From assembly GCF_900129615.1 (NCBI RefSeq), contig NZ_FQWI01000001.1:558001-622000 (forward strand): DNA of 64,000 bases. Direction: 5' to 3'. This stretch comes from Pectobacterium carotovorum. GTDB taxonomy: Bacteria > Pseudomonadota > Gammaproteobacteria > Enterobacterales > Enterobacteriaceae. The notes under the pieces were generated by a model. That model was given only the letters and a program-made list of their open reading frames with translations, made no database searches and was not told where the DNA came from. How positions within the stretch are numbered: the first letter of the stretch is position 1; every line of letters begins with the position of its first letter. This document shows positions 1-64,000 of this stretch, one piece after another. Both the position numbers and the translations under genes were made by a program.

Positions 1-325
1 AACGGTGCTCCAGTGCCAGCCTGTCGAGAAACAGCGCGGGGTTATCCGCCCGAATTTTCGCCGTAACCTCATTGTCCGCAATATTTCCCAGCACCAAATC
101 CACACCGTGGCTGTTGGCAAAATCCGTCAAAATTGCAGATAGCGGCGTTTGCTCGGCAGAATAGGCATACGCGCCCTTATTCCAGTCGGGTGGCATGGCG
201 GCGTGCGCCAGCGAAATCATCCCGTTCACCGGGATAATCCCCATCAGCACTACCGCCCAGCAAAACCAGCGATAGACCGCCAGCAACGTGCTATACGATC
301 GATGACGTATCAATCCCTTACGCAT
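1..325 (-). CDS. hrcC: HrcC, type III secretion outer-membrane secretin (N-terminal fragment)
   Basis: Only the first 108 codons are in the window; the gene runs off the left edge. HrcC forms the outer-membrane secretin ring through which the Hrp pilus passes. The fragment starts MRKGLIRHRS, has a long hydrophobic signal segment ending near SLAHA (about residues 20-42), then a stretch (AYSAEQTPLSAILTDFA) typical of the N0 domain of T3SS secretins. Its ATG overlaps the end of hrpG by 8 nt, so the two are translationally coupled. The gene order hrpF-hrpG-hrcC matches the Erwinia/Pectobacterium hrpC operon, in which hrpT and hrpV follow (outside the window). The identification rests on this order plus the N-terminal domain. 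Confidence 0.93.
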   Translation of the reverse strand, partial: MRKGLIRHRSYSTLLAVYRWFCWAVVLMGIIPVNGMISLAHAAMPPDWNKGAYAYSAEQTPLSAILTDFANSHGVDLVLGNIADNEVTAKIRADNPALFLDRLALEHR

Positions 326-752
326 GTCGTTCTCCTTGCAAAAAAGCCAGCGTGTTCAGATTCAGTGGCGCGGAAACGGGCGTTTTCGCACGCGGCGTAA
401 GCAGGCTCAGCCAGACGTCCCGTTGGTTAAGTAAGGTTTCCAGGCTGCGGCACAGTTGCATAACATCATCGGCATCGGGCCGCATCCAGAGCCAGAGTTG
501 CTCATCCTGCGGTGAAAGCGACAGTATGGCGGTGTCATCCTGAAACTGGGCGTGGGCGGCATCGGCTAGCTGTAATGCGCGCGCCAGCATCGGTTCATCT
601 GGCAACGCGCGCAGCGGAATGGCCGCGCTGCACGCTACACCCAACGACTGCCGCACAAGTGCCACCGCGCCGCCGTCAATGTCCAACTGTAACATCGGCG
701 TCCCGCCGTTTAGCCAACGCTCCAGCATCGCGGCCAACTCAGTTGAAGTCAT
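318..752 (-). CDS. hrpG: HrpG, type III secretion chaperone-like/regulatory protein
   Basis: A 144-aa acidic protein with no signal peptide, in the position of hrpG between hrpF and hrcC. The sequence (MTSTELAAML start, alternating hydrophobic and acidic stretches, QLWLWMRPDADDV) fits the small T3SS chaperone fold family. In related Hrp1 systems HrpG acts in the cytoplasm as a chaperone-like partner of other small Hrp proteins, including HrpV, and so influences HrpS-dependent expression. That role is family knowledge and not visible here. It overlaps hrpF by 14 nt and hrcC by 8 nt, consistent with a single transcript from the hrp box at 1064-1091. Confidence 0.9.
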   Translation of the reverse strand: MTSTELAAMLERWLNGGTPMLQLDIDGGAVALVRQSLGVACSAAIPLRALPDEPMLARALQLADAAHAQFQDDTAILSLSPQDEQLWLWMRPDADDVMQLCRSLETLLNQRDVWLSLLTPRAKTPVSAPLNLNTLAFLQGERHA

Positions 753-963
753 TGATGATGGCCTTTGCCAAGCCGTGTTTCACGCTCAACAGTTGCCCGA
801 CCGCCCAGCTGGCGTTGGAATAATCCATGCTAGCTTCAAAAAAGGCATAACTGTCTGCCTGACTGGCTCCGCCTTCGGCAACATTCAACGCAATATCATC
901 CAGCTGTTGCTGCGAATCGACCAGGTGCGCGTCAAGGCGACGCTGAATGGGGTTAAGGGACAT
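739..963 (-). CDS. hrpF: HrpF, small type III secretion protein
   Basis: A 74-aa protein (MSLNPIQRRL start) rich in Gln, Ala and Ser and mostly amphipathic helix. It is the first gene of the hrpF-hrpG-hrcC transcription unit. The minus strand reads GAGGAGAGCGTGCTATG, giving a good ribosome-binding site. A conserved hrp box lies about 100 nt upstream (1064-1091), so HrpL should start transcription here independently of hrpA. HrpF is required for Hrp secretion in relatives and is thought to work with HrpG as a small export/chaperone factor. The exact function cannot be read from the sequence. Confidence 0.9.
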   Translation of the reverse strand: MSLNPIQRRLDAHLVDSQQQLDDIALNVAEGGASQADSYAFFEASMDYSNASWAVGQLLSVKHGLAKAIINDFN

Positions 964-1063
964 AGCACGCTCTCCTCATAGGGTAATTTCCTCACAACAC
1001 GGTTTGGGTCGTTGACCTGACGTTTTGGCCGTTACCTAAACGTTCTCGTCATTGACTCAATAG

Positions 1064-1091
1064 TGAGTGGTTAACCCCGGCGTGCAGTTCC
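1064..1091 (-). promoter_or_regulatory. hrp box upstream of hrpF (HrpL promoter)
   Basis: On the minus strand: GGAACT, a 15-nt spacer, then CCACTCA. This matches the HrpL consensus GGAACC-N15/16-CCACNNA with one change. The -35 half and spacer length are the same as in the hrpA box (3869-3896). It sits 18 nt beyond the hrpE stop and about 100 nt before hrpF. Erwinia amylovora likewise divides this region into hrpA and hrpC operons. Confidence 0.88.
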
Positions 1092-1109
1092 CATTAGCAG
1101 GCAGTGATT

Positions 1110-1709
1110 TCACATCGCGGCGGGATATTCAGGAGGAATGAGCTGCGCCGTCGCCTGCCGCCAGCTCAGCGACATCACGCCATGCGCCGTAATCAGCTTC
1201 ATGGCATCGCTATCCAGCGCCTCATCGCTGGCGAGACGCCACTCCAGATGCGCATGGGCATCCAGCCAGTGCTGCACGTCGGCAAGCTGGGCGGGATGGC
1301 AGTACAGCGTTCCCCGGCTTTCTCCCTGCTGTTGCTTCAGCAGTTGCCGCAATAAAGCGTGATGACGCGACGGCGCAGGCGTTTTATCCAGCAACTGCGC
1401 CAACGCATCGCGCAGCAGCTGTCCGGCTTGCGTAATCATGATCTTTTCCAGATCCATCCGCTCTTGCTGAACACCCTGTAATAGCGCATTCGCCTGCTGC
1501 CAGAATTCTGCTTCTGCGTGTTCTACCGCCTGCTCACAGAGCGTTCGGGCACGGTCGTGCGCCTGTGCCACAATCGTCTCGGCCTGCGCATTGGCTTCTT
1601 CCCAGAGTGTCCGACTGCGCCGATGCGCCGCGACGCGCTCCGCCGGAATAATCACCGTTTCATCCCGACTCGCGCCGGGTAATGTCGCAAACGTCTTCGT
1701 TGTCAGCAT
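1110..1709 (-). CDS. hrpE: HrpE, type III secretion ATPase stator (HrpE/YscL/FliH family)
   Basis: A 199-aa cytoplasmic protein. The first third contains a helical, Ala/Glu/Gln-rich stretch (about residues 35-90, including ANAQAETIVAQAHDRA) with the heptad-like pattern of FliH/YscL stators. The C-terminal half is globular. Members of this family bind the N-terminus of the HrcN ATPase and tether it to the sorting platform. AAGGACGAAGC before the ATG is a good ribosome-binding site. It is the last gene of the hrpA operon; 33 nt separate it from hrpD. Confidence 0.92.
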   Translation of the reverse strand: MLTTKTFATLPGASRDETVIIPAERVAAHRRSRTLWEEANAQAETIVAQAHDRARTLCEQAVEHAEAEFWQQANALLQGVQQERMDLEKIMITQAGQLLRDALAQLLDKTPAPSRHHALLRQLLKQQQGESRGTLYCHPAQLADVQHWLDAHAHLEWRLASDEALDSDAMKLITAHGVMSLSWRQATAQLIPPEYPAAM

Positions 1710-1742
1710 GCTTCGTCCTTACTGTGCAAGATGAAATCGATT

Positions 1743-2375
1743 CTAAGTGGGTGTCGATGCCTTCCAAATCAGGGCATCGCACAGCGCATTCAGCCGGGCG
1801 GCGGGCAATAACATCGTCGGGGCATGGCAAGGGTTATCCCCGTCACAGGACCAATCGCGAGGAAAAAGCAGTCGCAGACGCGGCCAGCACGTTTCACCAT
1901 AGCGAATGCGCAGCAGCGTCAGCGCATCCTGATAGCCCACAGCCGAGGACGCCAACGATGATGAAACAGAAAAGGTGACCGCTGACGGTAGCCATAAGCC
2001 CGGCCGCAGCGCCTTTGCCAGCCGTTCGCACCATATGCCCTCCGCGTCCGAGCGATCTGGATTACGCACGGGCTGACACACCCGTGCCATCAGGCGCAGT
2101 ACCGTTTCCCGCTGCGCCGTATCCAGCGCCCCCATTTGCATCAATGAGGCAAGCGGATCCGGCATCAGCACTGGCGGCAGAGAAAAGTAGCGATGAAGCT
2201 GCACGGCGTTCACATGCAGCCAATCGCGACGCTGCGACGAATCAGGCAACCTCACCTTCCCGTTCCACCAACTGGGATCGGCTTGTAACAGGCAGCCCTC
2301 TGCCCACCAGACCAGCCAGGCAAGCGGTGTGATGTCACCCAATTCACGCCCCTGTTTTTGCGCTTGTGTGGTCAT
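1743..2375 (-). CDS. hrpD: HrpD, type III secretion accessory protein
   Basis: Start set at the ATG encoding MTTQAQKQGR because it overlaps the hrcJ stop as ATGA; the open frame continues further upstream but inside hrcJ. The product is 210 aa, with Trp-rich N-terminal sequence (PLAWLVWWAEG, DPSWWNGKV) and no signal peptide. It matches HrpD of Erwinia-type Hrp systems by position between hrcJ and hrpE. The YscK-like accessory proteins of the sorting platform occupy the equivalent position in other systems, but its detailed role is not evident from sequence. Confidence 0.9.
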   Translation of the reverse strand: MTTQAQKQGRELGDITPLAWLVWWAEGCLLQADPSWWNGKVRLPDSSQRRDWLHVNAVQLHRYFSLPPVLMPDPLASLMQMGALDTAQRETVLRLMARVCQPVRNPDRSDAEGIWCERLAKALRPGLWLPSAVTFSVSSSLASSAVGYQDALTLLRIRYGETCWPRLRLLFPRDWSCDGDNPCHAPTMLLPAARLNALCDALIWKASTPT

Positions 2376-3139
2376 GGTGACGATGCTTCCCCCGCTTTTT
2401 TCTGCTGCCACTGCCGCAGGTAAGGCATGCCAACGCGCCAGCCTAATAGCCCGGCCAATAGCAGACCGAACAGCCCCGCGCTCCACTGCCAGCGCCGCAT
2501 CTCATCCGGCGTGAGCGTAAACGGCCCCAGCGTGACCACGGGGATCGTGTCCTGATACGGTTCCGCCGGAACAAAGACGATCGCCAGTTCTTTATCATCC
2601 TTGCCAGACAGGCCGGGGATGCTGCTGGCGACCATACGACGGATACGTTGCTCCATCCCATCAGGCTCCAGTTCGGCACGGTATTTGATAAACACCGCTG
2701 CCGAGGCTGGCTGAACGGGCTCGCCGGGGGCGATACGTTCGGGCAGTACCACATGCACCCGCGCCACCAGCACGCCGTCGATCTGCGCCAGCGTCGCTTC
2801 AACTTCCTGCGACAGCGCGTAGATATAGCGGGCTCGCTCTTCCAGCGGCGTCGAGATCACGCCGCTTTTCTGAAAGACTTCACCCAGATTGGTACGCGAT
2901 TGCTTCGGTAAACCCGCCGCATTCAGAATATTGACGGCACGTTCCATGTTTTTTGCATCGATCACCAGCGTGACGCCGGTTTTGTCCACCCGTTTCTCCG
3001 CGCCGATCTGATAGCGGCCAAGCATCGAAATCGCTTCGTTGGCATCGTTCTCCGACAGCCCGCGATTCAGCTCAATCGGCTCGCCGCAGCCAGTCACTAG
3101 CCCGATCAGCAGAAGAAACACTCGCTTATCGATTTTCAT
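2372..3139 (-). CDS. hrcJ: HrcJ, inner MS-ring lipoprotein of the type III secretion basal body
   Basis: 255 aa. It starts with a lipoprotein signal (MKIDKRVFLLLIGLVTGCGE) whose lipobox is LVTGC, followed by the YscJ/FliF ring-building domain (ELNRGLSENDANEAISMLGR; later VARVHVVLP). A C-terminal membrane helix (about residues 216-236, SAGLFGLLLAGLLGWRVGM) precedes a basic cytoplasmic tail. HrcJ forms the outer inner-membrane ring of the injectisome. It lies 6 nt after hrpB, and its TGA overlaps the hrpD ATG. Confidence 0.96.
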   Translation of the reverse strand: MKIDKRVFLLLIGLVTGCGEPIELNRGLSENDANEAISMLGRYQIGAEKRVDKTGVTLVIDAKNMERAVNILNAAGLPKQSRTNLGEVFQKSGVISTPLEERARYIYALSQEVEATLAQIDGVLVARVHVVLPERIAPGEPVQPASAAVFIKYRAELEPDGMEQRIRRMVASSIPGLSGKDDKELAIVFVPAEPYQDTIPVVTLGPFTLTPDEMRRWQWSAGLFGLLLAGLLGWRVGMPYLRQWQQKKAGEASSP

Positions 3140-3145
3140 AGGCCG

Positions 3146-3517
3146 CTACTGTAAGTTGGTGAGTTTTTCCAGACTTTGCACACTTTTCGCCACCAGTTTG
3201 GCGCTCAGCAGACTTTCCAAATAGAACGAGGACAGCGTTCGAGTCGCATCCAGCACATCTTTGGGATTATTGGAGCGCATCGACTGGCTCACATCGCGTT
3301 CAGCGGATTTAAAAACGCCGTTCAGTCCCTGAGATTTTTCCGCCAGCGCACCCAGCCACTGGCTGTTGCCGCTTTCTGCCGTCATCGGTGTCGACGACAG
3401 CGCCGCGCTAAACCAGGACACATCCTGATTGGTGGCGGAAGAGGAAAAAGACGTGCCGTTGTCCGCCAGCGGAGCATCCCCCGGCTGGGGCAGCGTAGTA
3501 GCGTGGTTGATTTTCAT
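3146..3517 (-). CDS. hrpB: HrpB, type III secretion inner-rod protein (YscI/HrpB family)
   Basis: Start chosen at MKINHATTLP (123 aa). The open frame extends 15 codons upstream but would run into the hairpin that follows hrpA. The N-terminal half is disordered and Ser/Thr/Asn-rich. The C-terminal half (about residues 65-123, with SMRSNNPKDVLDATRTLS and LLSAKLVAKSVQSLEKLT) is the helical domain characteristic of YscI/HrpB inner-rod proteins. The gene lies 6 nt before hrcJ and about 70 nt after hrpA, behind a terminator-like hairpin (3541-3572), so it is probably expressed less than hrpA. Confidence 0.93.
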   Translation of the reverse strand: MKINHATTLPQPGDAPLADNGTSFSSSATNQDVSWFSAALSSTPMTAESGNSQWLGALAEKSQGLNGVFKSAERDVSQSMRSNNPKDVLDATRTLSSFYLESLLSAKLVAKSVQSLEKLTNLQ

Positions 3518-3540
3518 GGTGTGAATTCCATCGCGGACGG

Positions 3541-3572
3541 GATAAAAATAAAGCCGGAGCAAGGCTCCGGCT
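3541..3572 (-). terminator. Attenuating terminator between hrpA and hrpB
   Basis: Perfect 9-bp inverted repeat AGCCGGAGC/GCTCCGGCT with a 3-nt loop (3552-3572). On the minus strand it is followed directly by TTATTTTTATC. This is a textbook intrinsic terminator placed 14 nt after the hrpA stop and 24 nt before hrpB. It should stop part of the transcription, so pilin mRNA would exceed the downstream genes. Confidence 0.85.
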
Positions 3573-3585
3573 CGTTACATCACGA

Positions 3586-3792
3586 TCAGAACTGGATGGC
3601 TTTCGCCGCTTTCTGCCCGGAGTTCAGTGATTTGGACGCAGAATCCATCTGACCATCCAGAATGGAGTTTTCCGTATCCAGCGCAATTTTCTGTGCCTGA
3701 GCGCCAGCCGCACGCGTCAGAGAACCGGCCATCGCGGTATCCAGAGTCTGAGAAGCCGCCTGAGATGCAACCTGAGAAAGTCCTAAAGCCAT
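3586..3792 (-). CDS. hrpA: HrpA, Hrp pilus major subunit
   Basis: A 68-aa Ala/Ser/Gln-rich protein (MALGLSQVASQAASQTL start) with the predicted long helix of Hrp pilins and no signal peptide, since it is exported by the T3SS itself. There are no Cys or Trp residues. GGAGATATATCATG gives a strong ribosome-binding site. It is the first gene after the hrp box at 3869-3896, with a leader of roughly 70 nt, and a strong hairpin follows the stop. Both features suit high expression of a pilin. Sequence conservation among Hrp pilins is low, so the name rests on position, size and composition. Confidence 0.93.
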   Translation of the reverse strand: MALGLSQVASQAASQTLDTAMAGSLTRAAGAQAQKIALDTENSILDGQMDSASKSLNSGQKAAKAIQF

Positions 3793-4126
3793 GATATATC
3801 TCCAAATATGATGAATGTTTACGGTAGTGAACTGTCATGCTGTACATACAGTCATCTTGTTCATTCATTAAGTGGGAGAGCGGGTCAGTGAGTTCCAACG
3901 GAAAGGAAATTCTTTCTGTAATGCCATTCGAGAGGAAGAACTAGCCTAGTTTTATCTGTGTTTCCGGCCGTTAGTTATCATAGATTTCTTTTAAAATAAT
4001 AAAAAACGTTATTACCTACCAAAAGTCCGTACGTTGTTTCTGATTTGCAGGAACGTTTTTATGCTGTGCAACTGGCAAGGATGCGATATTTGAACCCATG
4101 CCGTACTATTCTCGTCACGCTGCCAA
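3793..4126. other. Divergent intergenic region hrpA / EAL gene
   Basis: It contains the hrpA hrp box (3869-3896) and the hrpA leader. The stretch 3955-4020 is AT-rich and probably holds the promoter of the plus-strand EAL gene. I found no hrp box facing that gene and no small gene. Confidence 0.6.
3869..3896 (-). promoter_or_regulatory. hrpA: hrp box upstream of hrpA (HrpL promoter)
   Basis: Minus strand: GGAACT, 15-nt spacer, CCACTTA, 77 nt before the hrpA ATG. This matches the HrpL consensus with C-to-T as the sixth base of the -35 half, the same variant as at 1064-1091. Confidence 0.9.
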
Positions 4127-5716
4127 ATGGTCGCTATGCTCACCTTAACTACCAACACCGGATTGTGGTTCAGACTTGTTTTGATTTCGTTTGCCAGTGC
4201 ATTGCTGGCTCTATTTATTGGCCAGGGAATTTTAGCCAGGCTGGAACAAACACAGCTGCAACACTATAGTCAGGAAGTGCTCAATCAGGGAATCGCTGTC
4301 GCGAATGAAGGTCGGGAAACCATCGATCGAGTGCTGATGCTGAATAACGCCCCTTGCTCCAGCGCGGACCTGAAAGAATTACGCCTGATCTCCTTTTACT
4401 CCGTTTATCTACGCGATATCGGGCGTATTAAGGACAACTACCTCATCTGTTCCGCAGGCTGGGGCATTCTCAACCCACCGATTTATCTGCTGCCGCCGAA
4501 CCTAACGACGCCCGAGGGCGTACAGCTGTGGACTGCAATGAAAGATGTGGTTGATCCACGCATTACCGCAGATATCGCGAGCCTCAACGGTGTGGTCACC
4601 ATCACCGCCGCCGCCGCATTTCGCCGTTTCGTTCAGCCGCCAGCCGAACATAGTGCGATGCTGCTCACGCGTAATCTGGATCATGTCTATCAGACCTTTG
4701 GTAACATCGATCTCCCGGCATTCAAACAGACACAGCAACAGCATAACGCGTGGCTAAGCATGGGAAAACGTCAGACGTTTTTCTGCGCGCCAAACCGGAA
4801 TATCTGCGTGCTGGCGCAGTTGGATTCCGCCGGAGTTTTATACCAGCCGTGGTATGTCATTGCCTCCCTGTTCTTTGTCGGTGCGCTCATCGGTGTCAGT
4901 TTTACCCTGTCCTACCAGCTCTATGACGATCGACACCATGCTTTGCCATCACAGCTAAAACGCGCAATCAAACATCAGCAATTTCAGGTACATTATCAGC
5001 CGCTAATCAGCCTGCCAAAGCGTGCCATCATTGGCGTAGAGGCGTTGGCGCGTTGGAAAAACGAGCGTGGCGACAACGTTTCGCCAGAGTTTTTTATCAG
5101 TGCTGCTGAAAAAATGGGCTACTCAGATAAACTAACCCGCATCATTACGCGTCAGGCGCTGCGTGACATGCAGCCGTACCTCACGCAGGACACGCCGTTT
5201 CTTCTCAGCATTAACCTGTCCGTCTCCGACATTGTTTCGCCCGATTATCATCGCTTCCTACAGCAAATGTGTGACGAACTGGGGATAGACAGAACACGTA
5301 TTATGTTGGAACTCACCGAGCGGTCGAGTACATCCCATAAGACGCTGGCAGACGGCCTTGAGGCCTTACGACATTCGGGCTATAAGGTCGCGCTTGATGA
5401 TTTTGGCACGGGCTATTCCAACCTCGATTATCTGAGCCATTTACCGTTCGATATGATCAAGATCGACAAGATTTTTGTCGACGCCATCGGCACAGACACG
5501 GTTAATGCCGCCATGGCCGATCTGTTATTTACTCTGATCAAAAAACTCGACGTCCCGGTGATCATCGAAGGGGTGGAAACGCGCGAACAAGCCGCCTACA
5601 TCCTGCAACAGTGCCCGTCGGCGATTATGCAAGGATGGTATTTCAGTAAGGCGGTGGCATTGCACGATTTACCGGACATCCGTCGCTATCAGTGTCCGCC
5701 GATAGAAGCGGTGTAG
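4127..5716 (+). CDS. Membrane c-di-GMP phosphodiesterase with CSS-motif sensor and EAL domain
   Basis: 529 aa. A first membrane helix (about residues 10-32) is followed by a roughly 200-residue periplasmic domain containing the CSS motif (NNAPCSSADLKELR) and a second Cys (NYLICSAGWG). A second helix (about 242-262) leads to a full cytoplasmic EAL domain. Catalytic signatures are all present: EALARW, SINLS, ELTER, DDFGTGYSN, IKIDK, EGVET, QGWYFS. No GGDEF domain is present. CSS-EAL enzymes hydrolyse c-di-GMP and are tuned by periplasmic thiol redox state. An EAL gene inside the T3SS cluster is known from Dickeya (ecpC) and affects hrp expression there; equivalence here is inference. The start has a weak ribosome-binding site, and MLTLTTNTGL three codons in is an alternative. 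Confidence 0.92.
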   Translation: MVAMLTLTTNTGLWFRLVLISFASALLALFIGQGILARLEQTQLQHYSQEVLNQGIAVANEGRETIDRVLMLNNAPCSSADLKELRLISFYSVYLRDIGRIKDNYLICSAGWGILNPPIYLLPPNLTTPEGVQLWTAMKDVVDPRITADIASLNGVVTITAAAAFRRFVQPPAEHSAMLLTRNLDHVYQTFGNIDLPAFKQTQQQHNAWLSMGKRQTFFCAPNRNICVLAQLDSAGVLYQPWYVIASLFFVGALIGVSFTLSYQLYDDRHHALPSQLKRAIKHQQFQVHYQPLISLPKRAIIGVEALARWKNERGDNVSPEFFISAAEKMGYSDKLTRIITRQALRDMQPYLTQDTPFLLSINLSVSDIVSPDYHRFLQQMCDELGIDRTRIMLELTERSSTSHKTLADGLEALRHSGYKVALDDFGTGYSNLDYLSHLPFDMIKIDKIFVDAIGTDTVNAAMADLLFTLIKKLDVPVIIEGVETREQAAYILQQCPSAIMQGWYFSKAVALHDLPDIRRYQCPPIEAV

Positions 5717-5777
5717 AGAGAAACGGTGTAACCTGAAGGCAGGCCTCTCCCCAAAACAGGCCTGCCATCTTCGGCCC

Positions 5778-6863
5778 TCATGCCTGACAGGCTTCTCCGC
5801 CCCCTGCACACATTTCCCGCGCCGTCACATTCAGCACTTTCAGGCGGTGATAAAGCGTCCGCTTGGGGATCCCCAGCTCCACAATTACATCGTCAATGCA
5901 GTGGTCGTGGCGGCGCAGCGCATCCTGAATCAGGAACTTTTCAATCCGCTTTAAGCGGTCTTTCAGTTGCAAAGGACGCGGGTGCAGCAGCGGCTGAATT
6001 TCAGCCAAAGGCGACAGCCCCAGCGCCCAGCGATCCGCCGCCGCTTTCAACTCGCGGATATTGCCCGGCCAGCTGTGGGTCAGCAGCTGTTCGTCAATGT
6101 CTGCCGTCATCGGCGGCAGCGTCATTTTCAGGCGTACCGCCGCTTCCTGACTAAAACGCTGAAACAGTGGCAGAATAAGATCGCTGCGGGAACGCAGCGT
6201 CGGCAGTTGAATCTTTACCGTATCCAGACGGAAATAAAGATCGCGGCGAAACAGCCCTTTCTCCACCAGTTGCAGCAGCGGCGTTTGCGTCGCCACAATC
6301 ACGCGCATATCCACGGGCGTGAACTGGGTGCTTCCCAACCGCTTTACGCCACGGCTTTCCAGCACGCGCAGCATCTTGGCTTGCAGCGTCATGGGCATAC
6401 TGTCGATCTCATCCAGAAACAGAATCCCCTTATCTGCACTTTCCAGATAGCCGGCGCGGGAACGGTTTGCGCCGGTATAAGCCCCCGAGACCACGCCAAA
6501 CAGCTCGCTTTCGGCCAGATTTTCCGGCACGGCGGCGCAGTTCACCGCCACCAGCGGACCGCTGCATCGAGAAAGTTGATGAATGCGGTTCGCCAGCGTG
6601 TCTTTGCCCGTACCGGTTTCACCTTCCAGCACGATGTCGACATTGAGAGGCGCAATAACATTGATGATGGGCGAGAGCGATGAATGAATATCATCTGCTG
6701 TGTGTGTGGAATGTCCCGACGATGGCGGGAAATAGTCTACTGATGACGGTGCTTTTTCTAATGAGGGCTTTTCTAATGATGAAGGCGCTAATGGTGAATG
6801 CTCTGATAACGAATGCGCTAATGAAGAAGCGTGCTGTCTGTCCTGACGGTAATAATAACTCAT
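5778..6863 (-). CDS. hrpS: HrpS, sigma-54-dependent enhancer-binding activator
   Basis: 361 aa. After a low-complexity Ser/Leu/Glu N-terminus (about residues 12-45, SLEKPSLEKAPSS) comes the AAA+ sigma-54 activation domain: Walker A GETGTGKD, sigma-54 contact loop GAYTGA (for GAFTGA), Walker B GILFLDEID, and R-finger region FRRDLYFRLDTVKI. A Fis-type helix-turn-helix (about 310-345, DDVIVELGIPKRTLYHRL) ends the protein. There is no receiver domain, as usual for HrpS. AGGAGTAGTTA precedes the ATG. HrpS opens the sigma-54 promoter of hrpL (10212-10227). A short GC hairpin (6877-6890) lies just before the ribosome-binding site. Confidence 0.96.
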   Translation of the reverse strand: MSYYYRQDRQHASSLAHSLSEHSPLAPSSLEKPSLEKAPSSVDYFPPSSGHSTHTADDIHSSLSPIINVIAPLNVDIVLEGETGTGKDTLANRIHQLSRCSGPLVAVNCAAVPENLAESELFGVVSGAYTGANRSRAGYLESADKGILFLDEIDSMPMTLQAKMLRVLESRGVKRLGSTQFTPVDMRVIVATQTPLLQLVEKGLFRRDLYFRLDTVKIQLPTLRSRSDLILPLFQRFSQEAAVRLKMTLPPMTADIDEQLLTHSWPGNIRELKAAADRWALGLSPLAEIQPLLHPRPLQLKDRLKRIEKFLIQDALRRHDHCIDDVIVELGIPKRTLYHRLKVLNVTAREMCAGGGEACQA

Positions 6864-7232
6864 TAACTACTCCTGAAGCCCAGACGGGCTAACTGACTGC
6901 CTTCCATAACGTGGTGCTCCACCGTGCATCCGTGACGTTTCTCCGCATAACGCACACCGATTACATCGCAGATGGAACGATGATAAGCATTACCGCCATT
7001 GAATAATGAAACCATCAGGCATCGCTGAACATCAGGTAGGAATTCCAGAGGAATTTGTAGGGAAATACCTACAAAAAAAGACCAACATAAGCAAAAACAA
7101 TCCGTTACCTTCCTAAACAATTAGCAGGAAAACGAAAGGATTTCGTAAGGAAAGCGTAAGCTTCAGCAAAAGGGATTCACCGACTGTTGAATCCCTTTTA
7201 TCTGTTGTTTTTCGCACAGCGTATTCCCACCG
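6864..7232. other. hrpS upstream region and hrpY 3' end
   Basis: It holds the hrpS leader with a small hairpin (AGCCC/GGGCT, 6877-6890) and the hrpY terminator. An 85-codon open frame on minus (6863-7120) has no ribosome-binding site and no recognisable product, and I do not call it a gene. The A-rich stretch 7060-7120 is the likely hrpS promoter area. It lacks a hrp box, as expected for a gene that acts above HrpL. Confidence 0.5.
7168..7199 (-). terminator. Intrinsic terminator after hrpY
   Basis: Perfect 12-bp inverted repeat AAAAGGGATTCA/TGAATCCCTTTT with an 8-nt loop, 34 nt beyond the hrpY stop. The minus strand ends in a T4 tract. It separates hrpXY from hrpS, so hrpS is transcribed from its own promoter. 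Confidence 0.85.
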
Positions 7233-7874
7233 CTAGGGAATCAGCTTCTTGCTAACAACATACTTCACAATTTCCACGTTGGTGCTGAACTGCATTTTCT
7301 CCATCAGACGCGCTTTATGGGTGCTGACCGTTTTGTTGCTGATGGCCAACTCATTGGCGATGGCGTTGATGCCCATCCCCTGCGCAAACATAATCATGAT
7401 TTGGTGCTCTCTGGCCGTCAGCACATCATGCTCGGCTCTGCCGCCCTCCGCGTAATTAGAAAACACCAGCTGCTCGGCAATCGTGTGGTCGATATAGCGA
7501 GCGCCCTGCGCCACGCGCCGGATCGCTGCTAGCAGCGCTTCCGGGTCTTTATCTTTGGTGATGTAACCTCTGGCACCACTCTTCAGCGCATGCTGCGCAA
7601 TTTGCGCTTCGCTGTACATGCTGAGCACCAGAATCGGCAGACGCGGATATTGCGCCACCACGCGTGAAATCAGCGCTTCACCGCTGATACCGGGCATCGA
7701 CATATCCAGCAGCAGTAAATCGGGCGTCACGCTGCGCAGCTGCGCCAGCACCTGTGCGCCATTTCCCGCTTCGGCGACAACGCTCAGCGAGTCATCCAGC
7801 GCAAAGATCTGCTTGAGCCCTTCCCGCATGATGACGTGATCGTCGGCGATCATTAAACGTATTGGTTTGCCCAT
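7233..7874 (-). CDS. hrpY: HrpY, NarL-family response regulator
   Basis: 213 aa. N-terminal receiver with the acidic pocket (MIADDH), phospho-acceptor Asp in LLLLDMSMPG, the conserved Thr/Ser region LSMYS and the Lys in ITKDKDPE. C-terminal LuxR-type helix-turn-helix (LTAREHQIMIMFAQGMGINAI, KTVSTHKARL). It is the cognate regulator of HrpX. In Erwinia and Pectobacterium phosphorylated HrpY activates hrpS. The gap to hrpX is only 36 nt and AAGGAAGAGATGAGCG precedes the ATG, so hrpX-hrpY is one operon ended by the hairpin at 7168-7199. Confidence 0.96.
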   Translation of the reverse strand: MGKPIRLMIADDHVIMREGLKQIFALDDSLSVVAEAGNGAQVLAQLRSVTPDLLLLDMSMPGISGEALISRVVAQYPRLPILVLSMYSEAQIAQHALKSGARGYITKDKDPEALLAAIRRVAQGARYIDHTIAEQLVFSNYAEGGRAEHDVLTAREHQIMIMFAQGMGINAIANELAISNKTVSTHKARLMEKMQFSTNVEIVKYVVSKKLIP

Positions 7875-7910
7875 CGCTCATCTCTTCCTTTTGTTATTCT
7901 TATCCCGCCG

Positions 7911-9380
7911 TTAGCGGGTATAGCCATTTTTAGGAAACGTTAGCTGCACCAACGTGCCTTTGCCGGGCGCGCTTTCAATAACCACTTCACCTCCCAGCAT
8001 CCGTCCACGCTCTTTCATGCTCATGAGTCCAAAGGCATTTTTATTTTTAGCGCGAGAATCAAAACCTTTGCCGTTGTCCTTGGTGCACAGCACCACGCAG
8101 TCCGGCTGATTATCCAGCGTAATGATTACCTGTGTGGCAGCGGCGTAGCGCGCCACGTTAGTCAACGACTCCTGCGCGACGCGGAAGGCCGCCGTGGTGC
8201 TTTCGTCATTAAGCGCCAGCGGTTCTCCCAACGTTCGCAGCAGACAGGTTGCGCTGTAATGCCGGTTAAATTCGTCGCACAGCCATTCCAGTGCAGGCGT
8301 CAGCCCCATATTCAGTACATTCGGCCTGAGCCGGGTCGAAACGTTGCGCACCACCTGGATCGTTTGGTCCGCCAGCTGCATCAACTTTTGCAAATGTGCC
8401 TGCATCTCTGGGTTTTCCTTGGCAAAACACATACGCATGAGCGACAGGCTCATGCGGATCGTGGTCAGGTGCTGCCCCAGCTCATCGTGAATTTCCTGAG
8501 CGATATGCTTACGCTCTTCTTCGCGTGAAATCTCACGCTGGCGCGCCAATAAACGTAGTTGCATGTGCGAATCGGCCAGTTTCTTCTCCGCATAGCGAAT
8601 CGCCGTAATGTCCCGTCCGACGGTCAGAATGGACACCAGCGCGCCGTGCTGATCGAACTCGGGCACGCAGCGAATATGGTGAATATGGTGATGCCGTTGC
8701 TCACCTTTCCCCAGTTCTTCCATGACTTCGCCTTCCGCACTGCTGCGGGTATCGACAACCAGCCGCACCAGCTGTTCCATGCGGATCGCACAGCCCACAC
8801 CGGGCATCAGTTCCGTAATCATGCGACCCCGAAGTTGCTCTATGGTGAAATCCAGATGTTTCAGACTGGCGGGGTTGGCGTACAGGCAATTCAGGTTGGC
8901 ATCGAAGCGGATAATCAAATCCGGCGTGTTCTCAACCAGCGCGCGAAATTCCTGTTCTCGCGCGTAAGCCAACTGTTCAATATGTCTACGTTCCCTGATA
9001 TCTCTGACTACACACATGTTGTAGCTACGTCCTCTGTGTTGGAAATGCGTGAGATTGACCTCGACCGGAATCGCCATGCCATTGCGGGTAAGGTGCCTGG
9101 TTTCAAACGTGGTGCCGACGCCCGATGCGTACTTCTGAAACCAGTCGGGCGAGCTATGCTCAGCGACCCAGTCGGGATCGATATCGGCAACGCTCAAATG
9201 CATGAATTCCGTAATGCTGTAGCCCAGCGTCTGGCTGGCTGCTTCATTGACGTAACAAAAACGCTGATCTTCATTGACGATATAAATCGCGTCCTTGATG
9301 CGGCCAAATGCAAAATCCACCAGTTCAAGCTCGGGGGCTTTGGCTTTCTCATCGGAACGAAAAGGTTGGGTGAACATCAT
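7911..9380 (-). CDS. hrpX: HrpX, PAS-domain sensor histidine kinase
   Basis: 489 aa from the ATG chosen because AAGGAG lies 6 nt upstream; the frame is open for 20 more codons. There are two PAS domains (about residues 25-125 and 145-260), a HisKA_3 dimerisation segment with phospho-His in EIHDELGQHLTTIRMS, and a HATPase domain with the G box DNGKGFDSRAK. No transmembrane helix is visible, so this is a soluble sensor of an internal signal. HrpX phosphorylates HrpY to start the cascade HrpY - HrpS - HrpL. No hrp box stands in front of it, consistent with a top-level regulator. Confidence 0.95.
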   Translation of the reverse strand: MMFTQPFRSDEKAKAPELELVDFAFGRIKDAIYIVNEDQRFCYVNEAASQTLGYSITEFMHLSVADIDPDWVAEHSSPDWFQKYASGVGTTFETRHLTRNGMAIPVEVNLTHFQHRGRSYNMCVVRDIRERRHIEQLAYAREQEFRALVENTPDLIIRFDANLNCLYANPASLKHLDFTIEQLRGRMITELMPGVGCAIRMEQLVRLVVDTRSSAEGEVMEELGKGEQRHHHIHHIRCVPEFDQHGALVSILTVGRDITAIRYAEKKLADSHMQLRLLARQREISREEERKHIAQEIHDELGQHLTTIRMSLSLMRMCFAKENPEMQAHLQKLMQLADQTIQVVRNVSTRLRPNVLNMGLTPALEWLCDEFNRHYSATCLLRTLGEPLALNDESTTAAFRVAQESLTNVARYAAATQVIITLDNQPDCVVLCTKDNGKGFDSRAKNKNAFGLMSMKERGRMLGGEVVIESAPGKGTLVQLTFPKNGYTR

Positions 9381-9621
9381 TGCCATCTCCTTATTTGAAT
9401 TAAGACTGTTGTGCAGCCACCCGCCGTGCAGGTAGCGCAATACGGCGTCTCAACATTCCAGAAGATGGACAGGGAACCCTGCAACGGCATCAATGCGACC
9501 TGATATCACGGCGTGCGACCACGAACTGAACGGCAACCGCCATCATTAAATAAAGCGGTTACCACCTCAGTCAGTGAAAAACGGCGGGTGCAGGCGCGTC
9601 CTTTCGTCCCGTGAAATGCCG

Positions 9622-10167
9622 TCAGGATTCTACGGCCTGACGAATCACACTTCGGGCACGAGACAGCCGCGACCGCACCGTACCGATCGGGATCTCCAAC
9701 TGCAACGCGAGATCCTGATAGCTGGCATCGGTATCCAGCAATTGCATCAGCATCTGACGGGTATCTTCAGGCAGTGAGACGATGGCATCCATCGCGCGTT
9801 TCAATGCCCGCTGGCTTTCGGTGATAGCGCCAGGATCGAGATCTATCGCGATATGTTCCAGCATCTCATCGCCCATTTCCTGAGCGCGCTGGCGTGCCTG
9901 CTTGAAATAATTGCGAACCAGGTTGAGGGCAATACCGAATACCCACGTCTCCGGCCGCGATGCTCCCGCAAATTTATCCTGATGTTTGAGCACTTCCAGA
10001 TAGGTCATTTGCTGTAAATCCTCCACGTCGTCACGGTTGCTGACGCGCTTGCGGATAAAGTTATGCAATTTCTTTCCGTGTTGACGAAACACCTGTTCCC
10101 AATCGACAGATAACGCTGGGTAAAGCGAAGGGGTCTGTTCGATGTGTTTCAGGGTAGACATTTCCAT
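9622..10167 (-). CDS. hrpL: HrpL, ECF sigma factor of the hrp regulon
   Basis: 181 aa from MEMSTLKHIE, with GGAGAG 7 nt upstream. The longer open frame would begin inside the promoter. Sigma region 2 (DDVEDLQQMTYLEVLKHQDKF, ETWVFGIALNLVRNYF) and region 4 (LPEDTRQMLMQLLDTDASYQDLALQLEIPIGTVRSRLSRAR) are both clear. HrpL directs RNA polymerase to hrp boxes; three are in this window (1064, 3869, 10403). Its own transcription comes from the -24/-12 element at 10212-10227 under HrpS. Confidence 0.97.
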   Translation of the reverse strand: MEMSTLKHIEQTPSLYPALSVDWEQVFRQHGKKLHNFIRKRVSNRDDVEDLQQMTYLEVLKHQDKFAGASRPETWVFGIALNLVRNYFKQARQRAQEMGDEMLEHIAIDLDPGAITESQRALKRAMDAIVSLPEDTRQMLMQLLDTDASYQDLALQLEIPIGTVRSRLSRARSVIRQAVES

Positions 10168-10211
10168 TTGCTGACTCTCCGTTGTTGTGCCCCATTTGGC
10201 AAAAACGGAAG

Positions 10212-10227
10212 AGCAAGCCTTGTGCCA
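10212..10227 (-). promoter_or_regulatory. hrpL: Sigma-54 (-24/-12) promoter of hrpL
   Basis: Minus strand TGGCACAAGGCTTGCT, against the consensus TGGCACG-N4-TTGCW: only the seventh base differs. The GG and GC doublets are at the correct spacing. The predicted start of transcription near 10201 gives a leader of about 34 nt before the hrpL ATG. Confidence 0.93.
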
Positions 10228-10402
10228 GCCCGGAATAATTTTTATCACACTGATTTTTAATCAGTTATTTTTCACTTTGCTTTTTATCACGCCACTTGTT
10301 GCCAACGTCAGCGGCGTGAAATTGCAAGTTCTTGCAATCAGTAAAACGACATTTAATTCAATCCGCCATCAAATTCGGCCTGCTCCGATGACTTCACGTC
10401 GG

Positions 10403-10430
10403 GGAACCCATCCTTTTCTACGTCCACACA
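10403..10430 (+). promoter_or_regulatory. hrpJ: hrp box upstream of hrpJ (HrpL promoter)
   Basis: GGAACC, 15-nt spacer, CCACACA: a perfect match to the HrpL consensus. It lies 65 nt before the hrpJ ATG and is the only recognisable promoter for the eleven-gene hrpJ-hrcU unit. Confidence 0.94.
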
Positions 10431-10495
10431 GCAATACATTCATACCGCTGCACGTTCACACCACGACACGTAGCCGATTTATTCAGGATGACATC

Positions 10496-11704
10496 ATGAT
10501 CAAAATGCCGACTGTCCTTCCCTCCAGCAGCGCCCTGCCGCGCCCAGTCGTCGTGGATGACGATCCCGTGCCACAGGCCGCGGTGCAGCAGACAAGTTCT
10601 CACCATGCTTCCCCCGGTTCGCCGTTATCCACCTCGATGGAGGAAGTGGCGATGGCATTTGGCGAGCAAGCTGAGCGAAGAAGCAAATCGCTGAATCGGC
10701 GCCACATCGCCCAGCAGCCGGACGCACGCGCGACCGCCAATGTCGAGCGGATTGAGAAACTGACCGAACTGTTCAGGATGCTGGAAAATCCGTCGCAAAG
10801 TACGCTCGATCAGCAGCTGAGCCGCCTGCGCGATCTGCTGATGCAGCAAGGTTCGCCGTCGCTTGAAGCGGTGCTGGAAGCCGCAGGTAACGATCCGGCG
10901 CGTGGGGATATCCTGCTACGCCACATCCAGCAGCAGTCTCCCCAACAGCCCGAGCTGACGGCGGCGGCAGAAAGTGCGCTACAAAAGTTGCATCAGGAGA
11001 AAGGGCCGGAAGTCCGAGCCGGTTTGAATACGGCAACAGCGATTGCGCTGTTCAGCACCCAGCCGGAACAAAAACAGGCGATGCGTGAGCTGTACTACCA
11101 AAAAATCGTGCATCAGCAGTCGGCCAGCGCGCTGCTGGATTCCCTGCTGGAACGCTTTGACGCCGCGACCTTTTCCATTGGGCTGCGCACGTTGCAGCGG
11201 GCGCTGGCGGCGGATATTGCCTCGCTGACGCCGTCGATTTCGAAAGCCGTACTCAACAAAATGCTGAGCAACCTCAACGACTCCCGCCACCTGAGCCATA
11301 CGCTGTCATCCAGCCAGACGCTGCTCACTCGGCTAGCGAACAAAGTGCCCGCCTTTACGCTCGGTGCCGTGGAGCTAACCCGCCGCCTGATTGGCCTGAG
11401 CGCCAACGGTGCCTATGCCCGCGACCTGCATAATCTCGGGCGGGAAGTGGCCGGTACGCAGGTGCAACATCAGGCGATGTTTTTCAGCGCCCTGCTGCCG
11501 CTCGTCAGCGACCTGCCGCATCCGCTGTGGCGAGACAGTAAAAACCGACAAACGGCGATCCAACTGATACGCGGCATGATTGGCGATATCGCTCAATATG
11601 AAAAACAGCAGGCCAAAAGCACTCAGCATGATGAACTGACGCAGCGTGATACCGCATCGCGGCAAAAACAGGATGCGCGCGACTCGGATAAGGAGCAGCC
11701 ATGA
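10496..11704 (+). CDS. hrpJ: HrpJ, type III secretion gatekeeper (SepL/YopN family)
   Basis: Start at the ATG encoding MIKMPTVLPS (402 aa), chosen because it follows the hrp box and an AGGA site; the frame remains open back into the hrpL promoter. The HrpJ domain covers about residues 45-210 (FGEQAERRSKSLNRR, KLTELFRMLENPSQSTLDQQL). The C-terminal part is a TyeA/SepL-like helical region. Gatekeepers sit at the export apparatus and hold back effectors until translocators/harpins are out. The TGA overlaps the hrcV ATG. Confidence 0.95.
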   Translation: MIKMPTVLPSSSALPRPVVVDDDPVPQAAVQQTSSHHASPGSPLSTSMEEVAMAFGEQAERRSKSLNRRHIAQQPDARATANVERIEKLTELFRMLENPSQSTLDQQLSRLRDLLMQQGSPSLEAVLEAAGNDPARGDILLRHIQQQSPQQPELTAAAESALQKLHQEKGPEVRAGLNTATAIALFSTQPEQKQAMRELYYQKIVHQQSASALLDSLLERFDAATFSIGLRTLQRALAADIASLTPSISKAVLNKMLSNLNDSRHLSHTLSSSQTLLTRLANKVPAFTLGAVELTRRLIGLSANGAYARDLHNLGREVAGTQVQHQAMFFSALLPLVSDLPHPLWRDSKNRQTAIQLIRGMIGDIAQYEKQQAKSTQHDELTQRDTASRQKQDARDSDKEQP

Positions 11705-13803
11705 ATCTGTTGATTATCTGGCTGAACCGCATTGCGCTGAGCGCGATGCAGCGCTCGGAGGTCGTTGGCGCGGTCATCGTGATGTCCATCGTCTTCATGA
11801 TGATCATCCCGCTGCCAACCGGACTGATCGATGTGCTGATCGCGCTCAATATCTGCGTCTCTTCCCTGTTGATCGTGCTGGCAATGTATCTGCCCAAGCC
11901 GCTGGCTTTCTCGACGTTTCCGGCCGTGCTGCTGCTGACCACTATGTTCCGGCTGGCGATCTCCATTTCCACCACGCGCCAGATTCTGCTCCAGCAGGAC
12001 GGTGGCCATATCGTCGAAGCCTTCGGTAACTACGTGGTGGGCGGCAATCTGGCGGTCGGTCTGGTTATTTTCCTGATTCTGACGGTGGTGAACTTTCTGG
12101 TGATCACCAAAGGCTCCGAGCGCGTGGCCGAGGTGGCGGCGCGCTTCACGCTGGATGCGATGCCCGGTAAACAGATGTCCATCGACAGCGATTTGCGTGC
12201 CGGATTAATCGAAGCCCATCAGGCACGGCAGCGGCGGGAAAATCTGGCGAAAGAAAGCCAGCTATTCGGGGCGATGGACGGCGCGATGAAGTTCGTTAAA
12301 GGCGATGCCATTGCATCGCTGGTGATCGTGTTCATCAACATGATCGGCGGCTTCGCCATCGGCGTGTTGCAGCACAACATGGCCGCGTCCGATGCGATGC
12401 ACGTCTACTCGGTCTTGACCATCGGCGACGGTCTGATCGCCCAGATTCCGGCCCTGCTGATCTCGCTGACCGCCGGGATGATCATCACCCGCGTCTCAGC
12501 CGACGGGCAAAAAGTGGATGCCAATATTGGCCGCGAAATTGCCGAACAGCTCACCAGCCAGCCCAAAGCGTGGATCATCTCCTCCATCGGCATGTTTGGC
12601 TTTGCGCTGCTGCCGGGAATGCCGACGCTGGTGTTTGTCACCATCAGTCTGGCCTCGCTCGGCAGCGGTCTGTTTCAGCTCTGGCGCATCAAACAACAGG
12701 GCCAGCTCGATGCCAACCAGTTGGAAGCGGACAATATGCCCGCTGAACAGAACGGCTATCAGGATCTGCGGCGCTTCAACCCCACGCGCGCCTATTTGCT
12801 GCTGTTTCATCCGGTCTGGCAAGGGCAGCCAACGGCGACGGCGCTGGTGCAGAATATCCGCCGCCTGCGTAACAAGCTGGTCTATCGTTTTGGCTTTACG
12901 CTGCCGTCCTTTGATATCGAATTCAGCGATCGGCTAGCGGAAGATGAATTTCAGTTTTGCGTCTACGAGATTCCCTACGTTAAAGCCACGTTTGTCACCG
13001 ACCGGCTAGCCGTTGCCAGCGGTGCCGTCGAACCGACTGATGCCGCCCTCGCCACACCCGGCCCCACGCTACGGGATGAAAGTCAGTGGCTCTGGCTACC
13101 GCTGGCACATATCGCACAGCAGCCCGACGACGTGCCGCGCTGGACGGCGGATGAGCTGATTCTGGCGCGCATGGAACAGGCCATTCACCGCACCGGTTCA
13201 CAGTTTATTGGTTTGCAGGAAACCAAATCCATTCTGGCCTGGCTGGAGAGCGAACAGCCGGAATTGGCACAAGAGCTTCAGCGCATCATGCCACTCTCGC
13301 GTTTTGCCAGCGTGCTGCAACGGCTGGCTTCCGAACGTGTACCCCTGCGGTCTGTGCGCCCCATCGCCGAGGCGCTGATTGAAGTCGGTCAGCACGAACG
13401 GGACACGCTGGCGCTGACCGACTACGTGCGTCTGGCGCTCAAATCACAAATTTGCCACCAGTACAGCGACGAAAATAACCTTGCCGTCTGGCTGCTGACG
13501 CCGGAAAGCGAAGAGCTGCTGCGCGATGCGCTGCGCCAGACGCAGAACGAAACCTTCTTCGCCCTGACGCAGGACTACGCCTCCACGCTGCTCGGTCAGT
13601 TGCGGCGGGCGTTTCCGCCGTTTTCGTCGCATCGCAGTCTGGTGCTGGTGGCGCAGGATTTACGCAGCCCGCTACGCACGCTGTTGCAGGACGAATTTCA
13701 CCACGTTCCGGTGCTGTCCTTCACCGAACTGGAATCCACCCTGTCGATCAACGTCATTGGACGTCTCGATCTGTACGACTCCCCCGATCCCTTTAGCGCA
13801 TAG
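11701..13803 (+). CDS. hrcV: HrcV, export-gate protein of the type III secretion apparatus
   Basis: 700 aa, full length for the LcrV-like export gate family (FlhA/YscV). The N-terminal half has about eight membrane helices and the conserved cytoplasmic loop (FTLDAMPGKQMSIDSDLRAGLI, EAHQARQRRENLAKESQLFGAMDGAMKFVKGDA). The C-terminal half is the soluble ring-forming domain that docks substrates and chaperones. HrcV is essential for export at the inner membrane. It overlaps hrpJ by 4 nt, and hrpQ follows 8 nt later. Confidence 0.98.
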   Translation: MNLLIIWLNRIALSAMQRSEVVGAVIVMSIVFMMIIPLPTGLIDVLIALNICVSSLLIVLAMYLPKPLAFSTFPAVLLLTTMFRLAISISTTRQILLQQDGGHIVEAFGNYVVGGNLAVGLVIFLILTVVNFLVITKGSERVAEVAARFTLDAMPGKQMSIDSDLRAGLIEAHQARQRRENLAKESQLFGAMDGAMKFVKGDAIASLVIVFINMIGGFAIGVLQHNMAASDAMHVYSVLTIGDGLIAQIPALLISLTAGMIITRVSADGQKVDANIGREIAEQLTSQPKAWIISSIGMFGFALLPGMPTLVFVTISLASLGSGLFQLWRIKQQGQLDANQLEADNMPAEQNGYQDLRRFNPTRAYLLLFHPVWQGQPTATALVQNIRRLRNKLVYRFGFTLPSFDIEFSDRLAEDEFQFCVYEIPYVKATFVTDRLAVASGAVEPTDAALATPGPTLRDESQWLWLPLAHIAQQPDDVPRWTADELILARMEQAIHRTGSQFIGLQETKSILAWLESEQPELAQELQRIMPLSRFASVLQRLASERVPLRSVRPIAEALIEVGQHERDTLALTDYVRLALKSQICHQYSDENNLAVWLLTPESEELLRDALRQTQNETFFALTQDYASTLLGQLRRAFPPFSSHRSLVLVAQDLRSPLRTLLQDEFHHVPVLSFTELESTLSINVIGRLDLYDSPDPFSA

Positions 13804-13811
13804 GAAACATC

Positions 13812-14747
13812 ATGTTTGAATTACGCGTGCTGACTGGTTTACATCGCGGTGCGGCGCTGCCGCTCTGCGGAAACGCCTGGCGCATCGGTGCAGCCGATGA
13901 CGCCGATCTCGTGCTTTACGATCCCGGCATTGCGCCGTATCACAGCCAGTTGGAGAAGACCGCTGACGGCTGGGCGCTCAGCGCACAGGATGGCGCGTTG
14001 TGTAATGCGGAAGGCCATACCGTCGAGCAGATTGATGCTCTGCCACCCGGCACACCGTTTGCGCTGGGGCAGATTTGGCTCTGCATTGTCGCGGCCGATA
14101 CCCCCTGGCCTGACGATAACGAAGCCTCTCCGACGGCGGAAGCGAACGTTCCCCCAGCGGATATGCCTATTGACGACACACCGGTTCATACCGCTGCGCC
14201 GCTTCCTACGCCAGCACCCACGACACGCCTGCCGCTGTGGGCTAAAGCCAGCTATCTGCTGCTTGGCGCGTTGCTGCTGGTGATGGTCGGCAGTTGGCAG
14301 CTACAGGAGAGCGTCGCGATGCCCGCCGCTCCGTCGCCACAGGATACCCGTAAGCCGCTCGGCACATTGACACAGTTGGAAAGCACGCTGCGCATTATGT
14401 TGCAGGAGCGGGAACTGAGCACGGCCGTGAAAGTAGCGGCGTATCAAGATCGCCTCACGCTCACCGGGCAAGTCACGCCGGACGATCAAAAAAAGCTGGA
14501 ACGGATGCTCGCTCAACTCCACCAACGTTATAGAACCGCGCTGTCCGTGGATAACCGCACGCAGCTGAAAACGGAGCAACTGCCGTTTCAGATCGTTCAG
14601 GTGACCAGCGGGTCGCGCGCCAACGTCGTCACGGCGGACGGTCAGCGCTTTTTCATCGGCGATGAGATCGACAACCTGCGTCTGGTGAGAATTGATGAGC
14701 ACCAGATTGAATTCAGCGGCAGACAACAGATAACGGTGAACTGGTAA
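13812..14747 (+). CDS. hrpQ: HrpQ, inner-membrane ring protein (YscD/HrpQ family) with FHA domain
   Basis: 311 aa. An N-terminal cytoplasmic FHA-like domain (about 1-95, LTGLHRGAALPL, WRIGAADDADLVL) is followed by a Pro/Ala/Thr-rich linker (about 100-140) and one membrane helix (about 142-162, SYLLLGALLLVMVG). A periplasmic part with ring-building folds completes it (residues 180-311). This is the architecture of YscD-type MS-ring partners of HrcJ. The stop codon shares one base with the hrcN start. Confidence 0.93.
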   Translation: MFELRVLTGLHRGAALPLCGNAWRIGAADDADLVLYDPGIAPYHSQLEKTADGWALSAQDGALCNAEGHTVEQIDALPPGTPFALGQIWLCIVAADTPWPDDNEASPTAEANVPPADMPIDDTPVHTAAPLPTPAPTTRLPLWAKASYLLLGALLLVMVGSWQLQESVAMPAAPSPQDTRKPLGTLTQLESTLRIMLQERELSTAVKVAAYQDRLTLTGQVTPDDQKKLERMLAQLHQRYRTALSVDNRTQLKTEQLPFQIVQVTSGSRANVVTADGQRFFIGDEIDNLRLVRIDEHQIEFSGRQQITVNW

Positions 14748-16114
14748 TGCAGACGCAACCTTCTTCTTTTCCGCTGCTCGACCAGTGGGTCGCACAGCAG
14801 CGCCAGCATCTGGCGAACTACGCGCCCGTGGAGAAAAAAGGCCGCGTCATGGCCGTCAGCGGTATTTTGCTGGAGTGCAGCCTGCCGCAGGCGCGTATTG
14901 GCGACCTGTGCTGGGTAGCCCGTCAGGACGACAGCCAGATGATGGCCGAAGTCGTAGGGTTCAGCCCGGACAACACCTTTCTCTCTGCGCTCGGGGCGCT
15001 GGACGGCATCGCTCAGGGTGCCGCCGTGACACCGCTGTATCAGCCGCACTGCATTCAGGTGTCGGATCGTTTGCTGGGCAGCGTGCTGGACGGGTTTGGG
15101 CGGGCACTGGAAGACGGCGGCGAGAGCGCATTTGTCGAGCCGGGCCATGCCACGGGACGCACGCAGCCAGTGCTGGGCGATGCCCCGCCGCCGACCTCCC
15201 GACCGCGCATCAGCCAGCCGCTCCCCACCGGATTACGCGCCGTCGATGGCCTGCTGACCATCGGTCAAGGGCAGCGCGTCGGCATTTTCGCTGGTGCAGG
15301 CTGCGGTAAAACCACGCTGCTGGCCGAACTGGCGCGTAATACGCCGTGCGACGCCATCGTTTTCGGGCTGATTGGCGAACGTGGTCGCGAATTGCGTGAA
15401 TTTCTCGATCACGAACTGGACAACGAACTGCGCAGCCGCACCGTGCTGGTGTGTTCCACCTCCGACCGCAGCAGCATGGAACGCGCCCGCGCGGCGTTCA
15501 CCGCCACCGCCATCGCCGAGGCTTACCGTGCCGAAGGCCGTCAGGTGCTGCTGATTATTGATTCCCTGACGCGTTTCGCCCGCGCCCAGCGTGAAATCGG
15601 TCTGGCACTCGGGGAACCGCAGGGGCGCGGCGGGCTGCCGCCGTCGGTTTATACGCTACTGCCGCGTCTGGTCGAACGCGCCGGACAAACGGAAGACGGT
15701 GCCATCACCGCGCTCTATTCCGTGCTGATCGAACAGGATTCCATGAACGATCCGGTCGCCGACGAAGTGCGTTCGCTGATCGACGGGCACATCGTGCTCG
15801 CCCGACGGCTGGCGGAACAGGGGCACTATCCGGCTATCGACGTGCTGGCGAGCCTGAGCCGTACCATGAGTAACGTCGTGGATACCGATCACACTCGCAA
15901 CGCGGGCGGCGTACGGCGTCTGATGGCAGCTTACAAGCAGGTCGAGATGCTGATCCGCCTCGGCGAATACCAACCCGGCCATGACGTGTTGACCGATTCC
16001 GCCGTCAACGCTCAGGCAGAAATCACGCAGTTTCTGCGTCAGTCGATGCGTGAACCGATGCCGTATGGCGTGATTCAACAACAGCTCGCCGGAGTCAGCC
16101 GCTATGCCCCATAA
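14747..16114 (+). CDS. hrcN: HrcN, type III secretion ATPase
   Basis: 455 aa, FliI/YscN family. Walker A GAGCGKTTL lies near residue 183, Walker B is LLIIDSLTRFAR, and the family signature is GEPQGRGGLPPSVYTLLPRLVERAG. The hexameric ATPase unfolds substrates and strips chaperones at the base of the injectisome. It is stalked by HrpO and tethered by HrpE. It overlaps hrpQ by one base and hrpO by 11 nt. Confidence 0.98.
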   Translation: MQTQPSSFPLLDQWVAQQRQHLANYAPVEKKGRVMAVSGILLECSLPQARIGDLCWVARQDDSQMMAEVVGFSPDNTFLSALGALDGIAQGAAVTPLYQPHCIQVSDRLLGSVLDGFGRALEDGGESAFVEPGHATGRTQPVLGDAPPPTSRPRISQPLPTGLRAVDGLLTIGQGQRVGIFAGAGCGKTTLLAELARNTPCDAIVFGLIGERGRELREFLDHELDNELRSRTVLVCSTSDRSSMERARAAFTATAIAEAYRAEGRQVLLIIDSLTRFARAQREIGLALGEPQGRGGLPPSVYTLLPRLVERAGQTEDGAITALYSVLIEQDSMNDPVADEVRSLIDGHIVLARRLAEQGHYPAIDVLASLSRTMSNVVDTDHTRNAGGVRRLMAAYKQVEMLIRLGEYQPGHDVLTDSAVNAQAEITQFLRQSMREPMPYGVIQQQLAGVSRYAP

Positions 16115-16541
16115 CACCGAACGCGATGCGGAGTTACAGACCGTGTTGAACCTGCTGATGCCGATACGCCGCCAGCGCTTAAGCCGCAGCGAGCGTCAGC
16201 AGCGGCAGGAAGAACAGCAGTTGATCCGAATTGCGGAGCAGCAGCGTCATCATCAACAGCAGGTCGAGGCGCTGCGACAAGCCAGCCAGACGCAGCGTGA
16301 CCAGTTTGTCCGAGAAACCCAGGGGCAATGCCAAACGCTGGAAAACCTGAAAACGCGCCTTGCCGCCGAACAGCGCTTACTCGGTGAGATAGCGACAGAA
16401 ACGCAGCAGGTGCAGGCCACACAGCAGCAACACCACGACCAGCAGCGTCAGGTTGATCACGCCCGAGACGCTACTCGCCAATGCCAGAAGGCGGTGGAGA
16501 AGCTGGAATATCTGCTTACGTTACCTCAGGAGCACGTATGA
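16104..16541 (+). CDS. hrpO: HrpO, type III secretion ATPase stalk (YscO/FliJ-like)
   Basis: 145 aa and almost entirely charged coiled coil rich in Gln, Glu and Arg (RRQRLSRSERQQRQEEQQLI, then long heptads). This fits the YscO/FliJ stalk that sits in the centre of the ATPase ring and contacts HrcV. Sequence similarity within this family is low, and the name follows the position between hrcN and hrpP. It overlaps both neighbours. Confidence 0.92.
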   Translation: MPHNTERDAELQTVLNLLMPIRRQRLSRSERQQRQEEQQLIRIAEQQRHHQQQVEALRQASQTQRDQFVRETQGQCQTLENLKTRLAAEQRLLGEIATETQQVQATQQQHHDQQRQVDHARDATRQCQKAVEKLEYLLTLPQEHV

Positions 16542-17071
16542 ATAACCGACAGATTGCGTCCCCCGAATCCAAGGCGACGCAGAACGCGCAGGCCACGCTG
16601 CACGGCAAATCCTCACGCGCGGATGATTCACAGCACGATCCACACCATAGGGATTTCTGGGAGGCCTTCACCTTTTCAGACGGCTTTGAAGACGCGTTCT
16701 ATCAGGAAGCGCCTTTCGCCTTAGCGCCAGGCGGCCCCATCAACGCCCCACAGCCGTTGCAGAGTGAGGCGCCGGACAGCCCACAAAACGTGACACCGTC
16801 ACAGTGGCAGCCGCTGCAATGTGAGCTGATTGAGGCGATGGACAACATCTGCGCCCCGCCGTTTGCCTTCAGCCTGCAACTGCCGCAGTTGGGCGATATC
16901 GATGCGCGGCTAGCCACGCTGGTGCCGCGCGGCTGGGATATTTCTCTGCGTTTCAGCCGAGAAAGCTACCACCAGTTGAAAGATCGGCGTGAAGCCTGCC
17001 GTCATTCGCTCTCCAGCGCGCTGGACTGCCCGATAAATCTGCGTTTTGACGCCAGAGAGTATGAGCGATGA
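16538..17071 (+). CDS. hrpP: HrpP, substrate-specificity switch/needle-length control protein
   Basis: 177 aa from MNNRQIASPE, whose ATG overlaps the hrpO TGA (ATGA). The frame is open upstream only inside hrpO. The N-terminal half is Gln/Ser/Pro-rich and low complexity. The C-terminal part (about 90-177, ending [20 protein letters not shown]) is compact, as in the T3S4 switch domain of YscP-like proteins. HrpP regulates the change from pilin to effector export. It overlaps hrcQ by 4 nt. Confidence 0.9.
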   Translation: MNNRQIASPESKATQNAQATLHGKSSRADDSQHDPHHRDFWEAFTFSDGFEDAFYQEAPFALAPGGPINAPQPLQSEAPDSPQNVTPSQWQPLQCELIEAMDNICAPPFAFSLQLPQLGDIDARLATLVPRGWDISLRFSRESYHQLKDRREACRHSLSSALDCPINLRFDAREYER

Positions 17072-18207
17072 ATCCGAATCTACAGCACATCAGACCGCTG
17101 ACGCTGCCGACCCTGTGCGCGCAGCACGCCCGCATCCGATCGGTGCTGACCACTGGACTATCGCTGCCGTTTACCCGCGACGGACGGGCTGGCCGCCTGC
17201 ACCTTCAACTGGCGAATGCACCCGGGCAGGCAGAGGACTCGTTCACCACACAGGCAAGCCGTTGGCGAAGCGATATCGGCCATGTCTCACTGGCCGATCC
17301 GTTTCCTGTACTCAGCCTGCTGTCGGATTGCCCGCTGCTGCCCCTCACAGAAGACGATGACGCGGCACAGGAATGGTACTGGACGCTCTACAACCAGTCG
17401 CTTAACCCCGTGCTGCGAGCGCTGGTCGGGGAAATCTATCCGCTGGGCCTTCCTCAGCAAGAACAGGATTCAACAGAGCAGAATCACAATGCTGCCTGGC
17501 TCAGCGTGAACTGGAACGGCATAACCGTACGCAGCCGGATGCAGGCTGCTGATGCCGTCTGGCTGGCGCTGTTTTCTCGCGCCGACTGGCACCACCAACG
17601 CCGTGCGCTACCCGCAGGAATGACTATTGCTATCCCGCTCACGCTGGCTGAGGCCGTGCTGCCGCTGTCCGCGTTACGCCGTTTGCGTACGGGCGATCTT
17701 ATTCTGCCCAACCGCCCGTGGTTTACCCCTTCCGGCGAGGGAACGCTGTCATCCGGCACGCTGCGCCTGCGCGGTACGCTACAGCTCACGGCGCTCGCGC
17801 CCTACACCTTTACCGTTACCGACATGGAGACTGTCTCAATGCCTGCTACCGACACGATGCTAGCCGCTCCCCACTCAGATGCGTCAGCGCTTGAATTCAC
17901 GCCAATGAGTGACAACGTCACCGAAAACTTACCGCCGCTGCCGGTCAGCTTACACATTCGCTGCGGCAGCCTGACGATGACGCTGGCGGAATTGCAGCAT
18001 CTTGCCAGCGGTAGCGTGCTGACGCTGCGCGACGTGGTGCCGGGGCAAGCCTGGCTGTATCACGGCGATATCGCACTGGCGAGCGGCGATCTGGTCGATG
18101 TGGAAGGCCGACTGGGGCTACAGATTACCCAATGCTTTTCCGCACCCGCGCACGAACTGCCGATAGCGGACGAAGAATACGCCGCCGAACCGGAGCTGGC
18201 ACCATGA
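17068..18207 (+). CDS. hrcQ: HrcQ, cytoplasmic C-ring/sorting-platform protein (single-gene form)
   Basis: 379 aa, YscQ/SpaO/FliN family. The N-terminal domain is divergent; the C-terminal SpoA domain (about residues 295-365) contains [20 protein letters not shown] and [14 protein letters not shown]. In Pseudomonas syringae this protein is encoded by two genes (hrcQa and hrcQb). Here it is one continuous reading frame, as usual in Erwinia-type clusters. Its stop overlaps the hrcR ATG. Confidence 0.95.
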
Positions 18208-18857
18208 CCTCCGGCGCGTTCGATCCGTTGATGTTTGCGCTCTTTCTGGGCGCCCTTTCACTGATTCCGCTGATGATGATTGTCTGCACCTGCTTTCTGA
18301 AGATTGCGATTGTGCTGCTGATTACCCGCAACGCCATCGGGGTACAACAGGTGCCGCCCAACATGGCGCTGTACGGTATCGCGCTCGCGGCAACGCTGTT
18401 TGTGATGGCACCGGTGTTTCAGGACATCAGCAAACGCGTGCAGGAAAAGCCGCTGGATATGACCGACATCGCGTCGCTTCAGGCCAGCGTGACCTACGGG
18501 CTGGAGCCGCTGCAAACGTTTATGTCACGCAACGTTGACCCGGATATCCTCACCCACCTGCATGAGAACAGCCTGCAAATGTGGCCTGCGTCGCTGTCCG
18601 AAAAGGTAAACACGCAAAATCTGCTGTTGGTGATCCCGGCTTTCGTGCTGTCGGAGCTACAGGCCGGGTTCAAAATCGGCTTCCTGATCTATATCCCGTT
18701 TATCGTCATCGACCTCATTGTCTCAAACGTGCTGCTGGCGCTGGGGATGCAGATGGTCGCGCCAATGACGCTCTCGCTGCCGTTAAAGCTGCTGCTGTTC
18801 GTGCTGGTCAACGGCTGGACGCGGCTGCTGGACGGCCTGTTCTATAGCTACTTGTGA
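18204..18857 (+). CDS. hrcR: HrcR, type III export apparatus core protein (FliP/YscR family)
   Basis: 217 aa from [10 protein letters not shown], whose ATG overlaps the hrcQ stop as ATGA; the frame is open upstream only inside hrcQ. There are four membrane helices and family signatures ([58 protein letters not shown]). HrcR, HrcS and HrcT form the helical core of the export gate. hrcS follows after 7 nt. Confidence 0.97.
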
Positions 18858-18864
18858 GGCCGCG

Positions 18865-19125
18865 ATGGAAATAATCACACTTTTCCGTCAGGCCATGGTG
18901 ATGGTCGTGCTGCTCTCTGCGCCGCCGCTGCTGGTTGCGGTGATCGTCGGCGTGCTGATTTCTCTGCTACAGGCGGTGATGCAGTTGCAGGATCAGACGC
19001 TGCCCTTTGCCGTCAAACTGATTTCCGTCGGGCTGGCGCTGGCGCTCTGCGGGCGCTGGATTGGCGTAGAGCTGATGCAGTTGGCTATCACCGCATTCAA
19101 CATGATTGCGCACACTGGGGTATAA
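18865..19125 (+). CDS. hrcS: HrcS, type III export apparatus core protein (FliQ/YscS family)
   Basis: 86 aa with two membrane helices and the conserved segment VGVLISLLQAVMQLQDQTLPF. Size and sequence are typical of FliQ/YscS. It sits between hrcR and hrcT with gaps of 7 and 6 nt, the usual arrangement for the export gate core. Confidence 0.97.
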   Translation: MEIITLFRQAMVMVVLLSAPPLLVAVIVGVLISLLQAVMQLQDQTLPFAVKLISVGLALALCGRWIGVELMQLAITAFNMIAHTGV

Positions 19126-19131
19126 AGCCGC

Positions 19132-19932
19132 ATGATCGCCACCATTCAGCACGTTTACGATTTTATCATCGCCATTACACTCGGCATCGCCCGGCTGTAT
19201 CCCTGCTTTATTCTGGTACCGGTTTTTTCACTCAACGTGCTGAAAGGCATGACGCGCAACGCCGTAGTGATTTCCCTGACGCTGCTGCCCGCCCCCATCG
19301 TACAGCAGCAGCTGCTGCTGACGCCGCTGTCCTGGCCGATGCTGCCCGGCCTGTTACTGAAAGAGGTTATTGTCGGGCTTCTCATCGCGCTGATTCTGGC
19401 GATGCCATTCTGGCTGTTTGAATCCGTCGGTGCCCTGTTTGATAACCAGCGCGGCGCGCTCATGGGCGGCCAGCTCAACCCCGCGCTGGGCTCGGACGCC
19501 ACACCGCTCGGCCATCTGCTGAAACAGACGCTGATTCTGCTGTTGATTATCGGTATCGGCCTGAAAGGACTGACGCAGCTGATTTGGGACAGCTACCAGA
19601 TCTGGCCAGTGCTGTCCTGGCTGCCCGCGCCGGGAGAACAAGGATTTGAGGTCTATCTCAGCCTGTTGGCCGACACTTTCACTCATCTGGTGGTGTACGC
19701 CGGGCCGCTGGTCGCGCTGCTGCTGCTGTTGGAATTCAGCATTGCGCTACTCAGCCTGTATAGTCCGCAGCTTCAGGTGTTCGTCCTCGCTATTCCAGCC
19801 AAGTGTCTGGTGGGGATGGCCTTTTTCATCATCTACCTGCCCATATTGCAATATTTAGGCAACCACAGACTTCAGGGGCTGCCGGATCTCAAGCACCTGC
19901 TCCCGCTGATTTTTACGGCATCGAACAACTAA
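19132..19932 (+). CDS. hrcT: HrcT, type III export apparatus core protein (FliR/YscT family)
   Basis: 266 aa with about six membrane helices and conserved stretches RLYPCFILVPVFSLNVLKG and LLKEVIVGLLIAL followed by FDNQRGALMGGQLNP. It completes the R-S-T core of the export gate. The gap to hrcU is 13 nt. Confidence 0.97.
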   Translation: MIATIQHVYDFIIAITLGIARLYPCFILVPVFSLNVLKGMTRNAVVISLTLLPAPIVQQQLLLTPLSWPMLPGLLLKEVIVGLLIALILAMPFWLFESVGALFDNQRGALMGGQLNPALGSDATPLGHLLKQTLILLLIIGIGLKGLTQLIWDSYQIWPVLSWLPAPGEQGFEVYLSLLADTFTHLVVYAGPLVALLLLLEFSIALLSLYSPQLQVFVLAIPAKCLVGMAFFIIYLPILQYLGNHRLQGLPDLKHLLPLIFTASNN

Positions 19933-19945
19933 TAAGGCGGAGCTG

Positions 19946-21025
19946 ATGAGTGAGAAAACGGAAGAACCCACAGAGAAAAAACTCGAAGACGCGCGCCGTA
20001 AAGGGGAAGTCGGGCAAAGTCAGGATGTGCCCAAGCTACTGATTTGCGTCGGCCTGCTGGAATGCGTATTGGCATTAGCAGACAGCACGATGGGGAAACT
20101 GCAAACGCTAGTGCAACTGCCGCTGCAACGGCTGGATGCCCCATTTGCGCAGGTGGCGAAAGAGGTGTTTCACGATGCTGCCGTGCTGGCGGGCACGCTC
20201 TGCCTGTTAGCCGCCGCCATTGCCGTGTTGCTGCGCGTGGTCGGCGGCTGGCTCCAGTATGGCCCGCTGTTTGCGCCCGAAGCCCTGAAGCTCGATCTCA
20301 ACCGTCTGAACCCCATCAACCAGTTCAAGCAGATGTTTTCGATGCGCAAGCTGGTGGAAATGCTGACCAATATTCTGAAGGCGGTGGTGATTGGTACGGT
20401 CTTTTATAAAGTGGTGGTGCCGGAGCTGGAAGCGCTGGTCGAATTGTCCTATGGCGATCTACACGGCTTCTGGCAAGGGGTGAAAGCCCTGCTCACGCGC
20501 ATTGCCCGCACCACGCTGACGGCGTTGCTGGTGCTGTCCGCACTGGATTTCGGCCTGCAAAAGTATTTCTTTCTCAAGCAGCAACGGATGAGCCACGAGG
20601 ATTTACGCAACGAACATAAAGATTCCGAAGGCGATCCGCATATGAAAGGTCACCGCAAGTCGCTGGCGCACGAACTGATGAACGAGCCTGCCGCCCCGCG
20701 TCCCAAAGCCAACATAGAAGACGCTGATATGCTGCTAGTCAACCCGACGCACTATGCAGTGGGGCTCTACTATCGCCCCGGCAAAACGCCGTTACCGCGC
20801 ATTTTGTTTAAGGGGGAAAACCAAGCCGCACGCGATCTCATCGCGCAGGCGCAAAAAGCGGACATTCCGGTGATTCGTTTCATCTGGCTGACCCGTACAC
20901 TGTATCGCACCACGCCGGAGGGCCATTACATTCCGCGCGAAACGCTTCAAGCCGTCGCGCAGGTGTATCGCGTCCTACGACAGCTCGAAGACGAGCAAAA
21001 GCGCGACATTATCGAGATGGAATGA
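19946..21025 (+). CDS. hrcU: HrcU, autocleaving export-switch protein (FlhB/YscU family)
   Basis: 359 aa. It starts MSEKTEEPTEKKLEDARRKG as expected, then four membrane helices and a cytoplasmic domain containing the NPTH autocleavage site at residues 266-269 (LLVNPTHYAVG). HrcU cleaves between N and P and works with HrpP to change substrate class. It is the last gene of the hrpJ operon. A palindromic repeat (21052-21115) follows 27 nt after the stop and may act as the 3' end. Confidence 0.97.
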   Translation: MSEKTEEPTEKKLEDARRKGEVGQSQDVPKLLICVGLLECVLALADSTMGKLQTLVQLPLQRLDAPFAQVAKEVFHDAAVLAGTLCLLAAAIAVLLRVVGGWLQYGPLFAPEALKLDLNRLNPINQFKQMFSMRKLVEMLTNILKAVVIGTVFYKVVVPELEALVELSYGDLHGFWQGVKALLTRIARTTLTALLVLSALDFGLQKYFFLKQQRMSHEDLRNEHKDSEGDPHMKGHRKSLAHELMNEPAAPRPKANIEDADMLLVNPTHYAVGLYYRPGKTPLPRILFKGENQAARDLIAQAQKADIPVIRFIWLTRTLYRTTPEGHYIPRETLQAVAQVYRVLRQLEDEQKRDIIEME

Positions 21026-21051
21026 AGGCGTAAAATCGCTCGCGGAAAGAT

Positions 21052-21115
21052 CGAGATACCCGGAGCGACCACGGGGCGAGGCATCCCTGCGGGAACCTCA
21101 TCCCCGTGTTTCTCC
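21052..21115. repeat. Palindromic intergenic repeat, family A copy 1
   Basis: About 64 nt. Outer arms CACGGGGCGAGG and CCTCATCCCCGTG enclose an inner hairpin TCCCTGCGGGA. A second copy lies at 25425-25489 with a paired base change in the stem. Found directly after hrcU and before the converging LysR gene. Confidence 0.85.
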
Positions 21116-21140
21116 TAATCAGCGACAGCAATGAACCGCA

Positions 21141-22073
21141 TCAAACCGTATCGGTAGCAATCTGGCTCAGATAATACGCTTCTCCCTGACGCAGCTCCGC
21201 CATCATGAAATCAAGGAAAGCCTGTTGCTGCGGCGCGTGCGCTTTGCCTGCCAGCGTTTGAATCTGAAGCGAGCGCTGGTCAAGCTGCTTGATGTTCAGC
21301 GGCTTCAGGCGCATCGGTTGCTGTAAGCATTTATACATCACGGAATAGAAGCTACAGGCGGTAACCGCCCCCGGCGTGCTCATCGCATAATAATACAGCG
21401 TGGTGAAGTTGTTGCAGCACAGCGTCGGTTCCAGAAAGGTACCGTTCATGCGGCATGAGAGGTCGAACAGCTGCCGCAGCGTGGTGGAGGATTCCGGCAA
21501 GGCCAGCGGGAAAGGATGCAGATCCGCCAGTTGGATAGACTGCTGAGCCAGTGGGTGATCGTCAGACATCAGCAGCATTAGCGGCGCAGGCAGCGCCAGT
21601 TCCACATTCACGCCCTGTTCGGGCGCCAGCGCAAACTGGAGCGCGATATCCACTTCGCCATTGCGGATCATCTGGGACACCTGCATCGCCGACTCGACTT
21701 TCAGCGCAAAGGTGGTATCCGGGTCATGCTGGCGGAAACGCGCAAATAGCGTCGGCAGCAGATCAAACGCCATCCCTTCCGTACAGCCGATGCGCAGCAG
21801 CGCCCGACGGCTGGCTTTCAGCCCCTGAATCTCCGCCACGGCGGCATCCATGTCCATCATGCTCTTGCGCACATGATTTTCCAAAATCCGCCCCGCATCA
21901 TTAAGAACCATGCCGCGCGCATGGCGTTCGAACAGCGGCACGCCGATGCGTTCTTCCAGCCGCTGGATTTGGCGGCTGATAGCAGAAACGGCCACAAACA
22001 GGTGCTGGCTGGCGGCGCTAAGCGAACCGGTGGTGGCAACCACTAGAAAATAACGAATCTCGGAGCTGTGCAT
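21141..22073 (-). CDS. LysR-family transcriptional regulator
   Basis: 310 aa from MHSSEIRYFL, chosen because AAGGA lies 8 nt upstream; a further ATG pair 8 codons up is less well placed. N-terminal winged helix-turn-helix (about 4-62, GSLSAASQHLFVAVSAISRQIQRLEERIGVPLFERHARG) and a C-terminal effector-binding domain. It diverges from the M20 deacylase gene with 142 nt between them. TTGCAA repeats stand in that gap near 22134 and 22153, so it probably controls that gene. The inducer is unknown. Confidence 0.9.
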   Translation of the reverse strand: MHSSEIRYFLVVATTGSLSAASQHLFVAVSAISRQIQRLEERIGVPLFERHARGMVLNDAGRILENHVRKSMMDMDAAVAEIQGLKASRRALLRIGCTEGMAFDLLPTLFARFRQHDPDTTFALKVESAMQVSQMIRNGEVDIALQFALAPEQGVNVELALPAPLMLLMSDDHPLAQQSIQLADLHPFPLALPESSTTLRQLFDLSCRMNGTFLEPTLCCNNFTTLYYYAMSTPGAVTACSFYSVMYKCLQQPMRLKPLNIKQLDQRSLQIQTLAGKAHAPQQQAFLDFMMAELRQGEAYYLSQIATDTV

Positions 22074-22215
22074 GGCGGCGTTCCTTTCAGACATCACGGG
22101 GGATTCGCAGGTTTATATTAAAAGCAAAGCTTAATTGCAATTTTTATTATTGTTGCAAAGCTCGTTTTTTCTTTAAATATCGGTAACTTCGGCACATTAT
22201 CCAGCAAGGAAAGGC

Positions 22216-23634
22216 ATGACCAACGCAGACCTTATTCGTATCGCCTGTGAACGTTTCGATCGCGGAGAATTTAAACAGACGCTGGCCCGGCGTATTGCCT
22301 ACGCTAGCGAGAGCCAAAAAGCCGGTAACCATCCCGCGCTGAACCGCTATCTGACTGACGAGATCCAGCCTGCGTTGCAGGCGATGGGATTCAGCGTGAG
22401 GCTGATTGCTTCGTCGGATGAACGTCATCCCCCTTTTCTGCTGGCCGAACGTATTGAAGATCCCAACCTGCCGACCGTGCTGTCTTACGGCCACGGTGAC
22501 GTGGTTTTCGGTGATGAAGAAAACTGGCGCGACGGGCTAAAACCGTGGGAATTGGTGGAAGAAGGCGACCACTGGTACGGGCGTGGCAGCGCCGATAACA
22601 AAGGCCAGCACAGTATCAATCTGATGGCGCTTGAGCAGGTATTTCAGGCTCGCGGGCAGCGTCTGGGCTTCAACTGCAAACTGCTGTTCGAGATGGGCGA
22701 AGAAATTGGTTCACCGGGACTTGCCGACCTGTGCCAGCAGTATAAACAGGCGCTGGCCGCCGATATCTTTATCGCCTCCGACGGTCCGCGCCTCAGCGCA
22801 GAACGCCCGACACTGTTCCTCGGCTCTCGCGGCTGCATCAATTTCCGTTTGCGCATCCAGGCACGCGATCGGGCCTACCACTCTGGTAACTGGGGTGGAT
22901 TGCTGAGCAATCCGGGTACGCAGTTGGCGAACGCCGTGGCGAGTCTGGTGGATGGACAAGGACGGATGAAGATCGATACCCTGCTGCCACCGCCGTTAAC
23001 GCCCGCACTGCGGGAAATTCTCAGCACCATCGACCCCGCAAGCAGCGAGGGCGATCCGGCGATTGATGAAAATTGGGGCGAAGACGGTCTCACGCCTGCC
23101 GAACGGCTATTTGGCTGGAATACGCTGGAAGTACTGTCGTTCATTACCGGCAATCCGCACAAGCCGGTGAATGCGATTCCCGCCGACGCCACGGCGATTT
23201 GCCAACTGCGCTTTGTGGTCGGCACCGACTGGCAGCATCTGGCGCAACATGTGCGCCAACACCTCGACCAGCACGGCTTTACGCGGGTGGACGTTGAGGT
23301 GCTTAACACCTCTCCGGCGACGCGCTTTAACCCTGAAGATCCGCTGGTGAACTGGACGCTGGCACTGATGCAACATATCAGCGGCAAACAGCCCGCGCTG
23401 TTACCGAATTTGGGCGGATCGCTGCCTAATGACGTTTTCGCCGATATCCTCGGTCTGCCGACGCTGTGGATCCCCCACTCCTATCCGGCATGCGGCCAGC
23501 ACGCGGTCAACGAACACCTGCTGAAATCCGTCGCCCGCGAAGGGTTAGCGATCATGACTGGCCTGTTCTGGGAACTGGGGGAGCAAGGAGATGCGTTACT
23601 AGACGAACACAGAGGGTATGCACATCAGAAGTGA
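22216..23634 (+). CDS. M20-family metallopeptidase/N-acyl-amino acid deacylase
   Basis: 472 aa. Di-zinc M20 signatures: YGHGDVVFGD, GRGSADNKGQ, the catalytic pair in EMGEEIGS, ASDGPR, and a C-terminal His in PACGQHAVNEH. Dimerisation (lid) domain about residues 205-340. M20 proteins of this kind remove acyl groups from N-acyl amino acids or cleave dipeptides. A racemase-like enzyme of the N-acylamino-acid family and a Met-type ABC transporter lie nearby on the other strand, which favours an N-acyl-amino acid substrate. AAGGAAAGGC precedes the ATG. Confidence 0.88.
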   Translation: MTNADLIRIACERFDRGEFKQTLARRIAYASESQKAGNHPALNRYLTDEIQPALQAMGFSVRLIASSDERHPPFLLAERIEDPNLPTVLSYGHGDVVFGDEENWRDGLKPWELVEEGDHWYGRGSADNKGQHSINLMALEQVFQARGQRLGFNCKLLFEMGEEIGSPGLADLCQQYKQALAADIFIASDGPRLSAERPTLFLGSRGCINFRLRIQARDRAYHSGNWGGLLSNPGTQLANAVASLVDGQGRMKIDTLLPPPLTPALREILSTIDPASSEGDPAIDENWGEDGLTPAERLFGWNTLEVLSFITGNPHKPVNAIPADATAICQLRFVVGTDWQHLAQHVRQHLDQHGFTRVDVEVLNTSPATRFNPEDPLVNWTLALMQHISGKQPALLPNLGGSLPNDVFADILGLPTLWIPHSYPACGQHAVNEHLLKSVAREGLAIMTGLFWELGEQGDALLDEHRGYAHQK

Positions 23635-23669
23635 TGTTTAGAACCTGGTCACTGCTGTATAAACGCAAA

Positions 23670-23692
23670 AGTGGCCGTCTTAGGCGGCCACT
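23670..23692 (-). terminator. Terminator hairpin of the toxin-antitoxin operon
   Basis: 8-bp perfect stem AGTGGCCG/CGGCCACT with a 7-nt loop. On the minus strand it is followed by TTTT, 35 nt after the antitoxin stop. It may also serve the converging M20 gene, although the plus strand lacks a T tract. Confidence 0.75.
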
Positions 23693-23726
23693 GAACATAA
23701 TAAAAACAGACTTCGCAACGATCTTA

Positions 23727-24047
23727 TCAGAGAATAGCGCTTAATCCTTTTCTCTCGATGACCTCCAGTATTCGTAACGCCGCCCCCGTTGGTGCGCTTA
23801 CTCCACGTTCCCATTTCTGAACGCTGTTGGCTGACATATTAATGATGCCAGCCAGTTGGCTTTGACTAATTTTTTCACGCTCACGGATGGCCCGCACTCT
23901 GCTCGCGTCCATACTGGCGCGTGATTCCGTTTTTTGACTTTCCGCCACCAAGCGATTGATAGCGTCAAGGTCGACGTCACTGGCCGTACCTGCGGCATGT
24001 TGACGCTGAATCATGCTCTGTATATTTAATAAGCGATTATCAACCAT
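23727..24047 (-). CDS. XRE-family antitoxin (NadS-like)
   Basis: 106 aa. The C-terminal half is a clear Cro/CI-type helix-turn-helix (VRAIREREKISQSQLAGIINMSANSVQKWERGVSAPTGAALRIL), the form found in antitoxins paired with RelE-type toxins. The N-terminal half is probably the toxin-binding part. Its ATG overlaps the toxin stop by 8 nt, and the toxin comes first, as in higBA-type modules. It probably represses from the palindrome at 24438-24480. Confidence 0.9.
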   Translation of the reverse strand: MVDNRLLNIQSMIQRQHAAGTASDVDLDAINRLVAESQKTESRASMDASRVRAIREREKISQSQLAGIINMSANSVQKWERGVSAPTGAALRILEVIERKGLSAIL

Positions 24048-24429
24048 TTATCACCTCAACAAGCTCTTTGTTTTTAAGGTCTGTTTCGAGATCGGCATCA
24101 GATTTATTTTTAAACACCGTTGACGCAATTTTAAAAGCCGCCAATACATCATCGGGAATTTCTTTCCCACGCGTTGATACCGTGTTTTTCTCCCATCCTT
24201 CAAAGAAAAACACCTTACCTTCTCGATGATAAGCCACTATTGTCCGGGCACCGCCACGTTTACCCAGACTGGTAGCAACGCGCTTCTTATAAACACCGCC
24301 ACCGAGGCCTCCTTTATCTGGATGATCCATAATGTCTGCCGCAATATCACGTAACTGTTGATCGGTTATGCCTGATTTTCTACGAGATTTATTGTAGTGA
24401 CGCTCAACAAAAATCCTTTTTTGTCCCAT
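24040..24429 (-). CDS. RelE/ParE-superfamily toxin
   Basis: 129 aa, basic. The core reads LGGGVYKKRV, GKRGGARTIVAYHREGKVFFFEGWEKN, which matches the RelE-like toxin family paired with NadS-type antitoxins; such toxins are usually translation-dependent mRNA interferases. There is no good Shine-Dalgarno before the ATG: the 18-bp palindrome ends 8 nt upstream, so translation may be inefficient or the mRNA nearly leaderless. The cassette separates the M20 gene from metQ and looks inserted. Confidence 0.88.
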   Translation of the reverse strand: MGQKRIFVERHYNKSRRKSGITDQQLRDIAADIMDHPDKGGLGGGVYKKRVATSLGKRGGARTIVAYHREGKVFFFEGWEKNTVSTRGKEIPDDVLAAFKIASTVFKNKSDADLETDLKNKELVEVING

Positions 24430-24437
24430 AAAAGAAT

Positions 24438-24480
24438 GCCCGATATTACTATGGTAATAACTACCATAGTAATATCGGGC
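24438..24480 (-). promoter_or_regulatory. Perfect 18-bp inverted repeat before the toxin gene (probable operator)
   Basis: Arms gcccgatattactatggt and accatagtaatatcgggc with a 7-nt spacer. A smaller palindrome ATTAC-TATG-GTAAT is nested in each arm. It is centred about 30 nt before the toxin ATG, and no T tract follows in the orientation of metQ, so an autoregulatory operator is more likely than a terminator. Confidence 0.8.
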
Positions 24481-24507
24481 AATAGCGTCAATCGATTCGG
24501 GAGTCGT

Positions 24508-25332
24508 TTACTCGGATTGCGTGCCTTTCTTCATCCACTCCGGTTTCTGGAACGCGTGGAACATGGAGTTTTTATCCTCAAAGAACGCGGCGAATTCCGG
24601 GGATTGAACGGCGGCTTTCAGATCCTGAGCGAACGGTTTATCGGCATCTTCCGCACGCACAACGATCATGTTTTTCAGATCTTCCGGCAGCACGTCCAGT
24701 TGAATGGCGTCAGACAGGTTCAGGCCAGCGGAAATCGCGAAGTTGGCGTTAATCAACGAACCCGTTACGCCGCCCAGCGCACGCGGTAGCTGTGCGGCTT
24801 CCAGCGGTTTAAAGACCAGCCCTTTCGGGTTTTCTGTGATGTCACGCAGCGAGGCTTTAGTCGGCGTAATCTCTGGATTGATCTTGATCAGACCGTATTT
24901 TTGCAGGAAATCCAGCGAACGTGCCAGATTGGACGGATCGTTTGGCAGCGTCACGATATCGCCCGCTTTCAGCTCGTCCAACGAGCGTACTTTGTTGGAG
25001 TAAAAGCCCATGCTGGCCGTCGGCACGGTGATCACTTCTGCCAGTTTCAGCCCTTTATCCGCGCTGAAACGATCAAGATAGCGGCGGTTTTGGAACAGGT
25101 TGGCATCGATACTGTTGTTCGACAGCGCCAGATTCGGCTGGATGTAGTCGCTGAATTCACGCACTTTTACGTCGTAGCCTTTTTTCACCATTTCCGGCTT
25201 GATCGCTTTCGTGACCATATCGCCATACGGCCCCGGCGAGACGCCGATGGTGATTTCTTTGCCTGAATCTGCTGCGTAAGCCTGAGAGATGCCCAACACC
25301 AGCATGAGTGGAATGAGTTTTTTCAATCGCAT
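24508..25332 (-). CDS. metQ: MetQ/NlpA-family ABC transporter substrate-binding protein
   Basis: 274 aa. Signal peptide MRLKKLIPLMLVLGISQAYA, then the NlpA fold (ITIGVSPGPYGDMV, YIQPNLALSNNSIDANLFQNRRYLDRF, PNDPSNLARSLDFLQKYGLI). The cleavage site AYA-AD has no Cys, so unlike E. coli MetQ this is a soluble periplasmic protein. Together with MetI and MetN nearby it forms a MetNIQ-type importer. The racemase gene in the operon suggests ligands such as D-methionine or N-acyl amino acids and not only L-methionine. I infer the symbol from the family. Confidence 0.85.
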   Translation of the reverse strand: MRLKKLIPLMLVLGISQAYAADSGKEITIGVSPGPYGDMVTKAIKPEMVKKGYDVKVREFSDYIQPNLALSNNSIDANLFQNRRYLDRFSADKGLKLAEVITVPTASMGFYSNKVRSLDELKAGDIVTLPNDPSNLARSLDFLQKYGLIKINPEITPTKASLRDITENPKGLVFKPLEAAQLPRALGGVTGSLINANFAISAGLNLSDAIQLDVLPEDLKNMIVVRAEDADKPFAQDLKAAVQSPEFAAFFEDKNSMFHAFQKPEWMKKGTQSE

Positions 25333-25424
25333 CGTCGCGTTCCTGTCTGTCCGATTTAGTCAGTATTCGCCGTTTTGCTAACGGCATTCTCGTTATGTTA
25401 GGCGTCTGTAGCCACGGTTAAGCT

Positions 25425-25489
25425 CGAGATACCGGGAGCGACCACGGTGTGAGGCATCCCTGCGGGAACCTCATCACCGTGTTTCTCCC
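25425..25489. repeat. Palindromic intergenic repeat, family A copy 2
   Basis: About 90% identical by eye to 21052-21115. Arms CACGGTGTGAGG and CCTCATCACCGTG; the G:C pair of copy 1 is T:A here, so pairing is kept although both bases changed. Confidence 0.85.
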
Positions 25490-25590
25490 TAAATCCCAAC
25501 TCTTACGCGTGGTGCAACATCGCTCATTATTTTTCTCTATTTTGATAACGTTATTCCCTGGTGTTGGATAACGTTTTACTGCTCACACTT

Positions 25591-25862
25591 ATACCCGTCA
25601 TACTTCAAGTTGCATGTGCGTTGGCTGCGCTACTCGGTACACTTGCGTGTGCCTCACCCCGTTGGGGCCGCTGCAAGCAGCGTTCAAACCTGCCTCTGGC
25701 TGGTTTGTCACTCACCCGAATCACTTACTTATGTAAGCTCATCGGGATTCCTTCTCTTGCCGCGTTATTCGGCCTTATGGCCTCACCCCTTGGGGGTCAG
25801 CGCAAGCGCTGTTCAAAAACGCCTTGCCGTTTTTGTCCTGAAACTCGAATTATTTAGGGTAT
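25591..25862. mobile_element. MITE-like non-autonomous element with imperfect terminal inverted repeats
   Basis: It begins ATACCCGTCATACTTCAAG and ends in the inverse of ATACCCTAAATAATTCGAG (16 of 21 bases agree). Inside are two related 55-60-nt units, at about 25651-25710 and 25783-25838, each with GCCTCACCCC, a GCTG/CAGC or GCGC hairpin, GTTCAAA and a final TTTGTC. There is no coding capacity. One end alone recurs at 46808-46834. Confidence 0.65.
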
Positions 25863-25892
25863 ATGATTTAAAATTTCTGATTAAAGAATCAG

Positions 25893-27005
25893 TTAAAACA
25901 AAAAGGTTTCCTGTCCGTAGCAATATTTTTCGTACAGTTCAGGGTTAATATCGAAGCCGATTCCCGGTTTATTTGGCACAGCAACACAACTGTCTTTGTC
26001 TAGTTCGACAAACGGCAGCATGAAGTCTTCATGCCAGTAGCGGGAAGATGGCGGAATATCGTGCGCGTAGATAAAGTTCGGTAGCGTAGACACCGCAATG
26101 TTGTGCGCTTTGCCGACCGCCGTATCCAGCATACCGCCGCACCACACCGGAATATTGTGGGCCTGGCAGTAATCATGAATCAGCTTAGTTTCGGTAATGC
26201 CGCCCACGCGCGCGACTTTAATATTGATGATTTTGGCGCTGCCCAGCTCGATCGCTTTACGCGCATCTTCTACCGACGCAATACTTTCATCCAGACAGAT
26301 CGGCGTATTCACCGCTGCCTGAAGTTTGCGGTGGTCGATAATATCGTCATGCGCTAGCGGCTGTTCGATCATCAGCAGATTGAATTTATCAATGCGCTTA
26401 AAGAAATCGATATCGTCCAGCGTATAGGCGGAATTAGCATCCACCATCAGCGTGATATCACCAAACGTCTGACGCAGTGCCGCAATATAGTCGTAATCTT
26501 TTCCCGGCTTGATCTTTATTTTGATGCGCTTGTAGCCTTCGTTCAGGAAATTATCGACCACGCTGACCAATTGATCCGGCGTGTCCTGAATACCAATACT
26601 CACACCCGCTTCAACGTTATTCCGCACGCCGCCCAGTAATTGATGTAACGGTACGCCTTTTATCTTCGCGTAAGCATCCCAAATACCGCCTTCGATTGCC
26701 GCTTTAGCGCAGTTATTACGTTTTACCGGGGCGAAAATATCGCGCACCTGCGAAGGATGCTCAATATCCCCAACCTGCTTAATCATCGGGATCAGGAAGT
26801 CACGCATAATATGCCAGGCGGTGACGTTGGTCTCTTCGTTATAAAACGGCAGCGAAATGGCCGAGCAATCGCCGTAACCAATGTGTCCGCCAGCGTGCAC
26901 TTCCGCGATGGAAAAGTGTTTTTCCGTCTGTGTCGCAAAGCTGGTGGTAAATGGCGTTTTCAGCGCCATTTTCATTTTTCTTAATACAATTTTGTCTATT
27001 TTCAT
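25893..27005 (-). CDS. Enolase-superfamily enzyme, N-acyl(succinyl)amino acid racemase/o-succinylbenzoate synthase type
   Basis: 370 aa. Catalytic residues fall at the positions usual for N-succinylamino acid racemases: K162-x-K164 (RIKIKIKPG), metal ligands D189 (MVDAN), E214 (IEQPL) and D239 (CLDES), and K263 (NIKVARVGG). Such enzymes invert the alpha carbon of N-acyl amino acids; some also make o-succinylbenzoate. A menaquinone role is unlikely because no men genes are near. Neighbours metQ, metI, metN and an M20 deacylase suggest conversion of imported N-acyl-D-amino acids to L-forms. GGAGAGATGTC precedes the ATG. Confidence 0.85.
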   Translation of the reverse strand: MKIDKIVLRKMKMALKTPFTTSFATQTEKHFSIAEVHAGGHIGYGDCSAISLPFYNEETNVTAWHIMRDFLIPMIKQVGDIEHPSQVRDIFAPVKRNNCAKAAIEGGIWDAYAKIKGVPLHQLLGGVRNNVEAGVSIGIQDTPDQLVSVVDNFLNEGYKRIKIKIKPGKDYDYIAALRQTFGDITLMVDANSAYTLDDIDFFKRIDKFNLLMIEQPLAHDDIIDHRKLQAAVNTPICLDESIASVEDARKAIELGSAKIINIKVARVGGITETKLIHDYCQAHNIPVWCGGMLDTAVGKAHNIAVSTLPNFIYAHDIPPSSRYWHEDFMLPFVELDKDSCVAVPNKPGIGFDINPELYEKYCYGQETFLF

Positions 27006-27046
27006 GACATCTCTCCGCTGCCCTGAATACCCTATTCTGCCGTGGT

Positions 27047-27706
27047 TTAGCGGCGTTCGCGCTTATTCGCACGGCGCGATAGCATATCACCCAGCGTTTG
27101 CACGACCTGCACCAGCACCACCAGCGCAATTACCGTCACCACCATTACTTCGGTTTCATAGCGGTAATAGCCGAAGCGGATCGCCAGATCGCCGACACCG
27201 CCGCCGCCAACAATTCCGGCCATCGCCGAGTAGCCAATCAGGCTGACCAGCGTAATCGTCAGGCCGCGTAGCAATCCTGCCAACGCTTCCGGTAACAGCA
27301 CGGTCGCAATGATGCGCGTTGGGCTAGCGCCAAAAGCTTCAGCCGCTTCCACAATGCCCGGATCGACTTCACGCAGCGCGGAATCCACCAGACGAGCATA
27401 AAAGGCAATCGCCGCGACCGACATCGGCACCGCCGCCGCAACCGGCCCTATCGTGTTCCCCAGCAGCAGTTGCGTTAATGGCAACAGCAGCACCAGCAGG
27501 ATCACAAACGGGATCGAGCGGATGATATTCACCAGAATGGTTGAGATCAGATAGATAAAACGGTTCTGCCAGAACAAATGACGATCGGTCACATAAATCG
27601 CGATACCTAATGGCAGGCCGAATATCACCGCACAGAGCGTTGAAATACACACCATCGTGAAGGTTTCACCGAAAGCGAAAACTAATTCACCCCATAACTC
27701 AGCCAT
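27047..27706 (-). CDS. metI: MetI-type ABC transporter permease
   Basis: 219 aa from MAELWGELVF, whose ATG overlaps the metN stop by 8 nt. It has five membrane helices and the permease loop EAAEAFGASPTRIIATVLLPEALAG that contacts the ATPase. It is the membrane part of a MetNIQ importer and lies 41 nt before the racemase gene. The longer open frame (MLIFDRIPLG) lies inside metN and is not used. Confidence 0.92.
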   Translation of the reverse strand: MAELWGELVFAFGETFTMVCISTLCAVIFGLPLGIAIYVTDRHLFWQNRFIYLISTILVNIIRSIPFVILLVLLLPLTQLLLGNTIGPVAAAVPMSVAAIAFYARLVDSALREVDPGIVEAAEAFGASPTRIIATVLLPEALAGLLRGLTITLVSLIGYSAMAGIVGGGGVGDLAIRFGYYRYETEVMVVTVIALVVLVQVVQTLGDMLSRRANKRERR

Positions 27707-28733
27707 TGATGACCTCCACCCCAAAGGTATTCTGTCGAATATAAGCAATAGCCGCGGTTAAATTATCCGCCGCCGGATCGTCACGGTATGAAATCTGAGC
27801 GATAATATGCCCCAGCGCGCGATCGTTAATGTATTCAATATTGCCGTGCAGAATATTGACCGAGACCTGAAACTGCTGCGCCACGTCGGATAATATCGGT
27901 TGTTCTACCGAATCATCGGCGAAAAGTATTTTCAGCAAGACGCCTTTATTATTCAGCTTAAAGCGTTCAGGTAATTCGACCGGACTGGTATGGCTAACCA
28001 GCTGTTTGGTGTAGGCGTGCTGCGGTGAAGAGAAGATCGTAAAGACGTCGCCCTCTTCCACAATATTTCCACCCGTCATCACCGCCATGCGCTGACAAAT
28101 ACTTTTAATCACGCTCATTTCGTGGGAAATAAGTACGATCGTAATACCTAACCGGACATTGATGCTTTTCAATAGCGCCAGAATAGACGCCGACGTTTCC
28201 AAATCCAGCGCCGAGGTGGGTTCATCACACAGCAGCACTTCGGGATGGTTGGCAATGGCGCGAGCGATGCCCACACGCTGTTTTTGTCCACCACTCAACT
28301 GCGCTGGATAAGACGTTCCTTTATCCTGCAACCCGACCAGCGCCAAGATTTCCGGCACGCGTGTTGCAATCTCTTCCTTACTCTTTCCCGCCGCACGCAG
28401 GCTGAATGCCACGTTGTCATACACATTGCGGGTATGCATCAGATTAAAATGCTGGAAAATCATTCCGATACGCTGCCGATGCTGACGCAGTTCACGGCCG
28501 GACGCATCGCTAATCAGCGTATCACCCAGAAATACACGCCCTTCGGTGGGGCGCTGCAATAAATTGATCGTCCGCAGCAGCGTACTCTTTCCCGCGCCGC
28601 TGGTGCCGACAATCCCAAAAACTTCACCCTGTTGAATGGTCAGGTTGACGTTGTTTACCGCCCTGGACTGTGCTGCTTTACCGGCGGGAAAATCAACGCT
28701 CACGTTTTCTAACCGAATCATTACCTGACTCAC
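27699..28733 (-). CDS. metN: MetN-type ABC transporter ATPase
   Basis: 344 aa. Walker A GTSGAGKSTLL, Q loop, signature LSGGQKQRVGIARA, Walker B VLLCDEPTSALD, H-loop LISHEM. After residue 245 a C-terminal NIL (ACT-like) domain (PILSDVAQQFQVSVNILHGNIEYI), which in MetN binds the substrate and shuts the transporter. It is the first gene of the metN-metI-racemase-metQ unit. I see no MetJ box (AGACGTCT repeats) upstream, unlike the methionine-repressed metNIQ of E. coli. Confidence 0.93.
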   Translation of the reverse strand: MSQVMIRLENVSVDFPAGKAAQSRAVNNVNLTIQQGEVFGIVGTSGAGKSTLLRTINLLQRPTEGRVFLGDTLISDASGRELRQHRQRIGMIFQHFNLMHTRNVYDNVAFSLRAAGKSKEEIATRVPEILALVGLQDKGTSYPAQLSGGQKQRVGIARAIANHPEVLLCDEPTSALDLETSASILALLKSINVRLGITIVLISHEMSVIKSICQRMAVMTGGNIVEEGDVFTIFSSPQHAYTKQLVSHTSPVELPERFKLNNKGVLLKILFADDSVEQPILSDVAQQFQVSVNILHGNIEYINDRALGHIIAQISYRDDPAADNLTAAIAYIRQNTFGVEVING

Positions 28734-29314
28734 TCCTGCTGTTACTGACTATTTTATCGGCATACACAAACGTATACCTGTTTGATGTAGGGAAACCATT
28801 GTTCTTGAGAAACCATTGTTCGTAGGTAAAGCTGTTCGTGGGTAAAATCATTTCGCATTAGTTGACGTTGAACCTATCCCACAGGACTGTTTCACTTGCC
28901 ACTTTGAACAGGGGTAGGCTCGCCATCGCCTTTTTGCGTTGAGGAATAACCGGGCTATTGATGTCTGCCATTTTTGTTATAATTAGATTAATTACTTATA
29001 AATCAATAAAATATTGAAAAATAATCGTCTGTTTAAAGTAGAGAGAAATGAGCTTTGCGTCAATGATAAAAAAAGCAAATCACCTTTCCATTTTTTAGAA
29101 ACTTTTTTATGCCTTTTTCTTCTATATAAGCAACTAGATAAGCTGCTGTTGCCCCCGGTTACCGCGTGAGGTTCACCGCGTCACCAAACATAACAAATCA
29201 TAATAATGCGTTGATAAGCATCTCAAAATATATCCTGAAACATAACCGTCACAATCAGCACCTAGCCTGATCCCGCACCGACAAGCATTTATCCTCCCAA
29301 TTAAGGATGCCACC
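28734..29314. other. 581-nt intergenic region between metN and the PAP2 phosphatase
   Basis: It contains a degenerate 17-nt tandem array (28792-28858) near the metN promoter, an AT-rich stretch (28975-29110) and the phosphatase leader. No gene or RNA was recognised. Confidence 0.5.
28792..28858. repeat. Degenerate 17-nt tandem array upstream of metN
   Basis: Units gaaaccattgttcttga (28792) and gaaaccattgttcgtag (28809) share 13 consecutive bases. Two weaker units follow (gtaaagctgttcgtggg, gtaaaatcatttcgcat). It starts 59 nt before the metN ATG. Confidence 0.6.
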
Positions 29315-30646
29315 ATGCGTTATCGCTCTATGCTGTTCCCGGCGACGGCAACCAACGTGTTACCCGCGCTCAAACTGCTGCCTGTTTTCAGTCTTTTCCT
29401 GTTGCCGTTTTCTGGGTTTGCCGCAGCGCCGGAGCCGGATAGCGCGAGTCTCCGCACCATTATCGATTCCACTACGCAGGCCAGTAGCAGCCCTCGCGTT
29501 GTTGAACTGGAACAATCCATTCAGGCTGCGCTGCGCAAGGCGATCCAGGGCGATGCACCGAAACTGACCCGCTCGCAGCTAGAGCAGGCGAAACAGACGT
29601 CGCTGATGGCAGATACCGAGTGGTTAAACGCCAGCGGTTATGACTTTGCGGTGAAGGCCAACCAGCAGGCTGGCATTGCTTTGCTGGATTCCTTCTCACA
29701 TCTTTCTACCGATGTGTTGCAGCAAAATATGGCTATCGTGACGCGCATTAATCGCGACGCGACCAAGGGGCAACGCGAACAGGCACTGGTAGATGCCGAG
29801 AGTCAGGGATATCTCTACTATCTGGCCGATGCACTGGGCCCAAAGCTCGGTCATGCGTTTATCAGCGCTTATAATCGCGGTGAACTGCGCAAAGCAGCAG
29901 CCTTAATCAAGGCTTCTGAAGTCAGTACGTCCGCCGCTAAACAGCATTTCGACTACCCTCGACCTTTCCTACAGCCGAATAACACCATTCATCTGGTGCC
30001 GGATACCGCCGTGATTGGCGATAACAAGCCCTACACCGCTTCCGGCGGCGCGTTTCCGAGCGGGCATACCAATACTGGCTACACCGATGCGCTGCTGTTA
30101 GCGGAAATGATCCCCGAGCGCTTCGTCCCGCTGATCGATCGCGGCGCACGCTATGGCTATTCGCGCATCGTGCTGGGCGTTCATTATCCATTAGACGTGA
30201 TCGGTTCGCGGATGATCGCCGAACGCAATGTGGCGCACTACCTCAACGATCCACAGTATCGTCGGCTGTTTGAACAGGCAAAGACGGAGTTGCGCAGCGC
30301 GTTAGAGAAAGCCTGTGGCACAACGCTGAGTGCCTGCGCCCAGAATGCGCCACAGGACGACCCTTACGCCGCGCCAGAAATGAAGACGTTTTACCGCTAC
30401 ACGATGACGTACGGTCTGCCAGCCCAACCTGGCGCGACCTCTCCGGTTAGCGTTCCCGAAGGTGCAGAAGTCCTGCTCGACCCCGTGCTTCCGCATCTCT
30501 CCGTTACCGAGCGCAGAAGCCTTATGGTGAAAACCGCGCTGGCTGACGGCTACCCGCTCTCCGGCGCACCGGGCGATAAAGGCCCGCAGAATTTCTGGCA
30601 GCGCCTCAATCTGCATGACGCCGTACAGTTAGCTCAGCACCAATAA
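29315..30646 (+). CDS. Secreted PAP2-superfamily acid phosphatase
   Basis: 443 aa with a signal segment ending near PFSGFAAA (about residues 20-38). The three phosphatase motifs are intact: KX6RP (KQHFDYPRP), PSGH (FPSGHTN) and SRX5HX3D (SRIVLGVHYPLD), so it belongs to the class A non-specific acid phosphatase/PAP2 family, acting in the periplasm or outside. Class A enzymes are near 250 aa, so this one carries extra N- and C-terminal parts; the C-terminal extension (about 330-443) may be an extra domain. AAGGATGCCACC precedes the ATG. It is monocistronic. Confidence 0.88.
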   Translation: MRYRSMLFPATATNVLPALKLLPVFSLFLLPFSGFAAAPEPDSASLRTIIDSTTQASSSPRVVELEQSIQAALRKAIQGDAPKLTRSQLEQAKQTSLMADTEWLNASGYDFAVKANQQAGIALLDSFSHLSTDVLQQNMAIVTRINRDATKGQREQALVDAESQGYLYYLADALGPKLGHAFISAYNRGELRKAAALIKASEVSTSAAKQHFDYPRPFLQPNNTIHLVPDTAVIGDNKPYTASGGAFPSGHTNTGYTDALLLAEMIPERFVPLIDRGARYGYSRIVLGVHYPLDVIGSRMIAERNVAHYLNDPQYRRLFEQAKTELRSALEKACGTTLSACAQNAPQDDPYAAPEMKTFYRYTMTYGLPAQPGATSPVSVPEGAEVLLDPVLPHLSVTERRSLMVKTALADGYPLSGAPGDKGPQNFWQRLNLHDAVQLAQHQ

Positions 30647-31067
30647 CGGCTCTCCTCTTCCCCCGCATTTTCCTGCGCAGGGAAGAGGAACGTCACAAGG
30701 TGATACTATTTAATAACGGAAAGTTAATAACGGGAATTTATTATCGCGTCATTATCCCATCGTGGTTTTGTTTCATTTTTTTAAAAATAAACGCCTCTGT
30801 TTTTTTAAAAATCGGCAATTATGGCGTTACCTTAAATATTATCTCCGTTAGTTAGCTGTAACGGTAACTTTCCGGACAGGATAATATTTTAATGACTATT
30901 TCCCAAGCAGCATAGAATGCCAATTGGTTTGTAAACCAATGTAAATCGACGCTGTCGCAAGTCCCCTGATGCCATTTTTTAATTTTAGTTAGTCTCAACA
31001 TAAATATTCTCTTTACTCCGTCGATATAGGAATACCGCTCCTTATCCGGGAGTAATTAGAGGTATTT
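30647..31067. other. 421-nt intergenic region with hairpin, then chemoreceptor leader
   Basis: A hairpin at 30654-30688 follows the phosphatase gene. The rest is AT-rich and leads to the MCP gene; an AGAGGTATTT ribosome-binding site lies just before 31068. No gene seen. Confidence 0.5.
30654..30688 (+). terminator. Possible terminator after the PAP2 phosphatase gene
   Basis: 9-bp perfect stem CCTCTTCCC/GGGAAGAGG with an inner CGCA/TGCG pairing, 8 nt after the stop. It lacks a T tract, so it may work with Rho or stabilise the mRNA end. Confidence 0.55.
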
Positions 31068-32594
31068 ATGAGCATTAAACTTAAATTAATTTCGGTTATG
31101 GTATTAATGGCATTATTGCTGTTGGTTGTCTCGCTTATCGGGCTGTTTGGCATGAACAATACCAACCAGTCGATGAAAACCCTGTACCAGGATAGGCTGA
31201 TCGCACTGGGGTATCTGGACAATATCACCAGACAGGTGAACAGCGTGATGTTTGAGATCGCCAGCGTTGACCTCTCACAGCCGAACGATGTTAAGACTGG
31301 GTTGGAGCACATCGCGGAAGCACAAAAAATTTATAATGTGCAATGGGATTTATACAGCAAAACGTATTTAACGGGCGACGAAAAAATATTAGAAGAAAAG
31401 TTTGCAGTATTATACAAGCAATACAACGAGAAAGTCTTTATTCCTGCCATTAGTGCAATACAGAAGAATGATAAAGACGCATTAGAATATATTATCAATC
31501 ACACATTAAAAAGCGAATACGCACCGCTGCAAAAAACTGCCGACCAGTTGATTAAATTACAATCTGATGTAGGCCAGGAGCTCTATTCGGAATCACAGAG
31601 TAGTTTCAGTAATATATTATTTTCCGTAGTGATTACCCTTCTGGTGGGGATAGTTATCGTTGCCCTATCCGGCTGGCGGTTGATTCTATCGATTGCCGTA
31701 CCGATAAAAAATGCCGTGGATTTAGCCAGAAAAGTGGCAGATGGCGATTTGACGCATCGCATCGAAATTACGTCGAACGATGAAATGGGACAGTTGCAAA
31801 CCGCCCTGCGGGAAATGGTGCTGAACCTGACCGATATCGTCGAGCGTGTACACAGCAACGCCGACATTATTGCGACGGCATCCAGCCAGATCAACAGCGG
31901 CAATATCGATCTCTCCTCACGAACCGAGCAGCAGGCGAGTTCTCTGGAAGAAACCGCGGCATCAATGGAACAGATGACGTCCTCGGTCAAACAGAATGCC
32001 ACCCATGCCGCTCACGCCAGCCAGTTGGCAACCACCGCCTCACAACGCGCTGTCGACGGCGGCAAGATGATGGGTGATGTGACATCTGTGATGCAGCAGA
32101 TGGTGTCATCCGCAGAGAAAATCACCAATATTATCAGCGTGATCGACGGGATTGCGTTCCAGACCAACATCCTCGCGCTGAACGCCGCCGTGGAAGCCGC
32201 CCGAGCAGGAGAACAGGGCCGAGGCTTCGCTGTCGTCGCGGGTGAAGTGCGCACGCTGGCACAGCGCAGCGCCAGCGCGGCTAAAGAGATCAAAGAACTG
32301 ATCGGAACGTCCGTCGAACAGGCAAGCCGTGGCCACCATGCCGTCATCGACGCAGGCAGCACGATTCAAAGCGTGGTGGAGGATATCAAACGCGTGGCCT
32401 CGATCGTGACCGAAATCTCGACGGCCAGCAATGAACAAAGTCTGGGCATCGGGCAAATTAATACCGCGATTTCACAGATGGAAACGGTCACGCAGCAAAA
32501 CGCCGCGCTGGTGAACGAAGCCGCCGCGGCCGCCAGTTCGCTGTCCGAACGTGCGGGTGAACTCAGCCATGCCGTTGCGGCGTTCCGTATCTAA
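31068..32594 (+). CDS. Methyl-accepting chemotaxis protein
   Basis: 508 aa. Membrane helix about 7-30, periplasmic four-helix-bundle sensor about 35-185 (4HB type), second helix about 186-210, HAMP (about 211-265, VADGDLTHRIEITSNDEMGQLQTALREM), and a cytoplasmic signalling tip (GIAFQTNILALNAAVEAARAGEQGRGFAVVAGEVRTLAQRSA). It ends AGELSHAVAAFRI without an NWETF-type CheR-binding tail. The ligand is not evident. It stands alone between the phosphatase and amine catabolism genes; a link to amine or amino acid sensing is only suggested by position. Confidence 0.95.
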   Translation: MSIKLKLISVMVLMALLLLVVSLIGLFGMNNTNQSMKTLYQDRLIALGYLDNITRQVNSVMFEIASVDLSQPNDVKTGLEHIAEAQKIYNVQWDLYSKTYLTGDEKILEEKFAVLYKQYNEKVFIPAISAIQKNDKDALEYIINHTLKSEYAPLQKTADQLIKLQSDVGQELYSESQSSFSNILFSVVITLLVGIVIVALSGWRLILSIAVPIKNAVDLARKVADGDLTHRIEITSNDEMGQLQTALREMVLNLTDIVERVHSNADIIATASSQINSGNIDLSSRTEQQASSLEETAASMEQMTSSVKQNATHAAHASQLATTASQRAVDGGKMMGDVTSVMQQMVSSAEKITNIISVIDGIAFQTNILALNAAVEAARAGEQGRGFAVVAGEVRTLAQRSASAAKEIKELIGTSVEQASRGHHAVIDAGSTIQSVVEDIKRVASIVTEISTASNEQSLGIGQINTAISQMETVTQQNAALVNEAAAAASSLSERAGELSHAVAAFRI

Positions 32595-32631
32595 TCCCCT
32601 CGCCTTTTTCACAGCACCTGCGCGCGATTGA

Positions 32632-33930
32632 TTATTCCCACGTGCGGGTGTCGATGACCTTTAACACGTCGCTCAATGTGGTTAAAAACACATCGGCGTG
32701 CTCTTCCTGAAACACCAGCGGCGGGCGAATTTTCAGCACGTTTGCCGCTGCCCCCGTTGCGCTGATCAGCACGCCGCGCTGGCGCATGGCATTCACCACC
32801 TGCGACGCCGATTCACTTGCCGGCGCTTTACTTTCACGATCGCTGACCAGTTCTACGCCAATAAACAAACCGTAAGCCCGAATATCGCCAATCAGCGGGA
32901 AATCCTGCGCCAGTTGCTGTAGCCCTTGCCGCAGATAATCACCAACCCGCAGGGCATTTTGCTGCAACTGCTCTTCGCGAATCACCCGCAGCACCGCGTG
33001 CGCCGCCTGACAGGACACCGGATTGCCGCCGAACGTATTGAAATAGCGGACATCTCGCCCAAATGCATCGAACAGCTCGGAACGTCCAACCAATCCGGCG
33101 ATAGGATGCCCGTTGCCCATCGGTTTCCCTAAACTCACCAGATCCGGGACGATGCCGTGGCGCGCAAAGCCCCATAGCGATTCCCCCGTACGCCCAAATC
33201 CCGGCTGTACTTCATCCGCAATAAACAGCCCGCCCGCCTGACGGATCAGCGCCGCCGCCTGCGCCATTTCGCCTTCCGGCGCGCTGAACACGCCATCGCT
33301 GGAAAAAATCGTATCCACTAGCAGCGCGGCAGGATGAATCCCCTCCTGCTGCATCTGCGCCAACGCTTCACGAATGCTGGTAAGAAATGCGCCGGGCTGA
33401 CGATAGGTATCCGGTGCGTCGATCAGCTTCACGTGATTGCCACGCGCTACGCCATCCCCCAGCGACGGCGACAGCTCCGCCAGCGCACTGGTCACGCCAT
33501 GATACGCCCAGCGCGTCACCAGAATCCCCGTTCCTCCCGTGGCATGTCGGGCAATGCGCAACGCCAGATCGTTGGCTTCACTGCCGGTACAGGTCAGCAT
33601 CACGTTGTTCAACTCGGCAGGAAACTCGCTCAGCAGATCTTCTGCAAAATCGACAATCGCATGATGCAGATACCGCGTATGGGTATTGAGCTGTGCGCTC
33701 TGTCGCGCCATCGCTTCCACCACCGCGGGATGGCAATGCCCAACCGAAGCCACATTGTTATAGACATCCAGATAGCGCTTCCCCTGGTGATCGAACAGCC
33801 ACACGCCCTCGCCACGCGCAACGTGCAGCGGTTCGTTATAAAACAGGCGGTAACCGCTGCCCAATACCCGCTGACGGCGTGCCAGCAAATCTTCTGTCAT
33901 CGTCATTTCAGAATTGATTCTCTGATTCAT
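32632..33930 (-). CDS. Class III PLP aminotransferase-fold enzyme, amino-alcohol phosphate phospho-lyase type
   Basis: 432 aa from MNQRINSEMT, whose ATG overlaps the kinase stop (ATGA) with GGAG 8 nt upstream. Class III fold: TGSEANDLALR, RWAYHGVT, FIADEVQPGFGRTG, PLP lysine in LVSLGKPMGNGHP. It resembles the AGXT2L group, whose members act on phosphoethanolamine or 5-phosphohydroxylysine, eliminating phosphate and ammonia to give an aldehyde. The adjoining phosphotransferase gene supports a phospho-lyase over a plain transaminase. The substrate is unproven. Confidence 0.82.
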   Translation of the reverse strand: MNQRINSEMTMTEDLLARRQRVLGSGYRLFYNEPLHVARGEGVWLFDHQGKRYLDVYNNVASVGHCHPAVVEAMARQSAQLNTHTRYLHHAIVDFAEDLLSEFPAELNNVMLTCTGSEANDLALRIARHATGGTGILVTRWAYHGVTSALAELSPSLGDGVARGNHVKLIDAPDTYRQPGAFLTSIREALAQMQQEGIHPAALLVDTIFSSDGVFSAPEGEMAQAAALIRQAGGLFIADEVQPGFGRTGESLWGFARHGIVPDLVSLGKPMGNGHPIAGLVGRSELFDAFGRDVRYFNTFGGNPVSCQAAHAVLRVIREEQLQQNALRVGDYLRQGLQQLAQDFPLIGDIRAYGLFIGVELVSDRESKAPASESASQVVNAMRQRGVLISATGAAANVLKIRPPLVFQEEHADVFLTTLSDVLKVIDTRTWE

Positions 33931-35051
33931 CGTACGTTCTCCGGGCAAACCTGCTGTAGGCGAGTCACAAACAGCGCATGGGAATAGGTCGCGATGCGCT
34001 GCAAACTATGCCAACAGCGCGGCACATTGCGCAGCAGATACTCCCGATTGTCGGGGTAGCGCGATGCACGCCACTGCGCAATGGTCAGGGTGAGCGCCAT
34101 GCGGGTCGCTATCAAATCGGGTAGCAGTGCGATCTCCGCCGATGTCAGCGACCTGTGCTGGTGATACGCGGCAATAAACGGCACAACCTGTTCCAGCAGA
34201 TCCGCCCCATCGCCAATTTGATACGCCAGCGCCGTTGCCACTTCGCAGATTAATGGGGCAAAGACGGCGTCGCCAAAATCGATAATGCCGGTGACTCGCG
34301 TCGGCGACGTGCCATCGACCAGCACATTATGCGGATTCAGATCGTTATGAATGACCTGACGACGTAGCGTCGTCAATTCTGGCGCGACGTGGCTGTCATA
34401 GCGGTCAAAAACACGCTGAAGATGCTGATACTGCTGCGGTTCAGGAACGAAATCGAGATAAGGACGTACCTGTTCCGCGCGGCTGATATCCCACAGCAGC
34501 GAACGGTTCGCTGCCGGATGCGTAAAGCCGTGAAGCGCGTTGTCCAACTGCGCCAGCGAGCCTCCCAACTGCGGCATCAGTGTCGTTGAAGGCGAGGTCA
34601 GATATTGCGGCATACCCGCCAGATAGCTCACCAGACGCACGCGCAGCAGTACGCCATCAATCTCAACGCTCGTTTCCGACAGACCCGCCGTTGTCGGCCT
34701 GATGCGCGGGACGGGCAATTCGGGCGCCCGCTGAGCAAGGTGCAACAGCAGCGCGGTCTGAAAGTCGCTGACCTCGGCGGGTTCCGCCGCGTTGATGACT
34801 TTCAGCATGTAGCGTTCATCCGGTGTGACCGTCAGACAGAAATTTACATCTCGCTCGCCTTGGAGCAGCGCCATCTGCCCGGTCAATCCATATTCTTGCT
34901 GCGCGATAGCCAAGGCCTGCTGACAGGAAACCTGCGGGACGGCCTGCGTCATTAACTCATCGCCGTGCGGCGTAGCCTCGACAAAAACGGGCTGATTGGA
35001 CGCCAGACGTGGGAATGAAGGAAAAAGTGTGCTGAGTCGTCTGTCAGACAT
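33927..35051 (-). CDS. APH/choline-kinase-family phosphotransferase (hydroxylysine-kinase-like)
   Basis: 374 aa. Kinase core: N-lobe Lys in RYMLKVIN, catalytic loop VIHNDLNPHNVLVD, metal-binding DFG in IIDFGDAVF. It is closest in organisation to hydroxylysine/homoserine-type small-molecule kinases, often found beside or fused to AGXT2L-like phospho-lyases. It probably phosphorylates an amino alcohol that the next enzyme then breaks down. It overlaps the SDR gene by 8 nt and the lyase by 4 nt, so all three are co-translated. Residues 1-35 are a variable extension, and MTQAVPQVSC is an alternative start. Confidence 0.83.
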   Translation of the reverse strand: MSDRRLSTLFPSFPRLASNQPVFVEATPHGDELMTQAVPQVSCQQALAIAQQEYGLTGQMALLQGERDVNFCLTVTPDERYMLKVINAAEPAEVSDFQTALLLHLAQRAPELPVPRIRPTTAGLSETSVEIDGVLLRVRLVSYLAGMPQYLTSPSTTLMPQLGGSLAQLDNALHGFTHPAANRSLLWDISRAEQVRPYLDFVPEPQQYQHLQRVFDRYDSHVAPELTTLRRQVIHNDLNPHNVLVDGTSPTRVTGIIDFGDAVFAPLICEVATALAYQIGDGADLLEQVVPFIAAYHQHRSLTSAEIALLPDLIATRMALTLTIAQWRASRYPDNREYLLRNVPRCWHSLQRIATYSHALFVTRLQQVCPENVR

Positions 35052-35778
35052 GCTGCCCCCCGTTTACGTGAATTTCCGCACCGTTGACATAAGAGGCACC
35101 GGAAGTGCAGAGAAAATAGATCAGGCTGGCGACTTCTTCGGGCTTGCCTAAACGTTGCATCGGCACCTGCCGTTCAATGATGTCGCCCGTACCGGGTGAC
35201 AGAATCGAGGTTTCAATTTCTCCCGGCGCAATCGCATTCACTCGCACGCCGTGTGGGCCAAAATCAAACGCCATTTCTCGCGTCAGCGCAGACAATGCCG
35301 CCTTTGACGTGGCGTAAGCCACGCCGGCAAAGGGGTGAACGCGCGATCCGGCAATCGAGGTCACATTAATCACGCAGCCCTGTGAGGCCTTGAGTTCATC
35401 GAACAAGCCGTTTGCCAGCAGCGCACAGGAAAACAGATTGACGTTAAAGACCCGCAGCCAGGTCGCATAGTCCGTATCGCGGACGCCCAAGCGCTGTCCA
35501 TCAGCGCCTTTTGGCGAAATACCCGCGTTATCGACCAGCGCATCCAGCCGCCCGCCCAGCTTTTCCTTAATCAGAGGCAGCGTCTGTTGCAGGCTGTCGA
35601 TATCTTCCAAATCGAGATGAATATGATTAAGCAATTTTTCCGCCCACGGGCACTCCTCCGCCCAGTTCTGGCGCGACGCGGTAAAGATCCGCCACCCCGC
35701 CGCGTGGAAATGCTTAACGGTGGCATGCCCGATTCCCCGGCTGGCACCGGTCAGCAGTAGTGTTTTTTGCGCTGTCAT
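35044..35778 (-). CDS. Short-chain dehydrogenase/reductase
   Basis: 244 aa from MTAQKTLLLT, with AGGAGG 5-6 nt upstream. NAD(P)-binding TGASRGIG, NNAG-type motif (VDNAGIS), catalytic Ser in INVTSIAGS and YxxxK (AYATSKAAL), C-terminal INGAEIHVNGG-like end. It is the first gene of the SDR-kinase-lyase operon and may oxidise or reduce a hydroxyl of the same substrate. A palindrome shared with the ABC transporter operon lies 59 nt upstream. Confidence 0.88.
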   Translation of the reverse strand: MTAQKTLLLTGASRGIGHATVKHFHAAGWRIFTASRQNWAEECPWAEKLLNHIHLDLEDIDSLQQTLPLIKEKLGGRLDALVDNAGISPKGADGQRLGVRDTDYATWLRVFNVNLFSCALLANGLFDELKASQGCVINVTSIAGSRVHPFAGVAYATSKAALSALTREMAFDFGPHGVRVNAIAPGEIETSILSPGTGDIIERQVPMQRLGKPEEVASLIYFLCTSGASYVNGAEIHVNGGQHV

Positions 35779-35836
35779 ACCGAACCTCCTGAGTCTGTGT
35801 ACAATCATTTTTTACACAACACACATCAAAATGGTG

Positions 35837-35849
35837 TTTGATGCATCAT
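35837..35849. promoter_or_regulatory. Shared palindromic motif before the SDR operon
   Basis: tttgatgcatcat, containing the 10-bp palindrome TGATGCATCA. The identical 13 nt occur at 39585-39597 before the ABC transporter operon. It is probably the operator of a common regulator. Confidence 0.65.
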
Positions 35850-35929
35850 AAATTGAGTTTTAAAAAAAGCTGAAGAAATTTTCAGCAAAATTTAGATTCG
35901 CCTTTTCACTACTACATGCACCTTACCGT

Positions 35930-36175
35930 GAAAGTTTCGTGCGTATTAGTAGCAATATTTCTCTGCGACTTCATCACACGCCCGACGCAGGGCGGCTCAC
36001 TCGCCGTCGCCCTGCGAACCCTGGCTTTTCGGCGCTAATTATGTCGCTGCGCGATGCCTTCGTCGGTATCAGGCTTAACGGACCGCTTGCGACACGTTCC
36101 CTACGTGGCGCAAGCTTTCGCGGCATCCATGCCGCTCATCCTAAGCCTGCTATCTCCTCAGCATAATTTCTTACG
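35930..36175. repeat. GC-rich block of inverted repeats
   Basis: Examples: GCAGGGCG/CGCCCTGC (35976-36021 area) and AGGCTTA/TAAGCCT about 70 nt apart (36072-36150). The composition contrasts with the AT-rich flanks. It looks like a dispersed intergenic repeat, but no second copy is in this window. Confidence 0.5.
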
Positions 36176-36279
36176 CCGGATAACAGTCTCCCGTTGTGCT
36201 GTGTATTACGTGTGTAAGAAACGGCACGCAAAGGGAGAAATACAATATCAACGCGCACGAAACATAACTCTGACACTTA

Positions 36280-37098
36280 TTAACCCCCACTCCGTAACCG
36301 CTCCGAGCGGCGGCGTAAAATCTCCATCACGATTAGCAGGATAAGCGCAGCACCGACCATCATGGTCGCGGCAGCGGCTATCGTCGGGTCGAGGTTTTCG
36401 CGGATACCAGCAAACATCTGTAGCGGCAGCGTGCGCTGGCGCGGGCTGGCAAGAAACAACGTGACGATCACCTCATCAAACGAGGTTGCGAAAGCAAAGA
36501 GCGCGCCGGAGAACACGCCGGGGGCAATCAGCGGGAACGTGACCTTGCGAAAAGCCAGCAGCGGCGAAGCGCCCAGGCTGGCGGCGGCTCGCGTCAGGTT
36601 GTGATCGTAGTTCTTCAATACCGCCGTGACCGTAATCACCACGAACGGCACGCCGAGCATCGCATGGGCCAATACCAACCCCAGATAGCTATTCAACAGC
36701 GACAGTTTGGCGAAAAAGAAAAACATCCCTACCGCGACAATCACCACCGGCGCAATCATCGGTGAAATCAGCACCGCCATCACCAGTGACTTACCGCGAA
36801 ATTCACCGCGCACTAGCCCGACTGAGGCCAGCACGCCAAGCACCGTCGCCAGCAACGTGGCAAGCGGCGCAATCAGCAGGCTGTTGCCCAGCGCGCCCAG
36901 CCACTCGCTGGAGTTGAAAAATTCACGATACCAGCGCAGGGAAAATCCCGTCAGCGGATAGCTCAGAAACGAACCGGCATTGAATGAGAGCGGCACAATC
37001 ACCAGCACGGGCACGATTAAAAACAACAGCATCGCCGCCCCGTAGAAATTAAACAACGTGCTCCACAGGCGGATAACCACTTCACCCTGCTGTCTCAT
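36280..37098 (-). CDS. ABC transporter permease, PotC-type (polyamine/GABA family)
   Basis: 272 aa with six membrane helices and the EAA-like loop RAAASLGASPLLAFRKVTFPLIAPG. PotC/YdcV group. It is the last gene of the binding protein-permease-permease operon, 26 nt after the PotB-type gene. GGAGAGATAACAA precedes the ATG. The matching ATPase is not here but at 44473-45567. Confidence 0.9.
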   Translation of the reverse strand: MRQQGEVVIRLWSTLFNFYGAAMLLFLIVPVLVIVPLSFNAGSFLSYPLTGFSLRWYREFFNSSEWLGALGNSLLIAPLATLLATVLGVLASVGLVRGEFRGKSLVMAVLISPMIAPVVIVAVGMFFFFAKLSLLNSYLGLVLAHAMLGVPFVVITVTAVLKNYDHNLTRAAASLGASPLLAFRKVTFPLIAPGVFSGALFAFATSFDEVIVTLFLASPRQRTLPLQMFAGIRENLDPTIAAAATMMVGAALILLIVMEILRRRSERLRSGG

Positions 37099-37124
37099 TT
37101 GTTATCTCTCCTATAAAAGTGTGC

Positions 37125-38393
37125 TTAGTGCGCCGCGACTTCCGCATTGGTGCGCGTTACACGGATGTACACGACATACAGCAGCGTCACGATGATCAGC
37201 AACTGAGTCCCCAGCGCGGCCGCCATTCCCCAGTTCATGGTGGTATTGGTGAAGAACGCGACAAAATAACTCAGCATCTGGTCACTCGGCCCGCCCAGCA
37301 GCGCAGGCGTAATGTAGTAGCCAATCGCCATCATAAAGACCAGCAGCGCTCCCGCCGTCACGCCCGCGTACGTTTGCGGCACGTAAACCCGCCAGAAGGC
37401 GATAAACGGATGCGCACCCAGCGAAATCGCCGCGCGTACGTAGTTCGGGGAAATGCCTTTCATCACCGCGTACAGCGGTAAAATGAAGAACGGCAGCAGA
37501 ATGTGGGTCATTGAGATGTAGACACCGATGCGGTTGAACACCAGCACCAGTGGCTCGTCGATAATGCCGATGTGCATCAGCGAACGGTTGATCAAGCCAC
37601 CGGACTGCAACAGTACAATCCAGCTTGCCGTCCGCACAATCAGCGATGTCCAGAACGGCAACAGCACCAGAATCAGCAACAGGTTGGCGCGGTTAGAGGG
37701 CTGTTTCGCCAGCCAATAGGCCAGCGGGTATCCCAGCCCCACGCACAGCAGCGTCACCACACCCGCCATCAGCAACGTACGCAGCAGCACATCGACATAC
37801 AGCGCCTGATCGGCAGGCTGCGGGACAATCTGCTGCGTGGTGGCATCGACTTTGTGGTCAAACACCGCCAGCAGGTAATAGCTGGTAAAAGGCCGCGCCG
37901 CGCGATCGAACGTTTGCCAGGTCGCCAACTCGCCCCACATCGGCTGTTCACGTATCAGTTGGTCACGAATATCGCTGCTGCCCTCAGCGGGCAGCTTACG
38001 CAATGTGCGGGTAATCAGCGTGCGATATTCCGCCCCTTCATACCCCAATCGTTTGGTGATCGTGCTTAACTTGCCGCTGCTGCGGGCATCGCGCAGATCG
38101 CCGACTAACGCCCGAAACACCGCCTCATCCGGCACATCGTTGCCAGACCAAAGCCGCATTGCGGCAATGGTCTGTGGCATATTGTCGCGCAATTCCGGGT
38201 TGGAGACGCTTTTCCCCAAAATCGAGGTGATCGGGAAGAGAAAACTCACCACGATAAACAGAAACAGCGGCGCAATCAGCAGCAGAGAGCGTTTTTTATA
38301 GGCTTTCTGCGCCACCGACAATTGCTGTTTCAGTGTCGAATAATCCTCGTTTCCGCCAGACGGCGCAGCGGTTACGATATCGCTCTGGGACAT
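37125..38393 (-). CDS. ABC transporter permease, PotB-type, with extra periplasmic segment
   Basis: 422 aa from MSQSDIVTAA (GGAG 8 nt upstream); MMMEKEP seven codons earlier is less likely. Membrane helix about 42-64, then an unusually long periplasmic loop of about 140 residues (NPELRDNMPQ to VDVLLRTLL), then five helices with the EAA loop RAAISLGAHPFIAFWRVYVPQTYAG. Ordinary PotB proteins are near 280-300 aa; the extra loop is typical of one opine/polyamine subgroup and may help bind the receptor. Confidence 0.88.
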   Translation of the reverse strand: MSQSDIVTAAPSGGNEDYSTLKQQLSVAQKAYKKRSLLLIAPLFLFIVVSFLFPITSILGKSVSNPELRDNMPQTIAAMRLWSGNDVPDEAVFRALVGDLRDARSSGKLSTITKRLGYEGAEYRTLITRTLRKLPAEGSSDIRDQLIREQPMWGELATWQTFDRAARPFTSYYLLAVFDHKVDATTQQIVPQPADQALYVDVLLRTLLMAGVVTLLCVGLGYPLAYWLAKQPSNRANLLLILVLLPFWTSLIVRTASWIVLLQSGGLINRSLMHIGIIDEPLVLVFNRIGVYISMTHILLPFFILPLYAVMKGISPNYVRAAISLGAHPFIAFWRVYVPQTYAGVTAGALLVFMMAIGYYITPALLGGPSDQMLSYFVAFFTNTTMNWGMAAALGTQLLIIVTLLYVVYIRVTRTNAEVAAH

Positions 38394-38435
38394 AGGCTCT
38401 TTCTCCATCATCACGTACGGTCACTCACTGCGGCT

Positions 38436-39515
38436 TTACTGCGCGGCCCAGGCGTTAAAACGTTGCTCCAGCTCTTCACCATGATCGATCCAAAACTCAG
38501 TATCGACCTGCAAGGCCTGTGCCAGATTATCCGGTGCGGTCGGCAGATTGGCGGCGACCGCCGGTGCCAGCAGGCTGGTGGTTTTGACGTGCGTCGGGCC
38601 ATACGGAATATTCTCGGCGAACACCTTCTGATTTTCCGGCTGGTTGGCAAACGCGATAAACAGCTCCGCCAGTGCCTTGTGCTTGGAGCCTTTGACGATC
38701 GCCCAACTGTCCAGATCGTAAATGCTGTCAGCCCAGACAATCTTGAAGTCATGCCCTTCTTTCTGCGCCGCCGCGACGCGGCCGTTATAGGCAGACGTCA
38801 TCACCACATCGCCCGACACCAGCCATTGCAGCGGTTGTGCGCCGGATTCCCACCACTGGATATTCGATTTGATCTGATTCAGTTTCTTGAAAGCGCGCTC
38901 GACACCTTCCGGCGTCGCCAACACCGTGTAGAGCTCGTCACGCTTCACGCCATCGGCCAGCAGCGCAATTTCCAACGTAAATTTGGCACTTTTACGCAGC
39001 GCACGTTTGCCGGGGTAATCTTTCACATTCCAGAAGTCGGCCCAGCTTTTCGGTGCCTGTTTCAGCTTCTGTGCGTTATAGGTCAGCACGGTAGACCACA
39101 GGAAGATCCCCGCACCGCACTCGGTCACAGCGCCTTTGACAAACTGAGATTGATCGCCCAGCTTTGACCAGTCCAGCGGTTCAAACAGCCCTTCGCTACA
39201 GCCGCGCATCAGTTCAGGGCCTTCGACTTCCACGACGTCCCAGCCTACCTGTCCGGTTTCCACCATCGCCCGGATACGCGCCATTTCACCGTTATACTCG
39301 CCAGCTTCCACCGTGCCTTTGCCTGCCGCGGCGAACGGCTTGTAAAACGCCTTATCCTGCGCATCTTTGTTCAACCCGCCGAATGAGATCACCGTGACGG
39401 ATTCCGCCTGCGCCTGACAGGCCATCGTCACCAGAAAAACCGTGGCCGCAATTTTCTTCAGTACCGGACGATTGCTGAGGCCTTTCGCTTTGGATGTGTT
39501 GTTGAGTTTGGACAT
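38436..39515 (-). CDS. Periplasmic solute-binding protein, PotD/spermidine-putrescine-type family
   Basis: 359 aa. Signal peptide about 1-38 (ending CQAQA-ES), after a longer than usual N-terminus. The mature part carries ESVTVISFGGLNKDAQDK, EAGEYNGEMARIRAM, YDLDSWAIVKGSKHKALAELFIAFA, as in the polyamine/GABA binding-protein cluster. The operon with two permeases sits beside gabD-gabT, so GABA or a polyamine-derived amine is the likely ligand. First gene of the operon; palindrome 39585-39597 is upstream. Confidence 0.88.
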   Translation of the reverse strand: MSKLNNTSKAKGLSNRPVLKKIAATVFLVTMACQAQAESVTVISFGGLNKDAQDKAFYKPFAAAGKGTVEAGEYNGEMARIRAMVETGQVGWDVVEVEGPELMRGCSEGLFEPLDWSKLGDQSQFVKGAVTECGAGIFLWSTVLTYNAQKLKQAPKSWADFWNVKDYPGKRALRKSAKFTLEIALLADGVKRDELYTVLATPEGVERAFKKLNQIKSNIQWWESGAQPLQWLVSGDVVMTSAYNGRVAAAQKEGHDFKIVWADSIYDLDSWAIVKGSKHKALAELFIAFANQPENQKVFAENIPYGPTHVKTTSLLAPAVAANLPTAPDNLAQALQVDTEFWIDHGEELEQRFNAWAAQ

Positions 39516-39856
39516 CTTTTCGCTCCTGGAGTGTTAGCCAACGTAATAAGGTCAAATACGAACCACAATTTTGCAGACTGCCTTTTTGATGCATCATGTA
39601 TCATGATAATCATGCAAAAAAATATGAGCATAAATTGTGCCAATTCAAAAATTTTATTGATGTTTTACTGCTGCGGCGGCGGGAACGGTGAGGAGAAGCA
39701 TCAGGGATACACGACCTCACTCTCCGCCTGATGCCATTTCGCCATTTTTGCCATCTTGTGGTGCAAGCCAGCATTGCCTTGCACCACCCAGACACATTGT
39801 GCGTCTGGCGTGCGCGTGCCGATAGGGGCTATCGACACACGTTTCTTACCGACGAT
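39516..39856. other. 341-nt region between gabD and the binding-protein gene
   Basis: Contains the shared motif at 39585-39597, next to further ATCATG/CATGAT symmetry to 39615, and AT-rich sequence that fits a promoter for the transporter operon. No gene seen. Confidence 0.5.
39585..39597. promoter_or_regulatory. Shared palindromic motif before the ABC transporter operon
   Basis: tttgatgcatcat, identical to 35837-35849, 70 nt before the binding-protein ATG. Confidence 0.65.
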
Positions 39857-41329
39857 CTATCGTGAAAGATCGACGCAGAGATATTTCATTTCCAGATAGT
39901 CTTCAATACCGAAACGTGACCCTTCACGTCCCAGTCCAGACTGCTTCACCCCGCCAAACGGCGCGACTTCATTCGAGATCAATCCGGTATTAATGCCTAC
40001 CATGCCGTAGTCCAGCGCTTCCGGCACCGTCCACTGACGCACGGCATCACGCGTGTAAACATAGGCCGCTAGCCCAAACTCGGTATCATTCGCCATCGCT
40101 ATTGCCTCCGCCTCATCGCTGAAGCGGAACAGCGGTGCCACAGGCCCGAACGTCTCTTCGCGGGCGAAACGCATTTCGCGCGTTACCCCGCCGACGATAG
40201 TTGGCGTGAAGAACGTGCCGCCCAGTTCGTGACGTTTACCGCCCAGCAGCAGCGTTGCGCCGTGCGATAAGGCATCAGCAATGTGCTGCTCAACCTTGCT
40301 CACCGCATCGGCATCAATCAGCGGCCCCTGCGTCACGCCCGGCTGTGTACCATCGCCGACGTTCAACTTGCGCACTTCCTCAACCAGCCGTTCGACCAGC
40401 GTCGGATAAATACCGTTCTGCACGTAGATCCGGTTGGCACAAACGCAGGTCTGCCCGCTGTTACGGAACTTGGAGGCCAGAATGCCTTTCACTGCCTGAT
40501 CTACATCGGCATCATCGAACACGATAAACGGCGCGTTGCCACCCAGCTCCAGCGACAGCTTTTTCACCGTTGGCGCGCTTTGCGCCATCAGGATACGGCC
40601 CACTTCCGTTGAGCCGGTAAAGCTCAGCTTGCGCACCACCGGGCTATCGCACAGCACTTTACCGACCGACTGCGCATCACCGACGATGACCTGCAATACG
40701 CCGCGCGGAATACCGGCCTGCTGTGCCAGTTCCGCCAGCGCTAGCGCGGTAAACGGCGTTTGCTCGGCGGGTTTAACGATCATCGTACAGCCTGCCGCCA
40801 GTGCGGGCCCGACCTTACGTGTAATCATCGCCGCCGGGAAATTCCACGGCGTAATCGCCGCACACACGCCAATGGGCTGCTTAATCACCAGTAGACGCTG
40901 CTGCCCCTGCGGGGATTGCAGCACGCTGCCTTCAATGCGCTTGGCTTCTTCCGCAAACCAGTCGATAAAGCTGGTCGCGTAGGCGATTTCACCCCGCGCT
41001 TCCGCCAGCGGTTTTCCCTGCTCCGCCGTCAGCAGCGCAGCCAAATCCTCCTGATTGTCCATAATCAGGCGCGCCCACGCCTGCAATAGCGCGGCACGTT
41101 CTTTTCCCGTCTTCTTACGCCATTCAACTAACGCCAACTCTGCGGCGGCAATCGCCTGCTCTGTTTGTGACACCGTCACTAACGGTACGTTACCCAACAC
41201 CGCGCCCGTCGCCGGATTGGTGACATCCAGACGTTCACCGTTTTGGCTGTCTTGCCATTCGCCGTCAATCAGGCAGTGTTGACGGAATAAGGTTTGTTGT
41301 TTCAATGAAATAGATGATTTCAGTTGCAT
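39857..41329 (-). CDS. gabD: Succinate-semialdehyde dehydrogenase
   Basis: 490 aa aldehyde dehydrogenase. Catalytic Cys in NSGQTCVCANRI, Glu in LELGGNAPF, cofactor site FTGSTEVGRIL, TPWNFPAAMITRK. High overall similarity to GabD (ENP-ATG starts, QHCLIDGEWQ...). It oxidises succinate semialdehyde to succinate, the second step of GABA breakdown. It lies 10 nt after gabT on the same strand, so the two form an operon. Confidence 0.95.
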   Translation of the reverse strand: MQLKSSISLKQQTLFRQHCLIDGEWQDSQNGERLDVTNPATGAVLGNVPLVTVSQTEQAIAAAELALVEWRKKTGKERAALLQAWARLIMDNQEDLAALLTAEQGKPLAEARGEIAYATSFIDWFAEEAKRIEGSVLQSPQGQQRLLVIKQPIGVCAAITPWNFPAAMITRKVGPALAAGCTMIVKPAEQTPFTALALAELAQQAGIPRGVLQVIVGDAQSVGKVLCDSPVVRKLSFTGSTEVGRILMAQSAPTVKKLSLELGGNAPFIVFDDADVDQAVKGILASKFRNSGQTCVCANRIYVQNGIYPTLVERLVEEVRKLNVGDGTQPGVTQGPLIDADAVSKVEQHIADALSHGATLLLGGKRHELGGTFFTPTIVGGVTREMRFAREETFGPVAPLFRFSDEAEAIAMANDTEFGLAAYVYTRDAVRQWTVPEALDYGMVGINTGLISNEVAPFGGVKQSGLGREGSRFGIEDYLEMKYLCVDLSR

Positions 41330-41339
41330 AGCTTCTCTT

Positions 41340-42605
41340 CTATCGTGTTAATACGCGCGTCAGGATGCTCATCGCCTTGCTGAACTGATCGTCAGGCACC
41401 GTTAACGGATACAGGAAACGGATCACGTTGCCATGTACGCCACAGGTCAGCAGCAGCAGACCGGCTTCCAACGCGCTTTTCTGAAATTGACGGGTAATCT
41501 CTGCCGACGGTTTACCCGTATTCGGATCGTTAAATTCTGCCGCCACCATCGATCCCTGTGCACGAATCGCCACCAGTGCCGGACACTGCGCTTTGATTTT
41601 CTCCAGCGTTTCCACCAGTGCAGCCCCCAGACGCTGTGCTCGTTGGCACAATTTCTCTTCTTCAATCACGTCCAATACCGCCAGCGCGGAAGCGACCGAC
41701 AGTGGGTTACCCGCATAGGTGCCGCCCAATCCGCCCGGCGAGGGAGCGTCCATGACGTCAGCGCGACCAACGACACCAGAGATCGGGAAGCCGCCGCCCA
41801 GGCTTTTCGCCATGGTGATCAGATCCGCTTTTTCCGCGTAATATTCCATCGCAAACAGCTTGCCGGTACGGGCAAAGCCGGTCTGCACTTCGTCGGCAAT
41901 CAGCAGGATGCCATGCTCGTCACACAGTTTACGCAGCCCGCTGATAAAGGATGGCGGCGCGACGTGGAAACCGCCTTCGCCCTGTACCGGTTCCAACAGA
42001 ATAGCGGCAACCTGATCGGCGGCGATGTCGGTATGCATCAGACGTTCGACGCTTTCCAACGCCTGTTCAACGGTGATGCCTTGCTTCTCATTCGGATAAA
42101 GCGCGTGAAAAATAGAACCGGGGAACGGGCCGAACCCTGTGGAATACGGTGCCACTTTGCCCGTCAGCGTCATCGTCAGCAGCGTGCGGCCGTGGAACGC
42201 CGCGTTGAAGGCGATCACACCCGGGCGCTTGGTGTATGCACGAGCGATTTTCACCGCGTTTTCTACCGCTTCAGCGCCGGTGGTAAAGAACGTAGTCTTT
42301 GCCGCCCCTTCAATGGGTGCCAACGCGTTGATGCGCTCGGCCAACGTGACATAACTGCCGTAAGGCACAATCTGGTAGGCCGTGTGGGTAAAGCGATCCA
42401 GTTGCTCGCGCACCGCCGCGACAATCTTCGGGTGGCGGTGGCCGGTGTTCAGTACCGCAATCCCAGCGGCAAAATCGATAAATTCCCGCCCTTCAACATC
42501 CCACAGGGTGCTGTTTTCCGCACGCTCGGCATAGAAATCACACATGACACCCACACCACGCGGTGTGGCGGCCAGACGGCGTTGATTCAGTTCGCTATTC
42601 TTCAT
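41340..42605 (-). CDS. gabT: 4-aminobutyrate aminotransferase
   Basis: 421 aa from MKNSELNQRR, with GGAG upstream; the extended MFGIPEQT start is not needed. Class III PLP enzyme: FFTTGAEAVENAVKIARAYT, FNAAFHGRT, LIADEVQTGFARTGK, PLP lysine in TMAKSLGGGFPISG. It converts GABA and 2-oxoglutarate to succinate semialdehyde and glutamate. It is divergent from the MocR regulator gene; the tandem array 42655-42702 lies between them. Confidence 0.96.
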   Translation of the reverse strand: MKNSELNQRRLAATPRGVGVMCDFYAERAENSTLWDVEGREFIDFAAGIAVLNTGHRHPKIVAAVREQLDRFTHTAYQIVPYGSYVTLAERINALAPIEGAAKTTFFTTGAEAVENAVKIARAYTKRPGVIAFNAAFHGRTLLTMTLTGKVAPYSTGFGPFPGSIFHALYPNEKQGITVEQALESVERLMHTDIAADQVAAILLEPVQGEGGFHVAPPSFISGLRKLCDEHGILLIADEVQTGFARTGKLFAMEYYAEKADLITMAKSLGGGFPISGVVGRADVMDAPSPGGLGGTYAGNPLSVASALAVLDVIEEEKLCQRAQRLGAALVETLEKIKAQCPALVAIRAQGSMVAAEFNDPNTGKPSAEITRQFQKSALEAGLLLLTCGVHGNVIRFLYPLTVPDDQFSKAMSILTRVLTR

Positions 42606-42654
42606 GGTCTGCTCCGGTATCCCAAACACATCTGCTAGTCGTTAAGCGATGCTG

Positions 42655-42702
42655 TAGTTGAATAATGATCTAGTTGAACAATGATCTAGTTGAACGATGA
42701 CA
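42655..42702. promoter_or_regulatory. 16-nt tandem array between gabT and the MocR regulator (probable operator)
   Basis: Three successive 16-nt units: tagttgaataatgatc, tagttgaacaatgatc, tagttgaacgatgaca. A weaker fourth follows. Direct repeats are the usual operator form for GabR/MocR proteins. Confidence 0.75.
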
Positions 42703-42786
42703 GGTTGTCGAAAGATGATGATGTCATTTAGACGCGAGATGGTTCTATAATCCAGTGCCAGTTTTGAATATTTGAAGGATCCACTT

Positions 42787-44280
42787 TTGCGCTCGCTTCT
42801 GACCGACTTATTGCTTCAGCGTTTAGCGAACCAGCAAGACGGCGCGCTGAACAAGCGTTTGTACGACTGCATTCGGCTAGCGATTCTTGATGGCGCGATT
42901 GCTGCTGGCGAGCGTCTGCCGTCGTCGCGCGATCTGGCGCAGCAGCTGTCGCTGTCGCGCAATACCGTGCTGACGGCTTACGAACAGCTACTGGCAGAAG
43001 GCTATATTGAAGCGCGCAAAGGAAGCGGGACCTTCGTCACGGAACAGTTACCCGATGGCAATATGCAGCCGGTGAACAGCGACAACGCCGGGGAGATACG
43101 TGAGCCTAAGCATGAGCTCTCGCGTCGCGGCATGCATCTACTGGGCTATGCCGGTGCTTCCGTCCGGCAATGGGGGGCTTTTATGCCCGGCATCCCGGAT
43201 ATCGCCAGCTTTCCTCATGATTTATGGCGGCGTATTCAAACGCGCCTGACAAAGCGTGTTCGCCCCGAACAGCTCTCCTATTCGCCGATTGGCGGTTGCC
43301 CCGAACTCCAGTTGGCACTGGTGGATTACCTGCGCGTCGCCCGTTCTGTGGAGTGTACGCCGGAGCAGATTCTGATTACCGAAGGCACCCATCAGGCGAT
43401 GGATCTGCTGGCCAAAATGCTGTGTAACCCCGGCGATTTGGCGTGGATTGAAGATCCCTGCTATTGGGGTATTCGCAATGTTCTGACGATTAACGGCCTG
43501 CGCATTGCTCCCGTCGATGTGGATGAACAAGGGCTGGCACCGCCAGAAACGCTCTCACCCGACGTCGCCCCGCGCCTGATTTGCGTGACACCGTCACATC
43601 AATATCCGCTGGGTGCGGTGATGAGTCTGGCACGCCGTCAGCGGCTACTGGCACTGGCGCAGGAACACGGCTGCTGGGTGGTGGAGGATGATTACGACAG
43701 CGAGTTCCGCTTTTCCGGCAGCCCGATCCCCGCGCTGCAAGGGCTACAGACACAATCGCCAGTGATCTACATCGGTACATTCAGCAAAACGCTCTACCCC
43801 GGCCTGCGTGTGAGCTACATGGTGCTACCGCCGCTGCTGGCGCAGTCGCTAAAGACGGCGCACTCCGAACTTTATCGCGGCGGACACTGGCTCACGCAGG
43901 CGACGCTCGCGCAGTTTATCCGTGAAGGCCACTACGCTGCGCATATCCGCCGCATGCGCCTGCTGTATGCCAAGCGCCGCGCGCTATTGACGTCACTAAT
44001 CGAACAACATCTGGGCGCAGATTACGTCGGGGACAACAGCAACGCCGGGCTGCATATGCTGCTCAGCCTGCCTTCCCATATCGATGATGTCGTGCTGAGC
44101 GCCGCGATTTTGCGCCGTGGCGTGATGGTCAAACCGCTTTCCAGTTACTACCTGCAACCGACACAGCAGCGTGGTTTATTACTGGGCTACGCCAGCGTGG
44201 AAGAGAGCCAAATGACGCAGGCTTTCTCGGTGATTGTGGCCTGTATTCAGGCGCTACATACACGTCATTCCGACGCCTGA
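42787..44280 (+). CDS. gabR: MocR/GabR-family regulator (GntR helix-turn-helix plus aminotransferase domain)
   Basis: 497 aa from a TTG start chosen because GAAGGA lies 7 nt upstream; a TTG five codons earlier (42772) is also in frame, and no ATG fits. GntR-type winged helix about 1-78 (RLYDCIRLAILDGAIAAGERLPSSRDLAQQLSLSRNTVLTAYEQL), then a linker and a class I aminotransferase-like domain with PLP lysine in GTFSKTLYPGLR. GabR proteins bind PLP and GABA and activate gabTD; divergence from gabTD supports this. PdxR-like function is the alternative. Confidence 0.87.
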   Translation: MRSLLTDLLLQRLANQQDGALNKRLYDCIRLAILDGAIAAGERLPSSRDLAQQLSLSRNTVLTAYEQLLAEGYIEARKGSGTFVTEQLPDGNMQPVNSDNAGEIREPKHELSRRGMHLLGYAGASVRQWGAFMPGIPDIASFPHDLWRRIQTRLTKRVRPEQLSYSPIGGCPELQLALVDYLRVARSVECTPEQILITEGTHQAMDLLAKMLCNPGDLAWIEDPCYWGIRNVLTINGLRIAPVDVDEQGLAPPETLSPDVAPRLICVTPSHQYPLGAVMSLARRQRLLALAQEHGCWVVEDDYDSEFRFSGSPIPALQGLQTQSPVIYIGTFSKTLYPGLRVSYMVLPPLLAQSLKTAHSELYRGGHWLTQATLAQFIREGHYAAHIRRMRLLYAKRRALLTSLIEQHLGADYVGDNSNAGLHMLLSLPSHIDDVVLSAAILRRGVMVKPLSSYYLQPTQQRGLLLGYASVEESQMTQAFSVIVACIQALHTRHSDA

Positions 44281-44472
44281 CAGCCCCCGTATTTATACGT
44301 GCTCCTTCGCACCGTTACGGTGCCATCCTCCATCGATGCGCCCCATTACGGCGCACCCGTTGTGGTGAACAATGGCGTTATGACGCATTGCAGCGCGGTA
44401 TTTTCTGCTCGTTAAGCATCCGGCATGGTTTATGCATTCTTATGAATAACAGTGACTGCCGGAGAGTGAAAA

Positions 44473-45567
44473 ATGAGAAATTATGTCAGCTTCAGGAATG
44501 TTCAGAAGACCTATGACGGCGACCGCCTGATCGTCAAAAACCTCAATCTGGATATCCGTGAAGGTGAATTTCTGACCCTGCTTGGGCCTTCCGGCTCGGG
44601 AAAAACCACCAGTTTGATGATGCTCGCCGGGTTTGAAACCCCGACGCAGGGGGAAATTATGCTGCGCGATGCCCCGCTGCACCACCTCCCACCGCACCAG
44701 CGCGACATCGGTATGGTGTTTCAGAACTACGCCCTGTTCCCACACATGACCGTGGCGGAGAATCTGGCGTTTCCACTCTCCATCCGTCGCCTGAACCGTG
44801 CCGATATCAAAGAGAAAGTGGATCGGGTACTGGACCGCGTGAAGCTCACCAGCCTGGCCGATCGCTACCCCGCCCAGATGTCCGGCGGCCAGCAGCAGCG
44901 TGTCGCGCTGGCTCGCGCACTGGTTTTCGAGCCAAAGCTGGTGCTGATGGATGAACCTTTGGGCGCGTTGGATAAGCAACTACGCGAGCATATGCAGTTG
45001 GAAATCAAAGAGCTGCATCAGTCGCTGGAGTTAACCGTGGTGTACGTCACCCATGACCAGAGCGAAGCGATGACCATGTCCAACCGCGTCGCGGTGTTTA
45101 ACGATGGCGTGATTCAGCAAATGGACAGCCCCAGCGACATCTACGAAAAACCGGAAAACGCATTTGTGGCGCAGTTTATCGGCGAAAACAATACGCTGCT
45201 CGCCACACGCGCCGAGGCCGAAGGCGCATTCTATCGGGCAACGCTGGACGATGGCACCTCGCTGCGCGCGCTGAAAGTCCGCCCCAGCTCACCGGGTCGA
45301 AAAATCACCCTCTGCATCCGCCCCGAACGTATTCACGTCAACGCGGCTCACGTCGATGACGGCATGCAGCACGTCAAAGCCCGCATTCAACAGTTCATCT
45401 ATCTGGGCGATCACGTCAGGATGATGACGGAAGTGGCCGGTCAGCCGCAGTTTATGGTGAAACTCCCCGCCAGCGAGATTCAGCCGCACTGGAAAGCGGG
45501 TACCGAAGTCAATCTGTCATGGCAACCGGAGCACCTGCGCGCGCTGGATAGCATCATTACGCATTAA
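44473..45567 (+). CDS. ABC transporter ATPase, PotA-type
   Basis: 364 aa. Walker A GPSGSGKTTSL, signature MSGGQQQRVALARAL, Walker B VLMDEPLGALD, H-loop VTHDQSEAMTMS, C-terminal TOBE domain (about 275-355). PotA/YdcT group. It is not linked to a permease on its own strand, so it most probably energises the PotD/B/C-type proteins encoded at 36280-39515 on the opposite strand beyond gabDT-gabR. GGAGAGTGAAAA precedes the ATG. Confidence 0.9.
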   Translation: MRNYVSFRNVQKTYDGDRLIVKNLNLDIREGEFLTLLGPSGSGKTTSLMMLAGFETPTQGEIMLRDAPLHHLPPHQRDIGMVFQNYALFPHMTVAENLAFPLSIRRLNRADIKEKVDRVLDRVKLTSLADRYPAQMSGGQQQRVALARALVFEPKLVLMDEPLGALDKQLREHMQLEIKELHQSLELTVVYVTHDQSEAMTMSNRVAVFNDGVIQQMDSPSDIYEKPENAFVAQFIGENNTLLATRAEAEGAFYRATLDDGTSLRALKVRPSSPGRKITLCIRPERIHVNAAHVDDGMQHVKARIQQFIYLGDHVRMMTEVAGQPQFMVKLPASEIQPHWKAGTEVNLSWQPEHLRALDSIITH

Positions 45568-45934
45568 TAGTGCTCTGGCAGCATCAAGAGATGTGAAAAG
45601 CCGAACAGAAAAAATAAATACGTTGCCCTGAATAAGGGCAACAGATACTGAATTAATATAGTGGGAACAGAGAAAATAATTAGCGCCATAGGGTATAATT
45701 TTTATTTAGGTAATTAATGCGTGACCACTCACAACTCAAAAACATCCTGTTTATTAATGACAGAATATCGCTGGAATTTTTTCCTGATATCTATTTACAC
45801 TCAATACAGTTGCTCGTGCTAACCCTTCCTATTTTAAGTTTCAGGTACGTTATTCAATAATAACGATTTATTCTGTAACTTGAATTAATAAGGGCACATT
45901 CTAATGGACAGAGATCTCATATAAGGGAATACGT
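45568..45934. other. 367-nt gap upstream of the biosynthetic block
   Basis: Contains hairpin repeat B copy 1 (45620-45657), a GGGTATAATTTT -10-like sequence (45691-45702), and the palindrome CGTTATT-CAAT-AATAACG (45848-45865), 70 nt before the SDR ATG. AT-rich; no gene. Confidence 0.55.
45620..45657. repeat. Hairpin repeat, family B copy 1
   Basis: ACGTTGCCC-TGAATAA-GGGCAAC followed by AGATAC and AATTAAT. A close relative is at 51253-51291. It probably also ends the PotA-type gene transcript. Confidence 0.7.
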
Positions 45935-46714
45935 ATGGATACGCCGCACTTCTTTGATCTGTCTGGAAAAACCGCGCTAATCACCGGAGGATCGCGTGGA
46001 TTAGGGCTACAAATTGCTGAAGCACTCGGCGCACAAGGGGCTCACATAATCCTCTCAGCGCGCCACGCCGATGAATTGCAGACCGCGCAGTCACACCTTT
46101 CCTCATTGGGTATTCGTGCCGAATTGATTGCCGCCGACAATGCGCAGGATCGCGATATTGAGCGCCTCGCAGAGGAAGCCATCGCCAAGACGGGCCAGAT
46201 AGATATTCTCGTCAATAATGCCGGTACGGCATTCGGTTCCCCAGCGGAAGACCATGCGATTGCTGACTGGGATCGCGTCATGAATCTGAATATCCGCAGC
46301 CTGTTTTTATTAACGCAGAAAATCGGCAAAGGCAGCATGATCCCTCGCCGCTATGGGAAAGTTATCAACGTGGCGTCGCTTGCTGGCTTACAGGGCAATC
46401 TGCCCGGCTGGCTGGAAGGCATCGCGTACAGCACCAGCAAAGGTGCCGTGGTGAATTTTACCCGTGCATTGGCAGGTGAATGGGGTGAATTTAATATCAC
46501 CGTCAATGCGCTCGCCCCCGGTTTCTTCCCTTCCGCCATGACACAGAATTTGCTAAATCGCCTTGGCGTTGATGCACTGGCGCAAAAATCACCGCTGCGG
46601 CGTATTGGGGACGATGAAGACTTAAAGGGTGCAGCGATCCTATTTGCCTCCGATGCCAGTAAATATATTACGGGTCAAATACTTTCCATTGACGGAGGCA
46701 TGAGCGCTATATAA
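45935..46714 (+). CDS. Short-chain dehydrogenase/reductase at the head of the biosynthetic block
   Basis: 259 aa. TGGSRGLG cofactor site (about 18-25), NNAG motif, Ser in NVASLAGL and YSTSK, C-terminal ITGQILSIDGG. It resembles gluconate 5-dehydrogenase/FabG-type reductases. TAAGGGAATACGT precedes the ATG. The next gene starts 165 nt later, after a repeat end, so it may be a separate transcript, though it lies within the block bounded by the two family B hairpins. Confidence 0.87.
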   Translation: MDTPHFFDLSGKTALITGGSRGLGLQIAEALGAQGAHIILSARHADELQTAQSHLSSLGIRAELIAADNAQDRDIERLAEEAIAKTGQIDILVNNAGTAFGSPAEDHAIADWDRVMNLNIRSLFLLTQKIGKGSMIPRRYGKVINVASLAGLQGNLPGWLEGIAYSTSKGAVVNFTRALAGEWGEFNITVNALAPGFFPSAMTQNLLNRLGVDALAQKSPLRRIGDDEDLKGAAILFASDASKYITGQILSIDGGMSAI

Positions 46715-46807
46715 ACCGCGCCTATATTATTAGCTATCAATTATTCTATCTTTAATCATTCCAAATCAACGAGGCTCATGGAGGAGGCGCGTAATACAGC
46801 CAATTGG

Positions 46808-46834
46808 CATGCAACTTGAAGTATGACGGATATA
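46808..46834. repeat. Solo end of the 25.6-kb MITE-like element
   Basis: The reverse complement agrees with the left end of the element at 25591 and its preceding base pairs in 26 of 27 positions. The remainder of the element is absent. Confidence 0.65.
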
Positions 46835-46879
46835 AATTCATGTACGTTTTCAGTCGAGCTAATTACAGGAGTAATAGCG

Positions 46880-47695
46880 ATGAAAAGTTGCTTTGATGGA
46901 TGGTCACCACAAGTCATTGATAGTGAAGATAAGAAGGCAGTCATTGCGCATATCGAAAAATATCGCTTTGCCGTCGTTACCCGCGAATGGAAATACGATG
47001 ATTCCGACTTCCAAAAAATGTCAGCGCTTTATTCGTTGGGTGATATTTATCAGTCAGCCTTTAACCGTCAGGAACACAAAGAGGGCGTATCGACATCCGG
47101 GGTGAATCAGATTGGCGGGCTCTCACACGGCACGCATATGGTTTTCAACAGTACCTCACACCTTTCTCTTCATACCGATGGCTCTTATATCCCGATAGGA
47201 AGCATAAAAACATCGATCCTCCTTTGTAAACAACATGCAAGCCAAGGGGGTGGAACCGTCCTGTTTGATAGCGTATCCGCGTTTCAGAAGCTCCGGGCTG
47301 AGCACCCTGACCTAGCGAATATTCTGCTTGAAGAACAGATTTTCAGACGCCGTTCAACTGGGACACAATCCGGGACACAGTACGCCCATATCGGTCCAGT
47401 TTTTCGGCCCGATCGGGACGGCGGATATATTGGCGGGTTTACGCTGGATGTGACCGCCGACTGGGACTATTCACGCAATATCAATCCGCGCGTTGTCGAG
47501 GCTGTCGAGTACATGTCGCAGTTGGCCGCTGAAGGTAGCCGCTATCACCTGACATTCCCTCTTTATCGCGGACAGGCCTTGATCATGCGTAACGATAAAA
47601 TCTCTCACGGACGCCATGCCTATACGGACGATCCCGCCTCCCCAAGAACCCTGCTGCGAGGCATGTTCACCCGCGCCCCCACCCTGATCGCATAA
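46880..47695 (+). CDS. TauD/TfdA-family Fe(II)/2-oxoglutarate dioxygenase
   Basis: 271 aa from MKSCFDGWSP (AGGAG 8 nt upstream); the open frame extends 19 codons further without a good site. Iron ligands H98-x-D100 (LHTDGSY) and distal H243 (ISHGRHAY); R256 or R260 probably binds 2-oxoglutarate. The HGR end resembles the gamma-butyrobetaine hydroxylase-like branch more than taurine dioxygenase. It probably hydroxylates an amino acid or amine. The sulfotransferase gene starts 13 nt later. Confidence 0.85.
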   Translation: MKSCFDGWSPQVIDSEDKKAVIAHIEKYRFAVVTREWKYDDSDFQKMSALYSLGDIYQSAFNRQEHKEGVSTSGVNQIGGLSHGTHMVFNSTSHLSLHTDGSYIPIGSIKTSILLCKQHASQGGGTVLFDSVSAFQKLRAEHPDLANILLEEQIFRRRSTGTQSGTQYAHIGPVFRPDRDGGYIGGFTLDVTADWDYSRNINPRVVEAVEYMSQLAAEGSRYHLTFPLYRGQALIMRNDKISHGRHAYTDDPASPRTLLRGMFTRAPTLIA

Positions 47696-47708
47696 TCAAG
47701 GAGAGATC

Positions 47709-48758
47709 ATGACCGATCGTTCAATGACGGAATCCGCGTTAGCGGCGCGCTGGGATGGCTGGCTGACGTGCCCGCAAGAGCACCTTCAAGCCCGGATGCG
47801 GGATGAGTTAACCGAGCTACCGATAAGCGAGAAAACGCGGGCAGCGATGCTGGCCTTCGTTCATGAATACCGTCTCAACGGCGTCAACTGGAGCGCTCAG
47901 GGAATACGCGGAGACGAAGTTCAGGCGCAGCTACAGGATCTTCAACATGACGCGCCGCCTTATTTTGCGTGGTTCTGCGAAAAAATTGCCCTTGCTGAAA
48001 AATACAAATGGGTCGGCGGCAGCGTGGATGCGGATGTTCTGGCGGCACAAACCCGCTATCAGAAATTTGCCATCGTCTCTACGCCCAGAGCGGGTACCCA
48101 CCTGCTCCGCACGCTGTTAGGTTCCCACCCAAATATTGAAATGCACGGCGAAGCCTTCAACCGGTTTGGCCAACATTTGCTGCCCTATTCCGTTAAAGAC
48201 ACCGCTATCGAAACGATCCTACATCGCCACCTGTTCAGACCCTATTTTGAATACGTCGAAGCGGTCGGTTTCGTACTGTTTCGGGATCTTGATACCAACT
48301 GGGGCGATGCGCCGATCTGGCCTGCCTTGCTGGCAATCCCCGATCTGAAGCTGATCCTGCTGGAAAGAAGAAGCCGGCTACAGCAATTCGTGTCGTTGAA
48401 GAAAAGCCTGCGCGACCGCATCTGGTACGTCGGCCAGCATGATAGTCGCCCGATTTCTCACGAAAAAATGGCAGTGTCGGTCGATGAGCTAACGGCGTTC
48501 ATCGATAGCAATCTGGAAAATCAGGCCGCGTTTTATCAAGCTTTTCAGCACCATGACATCCTCACCCTTGACTACGAAGAAGTGATGTCAGCGCCCGATA
48601 TGGCTTCCAGCACGGTGCTGTCTTTCCTGGGGATTTCCGATTCCAGGCTCTGTGCCGGTACAGGAAAAAAAGAGACCCGAACGATTGATTCGATCGTGAG
48701 TAACGTTGACGACATCAGAACCGCGCTGACAGGGACACAATATGAATCCTACCTCTAG
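47709..48758 (+). CDS. Sulfotransferase-family protein with N-terminal helical extension
   Basis: 349 aa. The PAPS-binding loop is clear at residues 121-133 (AIVSTPRAGTHLL), with a second motif around RRSRLQQFVSLKK (a 3'-phosphate-binding-like Arg/Ser stretch). This is the Stf0-like/bacterial sulfotransferase family. About 110 residues stand before the domain with no family I recognise. It should transfer sulfate from PAPS to a hydroxyl, possibly one made by the dioxygenase. Its last 17 nt overlap the aminotransferase gene. GGAGAGATC precedes the ATG. Confidence 0.82.
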   Translation: MTDRSMTESALAARWDGWLTCPQEHLQARMRDELTELPISEKTRAAMLAFVHEYRLNGVNWSAQGIRGDEVQAQLQDLQHDAPPYFAWFCEKIALAEKYKWVGGSVDADVLAAQTRYQKFAIVSTPRAGTHLLRTLLGSHPNIEMHGEAFNRFGQHLLPYSVKDTAIETILHRHLFRPYFEYVEAVGFVLFRDLDTNWGDAPIWPALLAIPDLKLILLERRSRLQQFVSLKKSLRDRIWYVGQHDSRPISHEKMAVSVDELTAFIDSNLENQAAFYQAFQHHDILTLDYEEVMSAPDMASSTVLSFLGISDSRLCAGTGKKETRTIDSIVSNVDDIRTALTGTQYESYL

Positions 48759-49986
48759 CCCATACTGGCCACCTTATACGGCTCTCACTGAAAAAGACGA
48801 GCGCCCGATTATTCACCGTGGCGAAGGTGTTTATCTTTATGATGAACGCGGGCAGCGCTACTTTGACGGGATGTCGGGCTGTTATAACCATTGCCTAGGG
48901 CACTCCCACCCTGAATTCATTGCCGCCCTGCAACAACAATTATCCACGCTGATTCATGCCTGCAATATCTATTCAAATACCCAACTCCCCGGCGAACTGG
49001 CCGAAAAACTCGCCACTAAGCTACTCGGTACAGGCCTTCGTAAAACGTTCATCGTCGGGAGCGGCAGCGAAGGCGTTGAAAGCGCACTAAAAATGGCCTG
49101 GCAATATCAGGTCAACCGTTCCCGTCCAGCGAGAACGAAAATCGTGGCGATTAACGGCGCGTACCACGGCTGTACGCTCGGTGCGATGATGGCGACCAGG
49201 CGCCCTTTTATCAACGAGGGCATTTTACCGTCTCTGCTCGACAGCAATACGATCACGATGCCCCCACCTGAACACCTCAACGATATTCGCGGCTGGGAAA
49301 CGCTGTTAGAAGAGCAGGAAGCGACCATCGCCGCCGTCATTATTGAACCGATCATGGCAATGGAAGGCACCCGACAGCTACCTGAGGGCTTCCTGCAACA
49401 GCTTTCGCAGTTAACAAAAAAACACGACATTCCGCTGATCTGTGACGAAGTTTACTGCGGCGTTGGCCGTGCGGGGACGTTCTGTGAATCGGTCTCACAA
49501 GGTGCACAGCCTGACATTGTCATTTTCAGCAAGTGTCTGGGTGGCGGCGTTCCCATCACCGCCGTGCTTGCCACGGAGGCGATTACCGACAGCTTTAAAG
49601 GGCAAATGCCGCCGTTTTTCCGCCACGGCCATACGCAATCCGGCAACCTGCTGGGCTGCCGCGCGGCGCTGTTTGTCATGGATTATCTGGATGCGCATCA
49701 CCTCTACGATGAGGTCACGGCAAAAGGAAGAACGATCCTCCAGCTCGCCAAACAGCATTTCCCTCAAACCGAGGGGCTGATCAGCCTGCAAGGTAAAGGG
49801 CTGATGCTATCGATGACGTTTGAGTCCCTCGAACAGTGTGGCCGTGCGCAGGCGGCGATACGCCAACATGGCGTCATCGTTGGCGCAGCGGGTCCGTACT
49901 TAAAACTGGCACCCGCTTTCACGATTTCAGCCAACGAAACAGAGGAACTGATTCAACGTATGACTACCGCACTGGAAAGCCTCTGA
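48742..49986 (+). CDS. Class III PLP-dependent aminotransferase (biosynthetic block)
   Basis: 414 aa. VGSGSEGVESALKMAWQY, NGAYHGCTLGAMMAT, PLICDEVYCGVGRAGTF, PLP lysine in FSKCLGGGVPITA. It is of the omega/diaminobutyrate type. It differs clearly from the two other class III enzymes in the window (32632 and gabT). The ATG lies inside the 3' end of the sulfotransferase gene in another frame, a sign of coupled translation. The substrate is not known. Confidence 0.88.
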   Translation: MNPTSSPYWPPYTALTEKDERPIIHRGEGVYLYDERGQRYFDGMSGCYNHCLGHSHPEFIAALQQQLSTLIHACNIYSNTQLPGELAEKLATKLLGTGLRKTFIVGSGSEGVESALKMAWQYQVNRSRPARTKIVAINGAYHGCTLGAMMATRRPFINEGILPSLLDSNTITMPPPEHLNDIRGWETLLEEQEATIAAVIIEPIMAMEGTRQLPEGFLQQLSQLTKKHDIPLICDEVYCGVGRAGTFCESVSQGAQPDIVIFSKCLGGGVPITAVLATEAITDSFKGQMPPFFRHGHTQSGNLLGCRAALFVMDYLDAHHLYDEVTAKGRTILQLAKQHFPQTEGLISLQGKGLMLSMTFESLEQCGRAQAAIRQHGVIVGAAGPYLKLAPAFTISANETEELIQRMTTALESL

Positions 49987-50040
49987 TGGGCGTTAACCGC
50001 CACTATCCGTCAGGTGTGATTAATAACAGGGAGTGAAAAA

Positions 50041-50694
50041 ATGTCCGACTATTTTGATCTTGAACGCATCATCCACGGCAAACGGCATGAAACCCCTTTC
50101 CAGTGGGGAGAATTAACCCAGATATGGCGTAACAGCACTATCGCCTCGACGCTTGCTCACGAGTTCCCGACCGACGGGTTTAACTATCGTGAACGTAACG
50201 GCGGTTACTTTTATCGTCGTACCCTTATTCCTTTAGCCTCCGGCAAGGTGAGCGACACCACGACGCTGTCCGACGCCTGGCTGGGAATGTGCAACGACTT
50301 GGTTTCTGACGACTTTACTGCCGCCCTGTCCGCCTTCTGCGGTGCCGACCTTTCCGAATTCAAAATGGAAGCCGTGGCCTTTCGCGGCGGGCGAGATACA
50401 CACTACCTTCCCCATGTCGACGCATCCCTAAAACGCGGATTCCGCCTGATTATCTATTTTAACGCCGAATGGGAAGAAAGCTGGGGCGGTGCCTTTCAGA
50501 TCCTCAACCCAGAGAATCATGCTGACGTCTGCCATTCCGTTCTCCCGATTATGGGCAACGCCAGCGTCATCATCCGCAACGGGTTTTATGAAACCTGGCA
50601 TGCGGTCATGCCGCTAACCGGCGTTTCCGTCAAAACACGTAATGCGCTGAATATCACCTATTACGAACCCGGCACGACGAGTACAGCGCAGTGA
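50041..50694 (+). CDS. 2-oxoglutarate/Fe(II) oxygenase, prolyl-4-hydroxylase-like
   Basis: 217 aa. H125-x-D127 (LPHVDAS), distal H187 (YETWHAVM) and R200 (VKTRNALNITYY), the order found in the P4H-type double-stranded beta helix. It belongs to another branch than the TauD-type enzyme at 46880, so the operon has two oxygenases. GGGAGTGAAAAA precedes the ATG, 54 nt after the aminotransferase. It overlaps the kinase gene by 4 nt. Confidence 0.85.
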   Translation: MSDYFDLERIIHGKRHETPFQWGELTQIWRNSTIASTLAHEFPTDGFNYRERNGGYFYRRTLIPLASGKVSDTTTLSDAWLGMCNDLVSDDFTAALSAFCGADLSEFKMEAVAFRGGRDTHYLPHVDASLKRGFRLIIYFNAEWEESWGGAFQILNPENHADVCHSVLPIMGNASVIIRNGFYETWHAVMPLTGVSVKTRNALNITYYEPGTTSTAQ

Positions 50695-51239
50695 AGAAGC
50701 TTATTTTTCTCTACGGGCCGCCTGCGGTGGGGAAACTCACTATCAGTCGCCTGCTGGCAGAGAAAATGGGTGCAAGGCTATTTCATAATCATCTGACGTA
50801 TGATTTAGCGATGGCGGTGCTCCCGCCGGATAGTACATTTAGCACGCTCCGGCGCTTCGCCTGTCAGCTAAGGCTCTATGCCATCACGTTACTTTTTGCA
50901 GAGGATGAGCGCGATTTGATCACGACTTTCTGCTATGAGGGAAGCAAAGACGACGGGTACATTGAGGCGATAAAGACACTGTGCGCGGAACATGGCGTGA
51001 CGCCATTTTTCGTTCAACTCTGTAGCGACGAAGTGCACCTCTTAAATCGCGTAGAAAACGCTGATCGACATCAGTTCGGTAAGGTGAATACACAAGATAA
51101 GCTCAAAGAAATTCTGAGGAATTGCGACTACACCGACACGATCGATGCAGCTCATCATCGTTCACTGCACACCTCTGCGCTGGCGCCTCACGAAGCCGCA
51201 GAACAGTTACTCGACTGGTTTTATTCATCTTCATATTGA
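50691..51239 (+). CDS. P-loop kinase-like protein
   Basis: 182 aa starting with GTG, which overlaps the preceding stop (GTGA). The Walker A loop GPPAVGK (residues 9-15) opens the protein, as in shikimate/adenylate kinase-like nucleotide-binding folds; FHNHLTYDLA and RVENADRHQFGK may form the lid and substrate sites. It is probably a small-molecule kinase. In the context it could activate or protect the product of the pathway; resistance by phosphorylation is another option. The function is not recognised. Confidence 0.75.
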   Translation: MKKLIFLYGPPAVGKLTISRLLAEKMGARLFHNHLTYDLAMAVLPPDSTFSTLRRFACQLRLYAITLLFAEDERDLITTFCYEGSKDDGYIEAIKTLCAEHGVTPFFVQLCSDEVHLLNRVENADRHQFGKVNTQDKLKEILRNCDYTDTIDAAHHRSLHTSALAPHEAAEQLLDWFYSSSY

Positions 51240-51252
51240 CGTAACAGAAAGC

Positions 51253-51291
51253 ACGTTGCCCCTGAACAGGGGCAACGGATACAAAATTAAT
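51253..51291. repeat. Hairpin repeat, family B copy 2 (likely bidirectional terminator)
   Basis: Perfect 10-bp stem GTTGCCCCTG/CAGGGGCAAC with a 2-nt loop, then GGATAC and AATTAAT as in copy 1 at 45620. It lies between the kinase stop and the convergent GlsB-like gene. Confidence 0.75.
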
Positions 51292-51535
51292 CCCGAATCT
51301 TGCGGTATACCCACAGCACGACAATCGCGCCGACAACCGCCACCACAAAACTGCCGAAATTAAAGCCATCGACCCGGCCGAACCCAAAGAAAACGCTGAT
51401 ATAGCCGCCCACAACCGCACCGACAATCCCGAGCAACACCGTCAGGATAAAGCCGCCGCCGTCTTTACCGGGCATAATCCACTTAGCCAGAATCCCCGCA
51501 ATTAAGCCAAAAATAATCCAGGACAGAATACCCAT
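51287..51535 (-). CDS. GlsB/YeaQ/YmgE-family small membrane protein
   Basis: 82 aa from MGILSWIIFG, the standard start of the family; the open frame continues upstream without conserved sequence. Three membrane helices rich in Gly and Val (GLIAGILAKWIMPGKDGGGF, LLGIVGAVVGGYI, VVGAIVVLWVYRKI). This transglycosylase-associated family is linked with stress responses and has no known enzyme activity. AGGAGTAGGT precedes the ATG. Confidence 0.93.
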   Translation of the reverse strand: MGILSWIIFGLIAGILAKWIMPGKDGGGFILTVLLGIVGAVVGGYISVFFGFGRVDGFNFGSFVVAVVGAIVVLWVYRKIRD

Positions 51536-51843
51536 ACCTACTCCTCGCGTTTTCGTTTCACCACACCCGCTCTCTCGCCACTCATCGGCAAAGCGGGCCG
51601 TTAAGCAAGTATAGGTTAGGATTGGGGAAGTGGTGGGTTGGTGTGGCATATTTGGTTGCCTTACACCGATCTGTTTCTCAGTACGTTAGGTTATTGAGTT
51701 AGTTATCCAGCAAGTATCGATAAAATGGAATATACAAGCCCAGAGCTAGTGACTAGATTATTGATGACCGCCGAACGGTCATCAATAACTGTATAGCAAC
51801 CACACCGAGTTATTTACAAGAGCATCCATAAGTGGAATGTATT
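51536..51843. other. 308-nt gap marking the change to AT-rich sequence
   Basis: Contains the long hairpin at 51758-51788. GC content falls sharply from here through the RelA/SpoT-domain gene. No gene seen. Confidence 0.5.
51758..51788 (-). terminator. 13-bp perfect hairpin after the RelA/SpoT-domain gene
   Basis: TTATTGATGACCG/CGGTCATCAATAA with a 5-nt loop, 56 nt beyond the stop. On minus the loop reads TTCGG. There is no long T tract. It probably ends the gene's transcript and could mark the edge of an insertion. Confidence 0.65.
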
Positions 51844-52926
51844 TTACACCTGAATATCATAAAAGTTTTTTTCAAAATCACCAACGTTTGACCACACATT
51901 CACTAATGGGCTAAGGTTTTTCTTTTCCGAGTAATAATTGATGTAAACTAGAAACATAAAAAGTGTGTATTTCACATATGCTCTGTTTGGTCGTATTCTT
52001 TTATTCAGTAACAATACATTTTTAATGGCATTCTTCGACACGGACTTCTTTATTATAATCTGAAGCTCACCAATATATTTCAAATCAAGAAGTTTCAAAA
52101 TTTCAACACCTTCTTGAATGTGAAAAAATTCAATTTCATTAGTGCTGATTTCATTAACATCAAGTCCTGAATCCTTAGCAAGTTTTTTATATTTACAATA
52201 TTCTGATTCTAGATCGCTGTCTGAATCAATGAGAGCGGTCAACGACATTTCGTTAATCAATATATCGCCCGCCCTACTGTTTATAACTTCGCCTCTAACT
52301 GTTTCATCATATTCGTATATTTTCCTTTTTATATTTAAAAATTCCTTATCGACCAACTCTAGGTTACCAGATAATATAGAAAATAAACGTCTTATTTCGT
52401 CTGGCATAGAATTTTTAGATTTGTACCCTAATTTATGCTCTATTTCAGCCCAGCAGTGTTGCAATATTGTTCTTATTTGTATTTCGAATTTATAATCGCT
52501 AAAATCCGAATACTCAGGTAAAGATGATCTTTCTTCTTTCAAAGAAACAATATAGTGAAGTGACATATATCCGAATCTATCTGGCTCTATAGCTTTTCTC
52601 TTATCTATAGAGTTTTCTTCGTCTATTATAAATTCTTTTCTTATTAAAATTTCAATATCATCAATATCAGACGAATAAAAGGTTATGATTCTAAATCCAA
52701 GAATGTCAGTGATATCTTTCAGATTTTTATATTTTTTCTTCTTTTGTATTTTATTTTCTAAGCTAATGGAAGTCTTAACTCTATGGGATATAGAGTGTGT
52801 ATCAATATTATTTTTCCTAACCAAAGTATTTAACAATGCATTTATTGACACCCCCATTTCTTTTATCTTTTGTTCATTGGATAAAAAATCTTCAACAATG
52901 TTTTCATCTGAAGAAAAATCACTCAT
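51844..52926 (-). CDS. Orphan RelA/SpoT-domain protein (putative alarmone synthetase or toxin)
   Basis: 360 aa, strongly AT-rich coding (many AAA, ATT, TTA codons) unlike every neighbour. The N-terminal 170 residues form a RelA/SpoT nucleotidyltransferase domain: RVKTSISLENKIQKKKK (49-65), DITDILGFRIITFY (71-84), DRFGYMSLHYIVSL (116-129), FEIQIRTILQHCWAEIEHKLGYK (147-169). No HD hydrolase, TGS or ACT domain is present. The C-terminal 190 residues are helical and not recognised. Such single-domain proteins are either (p)ppGpp synthetases or toxins that pyrophosphorylate nucleotides or tRNA, often in defence. No antitoxin gene is adjacent. Confidence 0.85.
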   Translation of the reverse strand: MSDFSSDENIVEDFLSNEQKIKEMGVSINALLNTLVRKNNIDTHSISHRVKTSISLENKIQKKKKYKNLKDITDILGFRIITFYSSDIDDIEILIRKEFIIDEENSIDKRKAIEPDRFGYMSLHYIVSLKEERSSLPEYSDFSDYKFEIQIRTILQHCWAEIEHKLGYKSKNSMPDEIRRLFSILSGNLELVDKEFLNIKRKIYEYDETVRGEVINSRAGDILINEMSLTALIDSDSDLESEYCKYKKLAKDSGLDVNEISTNEIEFFHIQEGVEILKLLDLKYIGELQIIIKKSVSKNAIKNVLLLNKRIRPNRAYVKYTLFMFLVYINYYSEKKNLSPLVNVWSNVGDFEKNFYDIQV

Positions 52927-53096
52927 AGCATCACCTCTACTTGATAATTAATCCTTTGCTAGATTTTCAGTTCTTTTGGGATCAAAGACAACACTTAGAT
53001 GGGCACAAACCTAAGCAAGGATATACGCCCCAGATTCGGCGAAAAATCAAAAAATAAAGTACACCAGCCACGTATAAGGGCCACACAATTAGCATC

Positions 53097-53720
53097 CTAA
53101 TCCTTCGCATACAAATACACCGACGCCCGTGATACGCCGAGGTGTTGCGCAATGGTTTCCATGGATTTTTTGACTTCCAGCAGGCCGTTGTCTTTCAGTT
53201 CCTGAAGCAGGATTTTTCTGTCCTGCGCTTTTAACGCCCGTGGCGTGGTAGCAAGCCGGGCGGCGAAGTGATCGATGTGTTGTCTGATCGCCGCCGCGCC
53301 GTTTGGTTCCAGATGCTCGGTCACCGAGTCCGACGCAAGCTGGGTGAACTGCGCCAGCGCATTTTGCATGCCGCGAAACAGCGTCATATCGACGTTCAGG
53401 CACAGCGCGGCGACATATTCACCTTCTGCATTTTTGATGCCGACCGAGGTGCTTTTTACCGGACGCCCGTCGGCAAACTGGTTGGCGTAGTTCGCCAGAA
53501 TGTTAGGAAATTCGGGCGAGGCAATGCGGGCAAGGCCCAGTTCCGTTGCAGGCGCGCCCACCTCCCTGCCGGAGAGGTTATTGTGAATGGAAAGTATCGC
53601 GTGGTCCGGGTTTTTCAGATCGTGCACAACCACTTCACAGAATGGCGCGAACGTTTCACTCAACCCTTTTGCGATGGCATCCAACTGCGTCAGCAGCAGA
53701 CCTTCTCCAGATGCAGACAT
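53097..53720 (-). CDS. YheO/DauR-family transcriptional regulator
   Basis: 207 aa from the ATG MSASGEGLLL, with GGAG nearby; a GTG four codons up is an alternative. N-terminal YheO-like PAS domain (about 15-125, FCEVVVHDLKNPDHAILSIHNNLSGREVGAP) and C-terminal helix-turn-helix (about 160-207, ETIAQHLGVSRASVYLYAKD). This is the family of the D-arginine regulator DauR. It diverges from the 3-hydroxyaspartate-type catabolic operon, and the palindrome 53782-53798 lies between, so it probably controls that operon. Confidence 0.9.
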   Translation of the reverse strand: MSASGEGLLLTQLDAIAKGLSETFAPFCEVVVHDLKNPDHAILSIHNNLSGREVGAPATELGLARIASPEFPNILANYANQFADGRPVKSTSVGIKNAEGEYVAALCLNVDMTLFRGMQNALAQFTQLASDSVTEHLEPNGAAAIRQHIDHFAARLATTPRALKAQDRKILLQELKDNGLLEVKKSMETIAQHLGVSRASVYLYAKD

Positions 53721-54027
53721 ATTCCTCTCCACTGTCCATATTCAATACCCATGCCTGCACAAGCGCGTTTTCTGGCGCTGAGTGTACTGTAAGTACACCT
53801 GATTTAGTACCACACGCGGTGTCAGCGGCGGTCACGCCTTGCTCCGTGACACGTACTCGTTCCGTTTTTTTTCAGCAGCATACGACGCACCTCACGTAGG
53901 TTGAGAATCTAAAGATAAATCACATTAGACAATTTATCTAATTTTATATATTTTGTTTATCAGGCATTCGACAGCATCGGGCCAATGGCCACGATATTCA
54001 TAATCACTAACATCGGATTATCCAACT
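53721..54027. other. Divergent promoter region, YheO-type regulator / dehydratase operon
   Basis: Palindrome GTGTACT-GTA-AGTACAC at 53782-53798, then AT-rich TATCTAATTTTATATATTTTG (split here as an AT block, 53932-53956) as likely promoter for the plus operon. No gene. Confidence 0.6.
53782..53798. promoter_or_regulatory. Palindromic operator candidate for the YheO-type regulator
   Basis: GTGTACTGTAAGTACAC: 7-bp perfect arms with a 3-nt centre, 62 nt before the regulator start. Confidence 0.6.
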
Positions 54028-55002
54028 ATGAGCGACTTACGCCTCCCAACCTACGACGATGTGGTAGCCGCAGCGGAACGTATTGATGGCTATGCCAATA
54101 AAACGCTAGTGATGACATCGCGCACGGTCAATAACGCATTCGGTGCAGAGCTTTTCTTTAAGTGTGAAAACTTGCAACGCATGGGCGCATTCAAGTTTCG
54201 CGGTGCGATGAACGCACTGTTGCAGTTCTCGGACGAGCAGAAAGCCGCTGGCGTAGTCACCTTTTCTTCTGGTAACCATGCGCAGGCGATTGCGCTGGCT
54301 GCCAAATTACTCGGCATTCCAGCAACGATTGTCATGCCACACGATGCCCCGGCGGCAAAGGTCGCAGCCACGCGCGGTTACGGCGGAAACGTGGTGAAAT
54401 ACAACCGATATACCGAAGATCGTGAGCAGATCGGCAACGATCTGGCGAAAAAGCATGGCCTGACGCTCATTCCCCCTTACGACCACCCGCACGTTATTGC
54501 TGGGCAAGGCACCGCCGCGAAAGAGTTGCTGGAAGAAACGGGTGAATTGGACGCCCTGTTCGTCTGTCTGGGCGGCGGCGGATTGCTGTCAGGTTGTGCG
54601 CTTGCCACCCGTCAGCTATCCCCACACTGCAAAATTTATGGCGTCGAACCTCTCGCGGGCAACGATGGGCAGCAATCTTTCCGCAGCGGCAACATTGTGC
54701 ATATCGATACGCCCAAAACCATCGCCGACGGCGCACAGACTCAGCATTTGGGTAACTATACCTTCCCTCTGATTCGTCAGAATGTCGACGATATCCTGAC
54801 CGTGACGGATGACGACCTGATTGACGCGATGCGGTTTTACGCCGAACGCATGAAGATCGTCGTTGAGCCAACGGGGTGCCTCAGCTTTGCGGCGGCACGC
54901 AATCTCAGGGAATCGCTACGCGGTAAACGCATCGGCATTATTATCAGCGGCGGGAACGTCGATATCAGCCGCTACGGCGCATTTCTGACCGGCAATGCCT
55001 AA
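54028..55002 (+). CDS. Fold-type II PLP dehydratase, threo-3-hydroxyaspartate ammonia-lyase/serine racemase type
   Basis: 324 aa. PLP lysine in MGAFKFRGAMNA, phosphate loop GGGGLLSG, SSGNHAQAIALAA. The size lacks the C-terminal regulatory domain of biosynthetic threonine deaminase. The closest functional relatives are L-threo-3-hydroxyaspartate ammonia-lyase and eukaryotic-type serine racemase. It is followed after 10 nt by an ornithine cyclodeaminase-family gene and then a D-3-hydroxyaspartate dehydratase-like gene, which supports 3-hydroxyaspartate catabolism. Threonine/serine deaminase is the alternative. Confidence 0.87.
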   Translation: MSDLRLPTYDDVVAAAERIDGYANKTLVMTSRTVNNAFGAELFFKCENLQRMGAFKFRGAMNALLQFSDEQKAAGVVTFSSGNHAQAIALAAKLLGIPATIVMPHDAPAAKVAATRGYGGNVVKYNRYTEDREQIGNDLAKKHGLTLIPPYDHPHVIAGQGTAAKELLEETGELDALFVCLGGGGLLSGCALATRQLSPHCKIYGVEPLAGNDGQQSFRSGNIVHIDTPKTIADGAQTQHLGNYTFPLIRQNVDDILTVTDDDLIDAMRFYAERMKIVVEPTGCLSFAAARNLRESLRGKRIGIIISGGNVDISRYGAFLTGNA

Positions 55003-55012
55003 GGAAAAAACG

Positions 55013-55954
55013 ATGATCTTTATTTCTGAAGCGGAATCAGCGGAACTCATCAACCATGAGCTGGCTTATGACGCCGTTCGTGAAGCCCTGCTCGCCGCCA
55101 GCAAACCGGAAGCACGCAGTTTTCCGGTGGTACACGGGCAAGGTTCCGATCCGGTCAACACCTTCAGCATCAAGGCTTCAGCAACCGGTGAACTCGCGGG
55201 ACTAAAAGTCGGTTCGTTCTGGCCGGGAAACCCCGCTAACGGGCTACCTCGCCATAATTCCCTCATTCTGCTGTTCGATCAGCAAATCGGCAAAATCGCT
55301 GTCGCGATTGAAGCCGGAAAAGTGAACGCCTTTCGTACCGCCGCCGCCAACGCCGTTGCAGCCGATTTACTGGCAAGACCTGATTCCTCAGTCCTGGCCG
55401 TGTTCGGAACCGGTCATCAGGCCCGCTATGAGTGCGCCGCGCTGGCAAGAATACGACCCATTCGTACCGTGCTAATTGTCGGACGCGATAGCAGTAAATC
55501 CGCAGAGATGGCGCAAGAATTCAAGGCAGCCGGACTGGATGCGCAAGTCAGCAATGCCGAAAGCGCGTGTCGCGCAGCAAATATCATCGTGACCGCAACG
55601 CCCTCACGCGCGCCGCTGTTTAACGCCGAATGGGTTAACGCCGGAACGCACGTTGTCAGCATGGGATCGGACGCCGTCGGCAAGCAGGAATTGCCGCCCG
55701 AGCTGTTTACCACAGGCCGCCTGTTTTGCGATCTGCCTTCCCAGTCCCGAATGATTGGTGACTTCCAGCATGCGCCAGCCCATGTGACGCTGACCGCCAT
55801 TGGCGATGTGATTAGCGCAAACGCAGCAGGACGACAAACGCCGGACGATATCACCGTGTTTGACAGCTCTGGCTTGTCCATTCAGGACTTATATATTGGC
55901 CAGCGTATTCTTGCCGCCTGGCAACAGGCTAAACGAAATGAAGGTGCACAATGA
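55013..55954 (+). CDS. Ornithine cyclodeaminase/mu-crystallin-family reductase (iminosuccinate-reductase-like)
   Basis: 313 aa from MIFISEAESA, with AAGGAAAAAACG before the ATG; an earlier ATG (54995) overlaps the upstream gene. Rossmann motif VLAVFGTGHQARYE, substrate region NAFRTAAANAVAADLLARPD and KASATGELAGLKVGSFWPGNP. The family includes ornithine cyclodeaminase, ketimine reductase and the iminosuccinate reductase BhcD of the beta-hydroxyaspartate cycle. Placement between two hydroxyaspartate dehydratase-like genes favours iminosuccinate or another ketimine as substrate. It overlaps the next gene by 4 nt. Confidence 0.83.
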   Translation: MIFISEAESAELINHELAYDAVREALLAASKPEARSFPVVHGQGSDPVNTFSIKASATGELAGLKVGSFWPGNPANGLPRHNSLILLFDQQIGKIAVAIEAGKVNAFRTAAANAVAADLLARPDSSVLAVFGTGHQARYECAALARIRPIRTVLIVGRDSSKSAEMAQEFKAAGLDAQVSNAESACRAANIIVTATPSRAPLFNAEWVNAGTHVVSMGSDAVGKQELPPELFTTGRLFCDLPSQSRMIGDFQHAPAHVTLTAIGDVISANAAGRQTPDDITVFDSSGLSIQDLYIGQRILAAWQQAKRNEGAQ

Positions 55955-57093
55955 ACAAGAGTGAATGGCTTAACGCGCTGGAAACGCCCTTTTTGCTGAT
56001 TGATGAGTTCCGCTTTCAACGCAATATCGACAGGCTTTATCAGCGTACGGAAAAATTAGGCAGCCAGATTCGACCGCACCTCAAAACGCTACGCTCGATT
56101 GAAGCTGGTCGCTATCTACTCAAAGACGCCGCTTCACCCGCGACAGTTTCGACGCTGGCAGAAGCAGAGGCCTTTGCCAACGCGGGTTACACCAACCTGC
56201 TCTACGCCGTGGGGATCGCCCCGCACAAGCTGCCACGCATCGCCAACCTCATCCACAAAGGTGTGAATATTCATATTCTTCTCGATAGCGCAGAGCAGGC
56301 ACGCGCGGTGACCGATTTCGCACTCGCCAATAGCGTGACGTTTTCGGTGTTTATCGAGATTGACTGTGACGGACATCGCGGCGGTATTCCGCCGGAAAGC
56401 GACGCGTTGCTTGAATTGGCAAAGCAGATCGACGGCAACGGTGCAACGCTTACCGGCCTGCTGGCGCATGCGGGAGAATCCTACGCCTGCCGCACGGACG
56501 AGGCGATCAGAGCCGCCGCGCGTGCCGAGTGCAAAGCCATCAATACCGCCGGACAGCGTGTACGGGCACTGGGAATTGCCTGCCCCGTACTCAGCGTCGG
56601 TGCCACGCCAACGGCGCACTTTGCTGAGGATTTAACCGGTGTTACCGAAGTCAGAGCGGGCGTGTTCACCACGTTCGATCTGGTGATGAAAAATGTCGGT
56701 GTCTGTTCGCTGGATGATATCGCGCTGTCGGTCGTCAGCACCGTGATTGGGCATAATCGCGAAAAAGGCTGGGTGTTTATCGATGCGGGTTGGATGGCGC
56801 TCTCCCGCGATCGCGGCACCGCATCTCAGGCAAAAGATTACGGTTACGGGCTGGTTTGCGACCTGGACGGCCGCCCTTACGACGATCTCTGCGTAACAAT
56901 CACCAATCAGGAACACGGCATTATCGCACTACCCGCCGACAGTGGGCTTTCTGTGGATGATTTCCCCGTCGGCACCCGACTGCGGATATTGCCTAACCAC
57001 GCCTGTGCAACAGCTGCAATGCATCAGCACTATCAGGTGCTGAAATCACACACGCATGAACAAGAAACCTGGCAGCGTATTACCGGCTGGTGA
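55951..57093 (+). CDS. Fold-type III PLP enzyme, D-threo-3-hydroxyaspartate dehydratase/D-threonine aldolase type
   Basis: 380 aa. The N-terminal alanine-racemase-like barrel has the PLP lysine in RPHLKTLRSIEAG. The C-terminal domain carries the metal site NQEHGIIALP and LPNHACATAAMHQHY (His and Cys ligands), as in D-serine dehydratase, D-threonine aldolase and D-threo-3-hydroxyaspartate dehydratase. It overlaps the preceding gene by ATGA. The pairing with an L-type dehydratase suggests that both stereoisomers of one hydroxyamino acid are used. Confidence 0.87.
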   Translation: MNKSEWLNALETPFLLIDEFRFQRNIDRLYQRTEKLGSQIRPHLKTLRSIEAGRYLLKDAASPATVSTLAEAEAFANAGYTNLLYAVGIAPHKLPRIANLIHKGVNIHILLDSAEQARAVTDFALANSVTFSVFIEIDCDGHRGGIPPESDALLELAKQIDGNGATLTGLLAHAGESYACRTDEAIRAAARAECKAINTAGQRVRALGIACPVLSVGATPTAHFAEDLTGVTEVRAGVFTTFDLVMKNVGVCSLDDIALSVVSTVIGHNREKGWVFIDAGWMALSRDRGTASQAKDYGYGLVCDLDGRPYDDLCVTITNQEHGIIALPADSGLSVDDFPVGTRLRILPNHACATAAMHQHYQVLKSHTHEQETWQRITGW

Positions 57094-57118
57094 TGATTTG
57101 CTGAACATCATCGATCAT

Positions 57119-57146
57119 ACCGCCCGATCTGAACACGTCGGGCGGT
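57119..57146 (+). terminator. Hairpin ending the hydroxyaspartate-type operon
   Basis: 9-bp perfect stem ACCGCCCGA/TCGGGCGGT, 10-nt loop, 26 nt after the stop; only a weak T-rich tail (CATTGTC). Confidence 0.65.
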
Positions 57147-57196
57147 CATTGTCGTGCTACTCGTGGTTATCTTTCCGTGTCGACAACCCGTTCGGC

Positions 57197-57664
57197 TCAG
57201 CCTAACGTCGGCTCGCAGTTCACTGGGAAATTCACCGAGTGAGCGATGTAGCAGGCATCGTGCGCCAGTTCGTGCAATTTGGCATATTGCTCGGCGGTAG
57301 GCTGCTTCTCACCACTGAATGTCACCTGCGGACGCAGCGTAACGTCCAGCATCGCCATTTTTCCCGCCGCATTCACCCCCATCGTCCCCACCGCGTGGTC
57401 CTGATAGTCATCCACGCAGAAGCGTTTTTTAGCCGCAATGGAAAGAAACCACAGCATATGGCAGCTCGACAGTGAGGCTACCAGCGCTTCTTCGGGATCG
57501 ACCGCATCTTCCAGCGAAAAAGGCAGCGGAACGACATGAGGTGACGACGAGGCACGCAGCGTAATCCCACCGTCAAACTGCCACTGATGCAGGCGGCTGT
57601 AGCGGTTATCAATAAAATCTTGCCCATCGCGTTGCCAGCATATTGAAGCACGGTATTCAGACAT
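57197..57664 (-). CDS. OsmC-family protein
   Basis: 155 aa from MSEYRASICW; the frame stays open upstream through the tandem array, but that part is not conserved. OsmC fold with the peroxidatic-type Cys in SLSSCHMLWFLSIAA and a second Cys near AHDACYIAHSVN. Members reduce organic hydroperoxides. This version (with VDPEEALVASLSSCHM) is the stand-alone YhfA/OsmC-like type. It lies behind the MarR gene on the same strand, and a 17-nt tandem array separates them. Confidence 0.9.
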   Translation of the reverse strand: MSEYRASICWQRDGQDFIDNRYSRLHQWQFDGGITLRASSSPHVVPLPFSLEDAVDPEEALVASLSSCHMLWFLSIAAKKRFCVDDYQDHAVGTMGVNAAGKMAMLDVTLRPQVTFSGEKQPTAEQYAKLHELAHDACYIAHSVNFPVNCEPTLG

Positions 57665-57678
57665 GACCCAGTTCCCTG

Positions 57679-57746
57679 TGTTGTGACAAATTAAGTGTTG
57701 TGACAAATTAAGTGTTGTGACAGATTCAGCGTTATGAAACATTCAG
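57679..57746. repeat. 17-nt tandem array before osmC-like gene (four units)
   Basis: tgttgtgacaaattaag twice exactly, then tgttgtgacagattcag and cgttatgaaacattcag. 68 nt in all, ending 15 nt before the ATG of the OsmC gene and 15 nt after the MarR stop. Confidence 0.85.
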
Positions 57747-57761
57747 GTTTTGTCCGACGAC

Positions 57762-58307
57762 TTAACTCTTCTCTTTCGGCGCAGCACGCCCAGAGTGACT
57801 CTCCAGCCCTCGCAATAGCGCAGCAAGGTTAGCATCAAGAGAAGCCAGAACCTCGGCAGGCAGCACCGATAACACCTGACGCTCATTCTCAATGTGTGCT
57901 TCAACGGCGCGGTTAATCAGTTCAAGCCCCGTGCCGGTGAGTTGCACGAGCATGCTGCGCGCATCCTGTTCGTTCTGTACGCGTTCAATAAAGCCGCGGG
58001 TTTCAAGGCGTTTGAGTCGGTGAGTCATGGTGCCTGACGTCACCATCAGCGCGGAGAACAGCTCCGTCGGGCTAAGGCAATGCGGCGCACCTGCACGCCG
58101 CAGCGTAGCCAGCATATCAAACTCCCAACTGCTCAGTTCAAATCTGGAGAAACAGGCTTCCAGCCGCAGTTCGATGAACGCGGCACATCGTCTGAGGCGT
58201 CCAATCGGCCCCATGGGGCTGGCATCCAGATCGGGCCGCTCGCGCCGCCACTGTTCAAGGATGGCATCTACCGCATCATATTCGCGTTCGCTGGTTTGAT
58301 TTTTCAT
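57762..58307 (-). CDS. MarR-family transcriptional regulator
   Basis: 181 aa. Winged helix about 60-125 (LSPTELFSALMVTSGTMTHRLKRLETRGFIERVQNEQDARSM), with long N- and C-terminal dimerisation helices. It diverges from the EamA exporter gene with 62 nt between them, in which two near-identical palindromic sites stand, one beside each start. It most likely represses itself and the exporter. Confidence 0.93.
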   Translation of the reverse strand: MKNQTSEREYDAVDAILEQWRRERPDLDASPMGPIGRLRRCAAFIELRLEACFSRFELSSWEFDMLATLRRAGAPHCLSPTELFSALMVTSGTMTHRLKRLETRGFIERVQNEQDARSMLVQLTGTGLELINRAVEAHIENERQVLSVLPAEVLASLDANLAALLRGLESHSGRAAPKEKS

Positions 58308-58308
58308 T

Positions 58309-58365
58309 TATCTTGACTTCAAGGTAATTAATCAACACTATCATGATATCTTGAATTGAAGGTAA
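58309..58365. promoter_or_regulatory. Twin MarR operators between marR-type and eamA genes
   Basis: TATCTTGACTTCAAGGTAA at 58309-58327 and TATCTTGAATTGAAGGTAA at 58347-58365: 17 of 19 bases alike, each with partial dyad symmetry (CTTGA/TCAAG in the first), centres 38 bp apart. Confidence 0.82.
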
Positions 58366-58369
58366 AGTC

Positions 58370-59242
58370 ATGAACACTACATCCTCACCACACTATTGGC
58401 GTGACGTCATACTCACGGCGCTGGCTCCCGCGATTTGGGGATCTACCTACATCGTGACATCAGAAATTCTGCCACCGGATCGCCCCTTTACGGCGGCGCT
58501 TATCCGCGTGCTGCCTGCGGGTCTACTGCTGCTCTTATTCACTCGCCGCTTCCCCGCCCGGCGAGACTGGTGGCGCGTGCTCGTGCTCAGCGCTTTGAAT
58601 ATCGGCGTTTTTCAGGCACTGCTGTTTGTCGCGGCTTATCGCTTGCCTGGTGGGCTGGCGGCGGTACTTGGTGCGATCCAACCGCTGCTGGTGATGGTGT
58701 TAGTCTGGGCAGTGGATCATCGCGCGCCCAGACTGGCGACACTGTGGTCGGCGATAATCGGTGTGGTCGGCATGGCTATTTTACTGCTGTCGCCGCAGAC
58801 GACATTTGAGCCCGTGGGCGTTGCGGCCGCACTGCTGGGCGCGGTCTGTATGGCGACGGGAGTCTGGTTAACACGTCGCTGGCAACTTGATTTGCCCGTA
58901 CTGCCGCTGACCGGCTGGCAACTCTTCCTCGGCGGATTGATGCTGGCACCCGTCGCGTGGGTAGTCGATGCGCCTCTGCCTGCGTTAACGCTGTCGCAAT
59001 ACACCGCCTATATCTATCTCTGCTTGGCTGGTGCTGTGATCTCTTATGGGCTGTGGTTTCGTGGCATAACCCGTCTGCCGACAATTGCCGTTGCGTCATT
59101 GGGATTATTGAGTCCGTTAACGGCCGTCGTGCTGGGTTGGGTGTTACTTTCACAGTCGATGACCGGTACGGTGTTTCTGGGTTTGGCAATCGTATTAGCC
59201 AGCGTCTTCGCCGTGCAATGGACGACAGCACGAAGCAAGTAA
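58370..59242 (+). CDS. EamA/DMT-family inner-membrane exporter
   Basis: 290 aa with ten membrane helices and two EamA repeats (WGSTYIVTSEILPPDRP in the first, GAVISYGLWFRGITRLP in the second). It belongs to the RhaT/YdcZ-like drug/metabolite transporter group, often amino acid or metabolite exporters. Divergent MarR control suggests induction by a small aromatic or toxic compound. The gene begins 5 nt after the second operator, so bound MarR would block it. A strong terminator follows at 59307. Confidence 0.92.
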   Translation: MNTTSSPHYWRDVILTALAPAIWGSTYIVTSEILPPDRPFTAALIRVLPAGLLLLLFTRRFPARRDWWRVLVLSALNIGVFQALLFVAAYRLPGGLAAVLGAIQPLLVMVLVWAVDHRAPRLATLWSAIIGVVGMAILLLSPQTTFEPVGVAAALLGAVCMATGVWLTRRWQLDLPVLPLTGWQLFLGGLMLAPVAWVVDAPLPALTLSQYTAYIYLCLAGAVISYGLWFRGITRLPTIAVASLGLLSPLTAVVLGWVLLSQSMTGTVFLGLAIVLASVFAVQWTTARSK

Positions 59243-59306
59243 TCGGCTGAGCTGCCGATGACGATCGTTGTTGGCGGGGAAAGATGAAAAGGAAGGCATT
59301 AAAATG

Positions 59307-59327
59307 GCGGCGTTATCATAACGCCGC
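59307..59327 (+). terminator. Intrinsic terminator after the EamA gene
   Basis: 9-bp perfect stem GCGGCGTTA/TAACGCCGC, 3-nt loop, followed by TGTTTTAAATT on plus. Confidence 0.85.
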
Positions 59328-59391
59328 TGTTTTAAATTGATGACTGATCTATTTGTAAAACGAAAACGGGGTAATGGAATAGAAGAGTAAA

Positions 59392-59448
59392 GCGTCCGCG
59401 CCAGGGATGGCGCGGCTCGAGCTTACAGGGAGGTACTTGCAGCGTCTT
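59392..59448. repeat. Palindromic intergenic repeat, family C
   Basis: It starts with the 8-bp perfect hairpin CCGCGCCA-GGGA-TGGCGCGG (59396-59415), then GAGCTTACAGGGAGGTACTTG. The form is typical of dispersed repeats in soft-rot enterobacteria. 63 nt beyond the narI stop. Confidence 0.6.
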
Positions 59449-59510
59449 TACGATCTATCCATTATCCCCGCTTCACGTACTTCATCAGCAAGCATTATTT
59501 TCTATCATAT

Positions 59511-60200
59511 CTAGCGACGGTTACGTACTAACTGGTAGCGACGCGTCAGGTACTCGACCGGTGCGCTCCAGATGTGAACCAGACGGCAGAACGGGAACAG
59601 AACGAACAGCGTCAGACCCAACACGATGTGCAGCTTAAAGATCAGCGCGACACCCGCCAGATGCTCAGATGCTCCCCCCTGGAAGAACGCCACGCTCTGC
59701 GCCCAACCGACCAATTTCAGCATTTCACTGCCGTCCATATGCTGTGCAGAGAACGGGATGGTCAGAAGACCCAAACCCGCCTGAATCACCAGCAGAGACA
59801 GAATGAGAATGTCGCCAACGCTGGACGTGGCACGAATGCGTGGGTTGGTCAGACGGCGTTTTAACAGCAGCACGCCACCGACAAACGTCAGCAGACCTGC
59901 CGCACCACCGCCGAACATCGCCATTTTCTGTTTTACATCCATCGGCAGGAAGGCTTCGTACATCCAGTGCGGCGTCAACATACCGAGGAAGTGCCCGGCA
60001 AATACGCCCAGAATCCCCAGATGGAACAGGTTAGACGCCAGACGCATCCCTTTCTTATCCAGCATTTGGCTCGAACCTGCGCGCCAGCTGTACTGGCCGT
60101 AGTCATAACGCAGCCAACTGCCAATCAGGAAAATCGCCATCGCCAGGTAAGGATAGATGTCAAAAAAGAACACATTAAAATAATTCGTGATTGCACTCAT
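59511..60200 (-). CDS. narI: NarI, cytochrome b subunit of respiratory nitrate reductase
   Basis: 229 aa with five membrane helices. Haem b ligands: H60 (SNLFH) and H70 (FAGHF) in the N-terminal part and two His in FKLHIVLG and RLVHIW at the C-terminal side. Very close to E. coli NarI throughout ([22 protein letters not shown]). It oxidises quinol on the periplasmic side and passes electrons to NarH. Its start shares one base with the narJ stop; last gene of the narGHJI operon. Confidence 0.97.

Positions 60201-64000: not shown

What the first reader, a model, noticed from the sequence alone, without database searches (positions are those of the whole stretch)
45935..51239. Unrecognised operon joining two different 2OG oxygenases, a sulfotransferase, an aminotransferase and a P-loop kinase
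Seen: five consecutive plus-strand genes (46880-51239) with gaps of 13 and 54 nt and overlaps of 17 and 4 nt, preceded by an SDR. Iron ligands of both oxygenases (H98/D100/H243; H125/D127/H187), the PAPS loop (AIVSTPRAGTHLL), the PLP lysine and the Walker A loop are all intact. Family knowledge: these enzymes hydroxylate, sulfate, transaminate and phosphorylate small molecules. Inference: the operon makes, or tailors, a sulfated hydroxy-amino compound; the kinase may activate it or give self-protection. There are no NRPS, PKS or ligase genes, so genome-mining tools would probably miss it. I know of no described pathway with this set.
Basis: partly seen in the sequence, partly recalled or inferred. 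Interest (0 to 1): 0.85.

Follow-up and report, generated by a model that had tools for sequence, protein, structure and literature searches.

The report
Plant-pathogen operon making unknown small molecule
A block of five or six enzyme genes in a soft-rot bacterium is a real, inherited unit found in several unrelated plant pathogens and probably makes a small molecule used on plants, but a sister copy in another plant pathogen has been in print since 2010-2014 and its product is still unknown.

Summary
In detail: coordinates, gaps, overlaps and catalytic residues check out. The window is Pectobacterium (sulfotransferase 98% identical to P. versatile KC01), and its first 21 kb hold hrp/hrc type III secretion genes. 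The block TauD oxygenase - sulfotransferase - class III aminotransferase - 2OG oxygenase - P-loop kinase has the same order in 16 of 16 genome loci (Pectobacterium, Erwinia, Xanthomonas, Paracidovorax) and in two of two intact P. syringae-group plasmids opened. The SDR belongs to it only in Pectobacterium/Erwinia. It is patchy (9 of 25 Pectobacterium), under purifying selection, apparently transferred between Xanthomonas and Paracidovorax (p-AU 0.007), and cleanly absent from non-carriers. It is not undescribed: Mucyn et al. 2014 (PMC3879358) reported the P. syringae copy (PSPPH_A0110-A0106) as a HrpL-driven virulence operon of unknown product and named Pectobacterium as having similar genes. 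New here, as far as I searched: the six-gene form with SDR, the island borders, and no hrp box or avrD beside it. Best reading: synthesis of a host-acting small metabolite. Whether sulfate stays on the product is open.

The parts
45604..45657 (.). Left copy of a ~50 bp imperfect direct repeat (terminator-like hairpin) at the island border
   Evidence: Alignment score 55 vs maximum 44 in 300 shuffles; one such hairpin in each of three non-carrier sites printed. In other carriers the pair scores 47 (L029) and only 24 (L017)
45671..45934 (+). Upstream region conserved with the operon; no hrp box
   Evidence: Aligned in 6 Pectobacterium carriers, window included; best hrp-box match 8 of 11, no better than shuffles
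45935..46714 (+). SDR oxidoreductase (gluconate 5-dehydrogenase subfamily PRK08213); sixth gene of the unit in Pectobacterium and Erwinia
   Evidence: NCBIfam NF006070 6.5e-118, above its cut-off; found in 7 of 7 Pectobacterium/Erwinia loci (in L029 only at 67%), in none of 9 Xanthomonas/Paracidovorax and 2 Pseudomonas loci at E 1e-3
46880..47695 (+). TauD-type Fe(II)/2-oxoglutarate oxygenase
   Evidence: Pfam TauD 3e-26; H98/D100/H243, invariant in 18
47709..48758 (+). PAPS sulfotransferase with a ~110-residue helical N-terminal part
   Evidence: Pfam Sulfotransfer_3 8.7e-10; model pLDDT 72, best folds Teg12, Stf0, StaL at E 2e-3 to 5e-3; NodH-named chain 9vki 5.6e-7 by sequence
48742..49986 (+). 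Class III PLP aminotransferase, BioA/ArgD-like but below each curated cut-off in the 25 rows shown
   Evidence: Pfam Aminotran_3 2.5e-82; TIGR00508 266 bits vs cut-off 405
50041..50694 (+). Second Fe(II)/2OG oxygenase, prolyl-4-hydroxylase-like
   Evidence: Pfam 2OG-FeII_Oxy_3 3.6e-9; PDB 9ei6 2e-8; deletion of the P. syringae orthologue PSPPH_A0107 reduced growth in bean (PMC3879358)
50691..51239 (+). P-loop kinase of the shikimate/gluconate/NMP/APS-kinase and antibiotic-phosphotransferase fold
51243..51291 (.). Right copy of the direct repeat

Best explanation
A horizontally moving biosynthetic operon of plant-pathogenic bacteria that makes a small, amino-group-bearing, oxygenated metabolite acting on the plant. 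Proposed steps, all inferred from family chemistry and of unknown order: the SDR (where present) oxidises an alcohol of a small precursor to a carbonyl; the aminotransferase turns the carbonyl into an amine; the two 2OG oxygenases hydroxylate unactivated carbons; the sulfotransferase puts sulfate from PAPS on a hydroxyl; the kinase phosphorylates the compound inside the cell, as activation or self-protection. Shown: conserved unit, intact active sites, purifying selection, signs of transfer between genera, orthology to a P. syringae operon with a measured virulence effect. Inferred: substrate, order, product, role in Pectobacterium.
For: Same five genes in the same order in 16 of 16 loci from four genera (one, L029, broken into pieces) and in two of two intact P. 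syringae-group plasmids opened (14 of 18 plasmid records hit hold at least 80% of the sulfotransferase, all Pseudomonas). The four genera are plant-pathogen genera (recalled). All 18 dN/dS values 0.03-0.19. In each of five gene trees Paracidovorax pairs with X. albilineans/GPE39, and the joint tree rejects one Xanthomonas clade, so the genes travel together. Empty site in 4 of 4 non-carrier stretches fetched, of 16 non-carriers. P. syringae orthologues: HrpL-dependent expression, and clean deletion of the second-oxygenase gene lowers growth in bean (PMC3879358). Another small-molecule operon of the HrpL regulon, hsvABC, makes phevamine A, which suppresses plant immune responses (passage in PMC8303149).
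Against: No product or substrate is known. No hrp box lies upstream in the window (best 8 of 11 positions, reached by 76 of 200 shuffles), so the HrpL control of P. syringae is not shared as far as sequence tells. Within Pectobacterium 8 of 9 carriers but also 11 of 16 non-carriers hold hrcV, so carriage does not clearly follow the type III system; one carrier (P. fontis, G019) has no hrcV match. No exporter is in the unit. One plasmid carrier is listed as a soil isolate (Pseudomonas sp. KBS0707). The bean defect in P. syringae was slight, and the authors note a conflict with an earlier competitive assay of avrD. The P. syringae sulfotransferase gene was among genes down-regulated at 18 C in NPS3121 (PMC3639832, passage).
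Confidence: 0.6

Rival explanations
1. Sulfate is a temporary leaving group: a 2OG oxygenase sets a hydroxyl, the sulfotransferase activates it, and elimination or ring closure by a neighbouring amine gives a strained or cyclic, sulfate-free product.
For: Such use of sulfation is described for some aziridine products (recalled; reviews PMC10764440 and PMC11880133, which hold the words aziridine and sulfate elimination, were seen only as listings). An aminotransferase beside a sulfotransferase and hydroxylases fits a beta- or gamma-amino sulfate ester.
Against: No dedicated cyclase is in the unit; nothing here shows the fate of the sulfate.
Confidence: 0.22
2. The operon detoxifies or remodels a plant defence compound (hydroxylation, sulfation and phosphorylation of an imported molecule) instead of making a new one.
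For: Plant-pathogen distribution and modifying-enzyme chemistry fit; no scaffold-building enzyme is present.
Against: No uptake gene is among the five conserved genes; an aminotransferase and two different 2OG oxygenases are more than simple detoxification needs; the P. syringae copy is co-regulated with type III effectors (PMC3879358).
Confidence: 0.13
3. The sulfotransferase decorates a macromolecule (LPS or glycolipid, NodH-like) and the other genes supply the sugar or fatty-acyl part.
For: The only solved-structure sequence match at E 0.1 is a chain named LPS sulfotransferase NodH (5.6e-7).
Against: The match covers the common domain only; no glycosyltransferase, acyltransferase or ACP family was found in the unit.
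Confidence: 0.04
4. Unrelated genes that happen to be neighbours.
For: None.
Against: Order conserved in 16 of 16 loci and across beta- and gammaproteobacteria.
Confidence: 0.01

Closest known systems
avrD-linked HrpL operon of Pseudomonas syringae pv. phaseolicola 1448A (PSPPH_A0112-A0106; PMC3879358)
   Same: Last five genes are orthologous and in the same order (51-63% identity)
   Different: P. syringae copy follows avrD and a histidine phosphatase, with a hrp box 123 bp before avrD; the window has an SDR instead, and no avrD, phosphatase or hrp box beside the operon
hsvABC / phevamine A operon (P. syringae, Erwinia; passage in PMC8303149)
   Same: Small-molecule operon tied to the hrp regulon, acting on plant immunity
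   Different: Other enzymes (recalled); product known
TauD-type oxygenases of Streptomyces clusters
   Same: 31-35% identity; annotated neighbours include a clavaminate-synthase-like gene (L042) and an NRPS and aminotransferase (L043)
   Different: No sulfotransferase or small kinase is listed among the annotated neighbours (several are hypothetical)
Tunicamycin-resistance protein 2vli and chloramphenicol phosphotransferase 1qhs
   Different: Near-tied with adenylate, gluconate and APS kinases; no functional match

Membership tests
Five-gene cassette orthologous to PSPPH_A0110-A0106 | TauD - sulfotransferase - class III aminotransferase - 2OG oxygenase - P-loop kinase, same strand and order | tested here: met
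Five-gene cassette orthologous to PSPPH_A0110-A0106 | Near full-length orthology with active-site motifs kept | tested here: met
   51-63% identity to 1448A, motifs invariant in 18
avrD-linked HrpL operon (P. syringae form) | avrD and histidine phosphatase genes directly upstream | tested here: not met
   tblastn of both finds only L030 and L031 among the window and 18 loci at E 1e-3; the rest of the own genome was not searched for avrD
avrD-linked HrpL operon (P. syringae form) | hrp box driving transcription | tested here: not met
   No pattern match in window 15-64 kb, best upstream score within shuffles; box present in L030/L031. A sequence test only; expression not testable
avrD-linked HrpL operon (P. 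syringae form) | Contribution to virulence | not testable with these tools
   Within the five genes, the sections read report a mutant only for PSPPH_A0107 (PMC3879358)
PAPS sulfotransferase superfamily | 5'-phosphosulfate loop and sulfotransferase domain | tested here: met
   Pfam PF13469 39.6 bits vs cut-off 27; STPR.GTH invariant; fold match only weak
APS kinase (CysC) | Sequence family membership | tested here: inconclusive
   Fold near-tie only; no NCBIfam hit
Characterised biosynthetic pathway with known product | Published product for the same enzyme set | tested here: inconclusive
   None seen in searches; library holds open-licence papers only

The most novel reading that the evidence does not exclude
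The operon makes a new class of small non-NRPS, non-PKS metabolite, sulfated or built through a sulfate leaving group, that several unrelated plant pathogens have each acquired and wired to their own regulation (HrpL in P. syringae, something else in Pectobacterium) to act on plants.
Probability: 0.4. Interest if true: 0.8.

Novelty: new member of a known kind. Interest (0 to 1): 0.52.

Why it matters
If the reading holds, five genera of crop pathogens share one unsolved small-molecule trait outside the reach of NRPS/PKS-based genome mining. The cassette is short, has a clean empty site in sister species and a virulence precedent in P. syringae, so the product could be found by comparing a deletion mutant with wild type.

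Tried and rejected
Chance neighbours: rejected by conserved order and selection.

HrpL control in the window: sought by exact pattern in the own genome (25 hits vs 21 for the reversed control, so no genome-wide excess; the 4 hits inside the window lie at 1.06-14.5 kb, in the type III cluster) and by score around the operon; not found. PIP boxes upstream in Xanthomonas/Paracidovorax: 2 of 9 loci (L024, L028, close relatives; 12 and 13 of 2000 shuffles had one), too few to claim.

SDR remnant in Xanthomonas: collinear degraded matches directly upstream in L021 (residues 155-253, E 0.064 in a set of 11 short stretches) and L025 (166-250, E 1.2), and a 9-residue tail in L022 (E 5); the reversed protein gave best E 0.21 and 0.37, so the control comes close. 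Suggestive, not shown.

Direct repeats at the border: clear in the window, but only 47 in L029 and 24 (shuffle level) in L017. The left neighbour also differs among carriers: contiguous with the potA side in L017 and L029, about 6.5 kb apart in L015, no potA-side match next to it in L014 and L016; the right side matches in all five.

Kinase as APS kinase: fold search cannot separate it from other P-loop kinases. The sulfotransferase fold search gave no match under E 1e-3. A profile search of 369 genomes of the class gave, besides the window, four distant sulfotransferases (E 1e-16 to 1e-23); in two of them tblastn found the sulfotransferase again and no other cassette gene in the stretch fetched, in the other two nothing. 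TauD relatives on Jeotgalibacillus and Vibrio plasmids gave no informative neighbours. The reported Ralstonia copy was not recovered (plasmid search 22; 399 family and 399 order genomes around Paracidovorax, unnamed). Rfam scan of the window: one hit, outside the operon.

My first look into PMC2856684 used bare tags and found nothing; with full locus tags it lists all five genes.
Full report
What is there. The window is part of a 4.76 Mb Pectobacterium genome (G000, contig 15, 558001-622000); the sulfotransferase is 98% identical to that of P. versatile KC01. The finding's coordinates, gaps, overlaps and catalytic residues are correct. Pfam and NCBIfam place the proteins as SDR, TauD oxygenase, sulfotransferase (Pfam only), class III aminotransferase and 2OG-FeII_Oxy_3 oxygenase; the last protein has no hit in either. 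An AlphaFold2 model of it (pLDDT 89, 16 sequences) has the P-loop kinase fold shared by shikimate, gluconate, nucleoside-monophosphate and APS kinases and by two antibiotic-modifying or resistance proteins, with near-tied scores. The sulfotransferase model is poor in its catalytic half (mean pLDDT 72, pTM 0.55); its weak best matches are sulfotransferases.

It is a unit. A scan of genome contigs (84,980 species) for close relatives of the sulfotransferase gave 16 loci: five Pectobacterium, two Erwinia, seven Xanthomonas, two Paracidovorax. All 16 hold all five genes in the same order; in one, L029, the sulfotransferase match falls into three overlapping pieces and neighbours are degraded, possibly assembly errors. 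The scan needs exact peptides of the window protein, so it finds close relatives best and the spread is a lower bound. Plasmid records add the P. syringae group: 15 Pseudomonas records match the sulfotransferase (14 cover at least 80%), 14 the TauD, 15 the second oxygenase, 15 the kinase. In two opened the order is AvrD - histidine phosphatase - TauD - sulfotransferase - aminotransferase - 2OG oxygenase - kinase; in a third, with a partial sulfotransferase match, insertion sequences interrupt that end. The SDR is in 7 of 7 Pectobacterium/Erwinia loci and in none of the 9 Xanthomonas/Paracidovorax or 2 Pseudomonas loci as a recognisable gene. In two Xanthomonas loci degraded SDR-like sequence may stand where the gene would be, but a reversed-protein control comes close; an ancestral six-gene form is possible, not shown.

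It is maintained and mobile. Against three Pectobacterium relatives, dN/dS is 0.03-0.19 for all six genes. Carriage is patchy, query genomes included: 9 of 25 Pectobacterium genomes, 3 of 20 in the genus group of X. albilineans, 3 of 37 in that of E. mallotivora, 2 of 399 in the family sample around Paracidovorax citrulli, 2 of 398 in a phylum sample, both Pectobacterium and one the window's own. On a tree of the five proteins together (18 rows), Paracidovorax groups with X. albilineans and strain GPE39; holding Xanthomonas together is rejected (p-AU 0.007; a quick tree had been seen before). All five single-gene trees show the same pairing, with support 0.79-0.96. In Pectobacterium the block is an island: the potA-like gene and the yeaQ-like gene side follow each other with 35-61 bp between the matched parts in 4 of 4 non-carrier stretches fetched, out of 16 non-carriers. 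The window island lies between two imperfect copies of a ~50 bp terminator-like sequence (score 55; maximum of 300 shuffles 44), of which three empty sites printed have one. The repeat pair is weaker in carrier L029 (47) and not seen in L017 (24). Gain by insertion or loss by recombination between the copies would look alike. The left neighbour varies among the five named carriers; the right neighbour does not.

Place in the genome. Window bases 1-21 kb hold hrp/hrc type III secretion genes (SctJ, SctV, SctN, SctU above their NCBIfam cut-offs); the operon starts 24.9 kb beyond SctU. In 7 of 9 carriers the sulfotransferase lies on the same contig as hrcV, 33-56 kb away (my subtraction); in G005 they are on different contigs and G019 (P. 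fontis, by matching coordinates) has no hrcV at E 1e-200. Non-carriers with the empty site also have hrcV nearby (G018, G020, G023), so nearness alone says little. hrcV is in 8 of 9 carriers and 11 of 16 non-carriers.

Regulation. Upstream of avrD, both P. syringae-group plasmids opened have a perfect hrp box at -123 (L030, L031). The window has none near the operon: its four pattern hits lie at 1.06-14.5 kb in the type III cluster, and the best score upstream of the SDR is 8 of 11, reached or passed by 76 of 200 shuffles. A 264-bp upstream region is nonetheless conserved in the six Pectobacterium carriers aligned. So the cassette seems to keep its chemistry while changing its control.

Prior work. 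A 2010 comparison of P. syringae pv. aesculi (PMC2856684; passage) lists PSPPH_A0110 (hypothetical), A0109 (sulphotransferase), A0108 (aminotransferase), A0107 ('SanC oxygenase') and A0106 (hypothetical) in a presence/absence table. Mucyn et al. 2014 (PMC3879358; sections 19 and 25 and passages read) found PSPPH_A0112-A0106 by RNA-seq in the HrpL regulon, showed by RT-PCR of two junctions that the stretch is transcribed with avrD, showed that deletion of PSPPH_A0107 reduces growth on bean, proposed a secondary metabolite, and wrote that A0110-A0107 and to some extent A0106 resemble genes in operons of Xanthomonas, Acidovorax, Pectobacterium and Ralstonia. They left A0110 and A0106 hypothetical; the plasmid record now names them TauD/TfdA dioxygenase and AAA ATPase, which the work here supports and refines to a P-loop kinase fold. 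PMC3639832 lists A0109 as down-regulated at 18 C (passage). Passages of PMC5357869, PMC8303149 and PMC6317194 add no product; in PMC3071791 the one sulfotransferase is RaxST. Ten text searches showed no product in the open-licence library.

How it most likely works. The enzyme set transaminates, hydroxylates twice, sulfates and phosphorylates, with an SDR to supply or reduce a carbonyl in the enterobacterial form. No scaffold-building enzyme is present, so the precursor should be a small primary metabolite or amino acid. I take synthesis of a small host-acting metabolite as most likely (0.6); sulfate as a leaving group (0.22) and modification of a plant compound (0.13) follow. The phosphatase beside the P. 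syringae cassette and the kinase inside it could form a mask-and-release pair, but this is speculation.

Verdict. A specialist would find the six-gene form, the shared island and the missing hrp box useful, not startling.

Noticed in passing
window 51844-52926 (-): Stand-alone RelA/SpoT-domain protein (Pfam 2e-21; PADLOC PDC-S33 2.5e-18, a candidate defence family). The stretch 51.65-53.09 kb has no printed match (over 100 bp) in the five Pectobacterium carrier loci compared and differs in length in three non-carriers, so it looks like a second variable spot beside the operon.
   Followed up: partly
window 1-21025: hrp/hrc type III secretion cluster with an ECF-type sigma factor at 9622-10248 (-), presumably HrpL.
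   Followed up: partly
window 53097-57093: YheO-like regulator, PALP-family enzyme, ornithine-cyclodeaminase-family and D-serine-dehydratase-domain genes: looks like a hydroxy-amino-acid (for example 3-hydroxyaspartate) utilisation cluster (substrate recalled).
   Followed up: no
window 23727-24429 (-): RelE-family toxin with HTH antitoxin beyond the type III cluster.
   Followed up: no
window 59389-59495 (-): Rfam match to Ysr224 sRNA, 80.1 bits.
   Followed up: no
G019 / L017 (P. fontis): Carries the operon next to the same potA-side neighbour but has no hrcV match, so the operon can persist without this type III gene.
   Followed up: partly
L030 7270-7914: Histidine-phosphatase-family protein between AvrD and the cassette in P. 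syringae plasmids; a possible partner of the cassette's kinase.
   Followed up: no
L029 (Pectobacterium sp. PL152): SDR and sulfotransferase matches fall into pieces or low identity, suggesting frameshifts, perhaps sequencing errors. Not mended.
   Followed up: no
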